Shown: piece after piece, positions 1-64,000 of the stretch
How positions within the stretch are numbered: the first letter of the stretch is position 1
Layout of the letters: every line of letters begins with the position of its first letter
Assembly: GCA_024222295.1 (NCBI GenBank)
Contig: JAAEPF010000051.1
Span: 124,001 to 188,000, forward strand
Reading direction: 5' to 3'
Source: Actinomycetes bacterium
GTDB lineage: Bacteria > Actinomycetota > Acidimicrobiia > Acidimicrobiales > Microtrichaceae
DNA: 64,000 bases
Translations under genes and position numbers: made by a program
The notes under the pieces: model-generated
What the model was told of the DNA's origin: nothing
Seen by the model: only the letters and a program-made list of their open reading frames with translations
The model's database searches: none

Positions 1-698
1 GCGGACCTCGGTGCGCCACCAGTGCTGATGGTCGTGCCGTCGGCAAGTGCCACGTCCAGGCCCACGACCATGTCTTCGATCTTGCCGTAGCGGGTGGAGA
101 ACTGGCCTGCACCCCGGCAGGCCAGCCAGCCTCCGACCGTCGACAGGGTCATCGATTGCGGCCAGTGCCCGACGGTGAGTCCGTGCTGCCGGCGCAGATC
201 GTCCTCGAAGCGGTCACCGAAGGTGCCGGCGGCCACGTCGACGACCAGTGACTCGTCGTCGACCGAGCGGATGCCTGCCAGTCCGCACAGGTCGAGCACC
301 ACGCCGCCGAACACGGGCACCGAGCCGCCCAGCACCCCGGAGCGACCGGCGGCGGCGGTAACGGGCACGCCGGCTTCGTTGCAGGCGGCCAGGATCGCGG
401 CGACCTGATCGTCGGCATCCGGGCGCACGAGAACTGCGCCCCTGGCCGGAACCTTGCCATCGACCGCCCATGTCATTGCGAGCGGCCACCAGTCACGACT
501 GGCCTCGACCACAGCGGCGTCGTCGGAACTCACCGCGGCGCCGGTCCGTTCCAGGCGCGTCACGAGATTGTCGGGCACGTGCACGGCCGGGGTGGCGCTG
601 AGCGCTGCGGCGCCGGCCGCGCCACCTTCGATCGCAATGGGCGCAGTGGGCGCGCCGGGGCCGAGTTCGTGGGCGGGAAGTCCGGAGTCGTTGGCCAT
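1..698 (-). CDS. FAD-linked oxidase, AGPS/glycolate-oxidase type (3' end outside window)
   Basis: About 232 N-terminal residues are visible, starting at the ATG at 698. The protein has a PCMH-type FAD-binding domain: a segment reading RPDADDQVAAILAACNEAGV, then GRSGVLGGSVP, then GHWPQSMTLSTVGGWLACRG and TRYGKIEDMVVGLDVALADG. The last two match the alkyldihydroxyacetonephosphate synthase (AGPS)/D-lactate dehydrogenase branch of flavoenzymes. The substrate cannot be told because the C-terminal substrate domain lies beyond the window edge. It sits 19 bases downstream of glpD on the same strand and is probably cotranscribed with it, so a glycerol-phosphate or ether-lipid substrate is possible. 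That link is inference. Confidence 0.85.
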   Translation of the reverse strand, partial: MANDSGLPAHELGPGAPTAPIAIEGGAAGAAALSATPAVHVPDNLVTRLERTGAAVSSDDAAVVEASRDWWPLAMTWAVDGKVPARGAVLVRPDADDQVAAILAACNEAGVPVTAAAGRSGVLGGSVPVFGGVVLDLCGLAGIRSVDDESLVVDVAAGTFGDRFEDDLRRQHGLTVGHWPQSMTLSTVGGWLACRGAGQFSTRYGKIEDMVVGLDVALADGTTISTGGAPRS

Positions 699-717
699 CC
701 GCGAGACGCTACCGGCC

Positions 718-2421
718 TCAGGTGCCGACGAGGTCTGCCAGGTGGGTCTCGGGAAGCCCGCCGGCTTCGCGCTCGTGGTCAATGGACGCCAGATAGCCGG
801 CAACCTCGGCTTCCACACGGTCGGCGTCCCAACCGAGCTCGGCGCCCATCAGTTCGGCGGTGCGGCGGGCGGCCGCTGCGGAGTCGTCGCGCCCATAGAT
901 GCGTGCCCGGGTCCGGCGCGACAGCACGTCGTCGATGCTCTGCGCCATTTCGTGGCGCGCCGCGTAGACCGCCTCGGCGCACAGGTAGGGGAGACCGTTC
1001 ACCAAGGGCTCGCCGAGGCTGGGGTCCTGTTCGATCATCGCCATGAGCGCCCGGGCCTCGCCGCCGTAGCGGCCGCCCAGGTGCTCCAGAGCGCCCTTGT
1101 CGACCGACGGGAAGGCGCTCGTTGCCGAGTTGAGGGTGTCGTGGCCGGCCTTGCCGATGAGGGGCAGCCGCGCGGTCACCGAGTTCCCGTAGCCCGCGAA
1201 TCCGACGTCGCCGCTGAGGACCTCTTCGATCACCTCGTCGACTGCGTCCGATGCCATCTCGCGGTAGGTCGTGAGCTTGCCGCCGGTGATGGTCACGAGT
1301 CCGGAGTCCGAGCGCAGCACGCGGTGCATCCGGGAGAGGTCCGCCGTGCGGCCGCTCGAGGCCGACTTGACCAGTGGCCGCAGGCCGGCCCACGTGCCTA
1401 CGACGTCTTCGGTCGTGAGCGTGCCCTCGATGGAGAAGTTGATGGCATCGAGCAGGTATCGGACGTCGTCGGGGGTGCACTGCGGGTCATCGACCGGGCC
1501 CTCGTAGTCGGTGTCGGTCGTGCCGATGTAGGTGAGGCCCCCGTGTGGCACCACGAACACCGAGCGTCGGTCGCCGGGCACGGGCACGACCACGGCCACC
1601 TGGTTGCGTACCCGGTCCCAGGGCACGGAGATGTGGATGCCCTTGGCGGGGCGGATCGAGTCGGGGTTGTCGCCCTCGTCCTGCTCACGGATGTCGTCGA
1701 CCCACACGCCGGCGGCGTTGACCACCGCTCGGGTGTCGATGGTGAACTCCTCGTCGGCTCCGGGCCCGCTCGGACGAACGGTGACGCCGTTGATGCGGCC
1801 CTCGTCGTCCTTGCGGATACCCACCGCGGGTGTGCGGTTGGCGATGACGGCGCCATGTCCGAGCGATGCCGTGCGAAGCACGGTCAGCACGAGGCGGGCG
1901 TCGTCGACGGTGGCGTCGTAGTAGAGGTAGCTGGACACGAGCCGCTCGGTCGGCAGAGTCGGCATGTAGGTGAGTGTCTCGTCGCGGTCGAGGCGCTCGT
2001 GGAGCTTGCCGATGCGCCAGCCGCCCGTGAGGTCGTAGCCCCACATGGCGATCCCCAGCAGGCGCGAGATCTTCGCGGGGATCACCCCGCCCTTGCCGAA
2101 CATTGGAATGAGGAACGGGATGGTCTCGACGAGGTGCGGGGCGTTGCGAAGCATGCGGCGCCGTTCGCGCAATGCCTGGTAGACGAGGCCGACCTCTCCC
2201 TGCTGGAGGTAGCGAAGCCCGCCGTGGGCCAGCTTGGAGGACTTCGAAGAGGTGCCCTCAGCGAAGTCACCTGCTTCCACGAGGGCTGCCTTCATCCCGC
2301 GGGAGGCGGCGTCTAGGACCACGCCGGCGCCTGTGATCCCACCGCCCACGACGACGAGGTCGAACTTCTCTGACCTGAGCGCCTTGAGCGAGGCTTCGCG
2401 ATCGAACTTGGCTGTGCTCAC
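718..2421 (-). CDS. glpD: Glycerol-3-phosphate dehydrogenase, FAD-dependent
   Basis: 567 residues from a GTG at 2421. GlpD oxidises sn-glycerol-3-phosphate to dihydroxyacetone phosphate and passes electrons to the membrane quinone pool. The N-terminal dinucleotide fold reads VVVGGGITGAGVVLDAASRG, followed by GTSSKSSKLAHGGLRYLQQG, a GlpD family signature. The C-terminal region carries the usual helical cap domain (GGRYGGEARAL). The open frame runs upstream to 2505, but homology begins just after the GTG, and a -10 box (TATACT) ends 7 bases before it, which favours this start and a leaderless message. A 16-bp palindrome lies just upstream of the promoter. The AGPS-like oxidase gene follows in the same operon. 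Glycerol kinase is encoded at 19547-21049. Confidence 0.95.
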   Translation of the reverse strand: MSTAKFDREASLKALRSEKFDLVVVGGGITGAGVVLDAASRGMKAALVEAGDFAEGTSSKSSKLAHGGLRYLQQGEVGLVYQALRERRRMLRNAPHLVETIPFLIPMFGKGGVIPAKISRLLGIAMWGYDLTGGWRIGKLHERLDRDETLTYMPTLPTERLVSSYLYYDATVDDARLVLTVLRTASLGHGAVIANRTPAVGIRKDDEGRINGVTVRPSGPGADEEFTIDTRAVVNAAGVWVDDIREQDEGDNPDSIRPAKGIHISVPWDRVRNQVAVVVPVPGDRRSVFVVPHGGLTYIGTTDTDYEGPVDDPQCTPDDVRYLLDAINFSIEGTLTTEDVVGTWAGLRPLVKSASSGRTADLSRMHRVLRSDSGLVTITGGKLTTYREMASDAVDEVIEEVLSGDVGFAGYGNSVTARLPLIGKAGHDTLNSATSAFPSVDKGALEHLGGRYGGEARALMAMIEQDPSLGEPLVNGLPYLCAEAVYAARHEMAQSIDDVLSRRTRARIYGRDDSAAAARRTAELMGAELGWDADRVEAEVAGYLASIDHEREAGGLPETHLADLVGT

Positions 2422-2428
2422 CGATGTC

Positions 2429-2434
2429 AGTATA
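2429..2434 (-). promoter_or_regulatory. -10 box of glpD (leaderless)
   Basis: TATACT on the minus strand, ending 7 bases before the GTG of glpD. No Shine-Dalgarno is seen, so the transcript probably begins at or next to the start codon. Confidence 0.65.
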
Positions 2435-2443
2435 GGCACTGAA

Positions 2444-2459
2444 GTTACCGCTCGGTAAC
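2444..2459. promoter_or_regulatory. Palindromic operator upstream of glpD
   Basis: GTTACCGCTCGGTAAC is a perfect inverted repeat with 7-base arms around CT. It lies 9 bases upstream of the glpD -10 box, over the spacer and -35 region, where a repressor would block polymerase. The core ACCGCTCGGT is identical to that of the palindrome in front of the tetR gene at 18807-18824. Confidence 0.6.
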
Positions 2460-2520
2460 CACGGCCACGGCCCGCGTCCATGCCATGGCGGGGCGCGGCG
2501 CCCAACGGGCGCGCGACCGC

Positions 2521-2526
2521 CTACGA
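2521..2526 (+). promoter_or_regulatory. Possible -10 box for the rubrerythrin operon
   Basis: TACGAT about 85 bases upstream of the rubrerythrin ATG. It matches the TAnnnT form seen elsewhere in the window but has no obvious -35. It would give a leader with a Shine-Dalgarno (AAGGA near 2599). Confidence 0.35.
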
Positions 2527-2611
2527 TGACGTTTCGCGCAAGTCGCTGCGCAGGCAGGCGGTCGGCGAACGCCGGCCGCGACAACACCGATCCAGCTAAG
2601 GATGGAACTCA

Positions 2612-3031
2612 ATGCCAGAACTGAAGGGCTCACAGACAGAGGCGAACCTCAAGGAGGCCTTCGCCGGCGAGAGCCAGGCGAACCGCCGCTACCTCTACTT
2701 CGCGCAGAAGGCGGACGTCGAGGGCTACCCCGACGTCGCAGCGCTGTTCCGCAGCGTGGCCGAGGGTGAAACCGGCCATGCGTTCGGGCACTTCGACTTC
2801 CTCGCCGAGACTGGCGACCCCGCCACAGGCGAGCCGGTCGGCCCCACCGACGACAACCTTCGATCGGCCATCGCAGGTGAGACATACGAGTACACCGAGA
2901 TGTACCCCGGGTTCTCCAAGACCGCCCGCGAGGAGGGCTTCGAAGAGGTCGCCGAATGGCTCGAGACGCTGGCACGCGCAGAGAAGTCGCATGCCGGCCG
3001 CTTCGGCGAGGGCCTCGAGTCCATCTCCTGA
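2612..3031 (+). CDS. Rubrerythrin-family diiron protein
   Basis: 139 residues. The ferritin-like four-helix diiron fold shows the expected ligand motifs: [16 protein letters not shown] near residues 19-34, [11 protein letters not shown] near 50-60, [14 protein letters not shown] near 88-101 and [11 protein letters not shown] near 122-132, each with the Glu or ExxH residues that bind iron. There is no C-terminal rubredoxin domain (no CxxC pair), so it needs an outside electron donor. Members reduce hydrogen peroxide or act in oxidative stress. The CCG iron-sulfur protein and DUF3501 gene that follow form a recurring cassette with this rubrerythrin type, and the iron-sulfur protein is a possible partner (inference). 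The ATG has a Shine-Dalgarno. Confidence 0.93.
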
Positions 3032-3050
3032 CCGGTCCTGCACCGCTGCG

Positions 3051-3083
3051 GGAAGGGTTGCTGCACCAAGCAGCACCCTTTCC
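3051..3083 (+). terminator. Hairpin after rubrerythrin
   Basis: Arms GGAAGGGTTGCTGC (3051-3064) and GCAGCACCCTTTCC (3070-3083) pair almost fully, with one bulge in each arm and a 5-base loop. No T-run follows. It may be a transcript-end stabiliser or partial terminator that favours rubrerythrin over the genes downstream. Confidence 0.55.
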
Positions 3084-3124
3084 GCGCCGGGCCGCGGCGG
3101 TGCCATGCACGCGGAGCTGAATTG

Positions 3125-4462
3125 ATGACCACATACGACCCGTTCCACCCGCGGTACTTCGACGAGGCCGACCTGCGCGGAGAGCTCACCCGTGTGTACG
3201 ACCTGTGCCACGGCTGCCGTCTGTGCTTCAAGTTCTGCTCGTCGTTCCCGACGCTGTTCGCGTTCATCGACGCGCACGACGACCAGGACGCGGCGCGACT
3301 CACCGCGGCGCAGCAGGACCAGGTGGTCGACGAGTGCTTCCAGTGCAAGCTCTGCTACGTCAACTGCCCGTACACACCGGGCCAGCACGAGTGGGAGCTC
3401 GATTTCCCGCGTCTCATGATGCGGGCCGACCAGGTGCTCTTCCGCACCCGCAAGCGGTCCCTGCGCACCCGCCTCACCGACGCAGCCCTCGGGCACACCG
3501 ACCTGACGGGCAAGGTCGGCTCTGCGCTGGCTCCGGTGGTCAACAAGGCCATCGACGTGCCTGACTCCGGTCCGCGGCGGGCCATGCAGGCGACGACGGG
3601 CATATCGGCGGAACGGATCCTGCCGCCGTACAAGCGCGAGCGATTCAGCACGTGGTTCCGGCGCCACAAGCCGAGGGTCGTGCGGCCCGAGCCCCGCGGC
3701 AAGGTGGCTCTGTTCCCGACATGCCTCGTGGAGTACCAGGACACGTCCACGGGCAAGGACCTCGTGGCGGTCTATGAGCACAACGGCATCGGGTGTGAGC
3801 TCCCCGAGGGCCAGCAGTGTTGTGGGGCCCCGGTGCTGCACCAGGGCGACACCGAAGGCTTCGCCAGGGCAGCGCGCAACAACATCGAGGTGCTGGCTCG
3901 GTGGATCCGCAACAAGCGCGGCCACGGCGAGGATCCGGCAGTGGTGGTCCCCCAGCCGACATGTGGCTATGTGCTCAAGAACGACTACGTCGACTACGTC
4001 GGCGGTCCCGATGCCGACCTCGTGGCGGAGCACACCTACGACGCCGCCGAGTACCTCATGAAGGTGCACAAGGACGACAAGGCAGCCGGCGGCGACGGGC
4101 TGGCCACCGACTTCGACGGCAGCGTGCCCGAGACGACCACCTACCACGCGCCCTGCCATCTCCGGGCGCAGAACATAGGGCTCAAGAGCCGCGACCTGCT
4201 GAAGCTGACCGGCACCAGGATCACGTTGGTGGCCGAGTGCTCCGGCATCGACGGCACCTGGGGCTTGCGCGAGGAGAACATCGAGGCCAGCCGGAAGGTC
4301 GCCCGCAAGATGGCCTCGGGCATCGAGGCAGCGCAGAGTGAGGTCGTGGCCGGCGACTGTTCGCTGGCCAACGGCGGCATCCGCCTCGAGACCGGCACCG
4401 ACCCGGTGCATCCCATCACGCTCATGGCGCGTGCATACGGCATCGAGGGAGACGATGGCTGA
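3125..4462 (+). CDS. CCG-domain iron-sulfur oxidoreductase (GlpC/HdrD-like)
   Basis: 445 residues from the ATG at 3125, chosen over an adjoining in-frame TTG at 3122 because GGAG at 3113-3116 sits 8 bases before it. The N-terminal ferredoxin-type region has two cysteine clusters, [11 protein letters not shown] and [11 protein letters not shown], each suited to a [4Fe-4S] cluster. The rest holds two CCG domains, seen as the CCGAP segment ([14 protein letters not shown]) and [10 protein letters not shown]. This is the layout of GlpC, of heterodisulfide reductase D and of glycolate oxidase iron-sulfur subunits. It probably carries electrons between a quinone or flavoprotein and a partner. The flanking rubrerythrin and DUF3501 genes suggest a peroxide or redox role rather than GlpABC respiration. 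The next start overlaps this stop. Confidence 0.88.
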
Positions 4463-5058
4463 TGGGTGAAGTCAACCGCCTCAACCTCGGCGACATCTCT
4501 GACCTGCGCGAGTACGAGCGCACGCGCGATGAGGCGATAGCGCGCATCATCGCGCTGAAGAAGAACCGCCGCCCCCAGGTCGGGCCGTTCATCTCACTGT
4601 TGTTCGACAACCGCGACACGATCCTGTCGCAGATCCACGAGATGGCCCGCGCGGAGCGAATCCTCACCGACGAGGGCCTGCAGGTGCAGCTGGACACCTA
4701 CAACCCGCTGATTCCCGACCCCGGAACCCTGTCGGCGACGATGCTCATCGAGCTGACCGATGAATGGGAGTTGCGCGAGTGGCTGCCCCGGTTGGTGGGG
4801 ATCGAGACCCATGTGGTGATCGAGTCCGCCGGCGACAGCATCCGCTGCGTGGTCGACGAAGCCCATGAAGGGCAGTTGACGCGCGAAGACGTCACCGCGG
4901 CGGTGCACTTCATCCGCTTCGAGCTGACCCCGCAGCAGGTGCAGCAGTGGGGTGACACCGCGGTCGTGGTTCACATCGACCATCCCGAGTACGACCACTC
5001 GGTCACACTTCCCACCGCAATCGTCGAGGAGCTTGGTCGCGACCTCACCGGGGTCTGA
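4462..5058 (+). CDS. DUF3501 family protein
   Basis: 198 residues. The ATG overlaps the TGA of the iron-sulfur gene, so the two are translationally coupled. The sequence is soluble and lacks cysteines, membrane segments or a known catalytic motif. The N-terminal part is typical of the family (LGDISDLREYERTRDEAIAR, then GPFISLLFDNRDTI). DUF3501 proteins recur next to a rubrerythrin and a CCG iron-sulfur protein in several phyla, which argues for a shared function, but none is established. The gene ends the cassette. The whiB promoter begins about 95 bases later. Confidence 0.85.
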   Translation: MGEVNRLNLGDISDLREYERTRDEAIARIIALKKNRRPQVGPFISLLFDNRDTILSQIHEMARAERILTDEGLQVQLDTYNPLIPDPGTLSATMLIELTDEWELREWLPRLVGIETHVVIESAGDSIRCVVDEAHEGQLTREDVTAAVHFIRFELTPQQVQQWGDTAVVVHIDHPEYDHSVTLPTAIVEELGRDLTGV

Positions 5059-5152
5059 TCCTCGCGACCAACGCGTAGAGGGGTAATCCGGCCCGAAAAC
5101 CGACGCCTTTCGCGCGGGCTGTGGTGAAGCTGAGCCGGTCGGGGGAACCACT

Positions 5153-5181
5153 TTGTCAACGCGATGGGACTTGGGCAGTAT
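5153..5181 (+). promoter_or_regulatory. whiB promoter (-35 and -10)
   Basis: TTGTCA at 5153-5158 and CAGTAT at 5176-5181 are 17 bases apart, the cleanest two-box promoter in the window. The -10 ends 9 bases before the ATG at 5191, so the message is leaderless or nearly so. Confidence 0.65.
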
Positions 5182-5190
5182 GGCGCCCGT

Positions 5191-5460
5191 ATGACACCCC
5201 CGACGACCGCCCCGCCCTGGGCTGCCACCGCCGCGTGCAAGGGACTCGATCCCGGCATCTTCTACCCAGCCGACGAAGAAGAGGCGGAAGCCGCCAAGGA
5301 AGTCTGTGGGCAGTGCCCGGTGCAGGAGACCTGCCTGGAGCACGCCATCGAGCGCCGTGAGCACAACGGCGTGTGGGGCGGAGCGACCGAGCGGGAGCGT
5401 CAACGCATCATCCGGCGCAGGCGTCGCCAGCGCAGCCTCGCTCGGGCCGCGGCTTCCTGA
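5191..5460 (+). CDS. WhiB-family iron-sulfur transcription factor
   Basis: 89 residues from the ATG at 5191. An in-frame ATG at 5164 would add 9 residues but would lie upstream of the predicted promoter. Four cysteines at about 16, 39, 42 and 48 (C-X22-C-X2-C-X5-C) bind the [4Fe-4S] cluster of Wbl proteins. GVWGG at 60-64 is the family beta-turn, and the tail from ERERQRIIRRRRRQR is strongly basic and would contact DNA. Wbl proteins occur in actinobacteria and bind the sigma factor of RNA polymerase to control division, redox or developmental genes. The short length and the position of the motifs resemble WhiB1/WhiB2 types, but the subfamily is not certain. Confidence 0.93.
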   Translation: MTPPTTAPPWAATAACKGLDPGIFYPADEEEAEAAKEVCGQCPVQETCLEHAIERREHNGVWGGATERERQRIIRRRRRQRSLARAAAS

Positions 5461-5471
5461 GTCACAACACC

Positions 5472-5485
5472 GGGCCCTAGGGCCC
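5472..5485. repeat. 14-bp perfect palindrome between whiB and trpD
   Basis: GGGCCCTAGGGCCC starts 11 bases after the whiB stop. It has no loop bases, so it makes a poor RNA hairpin. It may be a protein-binding site or part of a weak terminator. Confidence 0.4.
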
Positions 5486-5541
5486 TTCCAGTCCATGGGC
5501 CGAAGTCCGATCCGGCCCGCACCTGATCGAGGGATTGCCAG

Positions 5542-6621
5542 ATGGGGGACTTTGCAGCAGCCGGGGCCTGGCCGGGAGTGCTCGGTCGCGTTGCCGGTGG
5601 CGATGAGCTGACCGAATCCGAGGCGCGGGGCGCCATGGAGCGCATCCTCTCCGGCGAGGCAACTGCGGTGCAGATGGCGGGCTTCCTCATGGCCCTGCGC
5701 ACTCGTGGCGAGACACCGGGCGAGGTCGCGGGCTTCGTCGCAGCGATGCAGGATGCCGCTGCGCCCCTGGAGCTGCCGGATCCCGGCGCAACACTCGACC
5801 TGGTCGGCACCGGCGGATCGAAGGCGCTCAGCGGTGGAGCGTTCAACGTCTCGACCATGGCGAGCGTCGTCGCCGCAGCCGCGGGAGCGACCGTCTGCAA
5901 GCACGGCAACCGCAAGGCCTCCTCCACGTCGGGAAGCACGGACCTTCTCGAAGCCCTGGGAGTGGAGGTCGAGCTCGACGGTGCCGGGGTCGCCGCCTGC
6001 GTGCGCGACTCCGGTGTGGGGTTTGCGTTCGCACGCATGTTCCACCCCGCGATGCGCCACGCTGCACCGGTACGCGCCGAACTCGGTGTGCCGACGGTAT
6101 TCAACCTGCTGGGTCCACTGTCGCACCCCGGCCGGGTCGGCCATCAGGTGATCGGCGTGTCCGACGCGGGTCGCGTCGAACTCGTCGCCGGTGCCCTGCA
6201 GCGCCGGGGAACAACCCGGTCGTGGGTGGTGCATGGCAACGACGGCCTCGACGAGCTCACGACGACCGACGCCACGATCGTGGTCGAGGTGACGGGGTCG
6301 GAGGTCACCGGTCGTTTCCAGGTGACTCCCGAACAGGTCGGGCTTCAGCGGGCGACGCTCGGCGACATCTCGGTGGGTGACCCGTCGCGCAACGCGCACG
6401 CCGCCAACGCCATGCTCGAAGGCGAGCAGGGACCGGTGCGCGACATGGTCGCGCTGAACGCGGCTGCCGGCCTGGTGGTCACGGGCATTGCGGACGATCT
6501 CGAAGCAGGGGTCGCCAGGGTGTCCGAGGCCATCGACAAGGGTCAGGCTGCAGCGGTGCTCGGCAAGCTCGTTGCAGCCAGTCGCGCCATCACCCACGCC
6601 GAGGCCGACGACGCGATCTGA
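5542..6621 (+). CDS. trpD: Anthranilate phosphoribosyltransferase
   Basis: 359 residues. TrpD joins anthranilate to phosphoribosyl pyrophosphate in tryptophan synthesis. The phosphate-binding loop reads LVGTGGS at residues 87-93, followed by NVST at 102-105 and KHGNRKASSTSGSTDLLEAL from 120, all of which bind PRPP in this family. The last residue of the usual GTGGD motif is Ser here, and the loop after it (KALSGGAF) is longer than usual. The GAGGG Shine-Dalgarno lies 9 bases before the ATG. No other trp gene is adjacent, so the pathway is scattered. The gene converges on the exonuclease gene with only about 15 bases between the two stop codons. Confidence 0.95.
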   Translation: MGDFAAAGAWPGVLGRVAGGDELTESEARGAMERILSGEATAVQMAGFLMALRTRGETPGEVAGFVAAMQDAAAPLELPDPGATLDLVGTGGSKALSGGAFNVSTMASVVAAAAGATVCKHGNRKASSTSGSTDLLEALGVEVELDGAGVAACVRDSGVGFAFARMFHPAMRHAAPVRAELGVPTVFNLLGPLSHPGRVGHQVIGVSDAGRVELVAGALQRRGTTRSWVVHGNDGLDELTTTDATIVVEVTGSEVTGRFQVTPEQVGLQRATLGDISVGDPSRNAHAANAMLEGEQGPVRDMVALNAAAGLVVTGIADDLEAGVARVSEAIDKGQAAAVLGKLVAASRAITHAEADDAI

Positions 6622-6636
6622 GCAGCGGCACGCACA

Positions 6637-8025
6637 TCACAGGTCCAGCGCGATGTCGCCGCTGGCATGCTCCACCGCCAGGTCGGACGCGTGGTGGTCG
6701 ATCCAGTCGAGCACGGTGTCCAGTTCCATCGCGAGGCTCAACGGAAGCAGGGCCGCCGGGCCTTGTGGTGTGGGCGGTGTCATCTCCACCGGATGCTCAC
6801 CGAGCCCGTCGGGCCCTGAGGTGAGGGTGAGGATGCCACGCTCGAACGTGTGGCGGGCGCGGGCCTGGTCCCGCAACACCAGCCGGTCGCAACCCAGCAG
6901 GGCGTTGCGTCTGCTCACCTGGCGCATTGCTGCGACGCGCTGCAACACCGGGTCGGTGTGAGGGGCGAGCGGCTCGCGGACGGGTCCGATCGACCGGCGA
7001 CCGCCAAGAGGCTTCCTGGTGCGCTGGACCCTTGCGGATCCGGCTGACCATGTCAGGTACCGGGCGCCCTCCTCGGCTGAACGGTCGTTGTGCGGAGGGC
7101 AGAGGTGGTCCACCAGGCGACGCTGTAGCACCAGTGCCTCGATCATCGAGCTGCACTTCTTGTGGTCCATGCTCCGGGTGGGCCCCAGCATCTGTGGCAC
7201 CGCGGTCCGCCCGTTGTGTTGGAAGTGGGCCCGGGCGGTCGCCCGCACATCGGCTCCCGCGCCCACGAACAGCACCCGGGCGTGGCGGTCACGCAACAGG
7301 TATACCCCGGGGCTCCTGGGCAACCTGGATGTGAGCCTGAGCTTCTCGGCCTGGGGGTGCCGCGCCAGCGCCGGGAGGGTCCGGAGGTCTTCGAGGTCGG
7401 CCACGGCCATGCCCGCTGCGCGCTCCAGCAGCAAGTGGAGCAGGTCAGCTGTTGCAAGGGCGTCGTCGAGGGCCCTGTGGTTGGGCGCGTGGTCGAGTTC
7501 CAGACCTGCCGCCAGGGTGCCCAGGCGATGGTCGGGGCAGTCGTCGGCGAACAGCCTGCGCGACAGCATCAGGGTGTCGAGCGTCGCCAGCGGGGCAACG
7601 GCGTACCCGGCGCGCTCGAGCGCGGCGCCGACGAAGGCAGCGTCGAAGCCCACGTTGTGGCCCACGAACACGACATCGCGAAGCGGTGTGCCGAGGAACT
7701 CCAGGAACGATGCCAGCACCGGTTCGATTCGCGGCGCCTTGGTGATCATGGCAGAGGTGACTCCCGTGAGGGTGGTCACCGTGGCCGGGATCGCACGCCC
7801 GGGGTTGACCAGCGGGGAGAACGTGCCTACCTGCTTGCCACCCCTCACCTTGACGGCGCCCAACTCCGCAATCAGGTCGGTGCCGGGGGAGGTGCCGGTG
7901 GTTTCGACGTCGACCACCACGAAGGTGCACTGGTGAAGTGCCGGTGGAGGGTGAACGGGTGGTCGGGACTGGCGGGGCACCACCAGAGCCTGTCGAACGC
8001 ACGTTCGAAGGTCAAGGGCCCGCAC
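6637..8025 (-). CDS. DEDDh 3'-5' exonuclease fused to a UvrC-type GIY-YIG domain
   Basis: 462 residues from a GTG at 8025. Later GTGs at 7983 and 7980 are also possible, and the open frame reaches 8247. The N-terminal half is a DnaQ-like exonuclease: VVVDVETTG (Asp, Glu), VGHNVGFDAAFV (Asp) and HAPNHRALDDALATADLL (His, Asp) supply the DEDDh residues. The second half begins SRLPRSPGVYLLRDRHARVL, with GVY and FVG in place of GIY and YIG, matching the UvrC N-terminal nuclease domain. The C-terminal 200 residues are not recognised. The same fusion is known in mycobacteria, where its role in DNA repair is unclear. No UvrB-binding or HhH domain is seen. Confidence 0.9.
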   Translation of the reverse strand: MRALDLRTCVRQALVVPRQSRPPVHPPPALHQCTFVVVDVETTGTSPGTDLIAELGAVKVRGGKQVGTFSPLVNPGRAIPATVTTLTGVTSAMITKAPRIEPVLASFLEFLGTPLRDVVFVGHNVGFDAAFVGAALERAGYAVAPLATLDTLMLSRRLFADDCPDHRLGTLAAGLELDHAPNHRALDDALATADLLHLLLERAAGMAVADLEDLRTLPALARHPQAEKLRLTSRLPRSPGVYLLRDRHARVLFVGAGADVRATARAHFQHNGRTAVPQMLGPTRSMDHKKCSSMIEALVLQRRLVDHLCPPHNDRSAEEGARYLTWSAGSARVQRTRKPLGGRRSIGPVREPLAPHTDPVLQRVAAMRQVSRRNALLGCDRLVLRDQARARHTFERGILTLTSGPDGLGEHPVEMTPPTPQGPAALLPLSLAMELDTVLDWIDHHASDLAVEHASGDIALDL

Positions 8026-8140
8026 CCGCGGCGTTCCCGGCAGCGCCGGGGTTGCTGCGGTCGAGCTGGGTCCGCTCGACGGCGCGGCTGCGGGCGCCGA
8101 CAGGGCAAAAGGGGGGTCACCAACGCAGCTGTGGGGGGTG

Positions 8141-8146
8141 CACAAT
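8141..8146 (+). promoter_or_regulatory. -10 box of the zinc-ribbon gene (leaderless)
   Basis: CACAAT ends 6 bases before the ATG at 8153. The same hexamer with the same spacing precedes queG. Confidence 0.5.
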
Positions 8147-8152
8147 GTTGCG

Positions 8153-8440
8153 ATGCCAGACGAACTATGGGGCACAGAGAGTGCACCGCAGAGATATCGC
8201 TGCACTGCGTGCGGCAACCTGACCCGCTTCGACGTGGCCGCCACCACGCGTACACGGGCATTTCACCACTACGACATATCGGGTGATCTGTCCGTCGAGG
8301 ACGAGCAGGTGCTGCAACGGCGGATCGAATCCGTCTCCTGTCGCTGGTGTGGCAACGGCGACTCGGTGGTCGAGCTCGATGCGGACGCTTCGCCCGACGG
8401 CACCGGGGCGGACGACGCGGCGCCGCCTGAGGAGGGCTGA
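8153..8440 (+). CDS. Small zinc-ribbon protein
   Basis: 95 residues from the ATG at 8153. An in-frame GTG at 8138 would start before the predicted -10 box. Two CxxC pairs, CTACG near residue 16 and CRWCG near 63, flank a hydrophilic segment and would bind one zinc as a ribbon. The C-terminal 25 residues are acidic and disordered (DADASPDGTGADDAAPPEEG). No family name is recognised. It lies directly before the NYN-domain gene, and the coding-like sequence of that gene abuts this stop codon, so the two are probably one operon. A nucleic-acid role alongside the NYN nuclease is possible but only inferred. Confidence 0.75.
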   Translation: MPDELWGTESAPQRYRCTACGNLTRFDVAATTRTRAFHHYDISGDLSVEDEQVLQRRIESVSCRWCGNGDSVVELDADASPDGTGADDAAPPEEG

Positions 8441-8548
8441 GCCGTCGATCCCGATATCGAGGCCGTCCGCGAGGCCCTCGAGGCCGCCTTCACCGTTGCC
8501 CGAAAGGACGTCGGCAGGCCCGACGCTCCCGCGCCCCCGCGCGCCCTC

Positions 8549-9874
8549 GTGCCTCTGCTGCGTTTCAGCCACCTGCCGGACAGGGCGCTCGCCGATGTGA
8601 AGCGCGGGGTCGAGCTGGACGAGCCATTCCGCGACAGGGTCCTCGAATCGTTGGGGACTGCAGGGCGTGGTGCGCTCGATCGGGGTTCGGTTCTGTTTCT
8701 CGAACGGCCGGAGGGCTGGGAGGAAGAGCTCGAACTGCTGGTGGGCCAGATCGCGGAGGATGAGGACCGCTCGGGGTCACAGAAGCGCGAGGCCGCTGCG
8801 GTGCGGCGGGCGGATCAGCTGCAGGACGCTCTCGGTCGTGCGCGTGCCGAGCGCGACGGCCTGGCCAGCGAGCTCGAGTCCCACCACGCGGAGGTGGCTT
8901 CGCTGAGAAAGGAGTTGGCGGAGCGGGAAGTCGAGGCGGATCAAGCCGCCGAGAGGGCTGACCGACTCGCCGCGGAGCGCGAGGAGGCGGTGCGGCAGCT
9001 GAAGGAAGCCGAAGCAATTGCCGCACGTCGTCTGGAGGAGCTTCGCGAAGCTCGCGCAGCTGCGCCGGAGCCAGGGCTTGACTCCGGCGTGGACGTGGCC
9101 GGCGGTGATGGTGCCGAGGCAGGCACGAGGGCCCTCGACGGTGCATCGAGCGTCGAATCCGCTCAAGGAGCTCCGATGCCCAACGCGGCCACGGTCGACC
9201 CGGGTCACGCAGCCGAAGAACTGGCGGCCGAAATCGCGCCCGCGCTCGCGAAGGCAGCCGATGCCGCCGGTGATCTGGCGCAGGCGATCTCGGAGCTGAA
9301 CACGACGGTGGCCGGGCGGGCGAGCATCGATGATCCCCCCGCAACGCACCCGGTGCCGGCCGACACCGACTCGCCGAAGGCACCGCGGCGCCGTCGGGAC
9401 CGCAGCACCGAAGGTGAGCGTCGCAAACCGGTGCGCCCCGGTCGTGGCCTGTCGTCGGACTCCGTGGACGGCCTCCGGGAGTTCCTCCGGCGCCCCGAGA
9501 CGTTCGTGATCATCGATGGTTACAACGTGTCGATGCAGGGTTGGCCGACGTTGTCGCCCGCACAGCAACGCGATGCCCTCGTGTCGGCGCTCGCGCCCCT
9601 GTCGGGTCAGTCAGCGGCTGATCTGCACGTGGTGTTCGACGGGGCGTTCGAAGGGCAGCGGCCATCGGTGGACGCGCCCTTGCCAGTGCGCGTCCACTTC
9701 ACCGAGGCCGGTGTGGAAGCCGACGACCGAATCCTCGAGTTCGTGGACGATGCACCTCTGGATGACGCCGTCGTGGTGGTGTCATCGGATGCGCGGGTAC
9801 GCGATGGGGCGCGCGAACGCGGCGCCACCGCAGTGTCATCACACACGCTTCTGGACAGGCTCAGGTCCAGGTGA
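8549..9874 (+). CDS. Coiled-coil protein with C-terminal NYN (YacP-like) ribonuclease domain
   Basis: 441 residues from the first usable start, GTG at 8549. Protein-like sequence continues in frame upstream to 8441 without ATG, GTG or TTG, so the true N-terminus may be longer. The N-terminal domain (LLRFSHLPDRAL) leads into a long coiled coil rich in Ala, Glu and Arg at about residues 75-170, then a low-complexity linker. The last 130 residues are a NYN/PIN-like nuclease domain: FVIIDGYNVSM, HVVFDGAFEG, EADDRILEFV and VVVSSDARVRDGARERGA hold the acidic metal-binding residues. YacP-type NYN proteins cut RNA. The next gene starts within this stop codon. Confidence 0.85.
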   Translation: MPLLRFSHLPDRALADVKRGVELDEPFRDRVLESLGTAGRGALDRGSVLFLERPEGWEEELELLVGQIAEDEDRSGSQKREAAAVRRADQLQDALGRARAERDGLASELESHHAEVASLRKELAEREVEADQAAERADRLAAEREEAVRQLKEAEAIAARRLEELREARAAAPEPGLDSGVDVAGGDGAEAGTRALDGASSVESAQGAPMPNAATVDPGHAAEELAAEIAPALAKAADAAGDLAQAISELNTTVAGRASIDDPPATHPVPADTDSPKAPRRRRDRSTEGERRKPVRPGRGLSSDSVDGLREFLRRPETFVIIDGYNVSMQGWPTLSPAQQRDALVSALAPLSGQSAADLHVVFDGAFEGQRPSVDAPLPVRVHFTEAGVEADDRILEFVDDAPLDDAVVVVSSDARVRDGARERGATAVSSHTLLDRLRSR

Positions 9875-10233
9875 GCAGCACCGGGCAGCGGCTGGTGCAC
9901 ATCGTCGATGCCGTCGAGTGGGAGGAATTCATCGCCACCGGGGCGGACACATGGACTCCCCCCAGCCTGGGGACGGTCGGGTTCGTGCACCTGTCGACGC
10001 CCGAGCAGGCGGCGGTTGCGGCCAACCGGCACTACCGGGGTGCCCGGGGCCTACAGCTGCTGGTGCTCGACGCGTCGATTCTGCGGTCCGGGCTCGTGTG
10101 GGAGGAGGGCGACCCACCGGAACCGGGGATGGTGTTCCCCCACCTGTATGCACCTCTGCCGGTCGCGGCGGTGCTGTACACCGTTGCGTACCCACCCGGT
10201 GCGGACGGCAGGTTCGCCGAGCCAGAGCTGTGA
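9871..10233 (+). CDS. DUF952 family protein
   Basis: 120 residues. The GTG start overlaps the TGA of the NYN gene by 4 bases, so the two are coupled. It shows the DUF952 pattern: LVHIVDAVEWEEFIATG at the start, then GFVHLSTPEQAAVAANRHY and MVFPHLYAPLPVAAV. The conserved histidines and the fold resemble a small alpha/beta ADP-ribosyltransferase-like or glutathione-transferase-associated unit. No reaction is established for the family. It ends the zinc-ribbon/NYN operon, and a hairpin follows at 10363-10383. Confidence 0.85.
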   Translation: MSSTGQRLVHIVDAVEWEEFIATGADTWTPPSLGTVGFVHLSTPEQAAVAANRHYRGARGLQLLVLDASILRSGLVWEEGDPPEPGMVFPHLYAPLPVAAVLYTVAYPPGADGRFAEPEL

Positions 10234-10362
10234 GCATCGCCCAGGCCCGATCGCGAACAGCGCATGGACCGCCGTGCCACTCGCCGAGTTCGTGCCTCCG
10301 GGACCAACCCTAGAGGGTGACAGTTCCCAGCCGATCGGGGGTGCTGGCTGCGTTGACCTGGC

Positions 10363-10383
10363 CGGGCACCGGTGTGGTGCCCG
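10363..10383 (+). terminator. Hairpin between the DUF952 gene and the Cys-rich gene
   Basis: CGGGCACC (10363-10370) and GGTGCCCG (10376-10383) form a perfect 8-bp stem with a 5-base loop. No T-run follows. It lies 30 bases upstream of the next -10 box, so it may be a terminator or an operator. Confidence 0.4.
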
Positions 10384-10412
10384 ACGCCGACCTCACTGTC
10401 ACAGGGGGGTCG

Positions 10413-10418
10413 TATGGT
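10413..10418 (+). promoter_or_regulatory. -10 box of the Cys-rich gene (leaderless)
   Basis: TATGGT ends 7 bases before the ATG at 10426. Confidence 0.55.
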
Positions 10419-10425
10419 CGGATCC

Positions 10426-10704
10426 ATGGCAAGTCACCAGGAATTCGAACCGGGACCGCACACCGATGCTGAAACCTTCGGAGATGGGCGCGGGGCGAGC
10501 GGGAGTCACCGCGAACCGCTGCGGTTCGGTTGCGACGACTGTGCCCGTCGCCACAGCCGCCACTGCGACGACTGCCTGGTCACTCACCTGTGTCGCGAAG
10601 ACGACGGCTCGGTTGTTGTCAGCCTCGACGAGTTGCGTCTGGTGCGGCGGCTCCAGCACAGCGGCCTGGCGCCGCCGTTGCGCCACCGGGGAGTGAGCGG
10701 CTGA
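10426..10704 (+). CDS. Small cysteine-rich protein, likely zinc-binding
   Basis: 92 residues from the ATG at 10426, which fits the -10 box. An upstream ATG at 10414 has a purine-rich stretch before it and cannot be ruled out. The centre reads FGCDDCARRHSRHCDDCLV followed by THLC, giving C-X2-C-X7-C-X2-C-X5-C with two histidines. That is ample for one or two zinc sites. The rest is hydrophilic, without membrane segments or a signal peptide. No family is recognised. It precedes queG, which has its own promoter 16 bases after this stop. Confidence 0.65.
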   Translation: MASHQEFEPGPHTDAETFGDGRGASGSHREPLRFGCDDCARRHSRHCDDCLVTHLCREDDGSVVVSLDELRLVRRLQHSGLAPPLRHRGVSG

Positions 10705-10719
10705 GCCCCGCCATGTGGG

Positions 10720-10725
10720 CACAAT
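10720..10725 (+). promoter_or_regulatory. -10 box of queG (leaderless)
   Basis: CACAAT ends 6 bases before the GTG at 10732. Confidence 0.5.
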
Positions 10726-10731
10726 GGACTG

Positions 10732-11982
10732 GTGGTTGACGAGCCCCGACAGGTAGCACCCGAGCCAGAGGCCGTCGTGCACCGCCAGGAGCTTCGGCGA
10801 TTACGCGATGACGTGGTGGCCGCGCTGCGCTCCGCGGGATGCGTAGCAGTGGGTGTGTGCGGGGTCGAGCCCCTTGTGGAGGCGAGACGAGTCATCGAGC
10901 AACGCAAGGCCGCAGGCCTGCATGGGTCGATGGAGTTCACCTATCGCAACCCCCAACGCTCGTCGGATCCCACGACTGCGTTGCCATCGGCCCGATCAGC
11001 GGTGGTGGTGGCGTGGCCCTACCGCAGCGACGTCGCCCCCCGGCCCGAGGAGCCGAGCGCGTCCGTGGCGCGATACGCGGCAACCGACACCTACGACGAG
11101 CTGCGCGGGGTGCTTGGAGTTGCCGGAGAGCTACTCGAACAGAGTGGTCACCGCGCCGTCGTGGTTGCCGACGACAACGCACTCGTGGACCGCGCCATCG
11201 CCTTGCGGGCGGGCCTCGGTTGGCTCGGGAAGAACACCAACCTGCTGGTGCCGGGGGAGGGAAGCTGGGTGGTGATCGGAACCGTTCTGACCGACGTCGA
11301 ACTGGATGGCATGGAGGGCACTTCTCGACGGGGTGGTTGTGGCAATTGCACCCGCTGCCTTCCCGCCTGCCCGACCGGTGCCCTGGTGGCGCCCGGCGTG
11401 ATGGACGCGTCGCGCTGCCTCTCGTGGTTGCTGCAGGCCCGGGGTTCGTTCCCGCGCCAGTTCCGCCGCTCCCTGGGCGTGCGGATCTACGGCTGCGATG
11501 ACTGCCAGGAGGTCTGCCCGCCCAATGCGGGGTCGCAGCGGGTGGACCCGCCGCGGCGCGTGGGGCAGGCCCCTGATCAGTCAGACGCCCGAGGAGGCCC
11601 CGGCGACTGGGTAACGCTGCGTTTCCTGCTCGAGTCGACGGACAGCGAACTGCTCGCATCGCTCGGCGCCTGGTACATCCCGGGGCGCGATCCGCGCTTC
11701 GTTCGGCGCAATGCCCTCGTGGCACTCGGCAACAGCGAGTGCGGCCGCGACCCGGCGGCGTTGTCACTGCTCTCGCACTACCTGCGCGTCGACGACGAAC
11801 TGCTCGTCGAGCACGCCGCCTGGGCGGCGCGCGCACTCGGTCGCGACGACCTGCTGAGGCCGCTCGAAGTCGCAGCGCGGCCGGCTGTGGTCGCCGAGCG
11901 GGCCCGACCCCACCCGCGCAGTCATCCTGCGCTGGCCGCAGGCGCGCCGACCGGCGAGACTGGCCCAGATGCCCGGTCCTGA
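10732..11982 (+). CDS. queG: Epoxyqueuosine reductase
   Basis: 416 residues from GTG. QueG makes the last step of queuosine synthesis in tRNA, reducing epoxyqueuosine with cobalamin and two [4Fe-4S] clusters. The cobalamin-binding half holds HGSMEFTYRNP and a conserved segment DDNALVDRAIALRAGLGWLG. The ferredoxin-type clusters are CGNCTRCLPACPTGAL and GCDDCQEVCP near residues 202-260. The C-terminal part carries the short HEAT-like helices of the family (RFVRRNALVALGNS). The gene overlaps the next one by 14 bases. No other queuosine gene is in the window. Confidence 0.93.
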   Translation: MVDEPRQVAPEPEAVVHRQELRRLRDDVVAALRSAGCVAVGVCGVEPLVEARRVIEQRKAAGLHGSMEFTYRNPQRSSDPTTALPSARSAVVVAWPYRSDVAPRPEEPSASVARYAATDTYDELRGVLGVAGELLEQSGHRAVVVADDNALVDRAIALRAGLGWLGKNTNLLVPGEGSWVVIGTVLTDVELDGMEGTSRRGGCGNCTRCLPACPTGALVAPGVMDASRCLSWLLQARGSFPRQFRRSLGVRIYGCDDCQEVCPPNAGSQRVDPPRRVGQAPDQSDARGGPGDWVTLRFLLESTDSELLASLGAWYIPGRDPRFVRRNALVALGNSECGRDPAALSLLSHYLRVDDELLVEHAAWAARALGRDDLLRPLEVAARPAVVAERARPHPRSHPALAAGAPTGETGPDARS

Positions 11983-12532
11983 GCGCAGCGACGGAAATCC
12001 TGCAGCAGTCTCCGCGGCTGAAGCCCGCGCCCAGGTGGAGGCGCAGCGCGAGGCACGGCGTGCCGAGAAGCAGCGCCGCCTCGACGAGGCATTCCCCGGT
12101 GTGCTGCCAGGACGGTGGATCATTCGGGCCAGTTGGCTGGCAACGGCGCTGCAGAGCGCCGTGTCCGCCCTGGCGGTGGTAGATCCCGACCGGTTCCTCG
12201 GTGTGTTCTTCGGAGTCACCATGGCGCTGTTCCTGCTGGGCTCGGTGTTGTTCGTGGTCGACATCGTGCTGGCCGCGGCGCGCAGCACCACCGACGCGAT
12301 GGGAATCGGCGGCCTGTTCTTCCTCGCGGGAAGCGCCCCCAGGGCCGCGGCGGTGCCGCTCAACGCCTCCCTGGGCGTGGTCGTGGCGGTGGCGGTGGCG
12401 GCGGCCTTGGCCGGGTTGTCGAGCCCCGAGCTGGCGTTCGGAACCCTGTCGCCGATGCTGCAGCTCTCCCTCAGCGGCCTTTGGGGTGTGCGCCACGGCC
12501 TTTTCGAACCCCGTGGAGACGCTGATGGATGA
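11969..12532 (+). CDS. Conserved hypothetical membrane protein (four TM segments)
   Basis: 187 residues. An N-terminal charged helix (EARAQVEAQREARRAEKQRR) is followed by four hydrophobic stretches at about 55-72, 78-103, 112-118 joined to 125-148, and 160-172. No catalytic motif or family is recognised. The start lies inside the end of queG, and the end overlaps the ArsA-type ATPase start by 8 bases, so it belongs to a coupled operon. A membrane partner for the ATPase is conceivable, but nothing in the sequence shows it. Confidence 0.75.
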   Translation: MPGPERSDGNPAAVSAAEARAQVEAQREARRAEKQRRLDEAFPGVLPGRWIIRASWLATALQSAVSALAVVDPDRFLGVFFGVTMALFLLGSVLFVVDIVLAAARSTTDAMGIGGLFFLAGSAPRAAAVPLNASLGVVVAVAVAAALAGLSSPELAFGTLSPMLQLSLSGLWGVRHGLFEPRGDADG

Positions 12533-13709
12533 GAACCAGGGGCCGCGAGTGCTGCTGTTCACCGGCAAGGGCGGGGTGGGCAAGACGACGACCGCCGCTG
12601 CAACGGCGCTGGAGCTGGCCGGCCGCGGCCATCGGGTGGTGGTGACGTCCGCTGACCCCGCTCACTCCCTCGAGGACGCCTTCGACCTGGAGATCGGATC
12701 CGAGCCCAGTTCCGTGGCACCGCGCTGCGATGCCCAGCAGTTGGACGCACTCGCCACGGTCGAGGAGTCGTGGGGTGACATCCGGACATGGTTGGTCGAC
12801 GTGTTCGACTGGGCGGGCCTCTCCGCGGTCGAGGCCGAGGAACTCGCGTTGCTACCGGGCTTCGAGGAGCTGGTGGCGCTGATGGAGATCGAGAGGTTGG
12901 TCGCCGCAGGTGAACACGACGTGGTCGTGGTGGACTGCGCGCCGACCGCCGAGACGATCAGGCTGCTGTCGCTGCCGAACGTCCTCGACTGGTACATCAG
13001 GCATCTGTTTCCGGCCTCGCGACGCCTCACGCGCGTCGTGGGCCCGGTGCTGGCCCGTGTGAGCGACGTGCCGGTGGCCAGCCCCGAGGTATTCGACTCA
13101 CTCGAGCGGTTCCATCGACAACTGGCCGCGGTTCGTGACCTCCTGACCGACCCCGAGCGCACGCTGGCGCGCATCGTGGTCACACCCGAGCGCATGGTCG
13201 TGGCCGAGGCGCGGCGCACGCTGACCTACCTCTCGCTGTTCGGCTACCGCAGCGACGCCGTCGTGGTGAACCGGATCCTTCCCGACGATGCCGAGGGCAG
13301 CTTCGTGCAGCAGTGGCGGGAGGCGCAGGCTCTCCAGCTCGACGCGATCCGCGAGGGTTTCGACCCGTTGCGGGTGCTGCGCGCCGGCCTGGGCGCCGAG
13401 GAGATCATCGGAGTGGACCGCCTGACGCTGCACGGCAAGGCCATGTGGGAGGGCGTGGATCCGGTGGAGGCACTGTCGGCCGGTGTGCCGATGCGCATGG
13501 AGCACGACGACGACCTGTCGAGACTGCACCTGCAGCTGCCCCATGTGTCGGCTGCCGATGTGGACCTGGTCGAGTCCGGCGGGGAGCTGGCTGTCGCAGT
13601 CGGCCCCTACCGTCGCAACCTGATGCTTCCGTCATCGCTACGCGGCCGCAAGGTTGTGCGCGCCCGCGTGGTGCACCCCGAGCTGGTCATCGAGTTCGCA
13701 CCTCGCTGA
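12525..13709 (+). CDS. ArsA/Get3-type ATPase
   Basis: 394 residues from the ATG at 12525. The open frame runs further upstream inside the previous gene, but homology starts here. The deviant Walker A of the SIMIBI class reads GKGGVGKTTTAAATALELA at residues 13-31, and switch regions follow in TSADPAHSLEDAFD and VVVDCAPTAETIRLLSLP. The arsenite-binding cysteines of plasmid ArsA are not present, so it is unlikely to be an arsenic pump. Actinobacterial relatives occur singly or in pairs near regulators and are linked to protein targeting or stress. Only one copy is present here, so a homodimer is likely. Helical and coiled-coil proteins of unknown role follow. Confidence 0.88.
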   Translation: MDENQGPRVLLFTGKGGVGKTTTAAATALELAGRGHRVVVTSADPAHSLEDAFDLEIGSEPSSVAPRCDAQQLDALATVEESWGDIRTWLVDVFDWAGLSAVEAEELALLPGFEELVALMEIERLVAAGEHDVVVVDCAPTAETIRLLSLPNVLDWYIRHLFPASRRLTRVVGPVLARVSDVPVASPEVFDSLERFHRQLAAVRDLLTDPERTLARIVVTPERMVVAEARRTLTYLSLFGYRSDAVVVNRILPDDAEGSFVQQWREAQALQLDAIREGFDPLRVLRAGLGAEEIIGVDRLTLHGKAMWEGVDPVEALSAGVPMRMEHDDDLSRLHLQLPHVSAADVDLVESGGELAVAVGPYRRNLMLPSSLRGRKVVRARVVHPELVIEFAPR

Positions 13710-13755
13710 GCGCAGTTGTCCATCGATCGAGCAGGCAGGCGCGACGTGGGCGGGC

Positions 13756-13761
13756 CATAGT
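13756..13761 (+). promoter_or_regulatory. Possible -10 box of the gene at 13768 (leaderless)
   Basis: CATAGT ends 6 bases before the GTG. It is a weaker match than the others in the window. Confidence 0.4.
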
Positions 13762-13767
13762 GGGAAC

Positions 13768-14130
13768 GTGGACAACGAACACGCCTCCAGGGGCACCGAA
13801 CACCTCCAGCAAGCAGCCCGTGAGTTGATCGGTGCAGCACGCTCGTTCCTCGATGCCGCCGAAGAGATGGTCGAGGACTCCGAATTCGTCGACGACGCGG
13901 CCCAGGCCCTACGCACAGTGGTCGCCGACCTCGGCTCGGTCGCCCGTCCCAGGCCGGCCAACGGTGCCGCTCCACCCGGTGAAGACATGACCGGCGCAGA
14001 TGATCCGGGCGAGGACGGGGCTGAAACCGCCCCGAACAGCACCTCTGGAGCGACAGAAGGTGCTGACAAGGCCACTCGGAGCGACAATGAGGCGTCATCT
14101 ACTCGCGTGAGGCGGATAGACGTGGAATGA
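13768..14130 (+). CDS. Hypothetical acidic protein with N-terminal helical region
   Basis: 120 residues from a GTG. The first 55 residues form amphipathic helices (ELIGAARSFLDAAEEMVED, then DAAQALRTVVADL). The remaining 65 are acidic, rich in Gly, Ala, Asp, Glu and Thr, and probably disordered. No family, cysteine or membrane segment is seen. It sits between the ArsA-type ATPase and the SMC-like coiled-coil gene. A short helix-plus-disordered-tail protein could be an adaptor, but that is a guess. Confidence 0.65.
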   Translation: MDNEHASRGTEHLQQAARELIGAARSFLDAAEEMVEDSEFVDDAAQALRTVVADLGSVARPRPANGAAPPGEDMTGADDPGEDGAETAPNSTSGATEGADKATRSDNEASSTRVRRIDVE

Positions 14131-14240
14131 TGCATCAATAGGGGAGGGTCATAAGGCCCGACGCTGGATGTATCGGACTTGGTCGCAGGCGGTTGCGGTC
14201 GCGAAACTGGGGAACGCGTGGATCGAGAGGCGGAGGTCAG

Positions 14241-15956
14241 GTGAGGATTGTCACCCTCCGTGCGCGCGCCCCGGGCGCCGTGCCGATAGACCTCCACAAG
14301 CGGGTGACCGTCGTCGCAGGTTCGAGCGCAGCGGATCGCCATTCGCTCAAGGAGACGTTCGAGGCACTCACCGAGCCCAGGGTTCCCGGGCTCGAGGCAC
14401 TGATGGAGCTCAACGGGACGACCGTTCCACTCGACCCGGCCTTTGCCGAGACGTACTCACTCACCGCGGCGCCTGCTGCAGTGCTGGTGGTGCCAGGCCC
14501 TGGTGTTGAGGGTGCAGATGGCCCCGACGTTCCGGAGTACGCGAACGCAGAGAGGATCTCGAGCCTGCGAGCGCAGCAACGAGCCGCCCAGAGCGAGCTG
14601 ACACTCGTCGCACGGGCGCTCGAGCAGGAGCGTTCGCATTCAGCGAGCAAGTGGTCCGGTCGCTCGGTGCCCGACCCTGCCTCGACCGCCGGCCCGGCGG
14701 AGCGGGGTGTCGATCAGTCGATGGCCAACGTCCGCGAGCTGGCCGACCAGCTGGCCATGGAGCTGGCCGAACGCGGCGGATCGAGGCCTGGTGAAGTCGC
14801 CGAACTGCTGGAAGGCATTGCCGACCGCCGGGCATCGAGTAGAGGGCGGGCAGCGGCGCTCGCACAGCTGATGGCCGAGTGTCAGGTGGCGATCGAGTCG
14901 GCGCAGGCCGCGATGCACGATACGGCGCATCCCTCAGGCTCCGCATTGGCAGACGCCGCCGCGGAGGTCGAGGCGGTCCGCGGTGAGATGCTGCGCATCG
15001 CGTTCGAGGAGAACATGACCCGGCGCCAGCGGCGCCGGCTCGCCGACCTGCGCAGCACCGAGCGGCGGTTGCTCGCCGGCCTCGGCCACACGTCGTACTC
15101 GGACCTGTTGGCGTCGCGCGCAGCAGAGCCGGACCCGGCGCCGCGCCCTGACGGGGGAGCCACGTCCGCCAGGCTCGAACTCCTCCTCGAACTTCAGGAC
15201 TTCTGGCACCAGCGCCAGCAGCAGGCGGCGGTGGACAGCGAACATGAGGTGGCTCTCCTGGCCGAGGGTGCAGCCCTTGTCGGGGACTCCGTCGGTGCGG
15301 GCATGAACGCTGATCCGAGGCTCATGGCCGCCCGCCTTCGCGCGGTCCTGCCCGGCCGCAGTGGCGCAAATGCACCGGCGGACCTGACCGCCACCCGGTT
15401 GTCGGTGGAGCTCGGGCTCGACCCCGGTTCCAGGTACACGCCACGCGAGGTACTCGAGGTGGCGGAGGCAGAACTGGAGGCCGCGGAACGGTCCGCCTCC
15501 CCTGCCAGCTCGCAGCCTCCCCGTAGCAGGGTCGGCAGCGGCATCGGTGGTGACCGGGAGCGCGTCATCGACCTGCAGAACCTCGAGGCTGACCTCGAGG
15601 CGCGCCTGAGGCAGGTGGGGGAACGTCTGGCCGCACTGGAGCGTGCAGCGAACCTCGCCCAGCCCGACTCCCGTGCCGGAGTCGACCTGCGCTCCGGCGG
15701 GGTCTCGGTCGTGCCGGACGCTGCGGACTGGTCCCTGGTGCGCGAGATCGAGTCGCGGAGGCCGCAGCCGCACGTGGGCACGGTTCCGGTGCTCGTGATG
15801 GAGCCCGACCAGGGCCCGAATGCCCTCGACCAGGTGGATCCGCTCGACGTGGTGGCGCTCGGGGCCACCACACAGATCGTGTGGATCACCGACCGCCCGG
15901 AGGTGATCGACGCGATCCAGGCCGTCGGGAACCTCGGCTCGGTCATCCGGACCTGA
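14241..15956 (+). CDS. Coiled-coil protein resembling an SMC/ABC ATPase with degenerate nucleotide motifs
   Basis: 571 residues from a GTG with GGAGG just upstream. The N-terminus (VRIVTLRARAPGAVPIDLHK) has the beta-strand pattern of SMC/RecF heads. Where Walker A would stand it reads VVAGSSAADRHSLKETFEAL, without the GKS/T lysine. Helical segments at about 95-125, 160-290 and 410-490 suggest coiled coils, broken by Pro/Gly-rich linkers. Near the C-terminus, VPVLVMEPDQG followed by VDPLDVVALGATTQIVWITD copies the spacing of Walker B, D-loop and switch regions (usually LLLDDPF...LTHD), but the acidic pair is replaced by MEPD. ATP binding is therefore doubtful. It may have become a structural protein. 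No function is known. Confidence 0.75.
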   Translation: MRIVTLRARAPGAVPIDLHKRVTVVAGSSAADRHSLKETFEALTEPRVPGLEALMELNGTTVPLDPAFAETYSLTAAPAAVLVVPGPGVEGADGPDVPEYANAERISSLRAQQRAAQSELTLVARALEQERSHSASKWSGRSVPDPASTAGPAERGVDQSMANVRELADQLAMELAERGGSRPGEVAELLEGIADRRASSRGRAAALAQLMAECQVAIESAQAAMHDTAHPSGSALADAAAEVEAVRGEMLRIAFEENMTRRQRRRLADLRSTERRLLAGLGHTSYSDLLASRAAEPDPAPRPDGGATSARLELLLELQDFWHQRQQQAAVDSEHEVALLAEGAALVGDSVGAGMNADPRLMAARLRAVLPGRSGANAPADLTATRLSVELGLDPGSRYTPREVLEVAEAELEAAERSASPASSQPPRSRVGSGIGGDRERVIDLQNLEADLEARLRQVGERLAALERAANLAQPDSRAGVDLRSGGVSVVPDAADWSLVREIESRRPQPHVGTVPVLVMEPDQGPNALDQVDPLDVVALGATTQIVWITDRPEVIDAIQAVGNLGSVIRT

Positions 15957-15986
15957 CCGGACGGGCACCCCGAACGCTGCCGGTCA
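15954..15986 (+). terminator. Weak inverted repeat after the SMC-like gene
   Basis: TGACCGG (15954-15960, overlapping the stop codon) pairs with CCGGTCA (15980-15986). The loop is long and there is no T-run, so this is a tentative terminator. Confidence 0.25.
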
Positions 15987-16009
15987 CCTGCGGTGGCTGT
16001 GGGCACTGG

Positions 16010-16015
16010 TAGACC
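16010..16015 (+). promoter_or_regulatory. -10 box of the ROK glucokinase gene (leaderless)
   Basis: TAGACC ends 6 bases before the ATG at 16022. Confidence 0.45.
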
Positions 16016-16021
16016 GGGGAC

Positions 16022-16984
16022 ATGGCCAGCGCCCCGCCGAGCGACCCCGGCACCCCACTACTGGGGCTGGATATCGGCGGCACCAAGGCGCTCGCGGTAG
16101 TGGTCGACCCGGCCGGCGCAGACGGGCCCACGATCCTAGAGCGACGGCGCCACGTCGGTGAACCGACACCCCGGGGTCTCGCAGCCCTGGTGGCGGAACT
16201 CGCCGCGGAGCACGGTGCGCCTGCAGCGGTGGGTGTGGGCATCGCGGGCTACGTGGGCCTCGACGGCATCGCCCGCACGTCCGCCCATGTGGGAGTGCTG
16301 GTGGGCGTCGACGTGGCCGGCGACCTCCGTTCGTTGCTCGGTCTGCCGGTCGTGGCCGACAACGACGCCAACTGCGCTGCGTTCGCGGCCATGGCCGCGC
16401 CCGGCGCGGGCGCACAGGACCTGGTGACGGTGACATTCGGAACCGGAATCGGCGCCGGAGTCGTGGTGGGTGGCCGGCTGGTTCGTGGCGCGCACGGGTT
16501 CGCAGGCGAACCCGGCCACGCAGTGGTGGATCCATCCGGGCCGGAATGCCCCTGCGGGCAGCGCGGGTGCTGGGAGCGGTATGCGTCGGGTTCAGGCCTG
16601 GCATTGCTCGTCAGGTCCGCCATCGATTCCGGAACCCTGGACCCTGCGCCGTTCGCACACGCGGCGGAGCCGACCGGCGAGGAGCTCATGGCCGCGGCGC
16701 GCGCGGGCGACGGTGGCGCGATGTCCGTGGTGGCCGACTTCTCACGGTGGGTTGCAGTCGGTCTCGGCCAGATCATCAACCTGCTCGACCCCGAGGTGGT
16801 GTTCCTCGGCGGGGGTCTCGTCGGGTCCGCCGACATGTGGCTCGCCGCGGTGCAGGCCCGCCTCGACGCCAACCCGACGGTCGCACGTCGTGGCGTGCGC
16901 GTGGAGGTCGTGCCGTGGGGAGTCGAGGCCGGGGCCGTCGGTGCCGCACTGCTCGCAAACCGTCTGCAGCACGACGGTGCATAG
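16022..16984 (+). CDS. ROK-family glucokinase
   Basis: 320 residues. ROK kinases phosphorylate glucose or related sugars with ATP or polyphosphate. The phosphate-binding motif LGLDIGGTKALAVVVD lies near residue 14, NDANCAAF near 118 holds the catalytic Asp, and TFGTGIGAGVVVGG near 138 is the second phosphate motif. The zinc-binding ROK signature GHAVVDPSGPECPCGQRGCW is complete. Actinobacterial ROK glucokinases of this length are the main glucose kinases. The aminotransferase gene follows after 16 bases but has its own promoter. A second, more divergent ROK kinase is encoded at 32122. Confidence 0.92.
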   Translation: MASAPPSDPGTPLLGLDIGGTKALAVVVDPAGADGPTILERRRHVGEPTPRGLAALVAELAAEHGAPAAVGVGIAGYVGLDGIARTSAHVGVLVGVDVAGDLRSLLGLPVVADNDANCAAFAAMAAPGAGAQDLVTVTFGTGIGAGVVVGGRLVRGAHGFAGEPGHAVVDPSGPECPCGQRGCWERYASGSGLALLVRSAIDSGTLDPAPFAHAAEPTGEELMAAARAGDGGAMSVVADFSRWVAVGLGQIINLLDPEVVFLGGGLVGSADMWLAAVQARLDANPTVARRGVRVEVVPWGVEAGAVGAALLANRLQHDGA

Positions 16985-16988
16985 GGGT

Positions 16989-16994
16989 TAGCGT
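16989..16994 (+). promoter_or_regulatory. -10 box of the aminotransferase gene (leaderless)
   Basis: TAGCGT ends 6 bases before the ATG at 17001. The same hexamer precedes the ROK gene at 32122. Confidence 0.55.
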
Positions 16995-17000
16995 TCAGGG

Positions 17001-18176
17001 ATGGAGTTCCGCCGGATCAGTTCGTTGCCCCCGTATGTGTTCACGATCATCGACAGCCTGAAGGTCGAGGCGCGGCGCGGCGGAGCGGACATCATCGACC
17101 TGGGCTTCGGCAACCCCGACTTGCCGTCGCCCGAGATCACGGTGGAGAAGCTCGCCGAGGCCGCCCGCAACTCGCGCAACCACCGCTACTCGGCATCGAG
17201 GGGCATCCCGAAGCTCCGCCAGGCGATCGCCGGCTACTACCAGCGTCGCTTCGGTGTGGACCTCGATCCTGAGACCGAGGTCATCAACACGATCGGAGCG
17301 AAGGAGGGCTTCAGCCACCTCATGTGGACGCTGCTGCAGCCACACGATGCGGCACTCGTGCCGGCTCCCAGCTACCCGATCCACATCTTCGGTCCGTTGT
17401 TCGCCGGGGCCAATGTCCGCGAGATCCCACTCGGCACCGGTGAGGAGTTCTTCGACAACATGCTGCGGGCATGGGAGTACAGCCACCCGAAGCCACGGGT
17501 GATCGTCTTGTCATTCCCCCACAACCCGACCACCACATGCGTGGATGTGGAGTTCATGCAGCGGGTCGTCGACTTCGCCCGTGAAAAGGAGGTGCTGCTC
17601 GTTCACGACAACGCCTACGCAGACCTCGGATTCGACGGATACCGACCGCCGTCGATTCTGCAGGCCGAGGGTGCCAAGGAAGTCGCGGTGGAGCTCTACT
17701 CGATGACCAAGTCGTTCTCGATGGCGGGCTGGCGTGTGGCGTTCATGGTCGGAAACCGAGAGGTCGTCGCGGCGCTGGCCAAGCTGAAGTCCTATCTCGA
17801 CTACGGCACGTTCCAGCCCATCCAGATCGCTGCAACGGTCACCATCAACGAGGAGCCCGACTTCCCCGAGCAGGTGAACACCATCTACCAGGGCCGCCGC
17901 GACGTCCTCTGTGATGGGCTCAACCGCATCGGCTGGGAGGTGGAGCCACCGAAGGGCACGATGTTCACCTGGGCGCGGATTCCGGAGCCCTACCAGGACA
18001 TGGGTTCGGTGGAGTTCTGCTCTCAGCTCGTGCGCGATGCCGAGGTGGCGTTGTCGCCCGGCGTCGGATTCGGCCCCGGCGGCGAGGGTCATGTGCGGTT
18101 CGCGCTGATCGAGAACGAGCAGCGGATAACCCAGGCCGTTCGCAACCTGCGCCGTTCGCTCACCAAGCTGGGCTGA
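17001..18176 (+). CDS. alaC: PLP-dependent aminotransferase, AlaC/YfdZ-like
   Basis: 391 residues. Fold-type I aminotransferase, closest in motif to glutamate-pyruvate (alanine) transaminase AlaC. The N-terminal signature RRISSLPPYVFTIIDSLK is typical of that group. PLP contacts are seen in NPTTTC (aspartate transaminase type), HDNAYADLGFDG, and SMTKSFSMAGWRVAF, where the Lys forms the Schiff base. The C-terminal Arg in GEGHVRFALIEN binds the substrate carboxylate. The gene stands alone with a leaderless promoter and ends in a hairpin shared with the convergent tetR gene. LL-diaminopimelate aminotransferase is a related alternative, but the motif set favours AlaC. Confidence 0.85.
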   Translation: MEFRRISSLPPYVFTIIDSLKVEARRGGADIIDLGFGNPDLPSPEITVEKLAEAARNSRNHRYSASRGIPKLRQAIAGYYQRRFGVDLDPETEVINTIGAKEGFSHLMWTLLQPHDAALVPAPSYPIHIFGPLFAGANVREIPLGTGEEFFDNMLRAWEYSHPKPRVIVLSFPHNPTTTCVDVEFMQRVVDFAREKEVLLVHDNAYADLGFDGYRPPSILQAEGAKEVAVELYSMTKSFSMAGWRVAFMVGNREVVAALAKLKSYLDYGTFQPIQIAATVTINEEPDFPEQVNTIYQGRRDVLCDGLNRIGWEVEPPKGTMFTWARIPEPYQDMGSVEFCSQLVRDAEVALSPGVGFGPGGEGHVRFALIENEQRITQAVRNLRRSLTKLG

Positions 18177-18202
18177 GCGCGTGGTGCGCCGTGCCGCTCA
18201 GC
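18172..18202. terminator. Hairpin shared by convergent alaC and tetR stops
   Basis: GCTGAGCG (18172-18179) and CGCTCAGC (18195-18202) form a perfect 8-bp stem. The left arm holds the alaC TGA and the right arm the tetR TGA read on the other strand. It could work as a bidirectional terminator, although no T-run is present. Confidence 0.55.
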
Positions 18203-18785
18203 GGCCGGCGAAGCCGTTGCGGCAGATGGCGACCACCAGGTCCGCAACCTCCTCGTGGCTGCGGTCTGCGGAGCCCATGTAGACCGTGGTGAGCTGGTTG
18301 GAGACGCCGAGCACGGCGTGCGCCAGCGCCTCTGGGTCGCGGTCCGGGATCGCTCCTGACTCGACCGCTTCGCGCAGGTGCGTCACGGCGTCGGCCACCA
18401 GTACCGACTGACCCGCCCTCATCGCCCGGGCGAAGCTGCCCTCGGTGCGTGCGAACTCGAAGAGCCGGCGTTCCTCGGGGTGCTCGGCCATCCACAGGAC
18501 CGCGGCGCGGATGCCGAGCTCGAGGCGGCGCACCGGATCGTCGACACCCTCGATGGCGCGTTGCTGGGTGCGTCTCAGGTCCTTCTGGGCGTTGCGGAGG
18601 ATCTCGACGAAGAGTTCTTCCTTCGACTCGAAGTACCAGTAGAAGACGCCCTTGCCGACTCCCATTCCGTCGACGATGTCGGCCACCGATGTGGGGTGAT
18701 AGCCGTCGCTGGCGAAGCGCTTCGTGGCGTAGGCCAGGAGCTGGGCCCTCCGCTCCTTGCCCCTCGTGGTGAGCCGTCTCGTCAC
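18198..18785 (-). CDS. TetR-family transcriptional regulator
   Basis: 195 residues from the GTG at 18785, with an alternative GTG at 18794. The N-terminal helix-turn-helix is clear: RRAQLLAYATKRFASDGYHP, then SVADIVDGMGVGKGVFYWYF and SKEELFVEIL. The ligand domain (residues 60-195) is helical and resembles regulators of lipid or acyl-CoA metabolism, but the ligand is unknown. The start follows a TACGGT box by 7 bases, and an 18-bp palindrome stands directly upstream, so it probably represses itself. The glpD promoter carries a similar palindrome in the same place, making glpD a candidate target. Confidence 0.9.
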   Translation of the reverse strand: MTRRLTTRGKERRAQLLAYATKRFASDGYHPTSVADIVDGMGVGKGVFYWYFESKEELFVEILRNAQKDLRRTQQRAIEGVDDPVRRLELGIRAAVLWMAEHPEERRLFEFARTEGSFARAMRAGQSVLVADAVTHLREAVESGAIPDRDPEALAHAVLGVSNQLTTVYMGSADRSHEEVADLVVAICRNGFAGR

Positions 18786-18792
18786 GGCGCTC

Positions 18793-18798
18793 ACCGTA
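18793..18798 (-). promoter_or_regulatory. -10 box of the tetR gene (leaderless)
   Basis: TACGGT on the minus strand ends 7 bases before the GTG at 18785. A TTGACC -35 lies inside the palindrome upstream. Confidence 0.55.
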
Positions 18799-18806
18799 GC
18801 GGGAAA

Positions 18807-18824
18807 CTTGACCGCTCGGTCAAG
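18807..18824. promoter_or_regulatory. TetR-type operator
   Basis: CTTGACCGCTCGGTCAAG is a perfect 18-bp palindrome 8 bases upstream of the tetR -10 box and covers the -35. It is the likely autoregulatory site, and its ACCGCTCGGT core recurs upstream of glpD (2444-2459). Confidence 0.7.
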
Positions 18825-18899
18825 GCAGGCGCCTGTCGGCGGAGACCTCCTATGTGCCGACCGGTGACCCCGGGAAACAGTCCCGAAACGATCGGGCAT

Positions 18900-18905
18900 T
18901 AGCTT
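18900..18905 (+). promoter_or_regulatory. -10 box of the ACT-domain gene (leaderless)
   Basis: TAGCTT ends 7 bases before the ATG at 18913. The identical box and spacing occur before the gene at 58459. Confidence 0.5.
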
Positions 18906-18912
18906 GTCGTGC

Positions 18913-19521
18913 ATGACGGCGTTCGTGTTGCGCGTATGGCTGCCCGACCGACCCGGCGCGCTCGGTCTCGTAGCGTCCCGCGTGGGTGCAGTAGGCGGGG
19001 ACGTGGTCGGTATAGACATCATCGACCGTGGCGCTGGCCGCGCGGTCGACGAGCTGCTGATCAACCTGCCGGACGAGTCACTGGTCGACCTGCTGGTGTC
19101 GGAGATCCACGAGATCGACGGCGCGGATGTGGAGGACGTGCGACCGGCCGGGCGGGACCATGAGGACCTGGCGGTTGCAGCCCTGCAGGTGGCCGCGGAA
19201 CTGGCCGCCGTCGAATCACCTGCGCAGCGCGCCTGTGTCCTCGTCGGCGGCGCCATGCGGCTGCTGCACGCCGACTGGGCGGCTGTTGTCGACACCGGCT
19301 CAGCAAGCCTCCTGTGCGGCGACGGCGATGAACTGCCCAACGAGGCGTGGCTGTCAGGATTCGTCCTCGGGGCCACGGCCGACGGCGACGCTGCGGAGCT
19401 GGATGAGTTCGCCATCGCAGAGGTCGCCGACCACGGTTGGAAGCTGGTGGTTTGCCGCAGCCGTCTGCCCGTGCGCGGCCGCGAGCGCGCCATGCTGGAC
19501 GGTATGGGAGCCCTTGGCTGA
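18913..19521 (+). CDS. ACT-domain protein with GAF-like C-terminal half
   Basis: 202 residues from the ATG at 18913. An upstream in-frame TTG at 18904 would begin inside the -10 box. Residues 1-75 are an ACT domain: VLRVWLPDRPGALGLVASRV and GGDVVGIDIIDRG give the ligand-binding loop with its Gly. The second half (about 90-190) has alternating strands and a helix such as QRACVLVGGAMRLLHADWAA and resembles a small GAF-type sensor, though this is weak. It has no catalytic residues, so a regulatory amino-acid sensor is likely. It converges on glpK and is transcribed away from tetR. Confidence 0.75.
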   Translation: MTAFVLRVWLPDRPGALGLVASRVGAVGGDVVGIDIIDRGAGRAVDELLINLPDESLVDLLVSEIHEIDGADVEDVRPAGRDHEDLAVAALQVAAELAAVESPAQRACVLVGGAMRLLHADWAAVVDTGSASLLCGDGDELPNEAWLSGFVLGATADGDAAELDEFAIAEVADHGWKLVVCRSRLPVRGRERAMLDGMGALG

Positions 19522-19546
19522 ACGAAGCCGCGAATGGCTGGGTCGG

Positions 19547-21049
19547 TCAGTCGGTGGCCCAGTCGAGAGAGCGCTCCACGCCCCTGTGCCAGGTTGCGTG
19601 GGCCGCCTCGATAGCGTCCGCGTCGCCGGTCGGCTCGAACCGGCGGTCCGCGCTCCACGAGGCCGACACCTCTGTGGCATCGGCCCACACGCCCACGCCT
19701 AGGCCAGCCAGGTAGGCGGCGCCCAGGGCCGTGGTCTCGGGTTGCGCCGCGCGCGCAACGGTGACTCCCAGCTGGTCGGCCTGGAGCTGGCACAGCAGGT
19801 CCATCACGGCTGCTCCGCCGTCGACGCGCAGTTCTGCTGCCTGCCTGCCGGACGCGGCGGTCATCGCGTCGACGACATCGCGGGTCTGGTGGACCATCGA
19901 CTCGACCACCGCCCGGGCGATGTGGGCCCGGTTGGTGCCACGTGTTATCCCCACGATCGTGCCGCGGGCGCGCGGATCCCACCATGGCGATCCCAGCCCC
20001 GTGAATGCCGGAACCAGCACGACGCCGCCGCTGTCCTGCACCGATTCAGCCAGTGGGCCGGTCTCGGCTGCCGACCCGATGATCCCGAGACCGTCACGCA
20101 ACCACTGGACTGCTGAGCCGGTGGAGAAGACCGCGCCTTCGAGCGCGTAGTGGGTGACCGTCGACTCAGGGGAGCCCAGCATCGACCCGGGGAGTTGCCA
20201 CGCGACCGTGGAGAGCATCCCGTCTGTGGGCTCGGGGCAGGCGTTGCCGACGTTCATCAGCACGAAGGAGCCCGTGCCGTAGGTGTTCTTCGCCATGCCC
20301 GGCTCGAGACACGCCTGGCCGAACAGCGCGGCCTGCTGGTCGCCCGCCATCCCCGACACCGCAATGCCGGCCCCCGCGGCACAGTCGTCCGAGGTAGTGC
20401 CGAACGTTCCCGAACAGGGCATCGGATCCGGCAGCGCCGAGCGTGGCACACCGAACAGGTCGCACAGATCGTCGGACCAGTCGAGGTCACGGATGTCGAA
20501 CAACATCGTGCGAGCCGCATTGGACACGTCGGTCGCGTGCACCTCGCCGCCGGTCAGGTTCCACAGCAGCCATGAGTCGATGGTGCCGAGCCGCAGGTGC
20601 TGGTCGGCCTCGACCCCGCCGTGGCGAAGCAGCCACTCGATCTTCGATGCCGAGAAGTACGGGTCGAGCACCAATCCTGTCAGCGAGCGCACCCGGTCGA
20701 GCTCCCCGGCTGCCTCGAGGTCCTCGCAGCGCTGGGCAGTGCGCCGGTCCTGCCAGACGATGGCCCGATGGAGCGGTCGGCCGTCGCGTGCGTCCCAGGC
20801 CACGATCGTCTCGCGCTGCACGGTGATGCCGATCGCGGCGATGGGCTGACCGCCGATGGCATCCACGACCTCGGCAAGCGTGGCCTGGGTGACCTGCCAG
20901 ATCTCCTCGGCGTCGTGCTCCACCCAACCCGGCTGCGGGAAGTGTTGTGTGAACTCGCGATGCGCCACGTGGCCGGGCACACCGCTGTCGTCGATGGCGA
21001 ACGAACGCACGCCCGTGGTACCTGCATCGATCGAGATCACCCAAGCCAT
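19547..21049 (-). CDS. glpK: Glycerol kinase
   Basis: 500 residues, the normal length. GlpK phosphorylates glycerol to glycerol-3-phosphate, the substrate of GlpD (718-2421). FGGY-family motifs are complete: VISIDAGTTGVRSFAIDD at the N-terminus, TVQRETIVAWD and IVWQDRRTA for substrate binding, GMAGDQQAALFGQ and KNTYGTGSFVLMN near residues 230-260, and VESMVHQTRDVVDAM near 390. A Val replaces the usual Thr/Ser in the first phosphate loop (GTTGVRS). No glycerol facilitator gene is nearby. The promoter is a TATGGT box 8 bases before the ATG. The gene lies downstream of the mtrAB-lipoprotein operon on the same strand. Confidence 0.95.
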   Translation of the reverse strand: MAWVISIDAGTTGVRSFAIDDSGVPGHVAHREFTQHFPQPGWVEHDAEEIWQVTQATLAEVVDAIGGQPIAAIGITVQRETIVAWDARDGRPLHRAIVWQDRRTAQRCEDLEAAGELDRVRSLTGLVLDPYFSASKIEWLLRHGGVEADQHLRLGTIDSWLLWNLTGGEVHATDVSNAARTMLFDIRDLDWSDDLCDLFGVPRSALPDPMPCSGTFGTTSDDCAAGAGIAVSGMAGDQQAALFGQACLEPGMAKNTYGTGSFVLMNVGNACPEPTDGMLSTVAWQLPGSMLGSPESTVTHYALEGAVFSTGSAVQWLRDGLGIIGSAAETGPLAESVQDSGGVVLVPAFTGLGSPWWDPRARGTIVGITRGTNRAHIARAVVESMVHQTRDVVDAMTAASGRQAAELRVDGGAAVMDLLCQLQADQLGVTVARAAQPETTALGAAYLAGLGVGVWADATEVSASWSADRRFEPTGDADAIEAAHATWHRGVERSLDWATD

Positions 21050-21057
21050 GGGGGGAC

Positions 21058-21063
21058 ACCATA
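21058..21063 (-). promoter_or_regulatory. -10 box of glpK (leaderless)
   Basis: TATGGT on the minus strand ends 8 bases before the ATG at 21049. Confidence 0.55.
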
Positions 21064-21117
21064 CGCGACCGCTGCGCAGGCAGATCCTTGGGCGATCCAG
21101 CAGGTGTCAGAGGTGGT

Positions 21118-21765
21118 TCAGAGGTTGCACTGCTGACGCAGGTCTTCGCGGCGCAGGTCGAGCACGGTGCGCTGAGCGAAGGACAGCTCGAGGTCCTCCG
21201 CCTGGGGCTCGGCGAGGAGGTCGAAGTAGTCACAGGCGTCGACCACGCTCACGATGCCCCGTTCGGGGTCGAGGGAGTTGACGTCGATCGGGTCACCCTC
21301 AATCGAGAACCGCACGCCGTCGATCTCCTCGAGCGCCGTGACGCTCATCACCATCTGGCCGATGGCCCGGCTGCGGCCCGGGCCGACCACGTCCTCGAAG
21401 TCCTCTGACAGGTCCACCTCGACCAACCCGTCGACGGTGAGGAGGCCCAGGAGCCGGGTCGCGGCAGGGATCGAGCTCGACAGCCCCGTGCCCTCGGACT
21501 CATCGGGCGCGACTAGGAGCGATTCGATGACAGCGGTGGGCGTACGCGCCGGTATCTGGCGGGCGACCGGCACGAGGCTGTCCGCCTGCACGAAGTAGAG
21601 GTTGAACTTCTCCGGCCCCGTGGAACCGGGTGCCTCGGTGGTGGTCGTGCTCGTGGTGACGGGCAGCGCACGCGGATCGGAGTCGGTGCCGATCCCGCAC
21701 GCCGCAGCCGCGATTGCGGTGATCGTGACTGCGAACACCATGCGGATGATCGGAGTGCCGCTCAC
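21118..21765 (-). CDS. GerMN-domain lipoprotein (mini-LpqB)
   Basis: 215 residues. A signal peptide with lipobox (FAVTITAIAAAAC, lipidated Cys at 23) is followed by a Thr-rich linker (TTSTTTTEAPGS). The GerMN domain covers about residues 50-175: FNLYFVQADSLVPVARQI, AVIESLLVAP, VEVDLSEDFEDVVGPGRSRA and QMVMSVTALEEIDGVRFSIE. The start overlaps the mtrB stop by 4 bases. In actinobacteria LpqB is the third part of the MtrAB-LpqB system and has a GerMN domain plus a large beta-propeller. Here the propeller is missing, and about 40 residues with two cysteines follow instead. It should sit on the outer face of the membrane and tune MtrB (inference). Confidence 0.85.
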   Translation of the reverse strand: MSGTPIIRMVFAVTITAIAAAACGIGTDSDPRALPVTTSTTTTEAPGSTGPEKFNLYFVQADSLVPVARQIPARTPTAVIESLLVAPDESEGTGLSSSIPAATRLLGLLTVDGLVEVDLSEDFEDVVGPGRSRAIGQMVMSVTALEEIDGVRFSIEGDPIDVNSLDPERGIVSVVDACDYFDLLAEPQAEDLELSFAQRTVLDLRREDLRQQCNL

Positions 21766-23330
21766 CGGTCATCCTCCTCGCTCGGGCCGGGGATCACGAT
21801 CGCGCGGTGCTCGCCCGTGAGCGTGAGGTTGCTGGTCGACTCGGGTGTTGCGGCGGCCAGATCGTCCGGATCCGAGATGTCGTGGTGGACCTCGAGCAGC
21901 GGCAGCTCGACTGTGAACCTCGCCCCCTGGCCACCGTCCTCGCGGTCCTCGACCCAGACCCGCCCGGCCTGCAACCTCGCGTGCTCCGCGGCGAGGGCCA
22001 AGCCGAGGCCCACGCCGATGTCGGCACCGCGGGCGCCGCCCTGGTCGCCACGGTTGAAGCGGTCGAACACGGCCTCCCGCTGATCCACAGGTACGCCGGG
22101 GCCGGCGTCCTCCACCGCGATGCGCACGGTTGGCTCGCCGCTCGTGTGCTCCGGGTCAGGATCGTGGCGCGACACCGACACCGACGTTGCGCCGCCCCCA
22201 TACTTCTCGGCGTTGTTGAGGAAGTTGGCGAGGATCTGGGCAAGTCGACGCTTGTCGCATGCAATGACGAGGGATTCCACCTCGGGGTCTGCCTCGACCG
22301 GAACGCCTCCATCGGTGAGCGTCGCGACGGTGCTGCGCACCATCGGTGCCAGCGCCACGTCGTCGAGTTCGAGTCGGACCGCACCGGCATCGAAGCGCGA
22401 GATCTCGAGCAGGTCCTCCACGAGCTGGGTGAAGCGGTCGACGTCCAGTGCGAGCAGGTCCAGAGCCTGGCGGGCGCGCTCGGGCATCTCGTCGCGGTTG
22501 TTGTCGAGCACCTGGAGCCCTGCGTTGAGGGTTGTGAGAGGCGAACGCAGCTCATGGCTCACGTCGCTGGCGAAGCGGGCGTCGCGGTTGATGCGTGTCT
22601 GCAGAGCCTGGAGCATGCCGTTGAAGTTGGCCACGAGTGGTGCCAGGTCGGGATCGTGGCGGTACTGGGAGTAGTCGAGTCGGGTATCGAGCTGTCCGGC
22701 GGCGACGGATTGTGCCGCGAGGCTCACGCGGGTCAGCGGCCGGATGGTGTACCGGCTCGCCCAGTAGCCCACAAGCGCCGCCACCACCGTGGAGCCGATC
22801 ACGGCGGCTGCAAGGGCGAGCCGGATCGATTCGAGTGCGTCGGTGATGTCCTCGAGTTCGGTCACCTCGAAGAACGCCGCTGACTGGTCCGGGATGGGAA
22901 CGGCCACGCCGATGACCGTCCCCTCCTCCGACCCGAACCGCATGATGACGGGGTCCTCCTCGGTGAAGCCCGCGTCGCGCAACTCCTCCGGAAGCTGGTC
23001 GAGCGTCCAGCGCGGGTCCAGCGGCTGAGAGCCGGCGCCCAGGTCCCAGGCCACTATCGGCTTGCCGGCATCGCTGAGGGAACTGAGCGCGCTCTCGAGC
23101 TCGTTGCTGTCGGCCTCGGAGAGGTTGCGTCCCGACAGCACGGTGGCGTTGCGCAGGGCACGCCGGCTCGCGACCTCCTCGCGGGCATCGAGCAGGTTCT
23201 GGCGGGCCACCGCGTAGACCGTCAGCGAGACGGCGGTGGACAGCAGCAGCGAGAGCATTGCGACCGCGAACGCGATGCGGGTACGGAGTCCGAACCGAAT
23301 CTCGCGCCCCGCGTACTGGTGCGCGTTCAC
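21762..23330 (-). CDS. mtrB: Sensor histidine kinase MtrB-like
   Basis: 522 residues from a GTG one base after the mtrA stop. A first membrane helix (about 17-40) and a second (about 170-192) enclose an extracellular domain of some 130 residues. HAMP follows (RPLTRVSLAAQSVAAGQLDT), then the H-box FASDVSHELRSPLTTLNAGL with the phosphorylated His, the N-box ILANFLNNAEKYGGG, and G-boxes VEDAGPGVPVD and GVGLGLALAAEHA. Its order (mtrA, mtrB, GerMN lipoprotein) is that of the actinobacterial MtrAB-LpqB system, which controls cell-wall hydrolases and division. Confidence 0.92.
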   Translation of the reverse strand: MNAHQYAGREIRFGLRTRIAFAVAMLSLLLSTAVSLTVYAVARQNLLDAREEVASRRALRNATVLSGRNLSEADSNELESALSSLSDAGKPIVAWDLGAGSQPLDPRWTLDQLPEELRDAGFTEEDPVIMRFGSEEGTVIGVAVPIPDQSAAFFEVTELEDITDALESIRLALAAAVIGSTVVAALVGYWASRYTIRPLTRVSLAAQSVAAGQLDTRLDYSQYRHDPDLAPLVANFNGMLQALQTRINRDARFASDVSHELRSPLTTLNAGLQVLDNNRDEMPERARQALDLLALDVDRFTQLVEDLLEISRFDAGAVRLELDDVALAPMVRSTVATLTDGGVPVEADPEVESLVIACDKRRLAQILANFLNNAEKYGGGATSVSVSRHDPDPEHTSGEPTVRIAVEDAGPGVPVDQREAVFDRFNRGDQGGARGADIGVGLGLALAAEHARLQAGRVWVEDREDGGQGARFTVELPLLEVHHDISDPDDLAAATPESTSNLTLTGEHRAIVIPGPSEEDDR

Positions 23331-23331
23331 A

Positions 23332-24012
23332 TCAACCCTGCAGCTTGTACCCGAGCCCGCGCACGGTCACCACATGGGTCGGGTTTGCCGGGTCGGGTTC
23401 GACCTTGGTGCGCAGGCGCCGGATGTGCACGTCGACGAGTCGTCCGTCGCCGAACACCCCATGGCCCCAGACCCGTTCGAGCAGGTCCTCGCGGGACAGC
23501 ACGACGCCGGGTTGGGCGGCGAGCTCCACCAGGAGCCTGAACTCGGTCTTGGTGAGGTGCACCGGTTCGCCGTCGCGCAGAACCACGCCTTCCTGGGGCA
23601 CCACCTCGAGCTCGCCGAACACGAGGTGTGGACTGCCGGGGGCGGGCGTGCGTGCCCTTCGCAACATCGCACGGATCCGCGCCGAGAGCTCCTTCGGCAC
23701 GAAAGGCTTGGTCAGGTAGTCATCCGCGCCGGCCTCCAGGCCCGCCACCACGTCGTGGGTGTCCGCACGCGCGGTCACCATCACGATGGGCACGTCGCTC
23801 TGGCGCCGGATGGAGCGGCACACTTCGAAACCGTCTATGCCCGGCAACATGATGTCGATCAGTACCACGTCCGCATTGGAGGAGCCGAACGTGGCGATCG
23901 CGTCCTCGCCGGTTTCGGACTCGATCACGTTCCAGCCCTCGTCTTCGAGCGCGAGCCGCACCGAGGTGCGGATTCGCTCGTCGTCTTCGACGGTCAGGAT
24001 TGTCGTACCCAC
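23332..24012 (-). CDS. mtrA: Response regulator MtrA-like (OmpR/PhoB family)
   Basis: 226 residues from the GTG at 24012, which fits both the homology start (TTILTVEDDERIR) and the -10 spacing. An upstream in-frame ATG at 24021 would add three residues. The receiver domain has the acidic pair EDD at the start, the phosphorylated Asp in VVLIDIMLPGIDGFE, Thr in VTARADTHD and Lys in DYLTKPF. The winged helix follows from about 130 (HLTKTEFRLLVELAAQPGVV, then HIRRLRTKVEPDP, then VRGLGYKL). It is the first gene of mtrA-mtrB-lipoprotein. In actinobacteria MtrA regulates peptidoglycan hydrolases, dnaA and resuscitation factors. Confidence 0.93.
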   Translation of the reverse strand: MGTTILTVEDDERIRTSVRLALEDEGWNVIESETGEDAIATFGSSNADVVLIDIMLPGIDGFEVCRSIRRQSDVPIVMVTARADTHDVVAGLEAGADDYLTKPFVPKELSARIRAMLRRARTPAPGSPHLVFGELEVVPQEGVVLRDGEPVHLTKTEFRLLVELAAQPGVVLSREDLLERVWGHGVFGDGRLVDVHIRRLRTKVEPDPANPTHVVTVRGLGYKLQG

Positions 24013-24019
24013 GCCGTGC

Positions 24020-24025
24020 ATTCTC
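24020..24025 (-). promoter_or_regulatory. -10 box of mtrA (leaderless)
   Basis: GAGAAT on the minus strand ends 7 bases before the GTG at 24012. Confidence 0.45.
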
Positions 24026-24263
24026 GCCCATGGAAGACCGCTGCGGGGGACAAAGGCCATCTGAAGCTGCGCGGGGGTCCGTCCGGGGCCCGTCGGCGTG
24101 TACCACCGACCCCGGAACAGCCGGCATCCAGCCCGCATCCGGCAGGTGTGCGTGGACGCTGGGGGGATTACCCAGCCGATTGGGCCTTGTGGTGGGGCAG
24201 AAGTGCGAGAAAATGCTCAGGTAGGTGCTGGGGTGGACCGATTGGAAGCCAAGGAGCTGACCC

Positions 24264-25232
24264 ATGGCAAACGACACCCCAATGGAGGACCTGGGCGGTA
24301 CCTCATCGGATGCGGGCCTGCCGCTTCCGGGTCACGAGCCCGTTGCGGTCCTCGAAGCGCCCCCTGAGAGGGTTGGGCTGCTGCTGGCGGAGGCACGCAC
24401 CCGACAGGGACTAGGTCTCGAACAGGTCGCCGACCAGCTCGACGGAGACGTCGACGCGACGAGGCTGATGGCGCTCGAGAGCGGCGCCATCGAGGTCTCA
24501 CCAGATGTGTTCGAAGAGCTCGGGCGGATCTACGGCGTGGCGCCGGAAGACATCGTGCCGCCGCGCAGCCAGCTGATCGTCGACCTCAACGAGGGCTACC
24601 TGAGGGCCGGTCCCGACATCTCGCTGCTGAGCGACGGAGTGGGTCGCAAGGCCGTGCTCAACAGCTACCTCGAGATGGTGTGGGAGCTGCGCCACGTCGA
24701 CCGCGGCACGGTGATTCCGTTGCGGGGCGCCGACCTCAAGGCGCTCGCCGGCCAGCTCGGTGCGGCGCCCGCAGATCTCGAGTCCGACCTGCGCAGGCTG
24801 ATGGCGAGCGAGCATCGAGTCGGGCGCACCAAGGTGCTCGTGAGCCTGGGCGTGGCCCTGGCCGTGGTTACCGGCGGGGTGCTCACCTTCCAGGCGATCA
24901 ACGATGGCGCCGGCGAGGTGGAGCCGACGGTCAATGTGTTCGAGCCGGCCCCTGAGCTGTCCCAGCTGCCGCCCAATCCGAACGTCGACATCGGCGATAC
25001 AGCCACGGTCGAGCGAAGCGGCCAGGACCCGGCACCCGGCAGTGGCGACCTGTCCCAGCTGCCGCCCAATCCCAACGTCGACATCGGCGACGCCGCCACC
25101 CTCGAAAGAGATGGTGCGGGACCCGGTACCGAACTCGAGGCGCTGCCGCCGGCCCCGGAGGCATCGGTCGGCGACGCCGCTGTCGTGGAGCGCAAACCCG
25201 ACGGCACGCCGGGCGAGCAGCAGACCCGCTGA
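24264..25232 (+). CDS. RodZ-like transmembrane HTH protein with repeated extracellular tail
   Basis: 322 residues. GGAG stands about 8 bases before the ATG. Residues 36-98 form an XRE-type helix-turn-helix (LLLAEARTRQGLGLEQVADQ and a second helix to PEDIVPP). Residues 100-185 are helical and unassigned. One membrane helix spans about 190-208 (VLVSLGVALAVVTGGVLTF). The tail repeats LSQLPPNPNVDIGDxATxER twice (232-251 and 263-282), with a third, worn copy at 291-310. This topology (HTH in the cytoplasm, one helix, outside tail) is that of RodZ, the MreB-linked shape protein, but the tail is not the RodZ beta-domain. It is divergent from mtrA. Function unknown; a membrane-bound regulator or shape factor is likely. 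Confidence 0.8.
   Translation: MANDTPMEDLGGTSSDAGLPLPGHEPVAVLEAPPERVGLLLAEARTRQGLGLEQVADQLDGDVDATRLMALESGAIEVSPDVFEELGRIYGVAPEDIVPPRSQLIVDLNEGYLRAGPDISLLSDGVGRKAVLNSYLEMVWELRHVDRGTVIPLRGADLKALAGQLGAAPADLESDLRRLMASEHRVGRTKVLVSLGVALAVVTGGVLTFQAINDGAGEVEPTVNVFEPAPELSQLPPNPNVDIGDTATVERSGQDPAPGSGDLSQLPPNPNVDIGDAATLERDGAGPGTELEALPPAPEASVGDAAVVERKPDGTPGEQQTR
24957..25090 (+). repeat. Two 41-bp direct repeats inside the RodZ-like gene
   Basis: Copies at 24957-24997 and 25050-25090 differ at one base. They encode LSQLPPNPNVDIGD. This near-identity at DNA level suggests recent duplication or gene conversion. Confidence 0.85.
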
Positions 25233-25256
25233 CCGGGGTCTCGCACATCACGCGGC

Positions 25257-26069
25257 TCAGAGCCCGCTCGCTCCTGCGGTGAGCAACAGGTCGCGCAGTT
25301 CGGCCGTTCGGTCCGGGTGGCAAGCCAGCACCGATCCCGGCCTCGGCGGGCCGCCCTCGATCGCTTCCACTGCGGCACCGGCTTCCATGGCCACCAGCAG
25401 TCCGCCGGCCAGGTCCCACCATGAGAGGCCCACCTCGTAGTACGCGTCGACGCGGCCGGCCGCGACCGAACACAGGTCCACCGCAGCGGCTCCCATCCGA
25501 CGGATGTCGCGTATGTCGGCGAGAATCGAGGCCACCACCTGCCCCTGGTTCGAGCGGCGCGCCGGGTCGTACCCGAAGCCCGTTGCAACCAGCATCTGCG
25601 AGAGCGGCGGTGGGGCCCCGAGCTGCAGCCGCTCGCCGTTGCAGAACGCACCCATGTCGCGTGAAGCGCTGTAGGTGCGACCGTGGGTCGGGTCCTCCAC
25701 CACTGCCGCCACGGGTTGTCCGTCGACCCAGGCGGCCACGGACACCGCGTAGCCGGGGTGGTCATAGACGTAGTTGGTCGTGCCGTCGATCGGGTCCACC
25801 CACCATGTGACGCCGGTGTCGGTGGCGGTGCCGCCGTCCTCCTCGCCGATGACCGCGTCCGCGGGCCGGCGCCTTTGGATGATCCTGCGCACGAGGGCCT
25901 CGGACGAGCGGTCCATGTTGGTCACGTGGTCGGTGGCGCTCGACTTGGTCTCGACGGTCAGGTCGGCCGGACGGCTGCCGTGCACGAGCTCCGCAGCTGC
26001 GCTCGCCGCTTGCAGCGCGACGTCGAGAAGCTCGGCGGTCAGGTCCGGATCGACGTCGGGGGTCGCCAA
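25257..26069 (-). CDS. Inositol monophosphatase-family phosphatase
   Basis: 270 residues from a TTG, seven bases after the neighbouring stop. All lithium-sensitive phosphatase motifs are present: GEEDG near 75-79, WVDPIDGTTNYVYDHP near 90-105 (metal-binding DPIDGTTN), and SWWDLAGGLLVAMEAGA near 217-233. Members hydrolyse inositol-1-phosphate, histidinol phosphate, or 3'-phosphoadenosine phosphate. The motifs do not decide among these. In actinobacteria such enzymes make free inositol for phosphatidylinositol and mycothiol, or serve as HisN. It lies in an operon with a small membrane-protein gene. Confidence 0.9.
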   Translation of the reverse strand: MATPDVDPDLTAELLDVALQAASAAAELVHGSRPADLTVETKSSATDHVTNMDRSSEALVRRIIQRRRPADAVIGEEDGGTATDTGVTWWVDPIDGTTNYVYDHPGYAVSVAAWVDGQPVAAVVEDPTHGRTYSASRDMGAFCNGERLQLGAPPPLSQMLVATGFGYDPARRSNQGQVVASILADIRDIRRMGAAAVDLCSVAAGRVDAYYEVGLSWWDLAGGLLVAMEAGAAVEAIEGGPPRPGSVLACHPDRTAELRDLLLTAGASGL

Positions 26070-26075
26070 CTCGGC

Positions 26076-26435
26076 TCAGCTCCTGCGCGCCGAGCGCTCG
26101 GCGCGGGCCGCGCGCACGGCCTCTGGTCCCTGGCGGCGGATCGTCTGCCACTCGCCGAGGGCGCGCAGCGTGAGCACGGCGATGACCGCCACTCCGCCCG
26201 CGAATCCGAGGCCGACCAGCAGGGTCAGGAACCCCGTGGCAACAGAGCCGAAACCACCGAGCTCGCCGAACGCATAGCCGATGAACCCTCCGGCTGCCGC
26301 TCCGATGAACACTGAGAGGAAGGCGAGAACCCGCGCCGCCACGGGCGGTAGCGCGGTCTGTGGCAGGCCTTCGCCCCGCTCGGGCAGGCCTTCGCTGCCT
26401 GAGGCCGGACCAGCGGTCTGTGGGCTGTCGTTCAC
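26076..26435 (-). CDS. Hypothetical two-TM membrane protein
   Basis: 119 residues from a GTG. The N-terminal 30 residues are polar and Pro/Gly-rich. Two membrane helices follow at about 34-60 (VLAFLSVFIGAAAGGFIGYA) and 64-90 (GSVATGFLTLLVGLGFAGGV), then a basic C-terminal tail. No family is recognised. It is the first gene of the inositol-phosphatase operon, with a strong TACAAT box 7 bases before the start. Confidence 0.7.
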   Translation of the reverse strand: MNDSPQTAGPASGSEGLPERGEGLPQTALPPVAARVLAFLSVFIGAAAGGFIGYAFGELGGFGSVATGFLTLLVGLGFAGGVAVIAVLTLRALGEWQTIRRQGPEAVRAARAERSARRS

Positions 26436-26442
26436 GACCCTG

Positions 26443-26448
26443 ATTGTA
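26443..26448 (-). promoter_or_regulatory. -10 box of the two-TM gene (leaderless)
   Basis: TACAAT on the minus strand ends 7 bases before the GTG at 26435. Confidence 0.6.
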
Positions 26449-26497
26449 CGGCCGCACGCGGTGCGGCTCCCATCGGTGGCCGGGTCATTCGCCGTGA

Positions 26498-26503
26498 CAG
26501 ACT
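26498..26503 (+). promoter_or_regulatory. Possible -10 box of the NUDIX gene (leaderless)
   Basis: CAGACT ends 6 bases before the GTG at 26510. Confidence 0.4.
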
Positions 26504-26509
26504 GGGCGG

Positions 26510-27052
26510 GTGCATGAGTGGCTGGTTGGTGGTGCCGTCATCGAGTCGGCGGTCATGGGCAAGGTGGTGGGTCGCGCCGGGCCAGAGTCGACCGACCCCG
26601 GGTTGTTGTTGGTGCAGAACGTGCGCCGTGGCGGAATCATCGACTGGACGCCTCCCGGAGGGGTGATCGACGAGGGCGAGGAAGTGGTGGGTGGCCTCAC
26701 CCGCGAGGTGGTCGAGGAGACCGGATTGTCGGTGACGGCCTGGAGTGGGCCGCTCTATGAAATCACCGCCCGGGCACCCGGGCTCGGCTGGAACCTGCGT
26801 GTGGAGGTGTACCGGGCGCTCGGAGTGTCGGGCCGGATGCGCACGGGCCACGACCCCGACGGCATCGTGACCGAGGCCGCCGTGGTGCCCGTGGGGGAGT
26901 GCGAAGGCCGGCTGTGTGACGCACATCCCTGGGTGCGCGAGCCCCTGGTGGAATGGATGGCCCAGCGCTGGGACCACCCCCGCAGCTTCGAGTACCTGGT
27001 GGAGGGCACCGACCACCGCAGCCTCGAGATCACGCGTGTCGACCGTGGGTGA
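26510..27052 (+). CDS. NUDIX hydrolase
   Basis: 180 residues from GTG. The Nudix box GGVIDEGEEVVGGLTREVVE, continuing ETGL, fits the G-X5-E-X7-REVxEE pattern near residues 50-73, which binds Mg and the diphosphate. The substrate cannot be inferred. The rest of the fold (LLLVQNVRRGGIIDWTPPGG before the box) is ordinary. It is divergent from the small membrane-protein gene and has no operon partner. A second NUDIX gene lies at 34379. Confidence 0.88.
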   Translation: MHEWLVGGAVIESAVMGKVVGRAGPESTDPGLLLVQNVRRGGIIDWTPPGGVIDEGEEVVGGLTREVVEETGLSVTAWSGPLYEITARAPGLGWNLRVEVYRALGVSGRMRTGHDPDGIVTEAAVVPVGECEGRLCDAHPWVREPLVEWMAQRWDHPRSFEYLVEGTDHRSLEITRVDRG

Positions 27053-27159
27053 AGGCTGCGAATGCCCTCATTTTTCGACGCTGGCGGAGCCGGGGGGTCC
27101 ACAAACGGCGGTAGCGTGTGTCATCATGCAGTTCATCGGACGTCAGGGGGTCACCGCCC

Positions 27160-27549
27160 ATGCCGCTCTCTGAAGACGAGCAGCGCATCCTGAGTGAGAT
27201 CGAGAGCCAGCTGAGGGAGTCGGATCCCGATCTGGCAGATCAGGTCTCCAAGACAACGGTCTACCGTGACGCGTTCGGCAAGCTGCGCTGGGCGATCGTG
27301 TTGTTCGTTGTCTGGCTTGCCGTGTCGGTACTCCTGCTGAGCATCAACTGGCTGCTCGGCTTCGTCGGGTTCCTCGGCATGTTCGCCACGGCGATGTACA
27401 TCGAACGGAACCTGCGCCGCGTGGGTCGAGCCGGCATGCAGGAGGCCACCAAGGCCATCCGGCGCAACAGCCTGCGCGACTACATCGACAGTGCAGGCAC
27501 CCGTGCCCGCGACCGGCTGCGTCGCGACGAGGACACCGACGAGTCCTGA
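27160..27549 (+). CDS. DUF3040 family membrane protein
   Basis: 129 residues from the ATG at 27160, where the family signature MPLSEDEQRILSEIESQL begins. Two close membrane helices cover about 50-70 and 73-90 (IVLFVVWLAVSVLLLSINWL, then GFVGFLGMFATAMYI). The C-terminus is basic and helical. DUF3040 proteins occur in actinobacteria and often sit beside the dcw cluster or mraZ. Their function is unknown. A TAGCGT box at 27112-27117 would give a short leader, and a G-rich stretch lies before the start. Confidence 0.85.
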   Translation: MPLSEDEQRILSEIESQLRESDPDLADQVSKTTVYRDAFGKLRWAIVLFVVWLAVSVLLLSINWLLGFVGFLGMFATAMYIERNLRRVGRAGMQEATKAIRRNSLRDYIDSAGTRARDRLRRDEDTDES

Positions 27550-27570
27550 GCACCGGTTCCCGAGCCGATC

Positions 27571-29796
27571 TCAGCTGCTGGCCGTCTCGGTCGCCCTTTC
27601 GAGATCCAGTGCGGTGTCCAACTGGGCGGCCAGTTCGACCAGCGCCAGCTGAGCCGTTTCGCTGTCGACGGCACCCGGCGGCCGCGACGACCACCTTCGC
27701 GCCGACTCGAGCTGTGCCAGCACCACCAGCGCCCCGAGCGCCCTGGCCTGGTTGACACGGTGCGCGTACTCGTTGGGGGTCTCGGCCGCGCCGATCGGTG
27801 AACCTGCACGCTCGAGCAGTGCGCATGCCCGGTACCAAGCTGTCGACACCGGATCCTGCTCGCGCCGCGGCGGATCGCCGGGACCGCGACGGCGGATCAG
27901 CACGACCGCTGCCGCGCCGAGGACGCCCACCGCCAGCAGCGGCAGGATCCAGCGCCACGGTCCGGCCGACTCCTGCTGCTCGGCCCCGCCGGCGTTGACC
28001 TGTTCGGTATTGTCGCCGACTCCCTGGTCGGGGTTGGCCTCACCCGCCGATTCCGGCTGTGTGGCCTCGGTGGTGGTGGTCGAGTCGTCAGGCTGGTCGA
28101 TGCTCTGTTCGGAACCCTCGGGCGGGGCCGCCTGGGCGGGAGGTACCCCGGTGACCTGGGTGGTTGCCGGGTTGCCGCGTCCGGGAGTGGGCTCGAAGGA
28201 CACCCAGCCGACCCCGTCGATGAGCACCTCGGGCCATGCATGCGCCTGTCGTCCGTAGACGGCCAGTTCGGTGGGGTCGCCCTGCACCGGGTTGCCCGGG
28301 GTGAAGCCGACCACCACCCGCGCAGGAATGCCGAGCGATCGTGCTGCAAGCGTGAATGCCGTGGCGAACTGCTGGCAGAATCCGCGCCGCAGGTCGAGGA
28401 ACGCGGCGAGCGGGTCCCGGCTGGTCGAGTAGTCGACGGTCTCGTCGTAGGTGAACTCGGAGCGGAACCAGTTCTGCAGCGCAAGGGCTGACTCGTAGGT
28501 GTCGAGGCCCGAGGTCTGCAGCTGTGCCTCGGCGGCGAGGGTCGTGGGCGTGCCCGATGCATCCAGCAACCGCGGTGTGGCTGCTCCGGGCTGGCGGCCT
28601 CCAAGCGTGGCCGGGTCCAGGGCGGGAGTCTCAGCCTCGAAGCGCAACTCGTCTCCGGTGGCGACGTCGCCAGAGCGGCTGATCAGCGAGCCCGAGGCGC
28701 GGTCCCAGTTGAGCTCGATGTCGGAGCGCACAGTGAGCGGATCCGGTGGCGACGGGATCCATATGCCCCCGAGTGAGCGAATCGACATCTCAGCGTCCGC
28801 GACGGCCGCATCCGCTTCGGCCCCGGGTGCCAGCTCTCCGCCCCTGACCGGCTCGTAGGAGTTGGCCAGGACCCAGATGCCGGCCTCCGGGTCGTACTCC
28901 TCGAGAGACGTGAGGCGCCAATAGTCCGGGGTGTCGGTACGCACCGTGAACAGCAGGTCGTTGCTCCGGCTGGACAGGTTGGAGCCGACCTCAACGAAAG
29001 GCGAGACGACCGTGCGCGGGCCCCCGTCGCCGAGCCCTCCTCGGCGAAGGTCGACCACAGGATCGTTCTGCACCGGGCTGAGAGGCGTGATCGCCGAGGT
29101 GACGGCGAGGGCTCCGATGATGATCGCCAGGCCCGCCGCGAGGGGCCGGGTGATGCCATGGGTGCCATGGGGTTGCCAGCGAAACGCTGCGTTTCGCCAC
29201 GCCGCCTGGGCCAGCGCGTACCCGCCGATGGCGACGAGCAGCACGGCTGCTGTGGCCGGCCGGGCCTGGTCTCGTGCCACGAAGCCCAGCGCCAGGATCG
29301 CCACCACGTGCGGCAGGACCGCTTGCACCGGTGAGCGGACCCGCATGGCGGTGCTGGAGCAGAACAACGCCAGCACCCACACGAGGGCGGCGAGCACGGC
29401 CATGTGTCCGGCGCGCGGATCGAGCGGGGCCATGTCCTGGTCGAACACGGCGAAGTCCGAGCGCACCAACTCCGCGAGTTCTGTGAGCGACGCCGGGGTG
29501 GGTAGCGGTCCGAAGCGGGCCGCCGGCGCCACCACCCAGGCGAGGAGCGCGAAGCCGAGGAGCAGGTGGGCGACCTCCGAGGCGCCTCCGGACAACGGGG
29601 ACAGCCGCAGGACGAGCGCGAGCGCCCAGGCCAGTGTGGCCACGGCCACGAGGGTCAGGGTGGGGGCGGGGCTGGAGAAGAGTCTGACCGTAGAGACAGC
29701 GAGCGCCAGGCCGGGCAGCAGGCACGAGAGCTCCGCACCCCAGTACCAGCCGCCGGCGGTCGGTGGCAGGGCCGAGGCCGGGCTTCGTGGGCTCAT
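27571..29796 (-). CDS. TgpA-type membrane transglutaminase-like protein
   Basis: 741 residues from the ATG at 29796, whose ATGA overlaps the stop of the DUF58 gene. An N-terminal membrane region with about six helices (DUF3488 type, residues 15-240) is followed by an extracellular part and a transglutaminase-like core near 465-560: DLRRGFCQQFATAFTLAARS holds the Cys, YGRQAHAWPEVLIDG the His, and WVSFEPTPG the acidic position. Another membrane helix lies at about 640-660, then a C-terminal cytoplasmic DUF4129-like domain. With moxR and the DUF58 gene it forms a widespread operon whose job is poorly known, perhaps processing of outer proteins. Confidence 0.88.
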   Translation of the reverse strand: MSPRSPASALPPTAGGWYWGAELSCLLPGLALAVSTVRLFSSPAPTLTLVAVATLAWALALVLRLSPLSGGASEVAHLLLGFALLAWVVAPAARFGPLPTPASLTELAELVRSDFAVFDQDMAPLDPRAGHMAVLAALVWVLALFCSSTAMRVRSPVQAVLPHVVAILALGFVARDQARPATAAVLLVAIGGYALAQAAWRNAAFRWQPHGTHGITRPLAAGLAIIIGALAVTSAITPLSPVQNDPVVDLRRGGLGDGGPRTVVSPFVEVGSNLSSRSNDLLFTVRTDTPDYWRLTSLEEYDPEAGIWVLANSYEPVRGGELAPGAEADAAVADAEMSIRSLGGIWIPSPPDPLTVRSDIELNWDRASGSLISRSGDVATGDELRFEAETPALDPATLGGRQPGAATPRLLDASGTPTTLAAEAQLQTSGLDTYESALALQNWFRSEFTYDETVDYSTSRDPLAAFLDLRRGFCQQFATAFTLAARSLGIPARVVVGFTPGNPVQGDPTELAVYGRQAHAWPEVLIDGVGWVSFEPTPGRGNPATTQVTGVPPAQAAPPEGSEQSIDQPDDSTTTTEATQPESAGEANPDQGVGDNTEQVNAGGAEQQESAGPWRWILPLLAVGVLGAAAVVLIRRRGPGDPPRREQDPVSTAWYRACALLERAGSPIGAAETPNEYAHRVNQARALGALVVLAQLESARRWSSRPPGAVDSETAQLALVELAAQLDTALDLERATETASS

Positions 29797-30971
29797 GTCG
29801 CGGCCCAGCTGGCTTCGACCGCGGTGCGCCATGCATCGCCGAGGCTCGTGTCGCCGAGCCAGTGCACCAGGCGCGCACCGTGCGGGGTCATGGTCGTGTT
29901 CGCTTCGTCGCAGGACACGACCACATCGCAGCCACCGAAGTCAGGAGCAACATCCGCGCGCGATGCGGTGCACAGCACCACGGTGTCTTCGGCGCCCGCG
30001 GATACATCGATCGCGACCGTGGGATCGCCGGGGCGCCGGTCGATGGTTGCGAGCGTATCCAGCAGGTCGGCCAGGCCGGAGGCCGTGAGATCACCTGAGT
30101 CGGCCGGCTCCGCGCGGTGATCGCCGTCGTCGGTGCCAACGGCGGGGTGCGTTAGCACGAGCCGTATGGTCCGGCCCTCCATGGCCGCGGCGGTGAGCAC
30201 GCTGGCGGCGGCCTCCACGGCCCGCTCGAACCCACCGGCGGTCGAGTCCGGGCCCTGGTCGAGCACCACGGTCGTGCCCGGAGCCCGCGCCGGTGGCTCG
30301 ACCTGCACCACGTGTGGCTCGTTGCGCCGCGCCGATGTGCGCCAATGCACCCGGCGCAGGTCGTCGCCGGGCACGTACGGGCGGAGTCCCACGAGGTCCG
30401 CGTCGGCGTCCGCACCGGTGAGCGCCGAGCCGCTGTGGCTGCCGGGCGAGGGCATCCGACCTCCCGTGGCGAGGTTGTCGGCAAGCTGGTGCACCTTCGG
30501 CCTGACCAGCAGCGCAGCGGTGGTCGCTGCGGGTCGCTCTGTGTGCCACCACCCGAGCGGGTCGGTGAGCAGCACCTGTAGCGGGCCGACCGTGACGAGC
30601 CCGCGGGTCGGGGTGGGCAACTCGATGCGAACCGGTGCCGACTGGCCCTCGTCGAGGCGGCCGATGGCGACGATTCCCTGGCCGGCCGTGCCGAGTCTTC
30701 CGAACAACCGCGCCTGCGCCGAGGCGTGGGCGCCGGCCACGAACCGAAGCTCGAGCACTGCGGTCTCACCGCGTTCACAGGCGGCGGGCGAGATGGTGGC
30801 GCGCAGCTGCGGGGCGCGGGCCAGGCGGACCCAGGCGGCGGTGGCCCCGAGCGCCACCCAACCGGCGACAGCGAGGGCGGCCAGCTCGGGCAGGCCGAAC
30901 AGCCAAGCGACCACCAGCGCGGCTGCCGCCGTCACGGTGCAGGCCGCGAGGTTGCGGAGGGACAGTCTCAT
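29793..30971 (-). CDS. DUF58 family protein
   Basis: 392 residues. Two membrane helices at about 10-50 (TVTAAAALVVAWLFGLPELA and the next) lead into a cytoplasmic domain. The family signature is GLRPYVPGDDLRRVHWRTSA near residue 195, followed by a von Willebrand A-like fold starting at TVVLDQGPDSTAGGFE. It is typically encoded between a MoxR ATPase and a transglutaminase-like protein, as here: 19 bases after moxR and overlapping tgpA by 4. MoxR is thought to act as a chaperone for the DUF58/vWA protein. Confidence 0.88.
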   Translation of the reverse strand: MRLSLRNLAACTVTAAAALVVAWLFGLPELAALAVAGWVALGATAAWVRLARAPQLRATISPAACERGETAVLELRFVAGAHASAQARLFGRLGTAGQGIVAIGRLDEGQSAPVRIELPTPTRGLVTVGPLQVLLTDPLGWWHTERPAATTAALLVRPKVHQLADNLATGGRMPSPGSHSGSALTGADADADLVGLRPYVPGDDLRRVHWRTSARRNEPHVVQVEPPARAPGTTVVLDQGPDSTAGGFERAVEAAASVLTAAAMEGRTIRLVLTHPAVGTDDGDHRAEPADSGDLTASGLADLLDTLATIDRRPGDPTVAIDVSAGAEDTVVLCTASRADVAPDFGGCDVVVSCDEANTTMTPHGARLVHWLGDTSLGDAWRTAVEASWAAT

Positions 30972-30990
30972 CAGCGGCCCGGACGCCCGC

Positions 30991-31968
30991 TCAGCCCGGT
31001 ACGGGTGTGCTCTCGAGCAGGTGTTTCACGAAGGCACCGGCGTCTGCGCCGCGGGCGACGGCGCTGCGTGCGAGCACGATCCGATGCGAGAGAACCGCAT
31101 CGCCCAGCCTCTTCACGTCATCGGGTGTGACGTAGTCGCGGCCATCGGTGGCAGCCCACACCTTCGATGCGGAGAGCAACCCGAGCGCCGCCCGGGGCGA
31201 GACCCCCAGGACGACTTCGGCGTGGTTGCGGCTGCGCTCGGCGAGGTCGACCACGTACCCCGCGACTGCGTCTGCCACGTGCACCCGGCGGGCCACGTCG
31301 ATCATCGCCGGAACGTCTGTCGCCGACACGGCTCGCGCGACCCGCTCAAGGGACTGGTCGTGGTGGGTCTCCATCAGCAGGGCCTTCTCCTCGGTTGCGC
31401 CGGGATACCCGATCGACAGTCGCATCAGGAAGCGGTCGAGCTGGCTCTCTGGCAGCGGGAACGTGCCCTGGTGCTCGAGCGGATTCTGAGTGGCGATCAC
31501 CATGAATGGCCGCGGCAGTGCCCGGGTGGCGCCGTCGACGGTGACGTGGCGCTCCTCCATTGCCTCCAGCAGCGCCGACTGGGTCTTCGGCGATGCGCGG
31601 TTGATCTCGTCGCCGAGCAGCAGGTTCGTGAACACGGGCCCTGGCTTGAACTCGACGCTGCCGTCGTGGGCATGCCAGACCGAGGCGCCGACCACGTCGG
31701 CGGGCAGCAGGTCCGGTGTGAACTGCACGCGACCGAACTCGAGTCCGAGTGCCCTCGAAAGCGCCTTTGCGAGGCTGGTCTTGCCGACGCCCGGCACGTC
31801 CTCGACGAGCAGATGGCCTTCGGCGAGCAGGCAGGTGAGCGCGGCGCGGATCACGTCGTCCTTGCCCCGGATGGCACGGGCCACCGAGGCGGTGATCCGT
31901 GAGAACGCTTCCCCGAACGCGCCCGACGCTGCCGGTTGCGTTCCCGGGTTTTGCGACGTGACGGTCAT
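30991..31968 (-). CDS. MoxR-family AAA+ ATPase
   Basis: 325 residues from the ATG at 31968, preceded by AGAGG. The open frame continues upstream, but homology starts here. Walker A is DVPGVGKTSLAKALSRAL near residues 58-75, Walker B LLLGDEINRASPKTQSALLE near 118-137, sensor 1 ATQNPLEHQGTFPLPESQLD near 163-182, with the Arg finger region DRFLMRLSIGYP. MoxR proteins are chaperone-like and help vWA-domain proteins mature. It is the first gene of moxR-DUF58-tgpA. The divergent ROK kinase gene starts 150 bases away. Confidence 0.93.
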   Translation of the reverse strand: MTVTSQNPGTQPAASGAFGEAFSRITASVARAIRGKDDVIRAALTCLLAEGHLLVEDVPGVGKTSLAKALSRALGLEFGRVQFTPDLLPADVVGASVWHAHDGSVEFKPGPVFTNLLLGDEINRASPKTQSALLEAMEERHVTVDGATRALPRPFMVIATQNPLEHQGTFPLPESQLDRFLMRLSIGYPGATEEKALLMETHHDQSLERVARAVSATDVPAMIDVARRVHVADAVAGYVVDLAERSRNHAEVVLGVSPRAALGLLSASKVWAATDGRDYVTPDDVKRLGDAVLSHRIVLARSAVARGADAGAFVKHLLESTPVPG

Positions 31969-32108
31969 CTGGGCCTCTTTCCCTCTCCCCGTTGACCCGC
32001 GACTGCCTCGCTCCGGTGGAGGACCGGGTCCGCATCGCGGAATGCCAGTGTGGCACCGGTGCAGCCACATTGAGCAACGCCCCATGAGTGTGCCAGACGG
32101 AGCCGGTC

Positions 32109-32114
32109 TAGCGT
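32109..32114 (+). promoter_or_regulatory. -10 box of the second ROK gene (leaderless)
   Basis: TAGCGT ends 7 bases before the ATG at 32122. Confidence 0.55.
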
Positions 32115-32121
32115 TGTGGGC

Positions 32122-33051
32122 ATGGACGCCTGTGTGGCGGCGCTCGACGTCGGCGGAACGAAACTCGAAGCAGGAGTGGTCGACGCCTCGGGCACCGTGC
32201 TCGCCCGCCACCGAGTCGAGACCGGCGGAGCCGATGGCGAGGAGCTGTTCTCGAGGGCTGCGGGTGTGCTGGCGGACTCGATGGCCGACTGCGGGCGTGA
32301 GCCGCTGTGCATCGGGGTTGGCTGCGGTGGTCCCATGACAGGGCCGTCGCCGACCCATCCGCACTCGGGCGCGCAGTCCGTGTCGCCACTCAACATCGCA
32401 CAGTGGCGCGGCTTCCCGCTCGGGGAGCGGCTGCGCGAACGCTTCGGCCTCGATGCGCGGGTCGACAACGACGCCAAGGCCCTGGCGCTCGGTGAGGGTC
32501 GCCACGGCGCGGCGCAGGGGGAGAGGGACTACCTCGCGATGGTCGTGTCCACCGGGGTCGGCGGCGGGATCGTGCTCGATGGCCGGCTTCTCGACGGCAA
32601 CCACGGCAACGCCGGACACATAGGCCATGTGATCGTGCATCCGAACGGACGCAGGTGCGTGTGCGGGTCGAGGGGGTGCCTGGAGGCAGAGGTCTCCGGC
32701 ACGGCAATTGCCGAGGCCACGGGTGCGCCGGCCAGGAAGGCCGGCCTCGATGTTCGCGTGCGTGCTGGCAGGCTGGTCGGCAGGGCGGTTGGCTCCGTGT
32801 GCTCGTTGCTCGACCTCCGACTGGCGGTCGTGGCGGGATCTGTCGCGTTGGGCTTCGGTGAGCCGTTCTTCGAGGCCGCCCAGGCCGAACTGGACCGTGT
32901 GGCGCGCATCGAGTTCGCACGCGGAGCGCAGATCCGTCCGGCCGGTTGTGGCGCGGACGGGCCCCTGCTCGGTGCAGCGGCAGTCGGTTGGGAGCTACTG
33001 GATCGCTGCGAGCGTGACGCGCACCGTTCCGGGCCAACGCAGGGCGCGTAG
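32122..33051 (+). CDS. ROK-family sugar kinase
   Basis: 309 residues from the ATG at 32122. A GTG two codons upstream is also in frame. Motifs: ALDVGGTKLEAGVVD at the start, VDNDAKALALGEG near 115 with catalytic Asp, VSTGVGGGIVLDG near 135, and the zinc signature GHIGHVIVHPNGRRCVCGSR with the closing GC. The hexose cannot be named. It differs clearly from the glucokinase at 16022, for example in having an insertion around MTGPSPTHPHSGAQSVSPLN. A small gene follows 10 bases later with its own promoter. Confidence 0.9.
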   Translation: MDACVAALDVGGTKLEAGVVDASGTVLARHRVETGGADGEELFSRAAGVLADSMADCGREPLCIGVGCGGPMTGPSPTHPHSGAQSVSPLNIAQWRGFPLGERLRERFGLDARVDNDAKALALGEGRHGAAQGERDYLAMVVSTGVGGGIVLDGRLLDGNHGNAGHIGHVIVHPNGRRCVCGSRGCLEAEVSGTAIAEATGAPARKAGLDVRVRAGRLVGRAVGSVCSLLDLRLAVVAGSVALGFGEPFFEAAQAELDRVARIEFARGAQIRPAGCGADGPLLGAAAVGWELLDRCERDAHRSGPTQGA

Positions 33052-33054
33052 GGT
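33049..33054 (+). promoter_or_regulatory. -10 box of the 84-residue gene (leaderless)
   Basis: TAGGGT lies just at the stop of the ROK gene and ends 7 bases before the GTG at 33062. Confidence 0.5.
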
Positions 33055-33061
33055 CGCCACC

Positions 33062-33316
33062 GTGGAGTTCCGAACCCTGCTCGCCGTGATCCTGGCAGTG
33101 CTGCCCCGGCCGTCGCTCTGGTGGGTGGCGGCCCGCCAGGCGATCCGGCTCGCTCCGACCAGGTGGTGGTCGACCCCTCCGCACCTCCCGGTGCCACCGG
33201 AGGATTACATCCGCTTCAGAATGGTGACCGCCTATGGAGGCGACGGGTCGGCTCCACCGACGCAGGTGGCGCGTGACGTCGTGTCGTACCTCGAGTGGTG
33301 CCGCACGTGGCCGTAG
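33062..33316 (+). CDS. Small hypothetical protein, Trp- and Pro-rich
   Basis: 84 residues from a GTG. An N-terminal hydrophobic helix (LLAVILAVLPRPSLWWVAAR) could anchor it in the membrane. It continues with RLAPTRWWSTPPHLPVPPED and a C-terminal half ending EWCRTWP. The pattern of conserved-looking Trp and Pro residues, the in-phase promoter and the overlap with the next gene argue that it is real. No family is recognised. The downstream enolase-family gene starts inside its last codons, so the two are coupled. Confidence 0.65.
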   Translation: MEFRTLLAVILAVLPRPSLWWVAARQAIRLAPTRWWSTPPHLPVPPEDYIRFRMVTAYGGDGSAPPTQVARDVVSYLEWCRTWP

Positions 33317-34404
33317 GCATCCAGCTGTCCCGGGTGCGCGTGGAACTGCTGTCCGCGCACCGCAGCGCCAACTCGTCACAGCAGTGGCGTGATTCCATCC
33401 TGATAGCGGTGCTCGACGCGGATGGCAGCGTCGGTCATTCCGAGTGCCCCACGCTGTCCGGCGGTGGGTACGTGACGGAGAGTTCCGATGCCGCCTGGAC
33501 CGCGTTGACCGGCGAGCTGGCGGCGGCATGCCTCGCCGACCGGATGCCTGCCGGGTACGCGGCGCCGGCAGCTTCGGCGGCGCTCGCCGATGCGCTGCTC
33601 GACCTCCGACTGGGACGCGAAGGGATCTCCCTTGTCGCCCATCTGGCCGCGAGCGCCGGCACCACGCCGAACGCACTCACCGACTGGACTGCCGTGCTGG
33701 CCGCACCAGATGAGTCGCCGGGGTGGCTGGCCGAGCAGGCCGCCGCGGCGGTCGGCGCGGGCGCCTCGATGGTGAAACTGAAGGTCTCGGGCCCGGACCG
33801 GATCGCTGCGTCGGTGCAGGCGGTCCGGTCCGCCGTTGGCGTACCGGTGGCGATCGACGCCAACGGGTCCCTGGACGTGGCCGAGCTGGGGGCAGTGGAC
33901 TCCCTCGAACTGGCATACGTCGAGCAGCCGCTTGCCCCCGGCACCCCGTGGGGCGAGATGGCGGTAGCTGCGGGATCGATCGGCACCCCCGTCGCGCTCG
34001 ACGAGTCACTCGTGTCACTCGACGCGGTGGCCGACGCGATCGGTGCCGGGGCGATGCGGGTCGCGAGCATCAAGCCGGCACGAATCGGCGGGGTGGCCGC
34101 CGCAGGAGCAGCGGTATCGCTGTGCGCAGCCCGGGGAGTCGACTGCTTCGTGGGAGGCATGTTCGAGCTGGGCATCGGGCGCGCGGCTGCGCTCGCGGTG
34201 GCAGCGCTGCCCGGCTGCACCCTGCCCACCGACCTGGGCCCGTCGAACCGCTATGTGGCCGCGGAGGTGTGTGAGCCCCTGGAGACTTCGGCGGCGGGCC
34301 GGATGATCGTGCCCGACGGTGCGGGAATCGGCCGCACGCCCGATGAGTCCTTCATGTCAGCGCACCTGGTCGACCGCGTCACGGTTGGCCGCGCCACGCA
34401 GTGA
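33307..34404 (+). CDS. menC: o-Succinylbenzoate synthase-like enolase-superfamily enzyme
   Basis: 365 residues from a GTG at 33307. A GTG at 33295 is also possible, and both overlap the previous stop. The muconate-lactonizing/OSBS barrel is complete: MVKLKVSG (KxK acid/base Lys), AIDANGSLD, YVEQPL and ALDESL (three metal ligands), and SIKPARIGG (second Lys). OSBS makes the succinylbenzoate ring in menaquinone synthesis. Dipeptide epimerase and N-succinylamino-acid racemase share these residues, so the call rests on overall likeness. No other men gene is near. Its 3' end overlaps the convergent NUDIX gene by 26 bases. Confidence 0.75.
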   Translation: MAVGIQLSRVRVELLSAHRSANSSQQWRDSILIAVLDADGSVGHSECPTLSGGGYVTESSDAAWTALTGELAAACLADRMPAGYAAPAASAALADALLDLRLGREGISLVAHLAASAGTTPNALTDWTAVLAAPDESPGWLAEQAAAAVGAGASMVKLKVSGPDRIAASVQAVRSAVGVPVAIDANGSLDVAELGAVDSLELAYVEQPLAPGTPWGEMAVAAGSIGTPVALDESLVSLDAVADAIGAGAMRVASIKPARIGGVAAAGAAVSLCAARGVDCFVGGMFELGIGRAAALAVAALPGCTLPTDLGPSNRYVAAEVCEPLETSAAGRMIVPDGAGIGRTPDESFMSAHLVDRVTVGRATQ

Positions 34405-34903
34405 CCTCGTCGGGGGTTGGCGTGATGTCGATCGGCTCAGGCGGCAACTCCCAGTCCCGAAGTGCGATGAGGTGCTCGGCCAGCGGGTAGGGGATCGTGC
34501 GCTCGCCCGAGGCGATCAGGTCCTCGGCCTCCCACCAGCGCTGCTCACCGAACGCCATGGCCTCCAGGGCCTCGAGACCTTTCGGGCCGGTCGACTCCCC
34601 GCTGCAGCGGGCCACGTGGATCCACTCGTCCTGGTCGAAGTGCCATCCGCCGAAGGTGAACTCGACGGCCTGGGTGAACACCACGGGTCCAATCTCGGCG
34701 TCCGCGATGCCGGCTTCCTCCCAGAGCTCGCGACGCACCGCATGGTGGGTGTCCTCACCCGGGTCGATTCCACCGCCGGGGACCTCCCACCAGTGCCCGT
34801 CGGATCGACGTGCCGCATCGTGCGCCGAAATCCGCAGCACGCGTCCGGCGGGATCGAACACGACCACCCGTGCTGCCTGTCTGCGGCGCGGCCACTTGAC
34901 CAT
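34379..34903 (-). CDS. NUDIX hydrolase
   Basis: 174 residues from the ATG at 34903, set by a TACGCT box 6 bases upstream; the open frame runs further but without homology. Nudix box: GGGIDPGEDTHHAVRRELWE, continuing EAGI, near residues 41-64. The protein resembles general NTP or ADP-sugar pyrophosphatases (DGHWWEVPGGGIDPGED). It is divergent from the SDR gene, with mirrored promoters, and converges on menC with a 26-base overlap of coding ends. Confidence 0.88.
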   Translation of the reverse strand: MVKWPRRRQAARVVVFDPAGRVLRISAHDAARRSDGHWWEVPGGGIDPGEDTHHAVRRELWEEAGIADAEIGPVVFTQAVEFTFGGWHFDQDEWIHVARCSGESTGPKGLEALEAMAFGEQRWWEAEDLIASGERTIPYPLAEHLIALRDWELPPEPIDITPTPDEVTAWRGQP

Positions 34904-34906
34904 TCC

Positions 34907-34936
34907 GGCAGCGTAGGCCGGTGGGGCTACGCTGCC
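34907..34936. promoter_or_regulatory. Mirror-image divergent promoters for NUDIX and SDR genes
   Basis: GGCAGCGTA (34907-34915) and TACGCTGCC (34928-34936) are perfect inverted copies 12 bases apart. Each contains a TACGCT -10 box: 34910-34915 (minus, 6 bases from the NUDIX ATG) and 34928-34933 (plus, 8 bases from the SDR ATG). The two promoters must compete for polymerase. Confidence 0.6.
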
Positions 34937-34941
34937 CGCCC

Positions 34942-35802
34942 ATGAACGCACCAAGTGGTACCGACAGCGCTCCCCTCGCCGGCAAGGCCGCACTCGTGAC
35001 CGGCGGCGGAAGCGGGATAGGCCTCGAGTGCGCCCGACTGCTCGCAGCGGACGGGGCGGCAGTGACAATCTGTGGCCGAACCGAGGATCGGTTGCGGGCC
35101 GCGGCGGCGGAACTCGAGTCCGTTGCCCCGAGCGCACAGCACGTGTCGTGGGTGGTGGCCGATGCCAGGGACGAGCAGGCCGTGTCAGCGGCTGTCGCCC
35201 GTGCGTCCCAGCACACCGGCGGCCTGGACTTCGCGGTCGCTTCCGCCGGGCGCGGCGGGCTCGGCCCGATTGTCTCCACGCCGCTCGAGGAGTGGGAGGA
35301 CGTCATGTCCACCAACCTCACGGGCACCTTCTTGCTCTTCAAGCACGCCGGCGCGGCGATCGCGGCCAATGGCGGCGGATCGATGGTGGCGATCAGTTCG
35401 ATCGCAGCCGCAGTGACCCATCCGTACATGGGCCCGTACTGCGTGTCCAAGGCAGGCATCGACATGTTGGTCCGCAACACGGCCGACGAACTGGGCCGTG
35501 CTGGTGTGAGGGTCAACTCGGTGCGCCCGGGAATCGTCGAGACCGATCTCGTGTCCATGGTCATGGACGACGAACAGGTGATGAACAGCTACACCGACAA
35601 CATGCCCGTTGCCCGCGCTGGGCAGGTCGGCGACGTAGCGTCGCTCGTCAGGTTCCTGCTCGGGCCCGAGTCGACGTGGGTCACCGGCACCTCGGTGAGC
35701 GTCGACGGCGGCCACCACCTGCGCCGCGGGCCCGCCTTCGAGCCGGCAGCCACGGCGTTCTTCGGCGAGGCGGCCATCGCCGGGACTCCCGAGGAAGACT
35801 GA
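34942..35802 (+). CDS. Short-chain dehydrogenase/reductase
   Basis: 286 residues. Classical SDR: cofactor motif LVTGGGSGIGLECARLLAAD near residues 19-38, with GRTEDR just after favouring NADP(H). VASAGRGG stands in place of NNAG, and the catalytic Ser is in MVAISSIAA, Tyr and Lys in YMGPYCVSKAG. VRPGIVETDL follows. The substrate is unknown; similarity of form is to 3-oxoacyl-ACP reductase and steroid or alcohol dehydrogenases. The lipoate-ligase-like gene starts 8 bases after the stop, so the two may be cotranscribed. Confidence 0.9.
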   Translation: MNAPSGTDSAPLAGKAALVTGGGSGIGLECARLLAADGAAVTICGRTEDRLRAAAAELESVAPSAQHVSWVVADARDEQAVSAAVARASQHTGGLDFAVASAGRGGLGPIVSTPLEEWEDVMSTNLTGTFLLFKHAGAAIAANGGGSMVAISSIAAAVTHPYMGPYCVSKAGIDMLVRNTADELGRAGVRVNSVRPGIVETDLVSMVMDDEQVMNSYTDNMPVARAGQVGDVASLVRFLLGPESTWVTGTSVSVDGGHHLRRGPAFEPAATAFFGEAAIAGTPEED

Positions 35803-35809
35803 CCTCGCC

Positions 35810-36532
35810 TTGGAAGCGGGGACACCTGCGCCAGTGACGCTGGCCGACGGTGTCGCCCGCGCCCTGCAGTCGAAGGGCGGATGGGCCGCCGAGGCGTTCG
35901 AGGGAACCGCTGGATCCCTGCACGCACTCGAGGTGGGCCCCGGCCGATCGCTGCGCGTGAACTTCGTGCAGTCACCCGCACTGGTGCTCGGCAGCTCGCA
36001 GCCGGCTCCGGAATCCCCGGAGGTCGGCCTCGAAGTGGCCCGTAGGCGCTCGGGTGGCGGAGCGGTGTACCTCGCACCGGCGCAGCAGGTCTGGGTGGAC
36101 CTGGTGCTGGGCGCCGACGACCCGCTCTGGGTCGACGATGTCGGTCTGTCGTCAGCCTGGGTGGGCGATGCCTGGCGCTCGGCCGTAGCAGCGGAGACGG
36201 ACGTCCCGCCGGAGGTGTTCGCCGGCCCAATGCGGGATCGCCGCCTCGGCGCCGTCGCGTGCTTCGCCGGGGTCGGGCCCGGGGAGGTGGTGGCCGGGGG
36301 AAGGAAGCTCGTCGGGGTCTCCCAGCGCCGCACCCGAACCCATGCCAGGTTCCAGACCGTCGCCTACCTGCGCTGGGAGCCTCACCTGCTGGCCACGGCC
36401 ATGGGCGGGTTGCCCGACGCCGTTCGGGCACGCCTGGTCGAAGGTGTGCAAGCCATCGCACCCCCCGCGACGCCGCTCGACCGCGGCACGCAGTGGGGCG
36501 TGGTGGAGCGCCTCGTAGCCGCACTTCCCTGA
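35810..36532 (+). CDS. Lipoate-protein ligase A-like protein
   Basis: 240 residues if translation starts at the TTG at 35810; a GTG at 35834 is an alternative. The biotin/lipoate transferase fold shows RRRSGGGAVYLAP near 84-96 (the RRxSGGGAV lipoyl-AMP loop) and GGRKLVGVSQRRT near 163-175 (the catalytic Lys motif). In place of the usual histidine-rich N-terminal text it has NFVQSPALVLGSSQ. It is shorter than E. coli LplA, without the C-terminal domain, so it may be an octanoyl/lipoyl transferase or a scavenging ligase. Confidence is good for fold, moderate for function. Confidence 0.75.
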   Translation: MEAGTPAPVTLADGVARALQSKGGWAAEAFEGTAGSLHALEVGPGRSLRVNFVQSPALVLGSSQPAPESPEVGLEVARRRSGGGAVYLAPAQQVWVDLVLGADDPLWVDDVGLSSAWVGDAWRSAVAAETDVPPEVFAGPMRDRRLGAVACFAGVGPGEVVAGGRKLVGVSQRRTRTHARFQTVAYLRWEPHLLATAMGGLPDAVRARLVEGVQAIAPPATPLDRGTQWGVVERLVAALP

Positions 36533-36534
36533 CC

Positions 36535-36588
36535 CGGCACCACCCAGCGCGAGAGCCGACTCCCTGAATATCACCCTCTGTGGTGCCG
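36535..36588 (+). terminator. Long-loop inverted repeat before the dcw cluster
   Basis: CGGCACCAC (36535-36543) and GTGGTGCCG (36580-36588) are perfect complements with a 36-base loop. It follows the lipoate-ligase-like stop directly and may end that transcript. Confidence 0.35.
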
Positions 36589-36607
36589 CGCGCCCGCAGT
36601 GCGGAAA

Positions 36608-36621
36608 TTTCATGCATGAAA
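36608..36621. promoter_or_regulatory. 14-bp AT-rich palindrome upstream of mraZ
   Basis: TTTCATGCATGAAA is a perfect palindrome in an AT-rich patch, 9 bases before the first MraZ-type box. It may be an operator or lie in the promoter. Confidence 0.5.
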
Positions 36622-36630
36622 CTCGTGCGA

Positions 36631-36670
36631 AGTGGGTGCAAGTGGAATACGGTGGCTCGAAGTGGAGCAC
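36631..36670 (+). promoter_or_regulatory. Four MraZ-type boxes at 10-bp spacing
   Basis: AGTGG, AGTGG, GGTGG and AGTGG start at 36631, 36641, 36651 and 36661, an exact 10-bp period with 5-base spacers. This is the direct-repeat form to which MraZ binds in other bacteria (GTGG/TGGG repeats separated by about 5 bases), so mraZ probably represses its own operon. Confidence 0.75.
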
Positions 36671-36723
36671 AGGGGAAACAGGTGGTGGCACTGGCCAATC
36701 ACCGGCCCCGCCGGAGAATCGCC

Positions 36724-37140
36724 GTGGACTTCTGGGAATACAACGAGCACAACATCGACGACAAGGGTCGTCTGGTGCTGCCGTCGTCGTTCCGCAGCGC
36801 GTTCGAGCAAGGCGGAGTCCTTACGCTCCAGGGCAACTTCGTGGCGATGATGCAGCCCGCCCGCTGGGAGCAGGTGCTGCGCAACATGGCCGCCAGTGGT
36901 GACTACTCGAACCGCGAGCTCAACTACATCAAGTCGTTCGTCACCGTCTTCACCCCCGACGGCCAGAATCGGGTCACCATCCCGGCCCGGCTGCGGGACC
37001 GGGTCGACCTCGGCCGCGAGGTGGCCTTGATCGGCATGGGCAACCACATCGCGATCTACCCCCGCGACGCATGGCTGGCAATCGAGTCCGACATGGCTGG
37101 CGGCGGCGACCTCGACGACCGGCTCTCGGAGGCGTTGTGA
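36724..37140 (+). CDS. mraZ: Transcriptional regulator MraZ
   Basis: 138 residues from a GTG at 36724. GGAG sits 7 bases upstream, and the family N-terminus (YNEHNIDDKGRLVLPSSFR) follows at once. Two AbrB-like SpoVT halves are seen, each with a DxxGR motif: DDKGRLVLP and DGQNRVTIP, the second with Gln-Asn in place of Lys-Gly. MraZ forms a ring-shaped oligomer and binds repeats in front of the dcw operon to repress it. The four boxes at 36631-36670 are the likely target. A 258-base spacer separates it from rsmH, which is unusually long. Confidence 0.93.
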   Translation: MDFWEYNEHNIDDKGRLVLPSSFRSAFEQGGVLTLQGNFVAMMQPARWEQVLRNMAASGDYSNRELNYIKSFVTVFTPDGQNRVTIPARLRDRVDLGREVALIGMGNHIAIYPRDAWLAIESDMAGGGDLDDRLSEAL

Positions 37141-37398
37141 TGCACCTCCCCACACTCCTGCCTGCAGGCCCGGCTGCCCACCGCGCCGCGCCCGGGGTGG
37201 CTCCGCTCATCTCACAGAGTGCCAATGTCCCCCCGGTGGGCGGGGTCCCGCCCCATGCACCGGTTGGCCCCGCACTCCGTCCGCGCCCAATCGTCCCGAC
37301 CGGGGAGACATCCCGGCGGGGTTGCGAGGACGGGGTCCCGCCCAGCGGGGGGACCGCACCTGTGAGCCCGGCCGCACGAGCCCGGTCCACAGCGGGGA
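37140..37398 (+). other. GC-rich spacer between mraZ and rsmH with hairpins and a possible small ORF
   Basis: The spacer holds GGGGTCCCGCCC twice (about 37235 and 37341), and the first copy forms a near loopless GGGCGGG/CCCGCCC palindrome. An ATG at 37140 overlaps the mraZ stop (TGATG) and opens a 91-residue frame, rich in Pro, Ala and Gly, that ends inside the start of rsmH at 37415. It is of low protein-like quality, but such an arrangement could couple rsmH translation to mraZ. Confidence 0.4.
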
Positions 37399-38385
37399 GT
37401 GGCGGTGCCGGATGACTTCGCGCACAGGCCCGTCATGCTCGAGAAGGTCCTCGAGGTTCTCTCCGACGTGCCCGACGGTCTCTATGTCGACGCCACCCTG
37501 GGCGGAGGCGGGCACGCCGAGGCCCTGCTCGAGGCGAACCCCGGGCTGCGGCTGCTGGGAATCGACCGCGACGACCGCGCCACCGGGGCGGCGTCACGTC
37601 GACTCGACCGCTTCGGCGATCGGGTCGAAATCGTGCGGAGCCCGTTCTCCGCAATCGACGAACTGGTCCTTGAGCGGACCGGAGAAGGAGCAAGTGCCGT
37701 GCTGTTTGACCTCGGGGTGAGCTCTCCCCAGCTCGACGAGCCCGACCGCGGGTTCTCCTACCGCGCGGCTGCACCGCTGGACATGCGGATGGACCGGCGC
37801 GAACCGCTGAGCGCCGAAGGCGTCGTCAACGACTACTCCTTCGCCCAGCTCCGCCGCCTCATCTCGCGCTACGGCGAAGAGCGCTTCGCCGACCGCATCG
37901 CCAGGGCCATCGTGGACGCCAGGCCGGTCGCGGACACCGAACAGCTCGCCGAGATCGTGGCGAACTCCATCCCGGCAGCGGCACGCCGCAAGGGCGGGCA
38001 CCCGGCGAAGCGGACGTTCCAGGCGATCCGGATCGAGGTCAACAGCGAGCTCGCGGAGCTCGAGACGGCGCTCGACGCAGCACTGTCCTCGCTGACCCTG
38101 CACGGCCGCATCGCGGTGCTCTCATACCACTCGCTCGAGGACCGGATGGTGAAGGGAGCGCTCCGTGAAGCCGAGACCGGCGGCTGCACCTGCCCTCCCG
38201 GACTCGAGTGCGTCTGCGGGGCCATTCCCACGGTCAAGCTGCTGAGGCGCGGTGCATGGAAGCCCGACGACGCCGAGGTCGAGGCCAACCCGCGTTCCAG
38301 GAGCGTGCGCATGCGCGCGGCCGAGGAGCTCGTGGGTGTCGGTGCCGGCGACGGTGATGACGGGGGAGTCGGATGGGCGTCGTGA
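37399..38385 (+). CDS. rsmH: 16S rRNA (cytosine1402-N4)-methyltransferase
   Basis: 328 residues from the GTG at 37399; a GTG two codons later is also preceded by GGGGAG. RsmH methylates C1402 of 16S rRNA with S-adenosylmethionine. Motifs: HRPVMLEKVLEVLSDVPDGL at the N-terminus, VDATLGGGGHAEALLE as the SAM-binding loop, IDRDDRA, LFDLGVSSPQLDEPDRGFSY, LDMRMDRRE, and ISYHSLEDR-like LSYHSLEDRMVKGA near the C-terminus. It is the second gene of the dcw cluster and overlaps ftsL by 13 bases. Confidence 0.95.
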   Translation: MAVPDDFAHRPVMLEKVLEVLSDVPDGLYVDATLGGGGHAEALLEANPGLRLLGIDRDDRATGAASRRLDRFGDRVEIVRSPFSAIDELVLERTGEGASAVLFDLGVSSPQLDEPDRGFSYRAAAPLDMRMDRREPLSAEGVVNDYSFAQLRRLISRYGEERFADRIARAIVDARPVADTEQLAEIVANSIPAAARRKGGHPAKRTFQAIRIEVNSELAELETALDAALSSLTLHGRIAVLSYHSLEDRMVKGALREAETGGCTCPPGLECVCGAIPTVKLLRRGAWKPDDAEVEANPRSRSVRMRAAEELVGVGAGDGDDGGVGWAS

Positions 38386-38927
38386 GTCTGACTGCGGTCC
38401 GCGAATCGACGCGCGGCCATGAGAAGCCGCGTGACCGTCGCAAGGCCCGCGGCCCCCAGGGGGCGCGTGACCGTCGTACGAAGAGTGCCAACGGATCGCG
38501 ACGGACTGGGCCCGGTCGTACCGCACGGCCAGACGCTCGCCGGTCACGCCCCGGGACATCGCGCTCCGACAGGGGCCCAGCCGGTACGAAACGGGCCGCG
38601 TCGGCCGGTTCGCAACGCCGCCTTGCCCCGAGCGCGGCTGTCATCGTCGTGGCGATGGTGGCGATGATCGCCATTGCCGTCGGCCTGCAGGCCCAGCGTG
38701 TCGTCGGCCAGGACGCGCTGGAAGCCGTCCGCGCCGACATGAGCGAGGAGTCGCGCCGCCAGTCCGAGCTGCGCGCACAGGTGGCCGAGGCCGAGGCGCC
38801 GTCGCAGATCCTCGAGTCGGCCGCAGACATCGGAATGATCGAGCCGGCCGCGGTCGTGGCCGTTCCGTCCTCCGCTGTCGTGTCGCCGGTTGATCCGGCG
38901 AACGCAGCCGCGGAGGAGCGCGGTTGA
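38373..38927 (+). CDS. ftsL: Cell division protein FtsL-like
   Basis: 184 residues from the ATG at 38373, which has GGGGGAG close upstream. The N-terminal 83 residues are very basic and probably disordered (RKARGPQGARDRRTKSANGS and similar). A single membrane helix covers about 87-105 (SAAVIVVAMVAMIAIAVGLQ). The short coiled coil after it (DMSEESRRQSELRAQVAEAE) and the ILESAADIGMI element are typical of FtsL/DivIC septum proteins. Position between rsmH and ftsI supports the call. Sequence conservation in this family is low. The end overlaps the TTG start of ftsI. Confidence 0.82.
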   Translation: MGVVSLTAVRESTRGHEKPRDRRKARGPQGARDRRTKSANGSRRTGPGRTARPDARRSRPGTSRSDRGPAGTKRAASAGSQRRLAPSAAVIVVAMVAMIAIAVGLQAQRVVGQDALEAVRADMSEESRRQSELRAQVAEAEAPSQILESAADIGMIEPAAVVAVPSSAVVSPVDPANAAAEERG

Positions 38928-41104
38928 GCCAGAAGGGAAGTACCGGCGCCCGACGAGGTCGACCGCGTCGCGGCGATGTTTCGCGCGACGGCTCGGGGGC
39001 GAGGCGAGCCGCAAGGGGCAAGGGAACCGGCGATCGCCGCTCCGGGTCACGTCGCCCTGCCGGGGCGGCCAGGGAGCGCACCGCTGCGAAGCCCGCCCGG
39101 CGTGGGCGGAAAGGCGGCGCCGGCAGGGGATCCGCCTCCCAGGAAGCGGCACTTGCGCGCCGCCTGAAGGTGGCTGTGGCGATACTGGCCCTCGCGGCGG
39201 TGGTGCCCCTGTGGAAGCTGTTCGCGGTCATCGTGTCCGACGGCGAGAGCCTGGCCGGCGCCGGCGCCGTTCAGGGAGTGCGGGAGTTCCCCATAGCGGC
39301 ACTTCGCGGACCGATACTCGACCGCAACGGCGCCGAGCTCGCAATATCGCTCCCACGGGTGCGGATTGCCGCTGACGCACGTGCGCTGGGGCGTCTGGCG
39401 GCCGACGACCCCAGGGCGGAAGGACGGTTCGTTGCCTCGCTCGCCGGCATCACCGACGCCACCGAGGAGGAGCTGATGGCCCGCCTCGATGGCTCCGGCC
39501 CGGACGACCCCTGGGTGAAGCTGGTCGACGCGGCCACGCCCGAGCAGGCCGAGCAGGCGCGCAGCGTCCTCACCGAAGAAGGACTCCTGCCCGCGCTGGT
39601 CCTGGAGGACACCTCTGTCAGGGTCCATCCCGCCGGGGAGTCCGGCCTGCGGATCGTGGGCACGCTCGGCACGGACGGGCCCGGACCGGGTGCCGGTGTG
39701 GAGCGCATGCTCGATGAGGAACTCCAGGGAGTTGCCGGCGCGAAGGTGTTCGAACAGAGCCCGACCGGTGAGGTCATAGCGGGATCCGAGCAGGTCATGA
39801 GTTCGCCTGTCGCCGGGGCCACGGTGCATCTCACGCTCGACCGCACCCTGCAGTACGAGGTCGAACGGGTTCTGCTGCGGGGGGCGCAGGCTGCCGGCGC
39901 GAACGGTGGCATCGCGATCGTCGGTCGACCCAACACGGGCGAGCTGCTGGCAGTGGCCGGCGTGGAGCGGGACCCCGAGAGCGGCCAGCTCCGCCTCGCT
40001 ACGTCGGCCAAGGCGTTCTCCGACGCCCACCAGGCAGGATCCGTATTCAAGCTCGTGCCGGTGTCCGCAGCCATCGAGGACGGCCACGTGGGGATCGACT
40101 CGGCCATCAGCGTGCCCGGCTCCATCCAGCTCTGGGACCGTACGTTCACGGACCACGATCCTCACCCCACAGAGGCGATGACGGTTCGCGAGATCGTGGC
40201 CAACAGCTCCAACGTGGGCACGATCAAGATGGCGCAGATGGTGGGCAGGGAACGCCTCCACGGTGCACTCGTCGACTTCGGCTTCGGGTCCCGCACCGGC
40301 ATCGCACACCCCGCGGAGTCCACCGGGCTGCTTCCCGAACCGGACCTGTGGAACGGCCCCGACATCGCCGCGAGTGCCATCGGCACCCTGCAGTCCGCCA
40401 CCGCCGTGCAGCTCTGGTCGGCCTACAACGTGATTGCCAACGACGGGATGTACGTCGCACCACAGCTGGTGGAGCGGGTCGAACGATCCGACGGGACCCT
40501 GGTCGAGGCCGACCAGGGCGATCCCCGCAGGGTGGTCTCCGAGCAGACCGCCGAACAGGTGGAACAGGCGCTCGGGGCAGTGCTCACCGAGGGCACCGCG
40601 AAGCGTTGGGACATCCCGGGCTTCCCGGCCGCCGCCAAGACCGGCACAAGCCGCATGCCGTCGCCCGAGCGCACCAACGCGGAGGACGGCTACATCTGGC
40701 CCGATGGCAACCACCACTGGCTCAACGCATTCACCGGGTACCTGCCCCTGGATGATCCCCAGCTGTCGATCACCGTGCTGTTGGAGGACGTCGACTACGG
40801 CCTCACCGGTTCCACCGGCGCGGGCCCCGTCTTCTCCGAGCTGGCCCGCCTCGGGATCCGCGAGCTCGGCATTGCGCCGAGTGAAAGCGCAGTGCCCGGC
40901 GCCGACGGGGAGGACGGCCAACAGTCGACCCGGCTGCGCGCCGCGCCTGCCTCGGTCGCCACCACTTCCGTGCCGCCCGCCGGCGACGAGGAAACGTCCC
41001 CGGGCGATTCCGAGGATCCTGTGTCCGACAACGAGACCAGCGGGGAATCCGACCGCGGAACCAGCGAGAGTTCCGACGGCGAATCCCGGGGGCCCGATGG
41101 CTGA
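38924..41104 (+). CDS. ftsI: Septal peptidoglycan transpeptidase FtsI (PBP3)
   Basis: 726 residues from a TTG that overlaps the ftsL stop. A basic, disordered N-terminus of about 78 residues precedes the membrane helix (about 82-103). The PBP dimerisation domain begins near RGPILDRNGAELAISL. The transpeptidase motifs are SVFK (Ser373, Lys376), SSN at 428-430 and KTG at 572-574. The last 60 or so residues form an acidic, Ser/Thr-rich tail (DEETSPGDSEDPVSDNETSG and on). No PASTA domains are present. FtsI crosslinks peptidoglycan at the septum with FtsW (44983-46251). Overlaps murE by 8 bases. Confidence 0.94.
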   Translation: MSQKGSTGARRGRPRRGDVSRDGSGARRAARGKGTGDRRSGSRRPAGAARERTAAKPARRGRKGGAGRGSASQEAALARRLKVAVAILALAAVVPLWKLFAVIVSDGESLAGAGAVQGVREFPIAALRGPILDRNGAELAISLPRVRIAADARALGRLAADDPRAEGRFVASLAGITDATEEELMARLDGSGPDDPWVKLVDAATPEQAEQARSVLTEEGLLPALVLEDTSVRVHPAGESGLRIVGTLGTDGPGPGAGVERMLDEELQGVAGAKVFEQSPTGEVIAGSEQVMSSPVAGATVHLTLDRTLQYEVERVLLRGAQAAGANGGIAIVGRPNTGELLAVAGVERDPESGQLRLATSAKAFSDAHQAGSVFKLVPVSAAIEDGHVGIDSAISVPGSIQLWDRTFTDHDPHPTEAMTVREIVANSSNVGTIKMAQMVGRERLHGALVDFGFGSRTGIAHPAESTGLLPEPDLWNGPDIAASAIGTLQSATAVQLWSAYNVIANDGMYVAPQLVERVERSDGTLVEADQGDPRRVVSEQTAEQVEQALGAVLTEGTAKRWDIPGFPAAAKTGTSRMPSPERTNAEDGYIWPDGNHHWLNAFTGYLPLDDPQLSITVLLEDVDYGLTGSTGAGPVFSELARLGIRELGIAPSESAVPGADGEDGQQSTRLRAAPASVATTSVPPAGDEETSPGDSEDPVSDNETSGESDRGTSESSDGESRGPDG

Positions 41105-42551
41105 GCGCGGTTCCACCCCTACGGCATCCGACGGCCCCGTCACCACCGGGGTCGTTTCCGCGTTGTGTGGGGCACGCCTGCAGGGCGATCCCGACGTGGT
41201 GCTGAGCGGAGCGACCCATGACTCGCGCGAGGTGCGACCGGGTGACCTGTACTGCTGCGTGGTGGGTGCCAGCCACGACGGCCACGACTTCGCTGCCCAG
41301 GCCGTCGTCGAGGGTGCTGCTGCGTTGCTGGTGCAGCGCGTGCTCGACCTCGCGGTGCCCCAACTCGTGGTCACCGACGCGCGTGCCGCCATGGCGCCTG
41401 CCGCGGCCGCGATCCATGGTGAACCGTCCGCCGCCATCGACGTGGTCGGGGTCACGGGCACCAACGGTAAGACGACGGTGGTGTCGCTGCTCGGCCACAT
41501 CCTCGCCGAGACCGGGCACGAGGTGGAGGTGATGGGCACGCTCACCGGCGCTCGCACCACGCCCGAAGCCACCGAGGTCCAGCGGCAGCTCGCCGAGGCC
41601 CGTGACAGAGGTGTGACCCACGTCGCGATGGAGGTGAGCTCCCACGCCCTGGAGCTGCACCGCGTCGACTCGGTGCACTTCGCGGTAGGTGTCTTCACGA
41701 ATCTGGGAGCCGACCACCTCGACTTCCACGGCACCGCCGACGCCTACTTCGCGGCCAAGGCCAGGCTGTTCGAGGCGGGTCGCTCGGCGGTGGCAGTCCT
41801 GAATCTGGACGACCCACGGGGTCGCAGCCTGGCCGAGAGCGTGGAGGTTCCGGTCGTCGGGTACTCGGTGGCGACGCTCGAGGAGTTGCACCTGCACGAG
41901 GTGCCGGCCCGGTTCCGTTGGCGTGGCCAGGACGTGGCGCTGCCCATGGCCGGGGCACACAACGTGTCCAATGCCCTGGCGGCCGCCGAGTCCGCGGTGG
42001 CCGTGGGGGTCGACCCTGCCGGCGTGGCTCGGGCGCTCCGCAGCGCGGCACAGGTGCCCGGCCGGTTCGAACGGGTGGACAACCGGATGGGGGCGACGGT
42101 GGTCGTCGACTACGCCCACACCCCGGACGCCCTCGAGGCAGCGCTGGTGGCCGCCTCTGACCTACGTCAACCCGGTGGTGAGGTCTGGGTGGTGTTCGGC
42201 TGCGGGGGCGACCGAGACCAGGCCAAACGTCCGCAGATGGGGGCGGTGGCCAGTTCGGGAGCCGACCACGTGGTTGTGACGAGCGACAACCCCCGCTCGG
42301 AGGATCCGCTTCGCATCATCGAGGCGATCCGGTCAGGATGCACCGGTGAGCCGATTGTGGAGCCAGACCGCCGGGCAGCCATCGCCGCCGCATTGGGCCG
42401 GGCCGGAGACAACGACGTGGTGCTGATAGCCGGCAAGGGCCATGAGCAGGGTCAGGTCTTCGCTGACAGAACCGAGCCGTTCGACGACCGCGACGTGGCA
42501 CGCGAGTTGCTCCGCGCGGACGGCGCTGCCGACCGGGGCAGTCCGGCGTGA
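41097..42551 (+). CDS. murE: UDP-MurNAc-tripeptide synthetase
   Basis: 484 residues from the ATG at 41097 inside the end of ftsI. Mur-ligase ATP loop VGVTGTNGKTTVVSL near residue 118, VAMEVSSHALELHRVDSVHF (family), NLGADHLDFHGT, and VVDYAHTPDALEAAL for the C-terminal domain. DNPRSEDP near residue 400 is the DNPR motif that selects meso-diaminopimelate over lysine, so the cell wall should contain meso-DAP. The gene overlaps mraY directly, and murF, which normally stands between them, is absent. Confidence 0.95.
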   Translation: MAERGSTPTASDGPVTTGVVSALCGARLQGDPDVVLSGATHDSREVRPGDLYCCVVGASHDGHDFAAQAVVEGAAALLVQRVLDLAVPQLVVTDARAAMAPAAAAIHGEPSAAIDVVGVTGTNGKTTVVSLLGHILAETGHEVEVMGTLTGARTTPEATEVQRQLAEARDRGVTHVAMEVSSHALELHRVDSVHFAVGVFTNLGADHLDFHGTADAYFAAKARLFEAGRSAVAVLNLDDPRGRSLAESVEVPVVGYSVATLEELHLHEVPARFRWRGQDVALPMAGAHNVSNALAAAESAVAVGVDPAGVARALRSAAQVPGRFERVDNRMGATVVVDYAHTPDALEAALVAASDLRQPGGEVWVVFGCGGDRDQAKRPQMGAVASSGADHVVVTSDNPRSEDPLRIIEAIRSGCTGEPIVEPDRRAAIAAALGRAGDNDVVLIAGKGHEQGQVFADRTEPFDDRDVARELLRADGAADRGSPA

Positions 42552-43576
42552 TCCGGCTCCTTCTCGCAACCGGCATCGCCACCCTCGTGTCGTGGGGGGG
42601 CACACGGTTCCTGATCGTTGGCCTCACCAGGCGCCGAATCGGCCAGCCGATCCACGAGGACGTACCCGAGGGACACACCGTCAAGGCAGGCACACCCACG
42701 ATGGGCGGGGTAGCGATCGTGGCGGGCGCCCTTGCCGGCTACATCGTGTCCGACCTCTACGACGCAGTGTTCACGTGGCGCGGCATCATCACGATGGCGG
42801 CGATCCTCGGCGCCGGGATCGTCGGGTTCCTCGATGACTGGCTGAAGATCTCGCGGGAGCGCAACCTGGGCCTCAACAAGCGGGCCAAGATGATCGGGCT
42901 GCTGGTCGTGGCCGGCGGCTTCGCCGGCGGGATGCTCTGGCAGACCAACGTGCAGACGACCATCAGCTTCACGCGGTGGGACGACATCGGTTGGCAGATC
43001 GGCGAAGTCGGCTGGGCGGTCTGGGCGATCCTGCTGATCCTCGGCGCGTCGAATGCGGTCAACCTCACCGACGGGCTGGACGGCCTGGCGGCTGGTTCGG
43101 GTGCCCTCGTGTTCGCGGCCTACGTGTTCATCGGCTACTGGATCTTCCGTCACCCCGGATACGGGATCTCGGTCGGCCTCGACCTGGCCGTCGTGGCCGC
43201 CGCGATGATGGGCGCGTGTGCGGGGTTCCTGTGGTGGAACGCGGCCCCCGCACAGATCTTCATGGGAGACACCGGCTCGCTTGCCATCGGCACAGGCCTC
43301 GCCGCGCTCGCGCTCTCATCGTCGACGGCTCTGCTGCTTCCCATCGTCGGCTTCATCTTCGTGGCCGAGACCGTCTCGGTGATCATCCAGGTCGTCGGCT
43401 TCCGCACCACCGGGAAACGGGTGTTCAGGATGGCGCCCATCCACCACCACTTCGAGCTGCGCGGGTGGCCGGAGACCACGGTGATCGTGAGGTTCTGGAT
43501 GATCACCGGGGCCTGCACCGCACTCGGCATAGCGCTGTTCTACCGGGAGTTCCTGCGCGCCGGGGACCTGACCTGA
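42548..43576 (+). CDS. mraY: Phospho-MurNAc-pentapeptide transferase
   Basis: 342 residues from a GTG overlapping the murE stop. MraY moves phospho-MurNAc-pentapeptide to undecaprenyl phosphate to form lipid I. About ten membrane helices are seen. Catalytic and Mg-binding motifs: GHTVKAGTPTMGGVAIV, ILGAGIVGFLDDWLKI with the DD pair, SNAVNLTDGLDGLAAGSGAL, FMGDTGSLAIG, and APIHHHFELRGWPE with the HHH motif. One base separates its stop from murD. Confidence 0.95.
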   Translation: MIRLLLATGIATLVSWGGTRFLIVGLTRRRIGQPIHEDVPEGHTVKAGTPTMGGVAIVAGALAGYIVSDLYDAVFTWRGIITMAAILGAGIVGFLDDWLKISRERNLGLNKRAKMIGLLVVAGGFAGGMLWQTNVQTTISFTRWDDIGWQIGEVGWAVWAILLILGASNAVNLTDGLDGLAAGSGALVFAAYVFIGYWIFRHPGYGISVGLDLAVVAAAMMGACAGFLWWNAAPAQIFMGDTGSLAIGTGLAALALSSSTALLLPIVGFIFVAETVSVIIQVVGFRTTGKRVFRMAPIHHHFELRGWPETTVIVRFWMITGACTALGIALFYREFLRAGDLT

Positions 43577-43577
43577 C

Positions 43578-44990
43578 ATGGCCGCGGTCGACGGCAGGAG
43601 CGACACCCGGGGGCACACAGCCGAGCCGGCATGGCTGCGCGGCGCGGACGTGGTCGTGGTCGGGCTCGGGATCACCAACACTGCAGCCGCCCGGGCGCTC
43701 GTCGCCCGAGGCCACGAGGTGGTAATCACCGACGACGGCGATCCCGGTCCGGGCACGGCTCTGTCAGCCGAGCTCGGCGTCGCGTTCCACCATGCTCCCG
43801 ACGCTGCAAGGCTCCAGGACCTGGTGGGCTCCGCGCGGCTGATGCTGCCCGCCCCCGGGTTGCCGGAGAGCCACTCCGCCTTCGAGGCCGCCCGGGCCCA
43901 CTCTGTCGATGTCGTGAGCGAGTTCGACCTCGCATCGGCATGGGACGACCGCGACGTGGTCGCGATCACCGGCACCAACGGCAAGACCACGGTCGTGACG
44001 ATGGTTGCGGCGATCCTCGCCGAAGCCGGGATCGAGACCGCCGCCGTCGGCAACCTCGAGGTGCCCCTCGTCGCTGCCATCGACGACCCCGCCCCGGAGT
44101 GCTTCGTGGTCGAGGCGTCGTCGTTCCGCTTGGGTCACAGCAGCCATTTCTCGCCACGCGTGGGCACCTGGCTGAACTTCGCACCGGATCACCTCGACGT
44201 GCACTCCGACCTCGAGACGTACCGAGACGCCAAGGCGTCGATCTGGACGCGGATGGGCGAGGGCGACACGGCCGTGGTCGCCGCGGACGACGCGGTGGTG
44301 TCCGCGTGTGCTCCCTCCGACGGTCCGCGTGTGTGGACCTTCGGCATCCGCGACGGTGCCGACTTCACCCAGGTGGACGATGACCTCGTGGGCCCCGACG
44401 GCAAGCACATCGTGGCAGTCGCAGAACTCTCGCGGGCCTTGCCCCACGACCGTTCGAACGCGCTCGCAGCCGCCGCAACCGCGCTGGCCGCGGGAGCGGA
44501 CGCCGGTTCGGTGAGACGTGCCCTGGCTGGCTTCGGGGGGTTACCGCATCGCGTGCAGCTGGTCGGGGAGACTGGGGGCGTGCGCTACTACGACGACTCC
44601 AAGGCAACCGCGCCCCATGCCACCCTCGCAGCCGCGAGCGGGTTCGACCGCGTGGTGCTGGTGGCAGGCGGACGCAACAAGGGACTCGACCTGTCGGCGC
44701 TGGGAGGCGCCGAGACAGTGGTGGGCGTGGTGGCTATCGGGGAGGCGGCCCCCGAGGTCATCGAGGCGATGGCCCCGAGGCCCTCGCAGATCGCTTTGAG
44801 CATGCGCGAGGCCGTCGCCGCGGCGTCCGACATGGCACGCAGCGGTGACGTCGTGCTGCTGTCGCCCGGCTGTGCTTCATTCGACTGGTACGGCGGCTAC
44901 GCGGAGCGCGGCGACGACTTCGCACAAGAGGTCAGCCGCCACATGGCAGCCTCGCAAACGGTGGTGGTGAAGGAGGGTGAGGATGGCTGA
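43578..44990 (+). CDS. murD: UDP-MurNAc-alanine--D-glutamate ligase
   Basis: 470 residues. MurD adds D-glutamate to UDP-MurNAc-L-alanine. The N-terminal Rossmann domain (VVVVGLGITNTAAARALVAR) binds UDP. The ATP loop is AITGTNGKTTVVTMVAAILA near residue 131, ASSFRLGHSSHFSP and LNFAPDHLDVHSDLETYRDA follow, and the C-terminal domain has YYDDSKATAPHATLAA and LVAGGRNKGLDLSAL. The end overlaps ftsW by 8 bases. Confidence 0.95.
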   Translation: MAAVDGRSDTRGHTAEPAWLRGADVVVVGLGITNTAAARALVARGHEVVITDDGDPGPGTALSAELGVAFHHAPDAARLQDLVGSARLMLPAPGLPESHSAFEAARAHSVDVVSEFDLASAWDDRDVVAITGTNGKTTVVTMVAAILAEAGIETAAVGNLEVPLVAAIDDPAPECFVVEASSFRLGHSSHFSPRVGTWLNFAPDHLDVHSDLETYRDAKASIWTRMGEGDTAVVAADDAVVSACAPSDGPRVWTFGIRDGADFTQVDDDLVGPDGKHIVAVAELSRALPHDRSNALAAAATALAAGADAGSVRRALAGFGGLPHRVQLVGETGGVRYYDDSKATAPHATLAAASGFDRVVLVAGGRNKGLDLSALGGAETVVGVVAIGEAAPEVIEAMAPRPSQIALSMREAVAAASDMARSGDVVLLSPGCASFDWYGGYAERGDDFAQEVSRHMAASQTVVVKEGEDG

Positions 44991-46251
44991 CCCCAAGTCG
45001 GCTCGACGCCCGGGCCGCAACGACTCGACTCGTACCCGCAAGGGTGACTCACGCGCCAAGGCTCCGCGCAGGCCGAAGGCAAACGGATGGCACCGCCCGG
45101 AGGAGACGGTGTTGCGGTGGGCCGTCCTGTTGCTGTGCGGGCTCAGCGTCGTGATGGTGTACTCGGCCTCCTCGGTCTACGCACAGCGGGAGTTCGGCTC
45201 GACCTGGTCGGTCCTGGCGCGGCACCTGACCTACGTGGCCATCGGCCTGGTCGTCCTCTTCGGTGCGTCGCGGATCCCGCTGCGCGTCTGGCGCGACAGG
45301 TTGACCCCGCTGCTGCTCGTGGCGGCGTTCGCCTCGCTGGCAGTGCTGTTGGTCCCGGGGATGCCGTTCGCGCCGGAGGTCAACGGCGCCACCCGATGGA
45401 TCCGCGTGGGCCCGCTGGGCTTCCAGCCATCGGATCTGGCGAAGCTGGCGATGGTCCTCTGGCTGGCACGCCTGCTGTCGATTCACCGCAAGGAGCTCGG
45501 TGAAGCCGCACTGCTGAAGTCCGCTCTGTTCGTGTTCGTTCCGCTTGCGGCACTGGTGCTGGCGGGTGACGACCTCGGCACCACCATGCTGCTCGGCATC
45601 GTGTTCGTGACCATGTGGTTCCTCGCGGGCGCCCCGCTGCAACAGGTCACGCTGCTCGGCGGTGGCCTGGCCGGAGTCGGCCTGCTCGGCCTCTTCATGC
45701 TGGAGGGCTTCCGCACCCAGCGGGTGCTCGCATTCCTGTCGCCCGAGCAGTACGCCGATGGCGCCGGCTACCAGGCCCTGCAATCGCAGATCGGGTTCGC
45801 TTCGGGTGGCCTGTGGGGACAGGGCCCGGGTGCGTCCAAGGGCAAGTGGGGCTTCCTGCCCGAGGCGCACACTGACTTCATCCTGGCGGTCATCGGTGAG
45901 GAACTGGGCCTGATCGGCAGCATCGTGATCATCGCCGCCCTCGCCGCAGTGGTCGCGTCCGGATTCGTGATCGGCATGAGGTGCAGGGACTTCTTCGGAC
46001 GCCTGGTCTCCTTCGGCATCTCCACTTGGTTCGGCGTGCAGGCGGTCATCAACATCGGCGTCGCCGTCGGTGCCATGCCCACCAAGGGGATCCCGCTTCC
46101 CTTCGTGTCCTATGGCGGCACGGCGATGGTCATGTCGCTGCTCGGCGTCGGCGTGCTGATGGCCGTATCGCGGACTGGATCGCAGCCCGCGGTGGTGGCC
46201 GACCTTCGCCGCGGCGCGGAGCGGCGTCGCCCTCCGCGGGCGACGCGTTGA
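44983..46251 (+). CDS. ftsW: Septal lipid II polymerase FtsW (SEDS family)
   Basis: 422 residues from the ATG at 44983, with AAGGAGG just upstream; a GTG at 44977 is possible. A basic N-terminal tail of about 40 residues precedes ten membrane helices. SEDS motifs: VYSASSVYAQREFG in the first loop, NGATRWIRVGPLGFQPSDLA, LVLAGDDLGTTMLLG with the catalytic-loop Asp, PEAHTDFILAVIGEELGLIG, and GIPLPFVSYGGTAMVM. FtsW polymerises glycan strands with FtsI. The cluster position and the TTG start of murG within its stop fit the dcw order. Confidence 0.94.
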   Translation: MADPKSARRPGRNDSTRTRKGDSRAKAPRRPKANGWHRPEETVLRWAVLLLCGLSVVMVYSASSVYAQREFGSTWSVLARHLTYVAIGLVVLFGASRIPLRVWRDRLTPLLLVAAFASLAVLLVPGMPFAPEVNGATRWIRVGPLGFQPSDLAKLAMVLWLARLLSIHRKELGEAALLKSALFVFVPLAALVLAGDDLGTTMLLGIVFVTMWFLAGAPLQQVTLLGGGLAGVGLLGLFMLEGFRTQRVLAFLSPEQYADGAGYQALQSQIGFASGGLWGQGPGASKGKWGFLPEAHTDFILAVIGEELGLIGSIVIIAALAAVVASGFVIGMRCRDFFGRLVSFGISTWFGVQAVINIGVAVGAMPTKGIPLPFVSYGGTAMVMSLLGVGVLMAVSRTGSQPAVVADLRRGAERRRPPRATR

Positions 46252-47396
46252 GCACGGATCGAACCAGGCGGCCCTTCGCCGTGATCGCCGGGGGCGGCAC
46301 GGCAGGCCACGTGCTGCCGGGTGTGGCGGTCGCCAACGAGCTCGTTCGCCGCGGTCATGAACGCGACGGCATCCATTTCGTAGGAGCCGCGAGGGGCCCG
46401 GAAGCCGACCTCGTGCCCGCTGCAGGCTACGGGGTGACCCTGCTGCCGGGGCGGGGCCTGCAGCGCCGGCTGAGCCTCGCCAACCTCGCCGCGGCCCTTG
46501 GACTCCTCAGGGCGGCACTGGTGTCGATCCGCCTGTTGTGGCGCATGCGGCCATCAGTGGTGCTGGTACTCGGTGGGTACGCGGCGGCTTCCTGCGCCCT
46601 GGCCGCAGTCCTGCTGCGGATCCCGATGGTGGTGGCCGACCAAAATGCCCGTGCGGGCGCGGTCAACCGGCTGGCGGCCAGGTTCGCCAGGGCATGCGCA
46701 GTGCCATTTGCCGACACCGACCTGCCACGGGCGGTCGTGACCGGCAACCCGGTCCGCGAGCAAGTACTGGATCGTGCTGCCAACCCCGACCCCGACGGGG
46801 CCCGGCGTGAGCTGGGTATCCCCCAGGACCGCACGGTGATCGCCGTCTTTGCCGGTTCGCTGGGCGCGCAGCGGATCAATGCGGCCACGGCCGAGGCCGT
46901 CCGCGGCGCTTGGGGCGACCGCTCCGACCTGGCCGTGCACCACGTCGTGGGGGCGCGGGACTGGGACGCGCCCGGCCGGGCTGGAGGCGTGGCATTCGCC
47001 GAGACGGCCACAGACGGAGCCGCCGGCGTGTTGTACCAACCGGTGCGCTACGAGGACCGTATGGACCTGGTGCTGGATGCGGCCGACCTCGTGGTCTGCC
47101 GTGCGGGTGGCACGACAGTGGCGGAGCTCGCCGTGATGGGCGTTCCTTCCATCCTCGTGCCACTGCCCATCGCAACGCGCGACCACCAGCGGGCCAACGC
47201 AGCGGAACTGGTCGAGGCAGGTGCGGCTGTCCTCGTCGGTGATGACGAGCTCGATGCCGGCCGTCTGGTCGCCGAGGTGGCAGCCGTATCGGTCGAGGCC
47301 GACGGCCTACAGGCGATGGCAGCCGCCGCGGCCGCGTGTGGCCGCCCCGACGCAGCCGGCGCGGTGGCAGACCTCCTGGAGCAGCACGGTGGCTGA
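46248..47396 (+). CDS. murG: UDP-GlcNAc: lipid I GlcNAc transferase
   Basis: 382 residues from a TTG that overlaps the ftsW stop. MurG turns lipid I into lipid II at the inner membrane face. Motifs: VIAGGGTAGHVLPGVAVANE (first G-loop), VLVLGGYAAASCALAAVLLR, VADQNARAGAVNRLAARFAR, FAGSLGAQRINAATAEAVRG (third G-loop) and DLVVCRAGGTTVAELAVMGV for UDP-GlcNAc binding. The hydrophobic patch needed for membrane contact is seen around LGLLRAALVSIRLLWRM. The end overlaps murC by 8 bases. Confidence 0.95.
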   Translation: MSTDRTRRPFAVIAGGGTAGHVLPGVAVANELVRRGHERDGIHFVGAARGPEADLVPAAGYGVTLLPGRGLQRRLSLANLAAALGLLRAALVSIRLLWRMRPSVVLVLGGYAAASCALAAVLLRIPMVVADQNARAGAVNRLAARFARACAVPFADTDLPRAVVTGNPVREQVLDRAANPDPDGARRELGIPQDRTVIAVFAGSLGAQRINAATAEAVRGAWGDRSDLAVHHVVGARDWDAPGRAGGVAFAETATDGAAGVLYQPVRYEDRMDLVLDAADLVVCRAGGTTVAELAVMGVPSILVPLPIATRDHQRANAAELVEAGAAVLVGDDELDAGRLVAEVAAVSVEADGLQAMAAAAAACGRPDAAGAVADLLEQHGG

Positions 47397-48783
47397 GCAG
47401 GCGTCGATGCCCGTGTTCGACCTCACCCGCACCCGCCGGGTGCATGTGGTCGCGATCGGCGGTGCGGGCATGAGCTCGATAGCGACGCTGCTGGCCCAGG
47501 GTGGCCACACGGTGTCCGGGTCCGATGCAGTGGACGGTCCGATGCTCGAGTCGTTGCGTGCGCTGGGTGTCGCTGTGACAGTCGGCCACGACCCCGCCAA
47601 CGTCACCGGCGCGGAGGTGGTCGTTGCCTCGACCGCCGTTGCCGATGACAACCTGGAGCTCGTCGAGGCCCGGCGCCTCGGCGTGCCCGTGATGCGTCGT
47701 CGCGACTTCCTGCCCGCGTTCGGTGCACTGCAGCCGTTCGTGTCGGTGACCGGCACGCACGGCAAGACCACCACGGCGTCGCTGCTGGCGGTGGCACTGC
47801 GCGGCGCCGGAGCAGACCCTTCCTGGCTGCTGGGCGCCCCGGTGCCGGCCCTGGGCGGCTCTGCCTCGCTGGGCGGGGGCCGCTGGATGGTGCTCGAGGC
47901 CGATGAGAGCGACGGCTCGTTCCTTTCCGGGCCGAGGGCCGCCGGGTTGCTTACCAACGCCGAACCCGACCACCTGGAGTTCTGGGGCGGCTGGGACCGT
48001 TTGCGTGCCGGGTTCCGGGAGTTCATCGAGCAGACCGATGGACCCGTGGTGGCCTGCCTGGACGACCCCGCGGCATCCGAACTCGCAGCAGAGACCGCAG
48101 CTGTGGGCTACGGCACCGATCCCTCGGCGCGGTACCGGGTCGAGTCGCTCAGCCTCGACACCCGCGGGTCCGACTTCACGTTGTGCACACCTGCGGGCAA
48201 TCACCGGGTGCGGCTGTCCCTTCCGGGGCGTCACAATGCACTCAACGCGGCCGGCGCCCTCGCAACGGTCGGCGAGCTCGGCCTCGACGTCGGCGAGGCT
48301 GGAGGCGCCCTCGCCGACCACAGCGGCCTCTACCGTCGCTTCGAGCACCGGGGCACCGCAGGGCAGGTCGAGGTGGTCGACGACTATGCCCACCTGCCCA
48401 CAGAGGTACGCGCCGCCCTGGCCGCGGGTTCCGCAAGCGGATGGGAACGCCTTGTCGTGGTGTTCCAGCCGCACCGCTACTCGCGCACCGAAGCGCTGTG
48501 GAAGGACTTCGGAGACGCCTTCGGTGACGCGGATGTGCTGGTGCTCACCGAGATCTATCCCGCCGGAGAACAGCCTCGCGCCGGTGTCACCGGTCGCCTG
48601 CTGGTCGATGCAGTGGTCGACTCGGGCGCAGCGCGACCGCTGTGGGCCGACACGCTGCAGGGCGCCGCTGAACTGCTCTGCGACATCCTTCGCCCAGGTG
48701 ACCTGCTGATGACCGTGGGTGCCGGCGACGTGCGCGACGTGGGGGACATGGTGCTGGCTGCCCGCGGCGGGAGTGCGCGGTGA
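47389..48783 (+). CDS. murC: UDP-MurNAc--L-alanine ligase
   Basis: 464 residues from the GTG at 47389; an ATG at 47407 is an alternative. MurC adds the first amino acid of the stem peptide. Motifs: HVVAIGGAGMSSIATLLAQG for UDP-sugar, VSVTGTHGKTTTASLLAVAL as ATP loop, VLEADESDGSFL, NAEPDHLEFWGG, and the C-terminal HRGTAGQVEVVDDYAHLPTE and VVFQPHRYSRTEALWKDFGD. It overlaps murG by 8 bases and murB by 4, so expression is coupled. Confidence 0.95.
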   Translation: MAEQASMPVFDLTRTRRVHVVAIGGAGMSSIATLLAQGGHTVSGSDAVDGPMLESLRALGVAVTVGHDPANVTGAEVVVASTAVADDNLELVEARRLGVPVMRRRDFLPAFGALQPFVSVTGTHGKTTTASLLAVALRGAGADPSWLLGAPVPALGGSASLGGGRWMVLEADESDGSFLSGPRAAGLLTNAEPDHLEFWGGWDRLRAGFREFIEQTDGPVVACLDDPAASELAAETAAVGYGTDPSARYRVESLSLDTRGSDFTLCTPAGNHRVRLSLPGRHNALNAAGALATVGELGLDVGEAGGALADHSGLYRRFEHRGTAGQVEVVDDYAHLPTEVRAALAAGSASGWERLVVVFQPHRYSRTEALWKDFGDAFGDADVLVLTEIYPAGEQPRAGVTGRLLVDAVVDSGAARPLWADTLQGAAELLCDILRPGDLLMTVGAGDVRDVGDMVLAARGGSAR

Positions 48784-49706
48784 AGTCGTTCGAGGAGCTA
48801 ATCGCAGTCAGCGGGGTGGAGGTCCGTTCCGCGGTGAGCATGGCTGCGTTGTGCACCTATCGCGTGGGTGGCTCTGCGCGGTGGTTCGCCAGCGTCGATT
48901 CCGAGGCCGAGCTCCGCGCTCTCGGGGAAGCAGTGGCGGGCGCGGCCGAGCCGCCCGCGGTTCTGGTGGTCGGCAGGGGCTCGAACCTGCTGGTGTCGGA
49001 CTCCGGATTCGAAGGCCTCGCGGTGCAGTTGGGTGATGGGCTCGCCCGAATCTCCACCGATGGACACACCATGACAGCCGGCGGCGCTGCATCGCTGCCG
49101 GTGGTGGCGCGCCGAAGCGTGGCCGAGTCATTGAGTGGGTTCGAGTGGGCGGTCGGGGTGCCGGGGACCATCGGTGGAGCGGTCCGGATGAATGCCGGTG
49201 GCCACGGGTCCGACATGTCGGAGGTGCTGGTCGGGGTCCGCGTGGTGGACCTGCGCACCGGCGAGACTCGCGAAGTGGATGCCGCCGCACTCGAGCTCTC
49301 CTACAGGTCTTCGGCCTTGGACGCACACGAGGTGGTGACCTCGGCGGACCTCGCGCTGGTGCCGGGTGATCGGGAGCGCGGCGAGGCGCTGCTCGCAGAC
49401 ATCGTCCGCTGGCGCCGCGAGAACCAGCCCGGCGGGCACAACGCCGGCTCGGTCTTCACCAACCCGGCCGGCGACTCCGCCGGCCGGCTGATCGACGAGG
49501 CCGGCTGCAAGGGTTTGCGGATCGGGTCCGCGGAGGTCTCGCCGAAGCACGCCAACTTCATCCAGGCCGATGAGGGTGGCTCAGCCGACGACGTTCACGC
49601 GCTCATGCACGAGGTCATCCGCCGCGTGCGCCACACGAGCGGTGTCGAACTGCATGCCGAAACACGCCTCGTGGGCTTCGACCGTGACGCGGGGGCGTCG
49701 AGGTGA
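48780..49706 (+). CDS. murB: UDP-N-acetylenolpyruvoylglucosamine reductase
   Basis: 308 residues from a GTG overlapping the murC stop. MurB reduces the enolpyruvyl group with NADPH and FAD. FAD-binding motifs: LVVGRGSNLLVSDSGFEGLA and GFEWAVGVPGTIGGAVRMNA. The catalytic Ser region and C-terminal domain: QPGGHNAGSVFTNPAGDSAG, LIDEAGCKGLRIGSAEVSPK and HANFIQAD. The C-terminal layout fits the shorter type found in Gram-positive bacteria. It overlaps ftsQ by 4 bases. Confidence 0.95.
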   Translation: MKSFEELIAVSGVEVRSAVSMAALCTYRVGGSARWFASVDSEAELRALGEAVAGAAEPPAVLVVGRGSNLLVSDSGFEGLAVQLGDGLARISTDGHTMTAGGAASLPVVARRSVAESLSGFEWAVGVPGTIGGAVRMNAGGHGSDMSEVLVGVRVVDLRTGETREVDAAALELSYRSSALDAHEVVTSADLALVPGDRERGEALLADIVRWRRENQPGGHNAGSVFTNPAGDSAGRLIDEAGCKGLRIGSAEVSPKHANFIQADEGGSADDVHALMHEVIRRVRHTSGVELHAETRLVGFDRDAGASR

Positions 49707-50698
49707 CCGCGACTCGATCGCGGCGCCCGGTCGGCACCGAGCCGGCAGCGAAGAAGCGCAAGCTGCCCCGGCCCAGGCTGCCGAAGCTGAAGCTGCCGCG
49801 TATCCATGTCCCGAGGCCGCGGATTCCCGGGATCAACCTCAGGTTGCCGCGCCGGAGCGCCGGCGATGGGTCCTCAGCGCCTCGGGAGGCGAAGGTGCAC
49901 CCGAGGATCGCGGGGCGCCGCGACGAGGTCGCCCGCGAGGGGCGCGATCGCCGCCGGCGGATCCGCTGGATCGGACTGGGTGTTGCAGGACTGCTGACTG
50001 CCTCGGCCGCGGTCCTGTTCTCACCGCTGTTCGACATGGACCACCTACTCGTGTCGGGGGTGGAGGGACCACCGGCCGATGCGGTGTCAGCAGCCGCGGG
50101 CCTGCCCGGGGGCAGCGCGCTGTTCGGAATCGATCCTGCAGAGGTGCGCGAGCGTGTGGAGGAGCTGGACTGGGTGGCGCACGCATCGGCCGAGGTGGTG
50201 TGGCCCGACCGCGTGGAGTTGGAGGTGACCCCGCAGCGCCCGGTCGCCCTTGTCGCACCGGGCGCGGGCGAGCCCGCTGCGATCGCCATGGCGACCGGTT
50301 CGGTGTTCGCATTCGGCGACGTCGAGCCCCTGGTGCCTTTCACTGCCGGGCTGCCCGTGCTGAGGCTCGAGGAGGGCGTCGCGCTCGACGACATCGGCTC
50401 CAGCGGCGCAGCGGAAGCCCTGCTGGCGCTGTCATCGCTCGGGCCGGTCACAGCCGCAACGGTGTCCGAGGTCACCGTCGACGAAGCCGGTCGGATCACG
50501 TTCGCTGCAGGCCCGGGCGGGCTCGAGGGGGCCCAGCTCGTGATCGGTGAACCCGTGCTGCTCCCCGAGAAGGCACAGGCTCTCGAAGCGGTCCTGTCGG
50601 GCCGGGTGGAACTTGCATGCCTCTCACGACTCGACGTGTCGGTGCCGTCAAGGGTCACGATCCAACGCCTGGAGGACTGCGCGATTCCCGACGTGTGA
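49703..50698 (+). CDS. ftsQ: Cell division protein FtsQ (DivIB) with POTRA domain
   Basis: 331 residues from a GTG overlapping the murB stop. Residues 18-51 are an odd basic, proline-rich stretch of repeated PR/LPK/LPR units (KKRKLPRPRLPKLKLPR and so on). A membrane helix at about 89-107 (IGLGVAGLLTASAAVLFSPL) leads to the POTRA domain (FDMDHLLVSGVEGPPADAVS, SALFGIDPAEVRERVEEL, WVAHASAEVVWPDRVELEVT, then RPVALV). This is the usual FtsQ arrangement. It links the cytoplasmic and outer divisome parts. 163 bases separate it from ftsZ, where a promoter is likely. Confidence 0.9.
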   Translation: MTATRSRRPVGTEPAAKKRKLPRPRLPKLKLPRIHVPRPRIPGINLRLPRRSAGDGSSAPREAKVHPRIAGRRDEVAREGRDRRRRIRWIGLGVAGLLTASAAVLFSPLFDMDHLLVSGVEGPPADAVSAAAGLPGGSALFGIDPAEVRERVEELDWVAHASAEVVWPDRVELEVTPQRPVALVAPGAGEPAAIAMATGSVFAFGDVEPLVPFTAGLPVLRLEEGVALDDIGSSGAAEALLALSSLGPVTAATVSEVTVDEAGRITFAAGPGGLEGAQLVIGEPVLLPEKAQALEAVLSGRVELACLSRLDVSVPSRVTIQRLEDCAIPDV

Positions 50699-50742
50699 GG
50701 GGTCTGCTGCAGGGCCCGTGGAGCGTTTGGGGTCGAGGATCG

Positions 50743-50791
50743 TTGTATCGCCACCCCAGCCCCCATAGTCTCAAGTAAACCCTGAGGTTCA
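50743..50791 (+). promoter_or_regulatory. Likely ftsZ promoter region with inverted repeat
   Basis: CATAGT at 50764-50769 may be a -10 with TTGTAT (50743-50748) as -35, 15 bases apart. CCTGAGGTTCAGG at about 50779-50791 is an inverted repeat (CCTGA/TCAGG) at the expected start of the leader. The leader of some 90 bases carries a CCGGAGG Shine-Dalgarno. Confidence 0.4.
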
Positions 50792-50861
50792 GGTGCAGGC
50801 CCCCTGGAGGTGCACTGCAGGTGAACATCGACACGAGTGCTCCCGCCCGGAGGCAACCCTG

Positions 50862-51968
50862 ATGGCCCAGAACCCCCAAAACTACCTCGCCGTGATCAAG
50901 GTCGTGGGCATCGGTGGTGGCGGCTGCAATGCCGTCAACCGGATGATCGATGCCGGACTCAAGGGTGTCGAGTTCATAGCGATCAACACCGATGCGCAGG
51001 CCTTGCTGATGAGCGACGCCGACATCAAGCTCGACATCGGCCGCGACCTCACCCGCGGCCTCGGTGCCGGCTCTGACCCCGACGTCGGCCGCCAGGCGGC
51101 CGAGGACCACCGGGCAGAGATCGAAGAGGTTCTCCGCGGCGCCGACATGGTATTCGTGACCGCCGGTGAGGGCGGTGGCACCGGCACCGGAGCCGCTCCC
51201 GTGGTGGCGGAGATCTCCAAGCAGCAGGGTTCGCTGACCATCGGTGTGGTCACGCGGCCGTTTAACTTCGAGGGCCGTCGACGCGCCGTGCAGGCCGACC
51301 AGGGCATAACCAAGCTCAAGGAGAAGGTCGACACCCAGATCGTCATCCCCAACGACCGCCTGCTGAGCGTCGCCAACGACAAGACGTCGGTGCTCAACGC
51401 GTTCAAGATGGCCGACGAGGTGCTGCTGCAGGGTGTGCAGGGCATCACGGACCTGATCACCACGCCGGGCCTGATCAACACCGATTTCGCCGACGTGCGC
51501 ATGATCATGAGCGACGCAGGCAGCGCTCTCATGGGCGTCGGCTACGCAAGCGGTGAGGGGCGGGCACTCGAAGCGGCCCGCTTCGCCATCTCGTCGCCGC
51601 TTCTGGAAGCCGCCATCGATGGGGCGCGGGGCATCCTTCTCAACATCTCCGGTGGCAGCGACCTCGGGCTGTTCGAGGTGAACGAGGCTGCCTCGGTCAT
51701 CCACGAGGTGGCACACCCGGAGGCCAACATCATCTTCGGCGCGGTCATCGACGACGAGCTCGGCGACGAGGTGCGAATCACCGTCATCGCAGCCGGATTC
51801 GAGCGTTGGGACGATGCCAAGCCGGCCCGCAAGCCGGCTCGAGCAGAGAGCGGCGAAGGCGACGAGGGCGGCGCGGACCTCTCCGACGTGTTCGGTACCG
51901 AGGGCTCAGAGGACGAGGAGCTCTTCGGTGGCGACGACGACTTCGACGTTCCCTCGTTCCTGAAGTAG
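50862..51968 (+). CDS. ftsZ: Cell division protein FtsZ
   Basis: 368 residues from the ATG at 50862, with CGGAGG about 8 bases before. FtsZ is the tubulin-like GTPase that forms the Z ring. Motifs: [54 protein letters not shown] (GTP-binding signature), [20 protein letters not shown] and [20 protein letters not shown] with the T7 catalytic Asp. The acidic linker ends in [11 protein letters not shown], the conserved C-terminal peptide that binds SepF (53410-53961). It follows its own promoter region. Confidence 0.97.
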
Positions 51969-51976
51969 CCGCCACC

Positions 51977-52687
51977 ATGGCGGACGCGCGGCGCTTCACC
52001 CTCCCGGGCGGCGTCGCTGTTCATGTCTCGTTCACCGACCGCGCCGACGGTGACCTTTCCATCCATGAAGAGCCGGCAGCGCTCGACACACGTCGGAGTG
52101 CAGTGGCTCCCACCCCATGGACCTGGCTCGAACAGGTGCACGGTGCGCGGGTGGTCGGTGTCGAGTCGCCCGGCGACGGTGCCGGCACCGCCGCCGATGC
52201 CTCGGTCACCGACAGGCCCGGCTGTGTGCTGTCGGTGCAGACCGCTGACTGCGCGCCGGTGCTCCTGTTCGCACCTGGCCCTTCGGGAGCGGTCGTGGCC
52301 GCTGCGCATGCCGGCTGGAAGGGAATCGAGGCCGGCGTGCTGCCGGCCGTGGTGGACCGGATGCGCTCACTCGGTGCCGGAGCTGTCTCCTGGACGCTGG
52401 GGCCGTGCATCTCGGCCGGCGAATACGAGTTCTCCCTCGGCGATCTGCATCGCCTGGAGGCGCGGTTCGGCAAGTCGGTGCGTTCGGTAACGCATTCGGG
52501 CACGCCGGCTCTGGATGTGCGTGCCGCAGTCCGCCGCTCGCTCGAGGCGGCCGGTGTCACCTCCGAGCCTGTGGGTCGCGCGCCGGCATGCACGGCATCG
52601 AGCACGGAGTACTGGTCACACCGGGCGCGAGCCGAGGTCGGGCGCCAGGCCGGTGTGATCTGGTGGGAGTCCGGCGCCGATGGGTGA
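51977..52687 (+). CDS. pgeF: Peptidoglycan editing factor PgeF (YfiH/laccase-domain family)
   Basis: 236 residues. Members remove misplaced serine from peptidoglycan precursors, or act as purine nucleoside phosphorylase. The zinc and active-site residues appear in LEQVHGARVVGV (His), VQTADCAPVLLFAP (Cys) and AAHAGWKGIEAGVL (His). GPCISAGEYEFSL and TEYWSHRARA complete the fold. The gene starts 8 bases after ftsZ and overlaps yggS by 8, the usual actinobacterial ftsZ-pgeF-yggS-sepF order. Confidence 0.92.
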   Translation: MADARRFTLPGGVAVHVSFTDRADGDLSIHEEPAALDTRRSAVAPTPWTWLEQVHGARVVGVESPGDGAGTAADASVTDRPGCVLSVQTADCAPVLLFAPGPSGAVVAAAHAGWKGIEAGVLPAVVDRMRSLGAGAVSWTLGPCISAGEYEFSLGDLHRLEARFGKSVRSVTHSGTPALDVRAAVRRSLEAAGVTSEPVGRAPACTASSTEYWSHRARAEVGRQAGVIWWESGADG

Positions 52688-53357
52688 CCAGCGCGCCGTC
52701 GACCAGGACCTCGTGGACCGGTTGGCTGAGCAGATCGCCGAGCGCGGCGAGGTGCTCCGTCGTCGCATCGAGGCTGCGGCCACGGCCGATGTCGAGGTCG
52801 TGGCCGTCACGAAGGGCCACCCGGCGGAGGTGGCCATGGCGGCGCGAGCGGCTGGGTACAGGTCGCTCGGGGAGAACTATGCCCAGGAGCTGCGCGACAA
52901 GGCGCCCTACCTCGACGGTGTCGACTGGCACTTCGTTGGCCGGCTCCAGTCGAACAAGGTGAGGATGATTGCCCCTGTGACCGCCGTGTGGCAGTCGCTT
53001 GATCGCACATCGGTCATCGACGAGGTCGCGAAGCGCTGCCCCGGGGCCGCGGTCATGATCCAGGTGGACCTCGCGGGCATCGGTGGACGAGGTGGTTGTG
53101 ACCGCGACGACGCGGCAGGCCTGGTGGCTCATGCCGCCGAAAAGGGGCTGCGGGTGAGAGGTCTGATGGGTGTCGGTCCTCCGGGTGACCCCGAGGACTC
53201 CCGGGAGGGTTTCGCGTGGCTGGCTGCCGAAGCCGGATCGCTTGGGCTGGCCGACGTGTCGATGGGAATGTCGGCCGACCTCGAGGTCGCGCTGAGTGCC
53301 GGGGCCACGATGGTGAGGGTGGGTTCGGCATTGGTGGGGGAGAGGCCCCCGCGCTAG
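52680..53357 (+). CDS. yggS: PLP homeostasis protein YggS/PROSC
   Basis: 225 residues. Fold-type III PLP-binding protein. The Schiff-base Lys is in VVAVTKGHPAEVAMAARA near residue 42, followed by SLGENYAQELRDKA, WHFVGRLQSNKVRMI, and the C-terminal SMGMSADLEVALSAGATMVR that binds PLP phosphate. It keeps free PLP in balance and has no known enzyme activity. It belongs to the ftsZ-pgeF-yggS run, with the next gene starting after a separate promoter. Confidence 0.93.
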   Translation: MGDQRAVDQDLVDRLAEQIAERGEVLRRRIEAAATADVEVVAVTKGHPAEVAMAARAAGYRSLGENYAQELRDKAPYLDGVDWHFVGRLQSNKVRMIAPVTAVWQSLDRTSVIDEVAKRCPGAAVMIQVDLAGIGGRGGCDRDDAAGLVAHAAEKGLRVRGLMGVGPPGDPEDSREGFAWLAAEAGSLGLADVSMGMSADLEVALSAGATMVRVGSALVGERPPR

Positions 53358-53369
53358 GGAAGCCGCGCC

Positions 53370-53375
53370 TACACT
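53370..53375 (+). promoter_or_regulatory. -10 box of sepF
   Basis: TACACT about 34 bases before the sepF ATG. The short leader contains GGGAGGA (53393-53399) as Shine-Dalgarno. Confidence 0.45.
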
Positions 53376-53409
53376 CTCGCCCAAGACCGTTCGGGAGGAC
53401 GCCCGCAGA

Positions 53410-53961
53410 ATGTCGAAATGGATGGACAGCGCACGTGAGTTCCTCGGGCTGGGCGAGGACCCGTACTACGACGACGACTACAACGATCCAGTCGAAGGCG
53501 ACGTCGACGACTACTACGACGAACCTCTTCAGCGCAGCGTGCCGGGGCGTTCCGCCGAGGCGGACTGGGATGAAGGCGATGGTGGGGTCCGAATGATCTC
53601 CACGCCGCCCAGCGCCCCGGTTCCTGTTGCTGCGGCGGCCCCGCCTGCGGATCGTGGCGTGGTACGCCCGCTTCCGGGCTCCAGCAAGCCCGAGGTGGTC
53701 TCACCCACGCGGTTCGACGACGTGCAGGACGTGGCCGACGCCTTCAAGAAGGTGCAGCCGGTGATCATCAATCTGCAGGGAGTCGACAAGGACCTGTCGC
53801 GTCGGCTCATCGACTTCGCCAGCGGGCTCTGTTACGGGCTCGAGGGCGAGATGGAGCGGGTGGCCGAGCAGGTGTTCCTGTTGACCCCCAAGGGTGCAGA
53901 GGTGTCCGATGACGATCGCCGCCGCCTCGCCGAAGGCAACATGGATGAATACGACGCCTGA
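53410..53961 (+). CDS. sepF: Cell division protein SepF
   Basis: 183 residues. The N-terminal amphipathic helix (SKWMDSAREFLGLGED) binds membrane. A Tyr/Asp-rich linker follows (YYDDDYNDPVEGDVDDYYDE). The C-terminal SepF domain reads PTRFDDVQDVADAFKKVQPV, then IINLQGVDKDLSRRLIDFAS and GLCYGLEGEMERVAEQVFLL. SepF anchors FtsZ to the membrane in organisms without FtsA, and no ftsA is found in this cluster. It overlaps yggT by 1 base. Confidence 0.95.
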   Translation: MSKWMDSAREFLGLGEDPYYDDDYNDPVEGDVDDYYDEPLQRSVPGRSAEADWDEGDGGVRMISTPPSAPVPVAAAAPPADRGVVRPLPGSSKPEVVSPTRFDDVQDVADAFKKVQPVIINLQGVDKDLSRRLIDFASGLCYGLEGEMERVAEQVFLLTPKGAEVSDDDRRRLAEGNMDEYDA

Positions 53962-54218
53962 TGCTGCTGGTCGTCTTTGTCCTTGATGTCTTCTTCTTCC
54001 TCGTGCTCGGCCACATCATCCTGTCGTGGATCCCGCGGGGCGGGGAGTTCCTCGAGTCGGTCCGCCGGTTCTTCTCGATAACCACCGAGTGGCTGCTGCT
54101 GCCGCTACGCCGGGCAATTCCCCCATTGCGCCTCGGCGGCGCCGCACTGGACCTGTCCCCGCTGATCGTGCTCATCGGGGTACAGATCCTGGCAGGCGTG
54201 CTGCGCGGCCTGGCCTGA
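53961..54218 (+). CDS. YggT family membrane protein
   Basis: 85 residues with two membrane helices, about 2-20 (LLVVFVLDVFFFLVLGHIIL) and 58-84 (LDLSPLIVLIGVQILAGVLR). Between them is the conserved SWIPRGGEF segment and LLLPLRRAIPPLRLGG. YggT proteins follow sepF in many Gram-positive and cyanobacterial genomes and may affect osmotic or division control. Function is not settled. The ATG overlaps the sepF TGA (TGATG). Confidence 0.88.
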   Translation: MLLVVFVLDVFFFLVLGHIILSWIPRGGEFLESVRRFFSITTEWLLLPLRRAIPPLRLGGAALDLSPLIVLIGVQILAGVLRGLA

Positions 54219-54371
54219 AACCACAGTCAGCGCCGCTGTTTCGCGTCGTAGTCACCCTCGTCACTCATCGCGTCGAGAATCGCACTCAAGCGGCTGGACC
54301 TACGCCATCTCGATGCATGTCAGTCAATGCCATGCTCAACTGCGATTCAGCGAACCGCAGGTTGCGGGTAC

Positions 54372-54377
54372 TACGAT
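54372..54377 (+). promoter_or_regulatory. -10 box of divIVA (leaderless)
   Basis: TACGAT ends 7 bases before the ATG at 54385. Confidence 0.6.
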
Positions 54378-54384
54378 TCGTTTC

Positions 54385-55419
54385 ATGGACCTCAATGAGC
54401 TGACACCCGAGCTGTTCGAGAAGGCGGAGTTCAATGAGCGCCGCCGCGGCTACGACATAGACCAGGTCGAACGCTTCCTCGAGGAGACCGGCACTGCTGT
54501 AGCGCAGCTTCTGGTGCGCCATCGTCAGCTCGAGGAGCGCGCCTCGCAAGCCGAGACCCGTCTCGCCGCAGCTGAAGAGGAACTGCAGAACGCCAAGGCT
54601 GCGCCCGCAGCACCGGCGGCCCCGGCGCGGCCGGTGCCCTCTCCCGAAGAGGAGGCAGAGGAGGTCGAGCAGGCAACTAGCACCCTGCTCATGGCCAAGC
54701 GCACAGCGGATGCCACGATCGAGGAGGCTCGCGGCGACGCCGCCAACGTGCGCGCCGACGCATCGGCTGAGGCACAGCAGATCATCGCCCAGGCGCGTTC
54801 CGAGGCTGCGGCCGAGCTGAGTGCCGGACGCGAGAAGCTCATGCAGATAGTGACTGCCCTGGAGACCCGCCGCGACTCGCTCGGCGCAGTGGTCGAGGGA
54901 TACGAGCAGCGCATAGCCGGCTACCGCGACCAGCTCGGCGCGGTCGCTTCAGCACTGGTTTCCATGACCGAGGATCCCGAGGCGATGGCCGCACGCCCCG
55001 ACGTGCACATCCCGTCGACGGCCGAGGGCAGCGCCGCAGACGACCCGGCGATTGCTGGAGCACCGGAGCAGGACGAGGTCGACCTGACCGACCCCACCCA
55101 GCTGCACGACACCGCCACGGCCGCACGTGCCGACGGCTGGGGCGAGGGATCGTGGTCCGACGTGGCCCCTGCAGAGCCTGCCCCGGTCGAGCCCGAGGCA
55201 GCTGACGCAGCGGCTCCCGCAGTCGATGCGAACTCCCGGGAGTCTTCGGTCGTGGTCGACGCCGAGCCGGTCACCGGCCAGACCTCGGACCGCTTCCTGC
55301 GTGAGCTCGACGAGGCGGTCAACGAGTCGACGAAGGACGAAAAGGGCGAGGCCATCTCGGCATTCTTCGAAGGTGGCGACGAGGAGCAGGGCCGGGGCCG
55401 CTTCGGCTGGCGCCGCTGA
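54385..55419 (+). CDS. divIVA: DivIVA/Wag31-type polar growth protein
   Basis: 344 residues from the ATG at 54385; the frame opens earlier but the family N-terminus starts here. The lipid-binding domain reads [20 protein letters not shown], then [20 protein letters not shown]. Coiled coil follows at about 40-75 and 95-195 ([20 protein letters not shown]), broken by an Ala/Pro linker. The C-terminal 130 residues are acidic and disordered, ending in [20 protein letters not shown]. DivIVA marks negatively curved membrane and directs polar growth or septation. It has its own leaderless promoter. Confidence 0.93.
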
Positions 55420-55425
55420 TCCACA

Positions 55426-55439
55426 CCGGCTGAAGCCGG
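55426..55439 (+). terminator. Short hairpin after divIVA
   Basis: CCGGC-TGAA-GCCGG, a 5-bp stem with a 4-base loop just after the divIVA stop. A weak terminator candidate with no T-run. Confidence 0.35.
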
Positions 55440-55499
55440 GATCGTCTGCAGCCGGCTGAATCGCGCCTGGAGGTGGGAGGCAGACACGCATCGAGCGGC

Positions 55500-55505
55500 T
55501 AGGGT
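55500..55505 (+). promoter_or_regulatory. Possible -10 box of the DksA-like gene
   Basis: TAGGGT about 42 bases before the ATG. The leader has AAGGAGA (55536-55542) as Shine-Dalgarno. Confidence 0.45.
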
Positions 55506-55547
55506 TCTGCGACCCCAAGCTGCACCCGCCGGGCCAAGGAGACTGCG

Positions 55548-56219
55548 ATGGCGCCAGCCAAGAAGACACCTGCCAAGAAGAAGGCTCCGGCGAAGAAGAA
55601 GGCGCCGGCCAAGAAGACACCTGCGAAGAAGAAGGCTCCGGCGAAGAAGAAGGCGCCGGCCAAGAAGACACCTGCGAAGAAGAAGGCTCCGGCGAAGAAG
55701 AAGGCGCCGGCCAAGAAAACACCTGCCAAGAAGAAGGCGCCGGCCAAGAAGACACCTGCCAAGAAGAAGGCGCCGGCCAAGAAGGCACCGGCCAAGAAGA
55801 AGGCGGTTGCGGCCAAGAAGGCGGTGGGCAGGAAGCCCGCAGGCAAGTACCCCTTCGACAAGAAGTTCCTGAACTCCCAGAAAGCCCTCCTCGCAGAGGA
55901 GCGTGCGACCCTGGCCGAGCAGGCCGAGTCGCTCAAGGCCGAGGCAGAGTCGCTCGCAATGGACCGCGAGCCCGGAGACGTCCAGTTCGACGAGGAGTCT
56001 GGCGAAGGCGACAGCCTCGCCGTGGAGCGCGACTTCGACCTCGCACGCGCCGCCAAGAACCAGCAGATCATCGAGGAGATCGACGCCGCGTTGGTGCGCA
56101 TCAAGAAGGGCACTTACGGGGTCTGCGAGTACTCTGGCAAGTACATACCCAAGGAGCGCCTCGTGGCCATCCCTTGGGCCCGGGAGCGTGTCGAGTACAA
56201 GACGAGCCGCTTCCGCTGA
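55548..56219 (+). CDS. DksA/TraR-like protein with histone H1-like Lys/Pro/Ala tail and degenerate zinc finger
   Basis: 223 residues. Residues 1-97 are a repeated Lys-Ala-Pro tail ([10 protein letters not shown] units), like the C-terminus of histone H1. The rest is DksA/TraR-like: two helices forming a coiled coil (about 107-185) and the family end [20 protein letters not shown] followed by [14 protein letters not shown]. In normal members the finger is CxxC...CxxC. Here only Cys193 remains, and Ser196, Arg214 and Tyr217 replace the others, so zinc binding is unlikely. The order DksA-like, lspA, rluD, later dnaE matches Streptomyces. It may bind DNA through the tail and RNA polymerase through the coiled coil (inference). 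Confidence 0.88.
55560..55778 (+). repeat. Tandem repeats encoding the Lys/Pro/Ala tail
   Basis: A 51-bp unit encoding [17 protein letters not shown] is repeated three times (55560-55712), followed by two 33-bp units encoding [11 protein letters not shown] (to 55778). Copies are nearly identical, so the tract is likely to vary in length between strains. Confidence 0.9.
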
Positions 56220-56264
56220 TCCGGGCGGCGCGTCGGCGCCGCCCCTGTGCAGGACGCCGGACAG

Positions 56265-56855
56265 ATGCCGAAGAGCAGCACCGAAACCAGACCGACCCAT
56301 AGATGGCTGTTGCTCGTCGTCAGCGCTGCGATCGTGCTCGTCGCGGACCAGCTCTCCAAGTGGTGGGCTGTCAGCGAGCTTGCGCCCGACCCCACCAAGA
56401 AGGTCGAGATCATCGGGTCGCTGCAGTTCCGCTACGCCGAGAACACGGGTATGGCCTTCTCTCAGGGTGCCGGCTCCGGGCGATGGATCGGGCTGATCGT
56501 GATCGTGATCGTGATCGCACTCGTCGTGTTCGCCTCGAAGGTCCGCAGCAAGGTCCAGGTGGTGTTGCTCGGGGTCGTGATCGGCGGTGCGCTGGGCAAC
56601 CTCATCGACCGGGCGTTCCGGGCCGAGGAAGGATGGCTCAGTGGGGCCGTGGTCGACTTCATCGACCTGCAGTGGTGGCCCGTGTTCAACATCGCGGACA
56701 TGGCGGTGGTGCTGGGCGGGATCCTGCTGGTGATCTGGTCCACCCGCGACCCGCAAGAGGACGAGCTCGACGAGCCCGACGGCTCCGACGCCGACGATGC
56801 GCGCGCCGCTGCCGGGTCGGCGGGCGACGAAGCTGCCGCAGACACGCCCGGGTGA
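56265..56855 (+). CDS. lspA: Prolipoprotein signal peptidase
   Basis: 196 residues from the ATG at 56265; a GTG at 56247 is in frame. LspA cuts signal peptides from prolipoproteins at the lipidated Cys. Four membrane helices, the first near [20 protein letters not shown]. Conserved motifs: [35 protein letters not shown] with the first catalytic Asp, and [20 protein letters not shown] with the second. The C-terminal 45 residues are acidic and disordered, longer than usual. It overlaps rluD by 4 bases. The GerMN lipoprotein in this window is a likely substrate. Confidence 0.94.
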
Positions 56856-57778
56856 GCCGGACCTACGCCGCCGAGACCGTTCCTGCCGCTGCGGAGGGCG
56901 AGCGAGTCGACCGTTTCGTGGCGATGATGGTCGACTGCTCGCGCTCGGAGGCCGCCGCGGCGCTCGAGTCGGGCAACGTCACGGTTGGAGGGCGCGTGGT
57001 GGTCAAGGGGTCCCATCGCCTGGTCGAAGGCGACGTGGTGGCTGTGGCCGAGTCACCACACCGCGAGCGCGTCCTGCCGGGATCCGACGGCTCCATACCG
57101 CTCGATGTGGTGCACTCCGACGCCGACATCATCGTGGTCGACAAGCCCGCCGACATCGTGGTGCATCCCGCGCCCGGCCATGCTGACGGCACGCTGGTCA
57201 ACGCGCTGCTCGCCCGCTTCCCGGAACTGGCGGTCGTCGGTGAGCCAGAGCGCCCCGGCATCGTGCATCGCCTCGACCGCCAGACATCCGGCCTGATGGT
57301 CGTGGCCCGCACCCCCGATGCGTATGACTCGCTGGTGTCCCAGCTCGCAGACCACAGCGCACAGCGAACCTATGCGGCGCTGGTGCTCGGCCACCCACGC
57401 CACTCCCACGGCGTGATCGACGCACCGATCGGGCGGTCACATCGCGACCCCCAGAAGATGACGGTCGCGGTCGACGGCCGCGACGCCCGCACCCACTACG
57501 AGGTGGAGCACCAGTTCGCAGAGCCCCGTGAGTGTGCACTGCTCACCTGCGAGCTGGAGACCGGACGCACTCACCAGATCAGGGTGCACCTCGCCTCGAT
57601 CGGCCACCCGGTCGCCGGCGATCCGACCTATGGCGGGTCCAGGCCGGACCTCGACATCACGCGGCCGTTTCTGCACGCACGCCGGCTGAGCTTCGTGCAT
57701 CCCGGGACGGGCGACGAGGTCGCCTACGCCTCGGACCTGCCGTCCGACCTGTCGGCCTGGCTGGCCGACCTCAGCTGA
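56852..57778 (+). CDS. rluD: RluD-family pseudouridine synthase
   Basis: 308 residues from a GTG overlapping the lspA stop. An N-terminal S4 domain ([20 protein letters not shown], then [14 protein letters not shown]) binds RNA. The catalytic domain has [20 protein letters not shown] and the RluA-type motif [20 protein letters not shown] with the catalytic Asp, then [20 protein letters not shown] and the FLHARRLSF segment. RluD acts on helix 69 of 23S rRNA in other bacteria; the exact target here is inferred. Position after lspA is conserved in actinobacteria. Confidence 0.93.
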
Positions 57779-57875
57779 CCCAGCCCCCCCATCGCGCCGG
57801 CGCCGCCCCGTACACGCCGCGTGCTGGGTGGCTGAGCGGCGTTGCGCAGTCGTGCAGCGCGTCGGGTGCTGCAGG

Positions 57876-58346
57876 TCAGCTCCGTGCTGACGTGGCGGGT
57901 GAGCCGGCGCCTTCGCCGGGCCACGGTGCGACCCCTTCGGTCATGGCCTGCAGGTCCGCCAGCGAGTAGTCGGACAGGATGCGGCGCATCGTGGAGCCGA
58001 CATCGGCCCAGATGGCCAGAAGCACGCATTGGCCCTCGTGGTCACAGGCGCCATCGGTGTGGGGTTCCCCGAAATCGCCGGCCTGGATGGGGCCGTCGAC
58101 CGCCGAGATGATCTGGGCGAGGGTGATCTCGGCAGGGGGCTTGGCGAGTACGTAGCCACCGCCGACACCGCGTTTGGAGCGCACCAGCCCGGCGCCCTTG
58201 AGTGCAAGGAGTATCTGCTCGAGGTAGGGCTGAGGCAGGCCGGTGCGTTCCGCGATGTCGCGCACCGATGTGGGCCCGTCGCCGTGGTGCAGCGACAGTG
58301 ACAGCAGTGCTCGGCTCGCGTAGTCACCTCGGGTGGACACCTTCAC
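57876..58346 (-). CDS. Rrf2-family transcriptional regulator
   Basis: 156 residues from a GTG at 58346, chosen because a TACGAT box ends 8 bases upstream and homology begins there (VSTRGDYASRALLSLSLHHG). The winged HTH continues as SVRDIAERTGLPQPYLEQIL and GAGLVRSKRGVGGGYVLAKP. Two cysteines stand in GACDHEGQCVLLAIW, five residues apart. The third Cys of IscR/NsrR-type cluster binding is not at its usual place, so an [Fe-S] sensor is possible but not certain. It is divergent from the phosphodiesterase gene, and the two starts are about 110 bases apart. Confidence 0.88.
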   Translation of the reverse strand: MKVSTRGDYASRALLSLSLHHGDGPTSVRDIAERTGLPQPYLEQILLALKGAGLVRSKRGVGGGYVLAKPPAEITLAQIISAVDGPIQAGDFGEPHTDGACDHEGQCVLLAIWADVGSTMRRILSDYSLADLQAMTEGVAPWPGEGAGSPATSARS

Positions 58347-58354
58347 GGTCTCCA

Positions 58355-58360
58355 ATCGTA
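58355..58360 (-). promoter_or_regulatory. -10 box of the Rrf2 gene (leaderless)
   Basis: TACGAT on the minus strand ends 8 bases before the GTG at 58346. Same hexamer as divIVA. Confidence 0.55.
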
Positions 58361-58445
58361 CGGCCTCGCAGATGTGCGGCGCGAGCCAACCCTTGACAGA
58401 GGGCAAAATGCTGCGGGGGTGTGTGTCCCGGGGCCCCGGGATGGG

Positions 58446-58451
58446 TAGCTT
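58446..58451 (+). promoter_or_regulatory. -10 box of the phosphodiesterase-fold gene (leaderless)
   Basis: TAGCTT ends 7 bases before the ATG at 58459. GGAGG lies between, but too close to the ATG to serve well. Confidence 0.5.
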
Positions 58452-58458
58452 GGAGGCA

Positions 58459-59562
58459 ATGGCGTCAGAACCGCTGCTGCCCGACTACGACGGTGCGTGC
58501 ACGGCCAATGTCATGGTTCCCCTCGTGGAGGATCCGGCCGAGGCGCCGAACTGGTTCCCCGAATCGCTCGAGGGTGTGGATCAGGTGGTGATGCTGGTTC
58601 TCGATGGCCTCGGCTGGCACCAGATGCACGAGCGTCTGGGCCTGCTTCGCGGGTTGACCGCGATGAACGCGTCACGGATTCGCACGGTCGCTCCCACCAC
58701 CACGGCCACGGCCCTCACCTCGATCACCACCGGCCTGCCGCCGGGCGAGCACGGGGTGATCGGGTACCGCATGCACACCGAGGGCGACGACGTGCTCAAC
58801 GTGCTGCGCTGGGCAACGTCCAAGGGGGATGCCCGCGAGACGATACCTCCCGAGGCGGTCCAGCAGGACCTTCCCTTCGGCGGCCAGCGACCCCCGATCG
58901 TCGTGCGCGCGGAGTTCCGCGATTCGGGGTTCACCCGCGCTCACCTCGGCGGTTGCCGGATCGTGCCCTACCGCATGCCCAGCACGCTCGTCGCCGAGAT
59001 CCTGGCCCAGCTCGAGGCGGGGGAGCCGTTCGTATACGCGTACTACGACGGAATCGACAAGGTCGCCCATGAATACGGGCTCACGTCGTTCTATGACGCC
59101 GAGCTGGTGTTCGTGGACCGCATGGTGGAGTACCTGATCGAGGCGCTCCCGCCAAGGTCGGCGCTGGTGATCACATCGGACCACGGCCAGGTCGACGTGG
59201 GTACAAACGTGTTCCCGCCCCACCCCGAGGTGCTCTCGCACGTGCGCGCGCAGTCGGGCGAGGCGCGGTTCAGGTGGCTCCACGCCCTGCCGGGCTCCGA
59301 GGCGGCGCTGCTCGACGCCGCCCGCCGTCACCATGGTGACGTTGCCTGGGTGGTGCCGTGTGAGGAGGTGCTCGAACAGGGTTGGTTCGGACCGAAGGTC
59401 CTTCCCGCGCCGCTCGCTCGGCTGGGCGACGTGGCCCTCGTGGCGCGAGAGCCGGTGGCGTTCGAGGACGCTGCTGACACAGGCCCCTTCGTGCTGAAGG
59501 GCAGGCACGGCTCGATGACCCCCGACGAGGTAGAAGTTCCGCTGCTCACGGTTCGCCGCTGA
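58459..59562 (+). CDS. Alkaline-phosphatase-superfamily phosphodiesterase/nucleotide pyrophosphatase
   Basis: 367 residues from the ATG at 58459. The metal sites of type I phosphodiesterases are present: VVMLVLDGLGWHQ (Asp), then VAPTTTATALTSITTGLPPG (nucleophile Thr region), YAYYDGIDKVAHEYGL (Asp and His), and ALVITSDHGQVDVG (Asp-His). KGRHGSMTPDEVEVPLL near the C-terminus supplies the last His. The substrate is unknown; such enzymes cut nucleotide diphosphates, phosphodiesters or phosphonates. It is divergent from the Rrf2 gene and may be its target (inference). Confidence 0.85.
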   Translation: MASEPLLPDYDGACTANVMVPLVEDPAEAPNWFPESLEGVDQVVMLVLDGLGWHQMHERLGLLRGLTAMNASRIRTVAPTTTATALTSITTGLPPGEHGVIGYRMHTEGDDVLNVLRWATSKGDARETIPPEAVQQDLPFGGQRPPIVVRAEFRDSGFTRAHLGGCRIVPYRMPSTLVAEILAQLEAGEPFVYAYYDGIDKVAHEYGLTSFYDAELVFVDRMVEYLIEALPPRSALVITSDHGQVDVGTNVFPPHPEVLSHVRAQSGEARFRWLHALPGSEAALLDAARRHHGDVAWVVPCEEVLEQGWFGPKVLPAPLARLGDVALVAREPVAFEDAADTGPFVLKGRHGSMTPDEVEVPLLTVRR

Positions 59563-59594
59563 CCGCCGCATCACGAGCCGGCTTCGGCAGTCGA

Positions 59595-59600
59595 TACACT
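59595..59600 (+). promoter_or_regulatory. -10 box of bpa (leaderless)
   Basis: TACACT ends 6 bases before the ATG at 59607. Confidence 0.55.
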
Positions 59601-59606
59601 CGGCCG

Positions 59607-60110
59607 ATGCCACAGGAGCCGCAAGCCAACTCACCCGACTTGCTCCTGCCCGACGGAGTGGCCCCGCCCGGAACAGCTGCCGATCCCGCACCCGGCGATG
59701 ACGAGCCGGTCGAGTCGGGCATCGAGTCGCCGGCCAAGATCATCCGTATCGGGGCGATGGTGAAACAGCTGCTCGAAGAGGTCCGCAACACAGAGCTGGA
59801 TGAGGCCAGCCGCGACCAGCTGCGCGGTATCTACGACAACTCGATCGCCGAGCTGAAAGAGGCGCTGTCTCCCGAGCTTGCAGAAGAGCTCGACCATCTG
59901 AGCTTCGACTTCTCGGGTGAGGACCTGCCGAGTGGCACCGAGCTTCGCCTGGCGAAGGCGCAGCTCGTCGGCTGGCTGGAGGGTGTGTTCCACGGGATCC
60001 AGGCCACGCTCGTGACCCAGCAGATGGCCATGCGCCAGCAGCTGGAAGGAATGCGCGGCCAGCTGCCCGAGGGTGGGGGACAGGTCCCGAGCGGCCCGGG
60101 CTACCTCTGA
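59607..60110 (+). CDS. bpa: Bacterial proteasome activator Bpa
   Basis: 167 residues, close to the 174-178 of mycobacterial Bpa (Rv3780; DUF2587). After a disordered N-terminus of some 40 residues, the helical core is typical: SPAKIIRIGAMVKQLLEEVR, then LDEASRDQLRGIYDNSIAEL and LRLAKAQLVGWLEGVFHGIQ. The C-terminus ends GPGYL, close to the GQYL motif by which Bpa docks into the 20S proteasome alpha-ring and opens it. Bpa forms a dodecameric ring and feeds unfolded proteins without ATP. The gene implies that this organism has a 20S proteasome, which is not in the window. It stands alone before dnaE. Confidence 0.9.
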   Translation: MPQEPQANSPDLLLPDGVAPPGTAADPAPGDDEPVESGIESPAKIIRIGAMVKQLLEEVRNTELDEASRDQLRGIYDNSIAELKEALSPELAEELDHLSFDFSGEDLPSGTELRLAKAQLVGWLEGVFHGIQATLVTQQMAMRQQLEGMRGQLPEGGGQVPSGPGYL

Positions 60111-60194
60111 GCAGGGCAATGGGCGGTTGGCGAGCCGGATCCGCCGAATCAGTCGCCCCATGCGGCGCGCGGTGTCACAGGATCGCGCGATACT

Positions 60195-60259
60195 CGGCGG
60201 AATGACAGTGGTGTGATTCACCACCGCCAGTTGTCCCTGTTCCGCCAGTCATTCCGCCG
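60195..60259. repeat. Nested inverted repeats upstream of dnaE
   Basis: CGGCGGAATGAC (60195-60206) and GTCATTCCGCCG (60248-60259) are perfect 12-bp complements. Inside lies a second stem, GTGGTG (60208-60213) with CACCAC (60219-60224). CCGCCAGT also occurs twice in the right half. The outer arm ends 16 bases before the dnaE start, so it may act on dnaE transcription or translation. Confidence 0.6.
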
Positions 60260-60275
60260 GGGAGCGTGATCGGGC

Positions 60276-63200
60276 TTGCCGGACTCCTTCGTCCACCTAC
60301 ACCAACACACCGAGTACTCGATGCTCGACGGTGCGGCCCGCATCGGCGACATCGTCAACTCCGCAGTCACCGATGGCCAGCCGGCGATGGGCATCACCGA
60401 TCACGGCAACATGTACGGCGTCCTGCCCTTCTACAAGGAGTGCAAGGACCAGGGGGTCAAGCCGATCATCGGCACCGAGGCCTACATGGCCCACGACGCC
60501 CGTTCGGAGCGGCCACCGCGCCGCGGCAAGGTCGATGATTCCGGCGGCGAGGTGGAGGGCGGCCGCAAGCTCTACTACCACCTCACCCTGCTGGCGGAAG
60601 ACAACACCGGCTACAAGAACCTGATCCAGCTCGCATCGCGGGCATACCTCGAGGGCTACTACTACAAGCCTCGCATCGACTGGGAGCTACTCGAGGCCCA
60701 CCATCACGGAGTGATCGCGACCACCGGCTGTCTCGGCGGCCACGTGCTGCAGTCACTCATGAACGAGGGGTTCGACCCGGCGCTGGAAAAGGCCGCACGT
60801 CTGCAGGACATCTTCGGGCGCGACAACCTCTTCGTGGAGCTGCAGGACCACGGCATCCCCGAACAGCACCGAACCAACCCGCAGCTACTCGAGATCGCCC
60901 GCCGCATCGGTGCGCCATTGCTGGCCACCAACGACAGCCACTATGTGCACCAGGGTGACGCCGTGGCCCACGACGCCCTTCTGTGTGTGCAGACGGGGTC
61001 GCTCATGAGCGACCCGGACCGATTCAAGTTTCATGGCGACCATCACTACCTGAAGTCCGCACGCGAGATGCGTGCCTTGTTCGACGAGGTTCGCTCGGCA
61101 TGCGACAACACGTTGTGGATCGCCGAGCGGTGCAACGTCGAAATCGAGTTCGGCAAGCCCCAGCTACCCAACTTCCCGCTGCCGGAGGGGTTCGCCAACG
61201 ACGCGGAGTACCTTGAGCACCTCACTTTCGAGGGGGCGCGCAAGCGGTGGGGTGACCGGCTGCCCGACGAGGTGGTGGAGAGGCTGGCGTTCGAGCTGAA
61301 GACCATCGGCGACATGGGTTTCAGCTCCTACTTCCTGATCACCTGGGACCTCATCAAGCACGCCCGCGACGCCAACATCCGCGTCGGTCCCGGCCGCGGC
61401 TCCGCCGCTGGATGCGCGGTCGCGTACTGCCTCTGGATCACCGACCTGGATCCGATCCGCTACGACCTGCTGTTCGAGCGATTCCTCAACCCCGCGCGCG
61501 TGTCGATGCCGGACATCGACATGGACTTCGACTCCCGCTACCGCGACGAGATGATCCGCTACGCCGCCGAGCGCTACGGCCGCGACCACGTGGCGCAGAT
61601 CGTCACGTTCTCCACCATCAAGGCGCGGGCCGCCGTGCGCGACGCGGCACGCGTGCTCGGCCATCCGTGGGCTGTGGGTGACCGCATCGCCAAGGCCATG
61701 CCGCCGCTGATAATGGGCCGCGACACACCGCTGAAGGCCTGCCTGGAGAAGACCGAGAAGTACGAAGACGGCTATAAGATGGCTGCAGAACTGCGCGACA
61801 TGTACGAGGTCGACCCGGAATCGCGCCAGGTGATCGACGTCGCAAAGGGCCTCGAGGGCCTGCGCCGCCAGGACGGAATCCACGCAGCTGCAGTGGTGAT
61901 CACCAAGGAGCCGCTCACCGAGTACCTGCCGATCCAGCGCAAGCCCGAGTCGGGTCAGGTGCCGGAGGACGCGCCGGTGGTCACCCAGTACGAGATGGGC
62001 GGCGTGGAGGAGCTCGGCCTGCTCAAGATGGACTTCCTCGGTCTGCGCAACCTCGATGTCATCACCGACACGCTCGACCTGATCCGCATCACCCGTGGCG
62101 AAGACGTCGACATCGACGCGGTCGACCTCGCCGATGGGCCGACCTACGAGCTGCTGCGCAGTGCTGAGACGATCGGTGTGTTCCAGCTCGAGGGTGGGCC
62201 GATGCGCGCCCTCATCAAGTCACTCGCACCGACCGAGTTCGAAGATGTCGCGGCGCTCGTGGCGCTGTACCGGCCGGGTCCGATGGCGGCCAACATGCAC
62301 ACCGACTACGCGGACCGCAAGAACGGCCGCCAGGAGGTCGAGTACCTCCATCCCGATGCCGAGGACGCACTCGGAGCCACCTGGGGCCTGATGATCTACC
62401 AGGAATCGATGATGCGAGTCGCGCAACGATTCGCGGGCTATTCACTGGCGGATGCGGACCTGCTCAGGAAGGCCTGTGGGAAGAAGTCCCGTGAGATTCT
62501 GGCCCGAGAACGGGTCAAGTTCGTGGAGGGCTGCGAGGCCAGTGGCTACGGCGAGGCGCTGGGCAACAAGTGGTTCGACATAATCGAGCCGTTCGCCGAC
62601 TATGCGTTCAACCGCAGCCACGCCTACGGCTACGGCTTCGTGGCTTACCAGACCGCCTACCTCAAGGCGAACTACGGCCCCGAGTACCTCTCCGCGTTGC
62701 TCACGTCGGTCAAGGCCAGCCTGGAGAAGGCCGCCGTCTACCTGGCCGAGTGTCGCTCGATGGGTATCGAGGTCGTGGTTCCCGACATCAATGCCTCGGA
62801 GTCCGACTTCACGCCCGACGTGGCCGATCCCGAGGCCCCGATCATCCACTTCGGACTCTCCGCGGTGCGCAACGTGGGTGAGGGACTCGTGGAGCTGATC
62901 GTGCAGGAGCGAGACGCCAACGGCAACTTCGTTGACTTCTTCGACTTCTGCGAGCGAGTGGACACCTCGGTGCTCAACAGGCGTGCCGTGGAGTCGCTGA
63001 TCAAGGCGGGAGCGTTCGACTCGCTCGGTCATCCCCGCATGGGGCTCAGCCAGGTCTTCGAGCCGATCGTGGACGCCACCATGGCGCGTCGCCGCGAGCA
63101 CGACATGGGAGTTCAGTCGCTCTTCGGAGCCAGCGATGACGGCCCCGCATTCGACGAGCGCCCTGCCATCCCCGGTGTCGACTTCGCCAAGAAGGAACGG

Positions 63201-63803
63201 CTCGTTCACGAAAAGGAGATGCTCGGGCTGTATGTGTCGGACCACCCGCTGTTCGGACTCGAGCGCCTCATCGCCCGCAAGGCCGACTGCCCGGTCAGCG
63301 AGCTGGCCGAACTGGAGGACGGCGCCCGCCGCACCGTCGGAGGTGTGATCACGGGTTTGCAGCGCAAGTGGACCAAGAAGGGCGACCTGATGGCCGTGTT
63401 CACCCTCGAGGACCTGCAGGGTTCCATCGAGGTGATGGTGTTTCCCAAGACGATGGCCGCCATCGGGCACATGCTCGAAGAAGACGTCGTGGTGTTGCTC
63501 GGTGGTCGGATCAACCGCCGCGACGACACCCCCAATCTCGTGGCGGGGGACATCGAGATCTTCGATCCGGTGATCGACGAGACCCCACCGCTGCGGCTGC
63601 ACCTTCAACCCAACCGCCTCGACGCCGAGACCCTGGACCGCCTCAAGGAGCTGTTCGGCGACTTCCCCGGCGAATCAGAGGTGCACATCCTGCTGGGTGA
63701 CAAGCAGGTGCTGAGGTTGCCCGATGACTTCCGTGTGAGCACCCAGGGCGGCCTCGTGGGCGAACTGCGGGTGTTGCTCGGAGCTGACGCCATCGTCATG
63801 TAG
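60276..63803 (+). CDS. dnaE: DNA polymerase III alpha subunit DnaE1
   Basis: 1175 residues from a TTG at 60276; no closer ATG or GTG is in frame. The PHP domain is intact: HLHQHTEYSMLDGA (HxH), GITDHGNMYG and further acidic residues, so it may proofread as in mycobacterial DnaE1. Polymerase motifs: RVGPGRGSAAGCAVAYCLWI and SMPDIDMDFDSRYRDE with the catalytic Asp triad. The fingers and tandem HhH region follow, with the beta-binding tract near residues 920-960. An OB fold is seen in GGVITGLQRKWTKKGDLMAV. This is the main replicative polymerase. Length and order are usual for actinobacteria. Confidence 0.96.
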   Translation: MPDSFVHLHQHTEYSMLDGAARIGDIVNSAVTDGQPAMGITDHGNMYGVLPFYKECKDQGVKPIIGTEAYMAHDARSERPPRRGKVDDSGGEVEGGRKLYYHLTLLAEDNTGYKNLIQLASRAYLEGYYYKPRIDWELLEAHHHGVIATTGCLGGHVLQSLMNEGFDPALEKAARLQDIFGRDNLFVELQDHGIPEQHRTNPQLLEIARRIGAPLLATNDSHYVHQGDAVAHDALLCVQTGSLMSDPDRFKFHGDHHYLKSAREMRALFDEVRSACDNTLWIAERCNVEIEFGKPQLPNFPLPEGFANDAEYLEHLTFEGARKRWGDRLPDEVVERLAFELKTIGDMGFSSYFLITWDLIKHARDANIRVGPGRGSAAGCAVAYCLWITDLDPIRYDLLFERFLNPARVSMPDIDMDFDSRYRDEMIRYAAERYGRDHVAQIVTFSTIKARAAVRDAARVLGHPWAVGDRIAKAMPPLIMGRDTPLKACLEKTEKYEDGYKMAAELRDMYEVDPESRQVIDVAKGLEGLRRQDGIHAAAVVITKEPLTEYLPIQRKPESGQVPEDAPVVTQYEMGGVEELGLLKMDFLGLRNLDVITDTLDLIRITRGEDVDIDAVDLADGPTYELLRSAETIGVFQLEGGPMRALIKSLAPTEFEDVAALVALYRPGPMAANMHTDYADRKNGRQEVEYLHPDAEDALGATWGLMIYQESMMRVAQRFAGYSLADADLLRKACGKKSREILARERVKFVEGCEASGYGEALGNKWFDIIEPFADYAFNRSHAYGYGFVAYQTAYLKANYGPEYLSALLTSVKASLEKAAVYLAECRSMGIEVVVPDINASESDFTPDVADPEAPIIHFGLSAVRNVGEGLVELIVQERDANGNFVDFFDFCERVDTSVLNRRAVESLIKAGAFDSLGHPRMGLSQVFEPIVDATMARRREHDMGVQSLFGASDDGPAFDERPAIPGVDFAKKERLVHEKEMLGLYVSDHPLFGLERLIARKADCPVSELAELEDGARRTVGGVITGLQRKWTKKGDLMAVFTLEDLQGSIEVMVFPKTMAAIGHMLEEDVVVLLGGRINRRDDTPNLVAGDIEIFDPVIDETPPLRLHLQPNRLDAETLDRLKELFGDFPGESEVHILLGDKQVLRLPDDFRVSTQGGLVGELRVLLGADAIVM

Positions 63804-63878
63804 GGCGGGCCCCGAGTTGCACTCGCCGCTCGGACCTAGTGAACTTGTAGGACCATTCCGACGTCCCAGGGGAGCAGC

Positions 63879-64000
63879 ATGGCGCTGGACGTGACAACGA
63901 AGGACTGCACGGCACTGGGTGACGCCGAGTTGGCCGAGATGGCCGATCTCTGTGCCGAGGCAGGTGTCTCCCACGAGATCGGCCTCCTCAACAAGCAGGC
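63879..64000 (+). CDS. Start of an unidentified protein (runs off window)
   Basis: The first 40 residues are visible: MALDVTTKDCTALGDAELAE, then MADLCAEAGVSHEIGLLNKQ. AGGGGAG stands about 5 bases before the ATG, so translation here is likely. Nothing diagnostic is present in this part. Acidic, soluble N-terminus. No family is named. Confidence 0.6.
   Translation, partial: MALDVTTKDCTALGDAELAEMADLCAEAGVSHEIGLLNKQ

Follow-up and report, generated by a model that had tools for sequence, protein, structure and literature searches.

What a bacterial protein does in which a tail of histone H1-like composition is followed, on the same chain, by a DksA-like domain with three of its four zinc ligands replaced is the question raised by a single gene in the 64,000-nucleotide stretch of DNA analysed here (hereafter, the window). 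By analogy with a known Streptomyces protein, the reading judged the most plausible, and somewhat better than even, is that the gene product is the Acidimicrobiia counterpart of DdbA, namely, a nucleoid-associated protein carrying an RNA-polymerase domain of the DksA type.

Organization of the gene and its basic tail

The whole gene (55548..56219, plus strand) starts with ATG at 55548, and its stop codon ends at 56219, leaving a protein of 223 amino acids. A Shine-Dalgarno-like AAGGAG was read in the sequence at 55536..55541 (plus strand), with the ATG 6 bases 3' of it. A promoter and terminator scan of 55300-56400 found none. The N-terminal part, residues 1-99 (55548..55844, plus strand), consists of 42 Lys, 30 Ala, 16 Pro, 5 Thr, and 1 Arg among others, without any Asp or Glu, giving a net charge of +43, and thus the H1-like basic tail of Lys-Ala-Pro type proposed in the sequence-only reading is borne out; residues 100-223 are DksA-like. 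The likeness of the tail to H1 is compositional only, and the histone H1-like HC2 model (PF07382) gave 18.4 bits against a cut-off of 40. At the DNA level, the tail is an approximate tandem repeat, for which the top-scoring description has a period of 51 bp and 5.1 copies. By setting the threshold at 60 amino acids without stop, at least 70% Lys/Ala/Pro/Thr, and at least 20% Lys, such stretches were identified only in the frame of this gene among all six frames of the window.

On the minus strand, an antisense open frame of 611 amino acids (54921-56756) runs opposite divIVA, the tail gene, and lspA; it is probably a by-product of the high G+C content and the AAG-rich repeats.

Identity and predicted fold of the DksA-like domain

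The match of the whole protein to Pfam zf-dskA_traR (PF01258) scored 24.7 bits, with the cut-off at 24.9, but the C-terminal part alone gave 25.9 bits and the genome search 27.4 bits. The DksA and yteA models of NCBIfam also match the protein (E 1e-10 to 1e-17), all below their cut-offs: TIGR02420 with 40.5 bits against 115.5 and NF033459 with 41 against 105 for the DksA equivalogs, and the best match, the YteA family (TIGR02890), with 64-66 bits against 134.4. The DksA-like identity is real, though weak by curated models.

For comparison within the family, 123 orthologs were gathered by the tip pattern and reduced to 76 at less than 90% identity, of which 75 were aligned. The AlphaFold2 model made with this 75-row alignment as input has a mean pLDDT of 80.9, low at the tip and at the last residues, and shows the coiled coil and globular domain of the DksA fold. 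On the plus strand, the first predicted helix of the coiled coil covers residues 105-138 (55860..55961; model helix 6-39), the second covers residues 154-187 (56007..56108; model helix 55-88), and a C-terminal helix covers residues 215-222 (56190..56213; mean pLDDT 79 for model residues 111-120 and 49 for 121-124). In fold comparison, the model was closest to Escherichia coli DksA (1tjl; Z 12.7, 115 residues, 2.4 A) and Pseudomonas aeruginosa DksA2 (4ijj; Z 12.6, 115 residues, 2.6 A), the latter being also the best Foldseek match, and the six top rows were all DksA proteins (Z 9.3-12.7). The fold tool warns that for helical models a Z below about 13 can reflect a common arrangement, yet true kinship to DksA is indicated, because the next, unrelated row falls to Z 7.8 and the sequence matches are independent. 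The DksA-like coiled coil claimed from the letters alone was thus recovered as a predicted DksA fold. By sequence, the closest solved chain is Chlamydia trachomatis Dks (6ptg).

With respect to individual residues, Arg204, the counterpart of E. coli DksA Arg125 in the alignment, is unchanged in all 75 rows, and the position of DksA Lys139 is occupied by Lys or Arg in 75 of 75. In contrast, Glu, Gln, Asp, or Leu stands at the position of Lys98 and Ile, Leu, or Met at that of Arg129, neither position being basic in any of the 75 rows, including those with a complete C4 finger. In E. coli DksA, Lys98, Arg129, and Lys139 are ppGpp contacts. Since the Lys98 and Arg129 positions are non-basic, action without a DksA-type ppGpp site would be expected. 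The position of DksA Arg91 is mostly Gln among the 75 rows, but HMMER places an insertion there, and no conclusion is drawn from this position.

The acidic tip, identified by sequence and alignment at residues 146-155 (55983..56012, plus strand), reads QFDxExGEGD in the 75-row alignment, a conservation that is partly built in, as the rows were picked by the tip pattern; seven loci outside this pattern vary slightly at the tip. It is not the DxxDxA motif, which is described as critical for TraR and as having essential counterparts in DksA. Residue-by-residue claims about the tip are unsafe, because gapped and ungapped alignments pair its residues with DksA differently. A tip rich in Glu and Asp but without DxxDxA could belong to a secondary-channel factor that is Gre-like or of another separate kind, acting on elongating or backtracked polymerase and not at initiation, and Gre factors carry a DxxExA tip. 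This reading is, however, improbable: the best fold matches are DksA proteins, no Gre family appeared among the Pfam and NCBIfam matches, and a separate GreA is encoded in the genome.

Replacement of the zinc ligands in relatives

In place of the four-Cys ligand set of PF01258, the former C4 zinc finger of the window protein (residues 193-217; 56124..56198, plus strand) carries C193, S196, R214, and Y217, as seen in the alignment and the tree rows; the three replacements pointed out in the sequence-only reading (Ser196, Arg214, and Tyr217) were found at exactly these positions, with C193 kept.

Using the C-terminal 125 amino acids as query, matches were obtained in 39 of 41 genomes at E <= 0.001, a count of matches and not of orthologs (G025, for example, holds only a distant one, best E 3e-8); the two genomes without a match (G006 and G018) belong to a single genus, and their assemblies are fragmented, with a completeness of 90% and 78%. 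A scan of named genome contigs gave 478 stretches encoding a relative, of which the best 80 were used; these are mostly labelled Acidimicrobiia, Acidimicrobiales, Microthrixaceae, or unplaced Actinomycetota, and, being only the best, are skewed to window-like forms.

Among the 75 aligned orthologs, the first Cys is kept without the second in 59, of which 58 are of the C-S-R/K-x type (CSRY 37, CSRF 14, CSRH 3, CSRI 1, CSRV 1, and CSKY 2) and one is CSCC; eight are C4 (CCCC), and eight have no ligand Cys (SSLE 7 and STSE 1). Seven named loci missed by the tip pattern are all C-S-R, L085 ending with Glu. Also outside the 75-row set, L001 is a fragment with four Cys, L144 gave no finger, and G028 and G032 are probably C4, as judged from the reach of their Pfam matches. 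Pfam, at a threshold of E 0.001, gave no match for the one no-Cys form examined, L137, which points to an annotation gap.

Other actinobacterial DksA-like proteins (L146-L151, L156, and L160) carry CxxC...CxxD, with Asp for the fourth Cys. In addition, L057, L063, L077, and L094 are labelled Bifidobacterium breve and L070 Acidobacteria, but all are metagenome-assembled and encode a protein too close to that of the window, and their labels look misassigned.

A tree was constructed from the 75 rows and eight outgroup rows with the four ligand columns omitted. All rows without the second Cys form one clade of 67 (support 98/97), inside which the eight no-Cys rows group together (100/100), and the C4 rows branch earlier. 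The replacement of the ligands is thus inherited throughout this clade, and the zinc site appears to have disappeared at an early date. The simplest reading would be that three ligands were lost once and the last one later. The tree has 83 rows over 122 columns, leaves a large number of forks open, and shows long branches meeting at the outgroup. The CSCC row (L140) comes from another order of the class and has a long branch; if it is misplaced, the two Cys at its last ligand positions could represent either a preceding step or an independent loss. A different loss, CTVA, is found in L174, a tail-less protein of the same class adjoining the lspA motif, while the C-S-R/K replacement was observed only in a single clade, among relatives of the window protein.

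Repeats such as those of the tail are difficult to assemble, and this alone speaks for decay of the finger or for an error of sequencing or assembly. The same finger residues are, however, present in relatives from separate assemblies: aligning the finger had been proposed as the check on the initial claim, four Cys in close relatives being the result that would speak against it, and in the five rows lying nearest to the window in the tree, C-S-R is always followed by Tyr or Phe at the fourth ligand position. Furthermore, selection on the gene is purifying, with dN/dS of 0-0.22 for the 40 pairs of highest similarity among 71 eligible ones and 0.12-0.28 between the window and five relatives. 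By the shared state and dN/dS, decay or error at the finger was ruled out, its probability being negligible. Because the gene is real and conserved, it presumably has a function.

Genomic neighbourhood and distribution of the tail

The gene lies between a DivIVA family gene (54385..55419; PF05103, 43.7 bits) and lspA for signal peptidase II (56265..56855; PF01252, 122 bits), followed by an RluD-type pseudouridine synthase gene (56852..57778; PF00849 and S4), all on the plus strand. With near-identical loci counted, the lspA motif was found downstream in 115 of the 122 loci with at least 700 bases there, and the RluD motif, by a motif test, in 83 of the 91 with at least 1500 bases. DksA-like genes adjoining the lspA motif are widespread, and the place beside lspA is, as had been claimed, common to other actinobacteria including Streptomyces (SCO2075/SCO2074).

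After removal of 19 duplicates and of 16 with less than 40 amino acids of open upstream frame or with unknown bases from the 123 orthologs, 88 remained, and 83 of these have the Lys/Ala/Pro-rich tail; the other five are L011 (Lys-poor), L046 (weak), L048 (frame slips), L084 (short), and L136 (none). Gain or loss of the tail may have happened repeatedly, because proteins from additional families of the phylum (L152, L153, and L159) have similar tails, and yet DksA-like proteins adjoining the lspA motif are tail-less in L173, L174, and L176. The proposal of a general actinobacterial factor, taken to mean one with this domain arrangement, is not supported, in view of these tail-less proteins, of the phylum-wide search, in which 55 of 198 genomes had no match at E <= 1e-8, and of the C-S-R/K state seen in a single clade.

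Many public contigs have an end at most a few hundred bases 5' of the region for the DksA-like domain, inside or close to the repeats of the tail (L057, L060, L062, L064, L066, L069, L072, L082, and others), which suggests that these repeats break assemblies.

A mobile origin of the gene was considered and rejected: no relative was confirmed in viral contigs, and phage records gave no match at E 1e-5.

Comparison with DdbA and with zinc-free DksA proteins

The Streptomyces protein DdbA was reportedly described by Aldridge et al. in 2013, in Nucleic Acids Res. 41:4813. According to citing papers, DdbA consists of an H1-like N-terminal domain and a DksA-like C-terminal part modulating RNA polymerase, on which it acts together with ppGpp according to one of them, and deletion of ddbA affects compaction and spore stress resistance (PMC9043899, PMC11942623). 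DdbA is SCO2075, and lsp is SCO2074, the adjacent locus number. The window gene agrees with DdbA in the H1-like N-terminal and DksA-like C-terminal domains and in the lsp neighbour, and in comparison by hhalign with the domains of four tailed Streptomyces-like proteins, homology was indicated with a probability of 99.5, E 3.4e-23, and 31% identity. The features of the DdbA type, that is, basic H1-like tail, homologous DksA-like domain, and lspA neighbour, are thus all present, the naming of the tailed Streptomyces-like genes as DdbA resting on architecture, neighbourhood, and locus numbers. The Streptomyces-like proteins adjoining the lspA motif (L166 and L167, the genomes of which are probably Streptomyces) are tailed and carry CCCC or, in L167, CCCD, whereas the window protein has C-S-R-Y, and their tip sequence also differs.

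Zinc-free DksA proteins are known by themselves. DksAs without the C4 finger function like DksA in Pseudomonas, Rhodobacter, and Sinorhizobium (PMC9239242). P. aeruginosa DksA2 likewise has the DksA fold without zinc, but it retains two Cys and is the product of an additional gene copy that is expressed upon zinc starvation, and its chain of 136 residues leaves no room for a tail of 99 residues, whereas the window protein keeps one Cys, is encoded by a single copy, and has the basic tail. C. trachomatis Dks also has a CxxS half-finger, but with Thr and Ser, residues different from those of the window protein, at the third and fourth ligand positions, and its 132 residues, matched from residue 21, leave no room for a tail. 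E. coli DksA shares the fold and the Arg125 and Lys139 positions, but its C4 finger, DxxDxA-type tip, Lys98, and Arg129 are all four absent from the window protein.

The tie between RNA polymerase and the nucleoid suggested in the sequence-only reading is close to the DdbA model as given in citing papers, and is thus an idea already in print. The present finding would be a zinc-free DdbA-type protein with known parts, the combination being new as far as found: no description of it was met in the literature searched, a search outside which most subscription papers fall. Two points appear to be new here, the loss of the zinc site throughout the clade, apparently in steps, and the lack of a basic residue at two positions that are ppGpp contacts in DksA.

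Relationship to other regulators of the genome

In the window's genome (97% complete), only one match to the DksA/TraR family was found, using PF01258 and the protein's own C-terminal part, together with one GreA and one RelA/SpoT. The only ribosomal protein L31 found in the genome (L184, G000:C2:108876-109112) is Cys-free, which would fit a zinc-saving role, the protein taking the place of a zinc DksA when zinc is limiting, as P. aeruginosa DksA2 does. Such a role is very doubtful: the gene is the single family member and not a second copy, and no Zur-like box was detected in the window within three mismatches of the one consensus tried. Moreover, S14 (L185) and L36 (L186) of the same genome keep their zinc-type Cys, and therefore zinc saving is not general in this genome.

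Mycobacterial HupB has a Lys-rich tail. The only HU of the window's genome (L183), however, is 94 amino acids long from its Met and has no Lys/Ala/Pro tail; in this genome, the H1-like tail is carried by the DksA-like protein and not by HU. The DksA-like protein may thus hold the H1-like role, and it could be mainly a nucleoid protein in which the tail works and the DksA-like domain is a retained scaffold without regulation of RNA polymerase. The ligand loss, the altered tip, and the lost basic positions agree with this proposal, under which the zinc site and the ppGpp and DxxDxA residues would be missing because the scaffold no longer regulates. Nevertheless, it is rather unlikely: a mere scaffold should drift more, but the C-terminal domain is the conserved part, with a mean column identity of 71% over the 75 rows, dN/dS well under 1, an invariant Arg204, and a conserved tip, though the rows were chosen partly by the tip.

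Proposed mode of action

For the DdbA counterpart proposed above, the mechanism is modelled on likeness to the known proteins, and we lean, with no great margin of confidence, toward a tail that sits on DNA and a coiled coil that reaches into the channel of the polymerase. The tail would be disordered, and bind and condense DNA without sequence preference, while the coiled coil would enter the secondary channel of RNA polymerase, placing the acidic tip to act near the active site. The globular part would fold without zinc by ordinary packing, as in P. aeruginosa DksA2. By holding the polymerase factor on the chromosome, the tail would raise its local concentration and could link compaction to promoter control, independently of a DksA-type ppGpp site. 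Counted against this reading are the absence of DxxDxA as such, the non-basic Lys98 and Arg129 positions, and the curated DksA scores below cut-off.

A bolder proposal, put forward only tentatively and with the odds clearly against it, is that one large clade of Acidimicrobiia possesses a metal-free, tail-held polymerase factor independent of the ppGpp site, which arose by one-way losses from C4 through C-S-R-x to none and takes as its input the state of the nucleoid and not the alarmone or the zinc/redox state.

If the DdbA counterpart is correctly recognized, the idea of DdbA, which unites a chromatin-like tail with a polymerase factor on the same chain, would be extended to another lineage of Actinomycetota, and the naturally occurring range of orthologs, from C4 through one Cys to none, would offer material on the need of DksA for its zinc site and ppGpp contacts.
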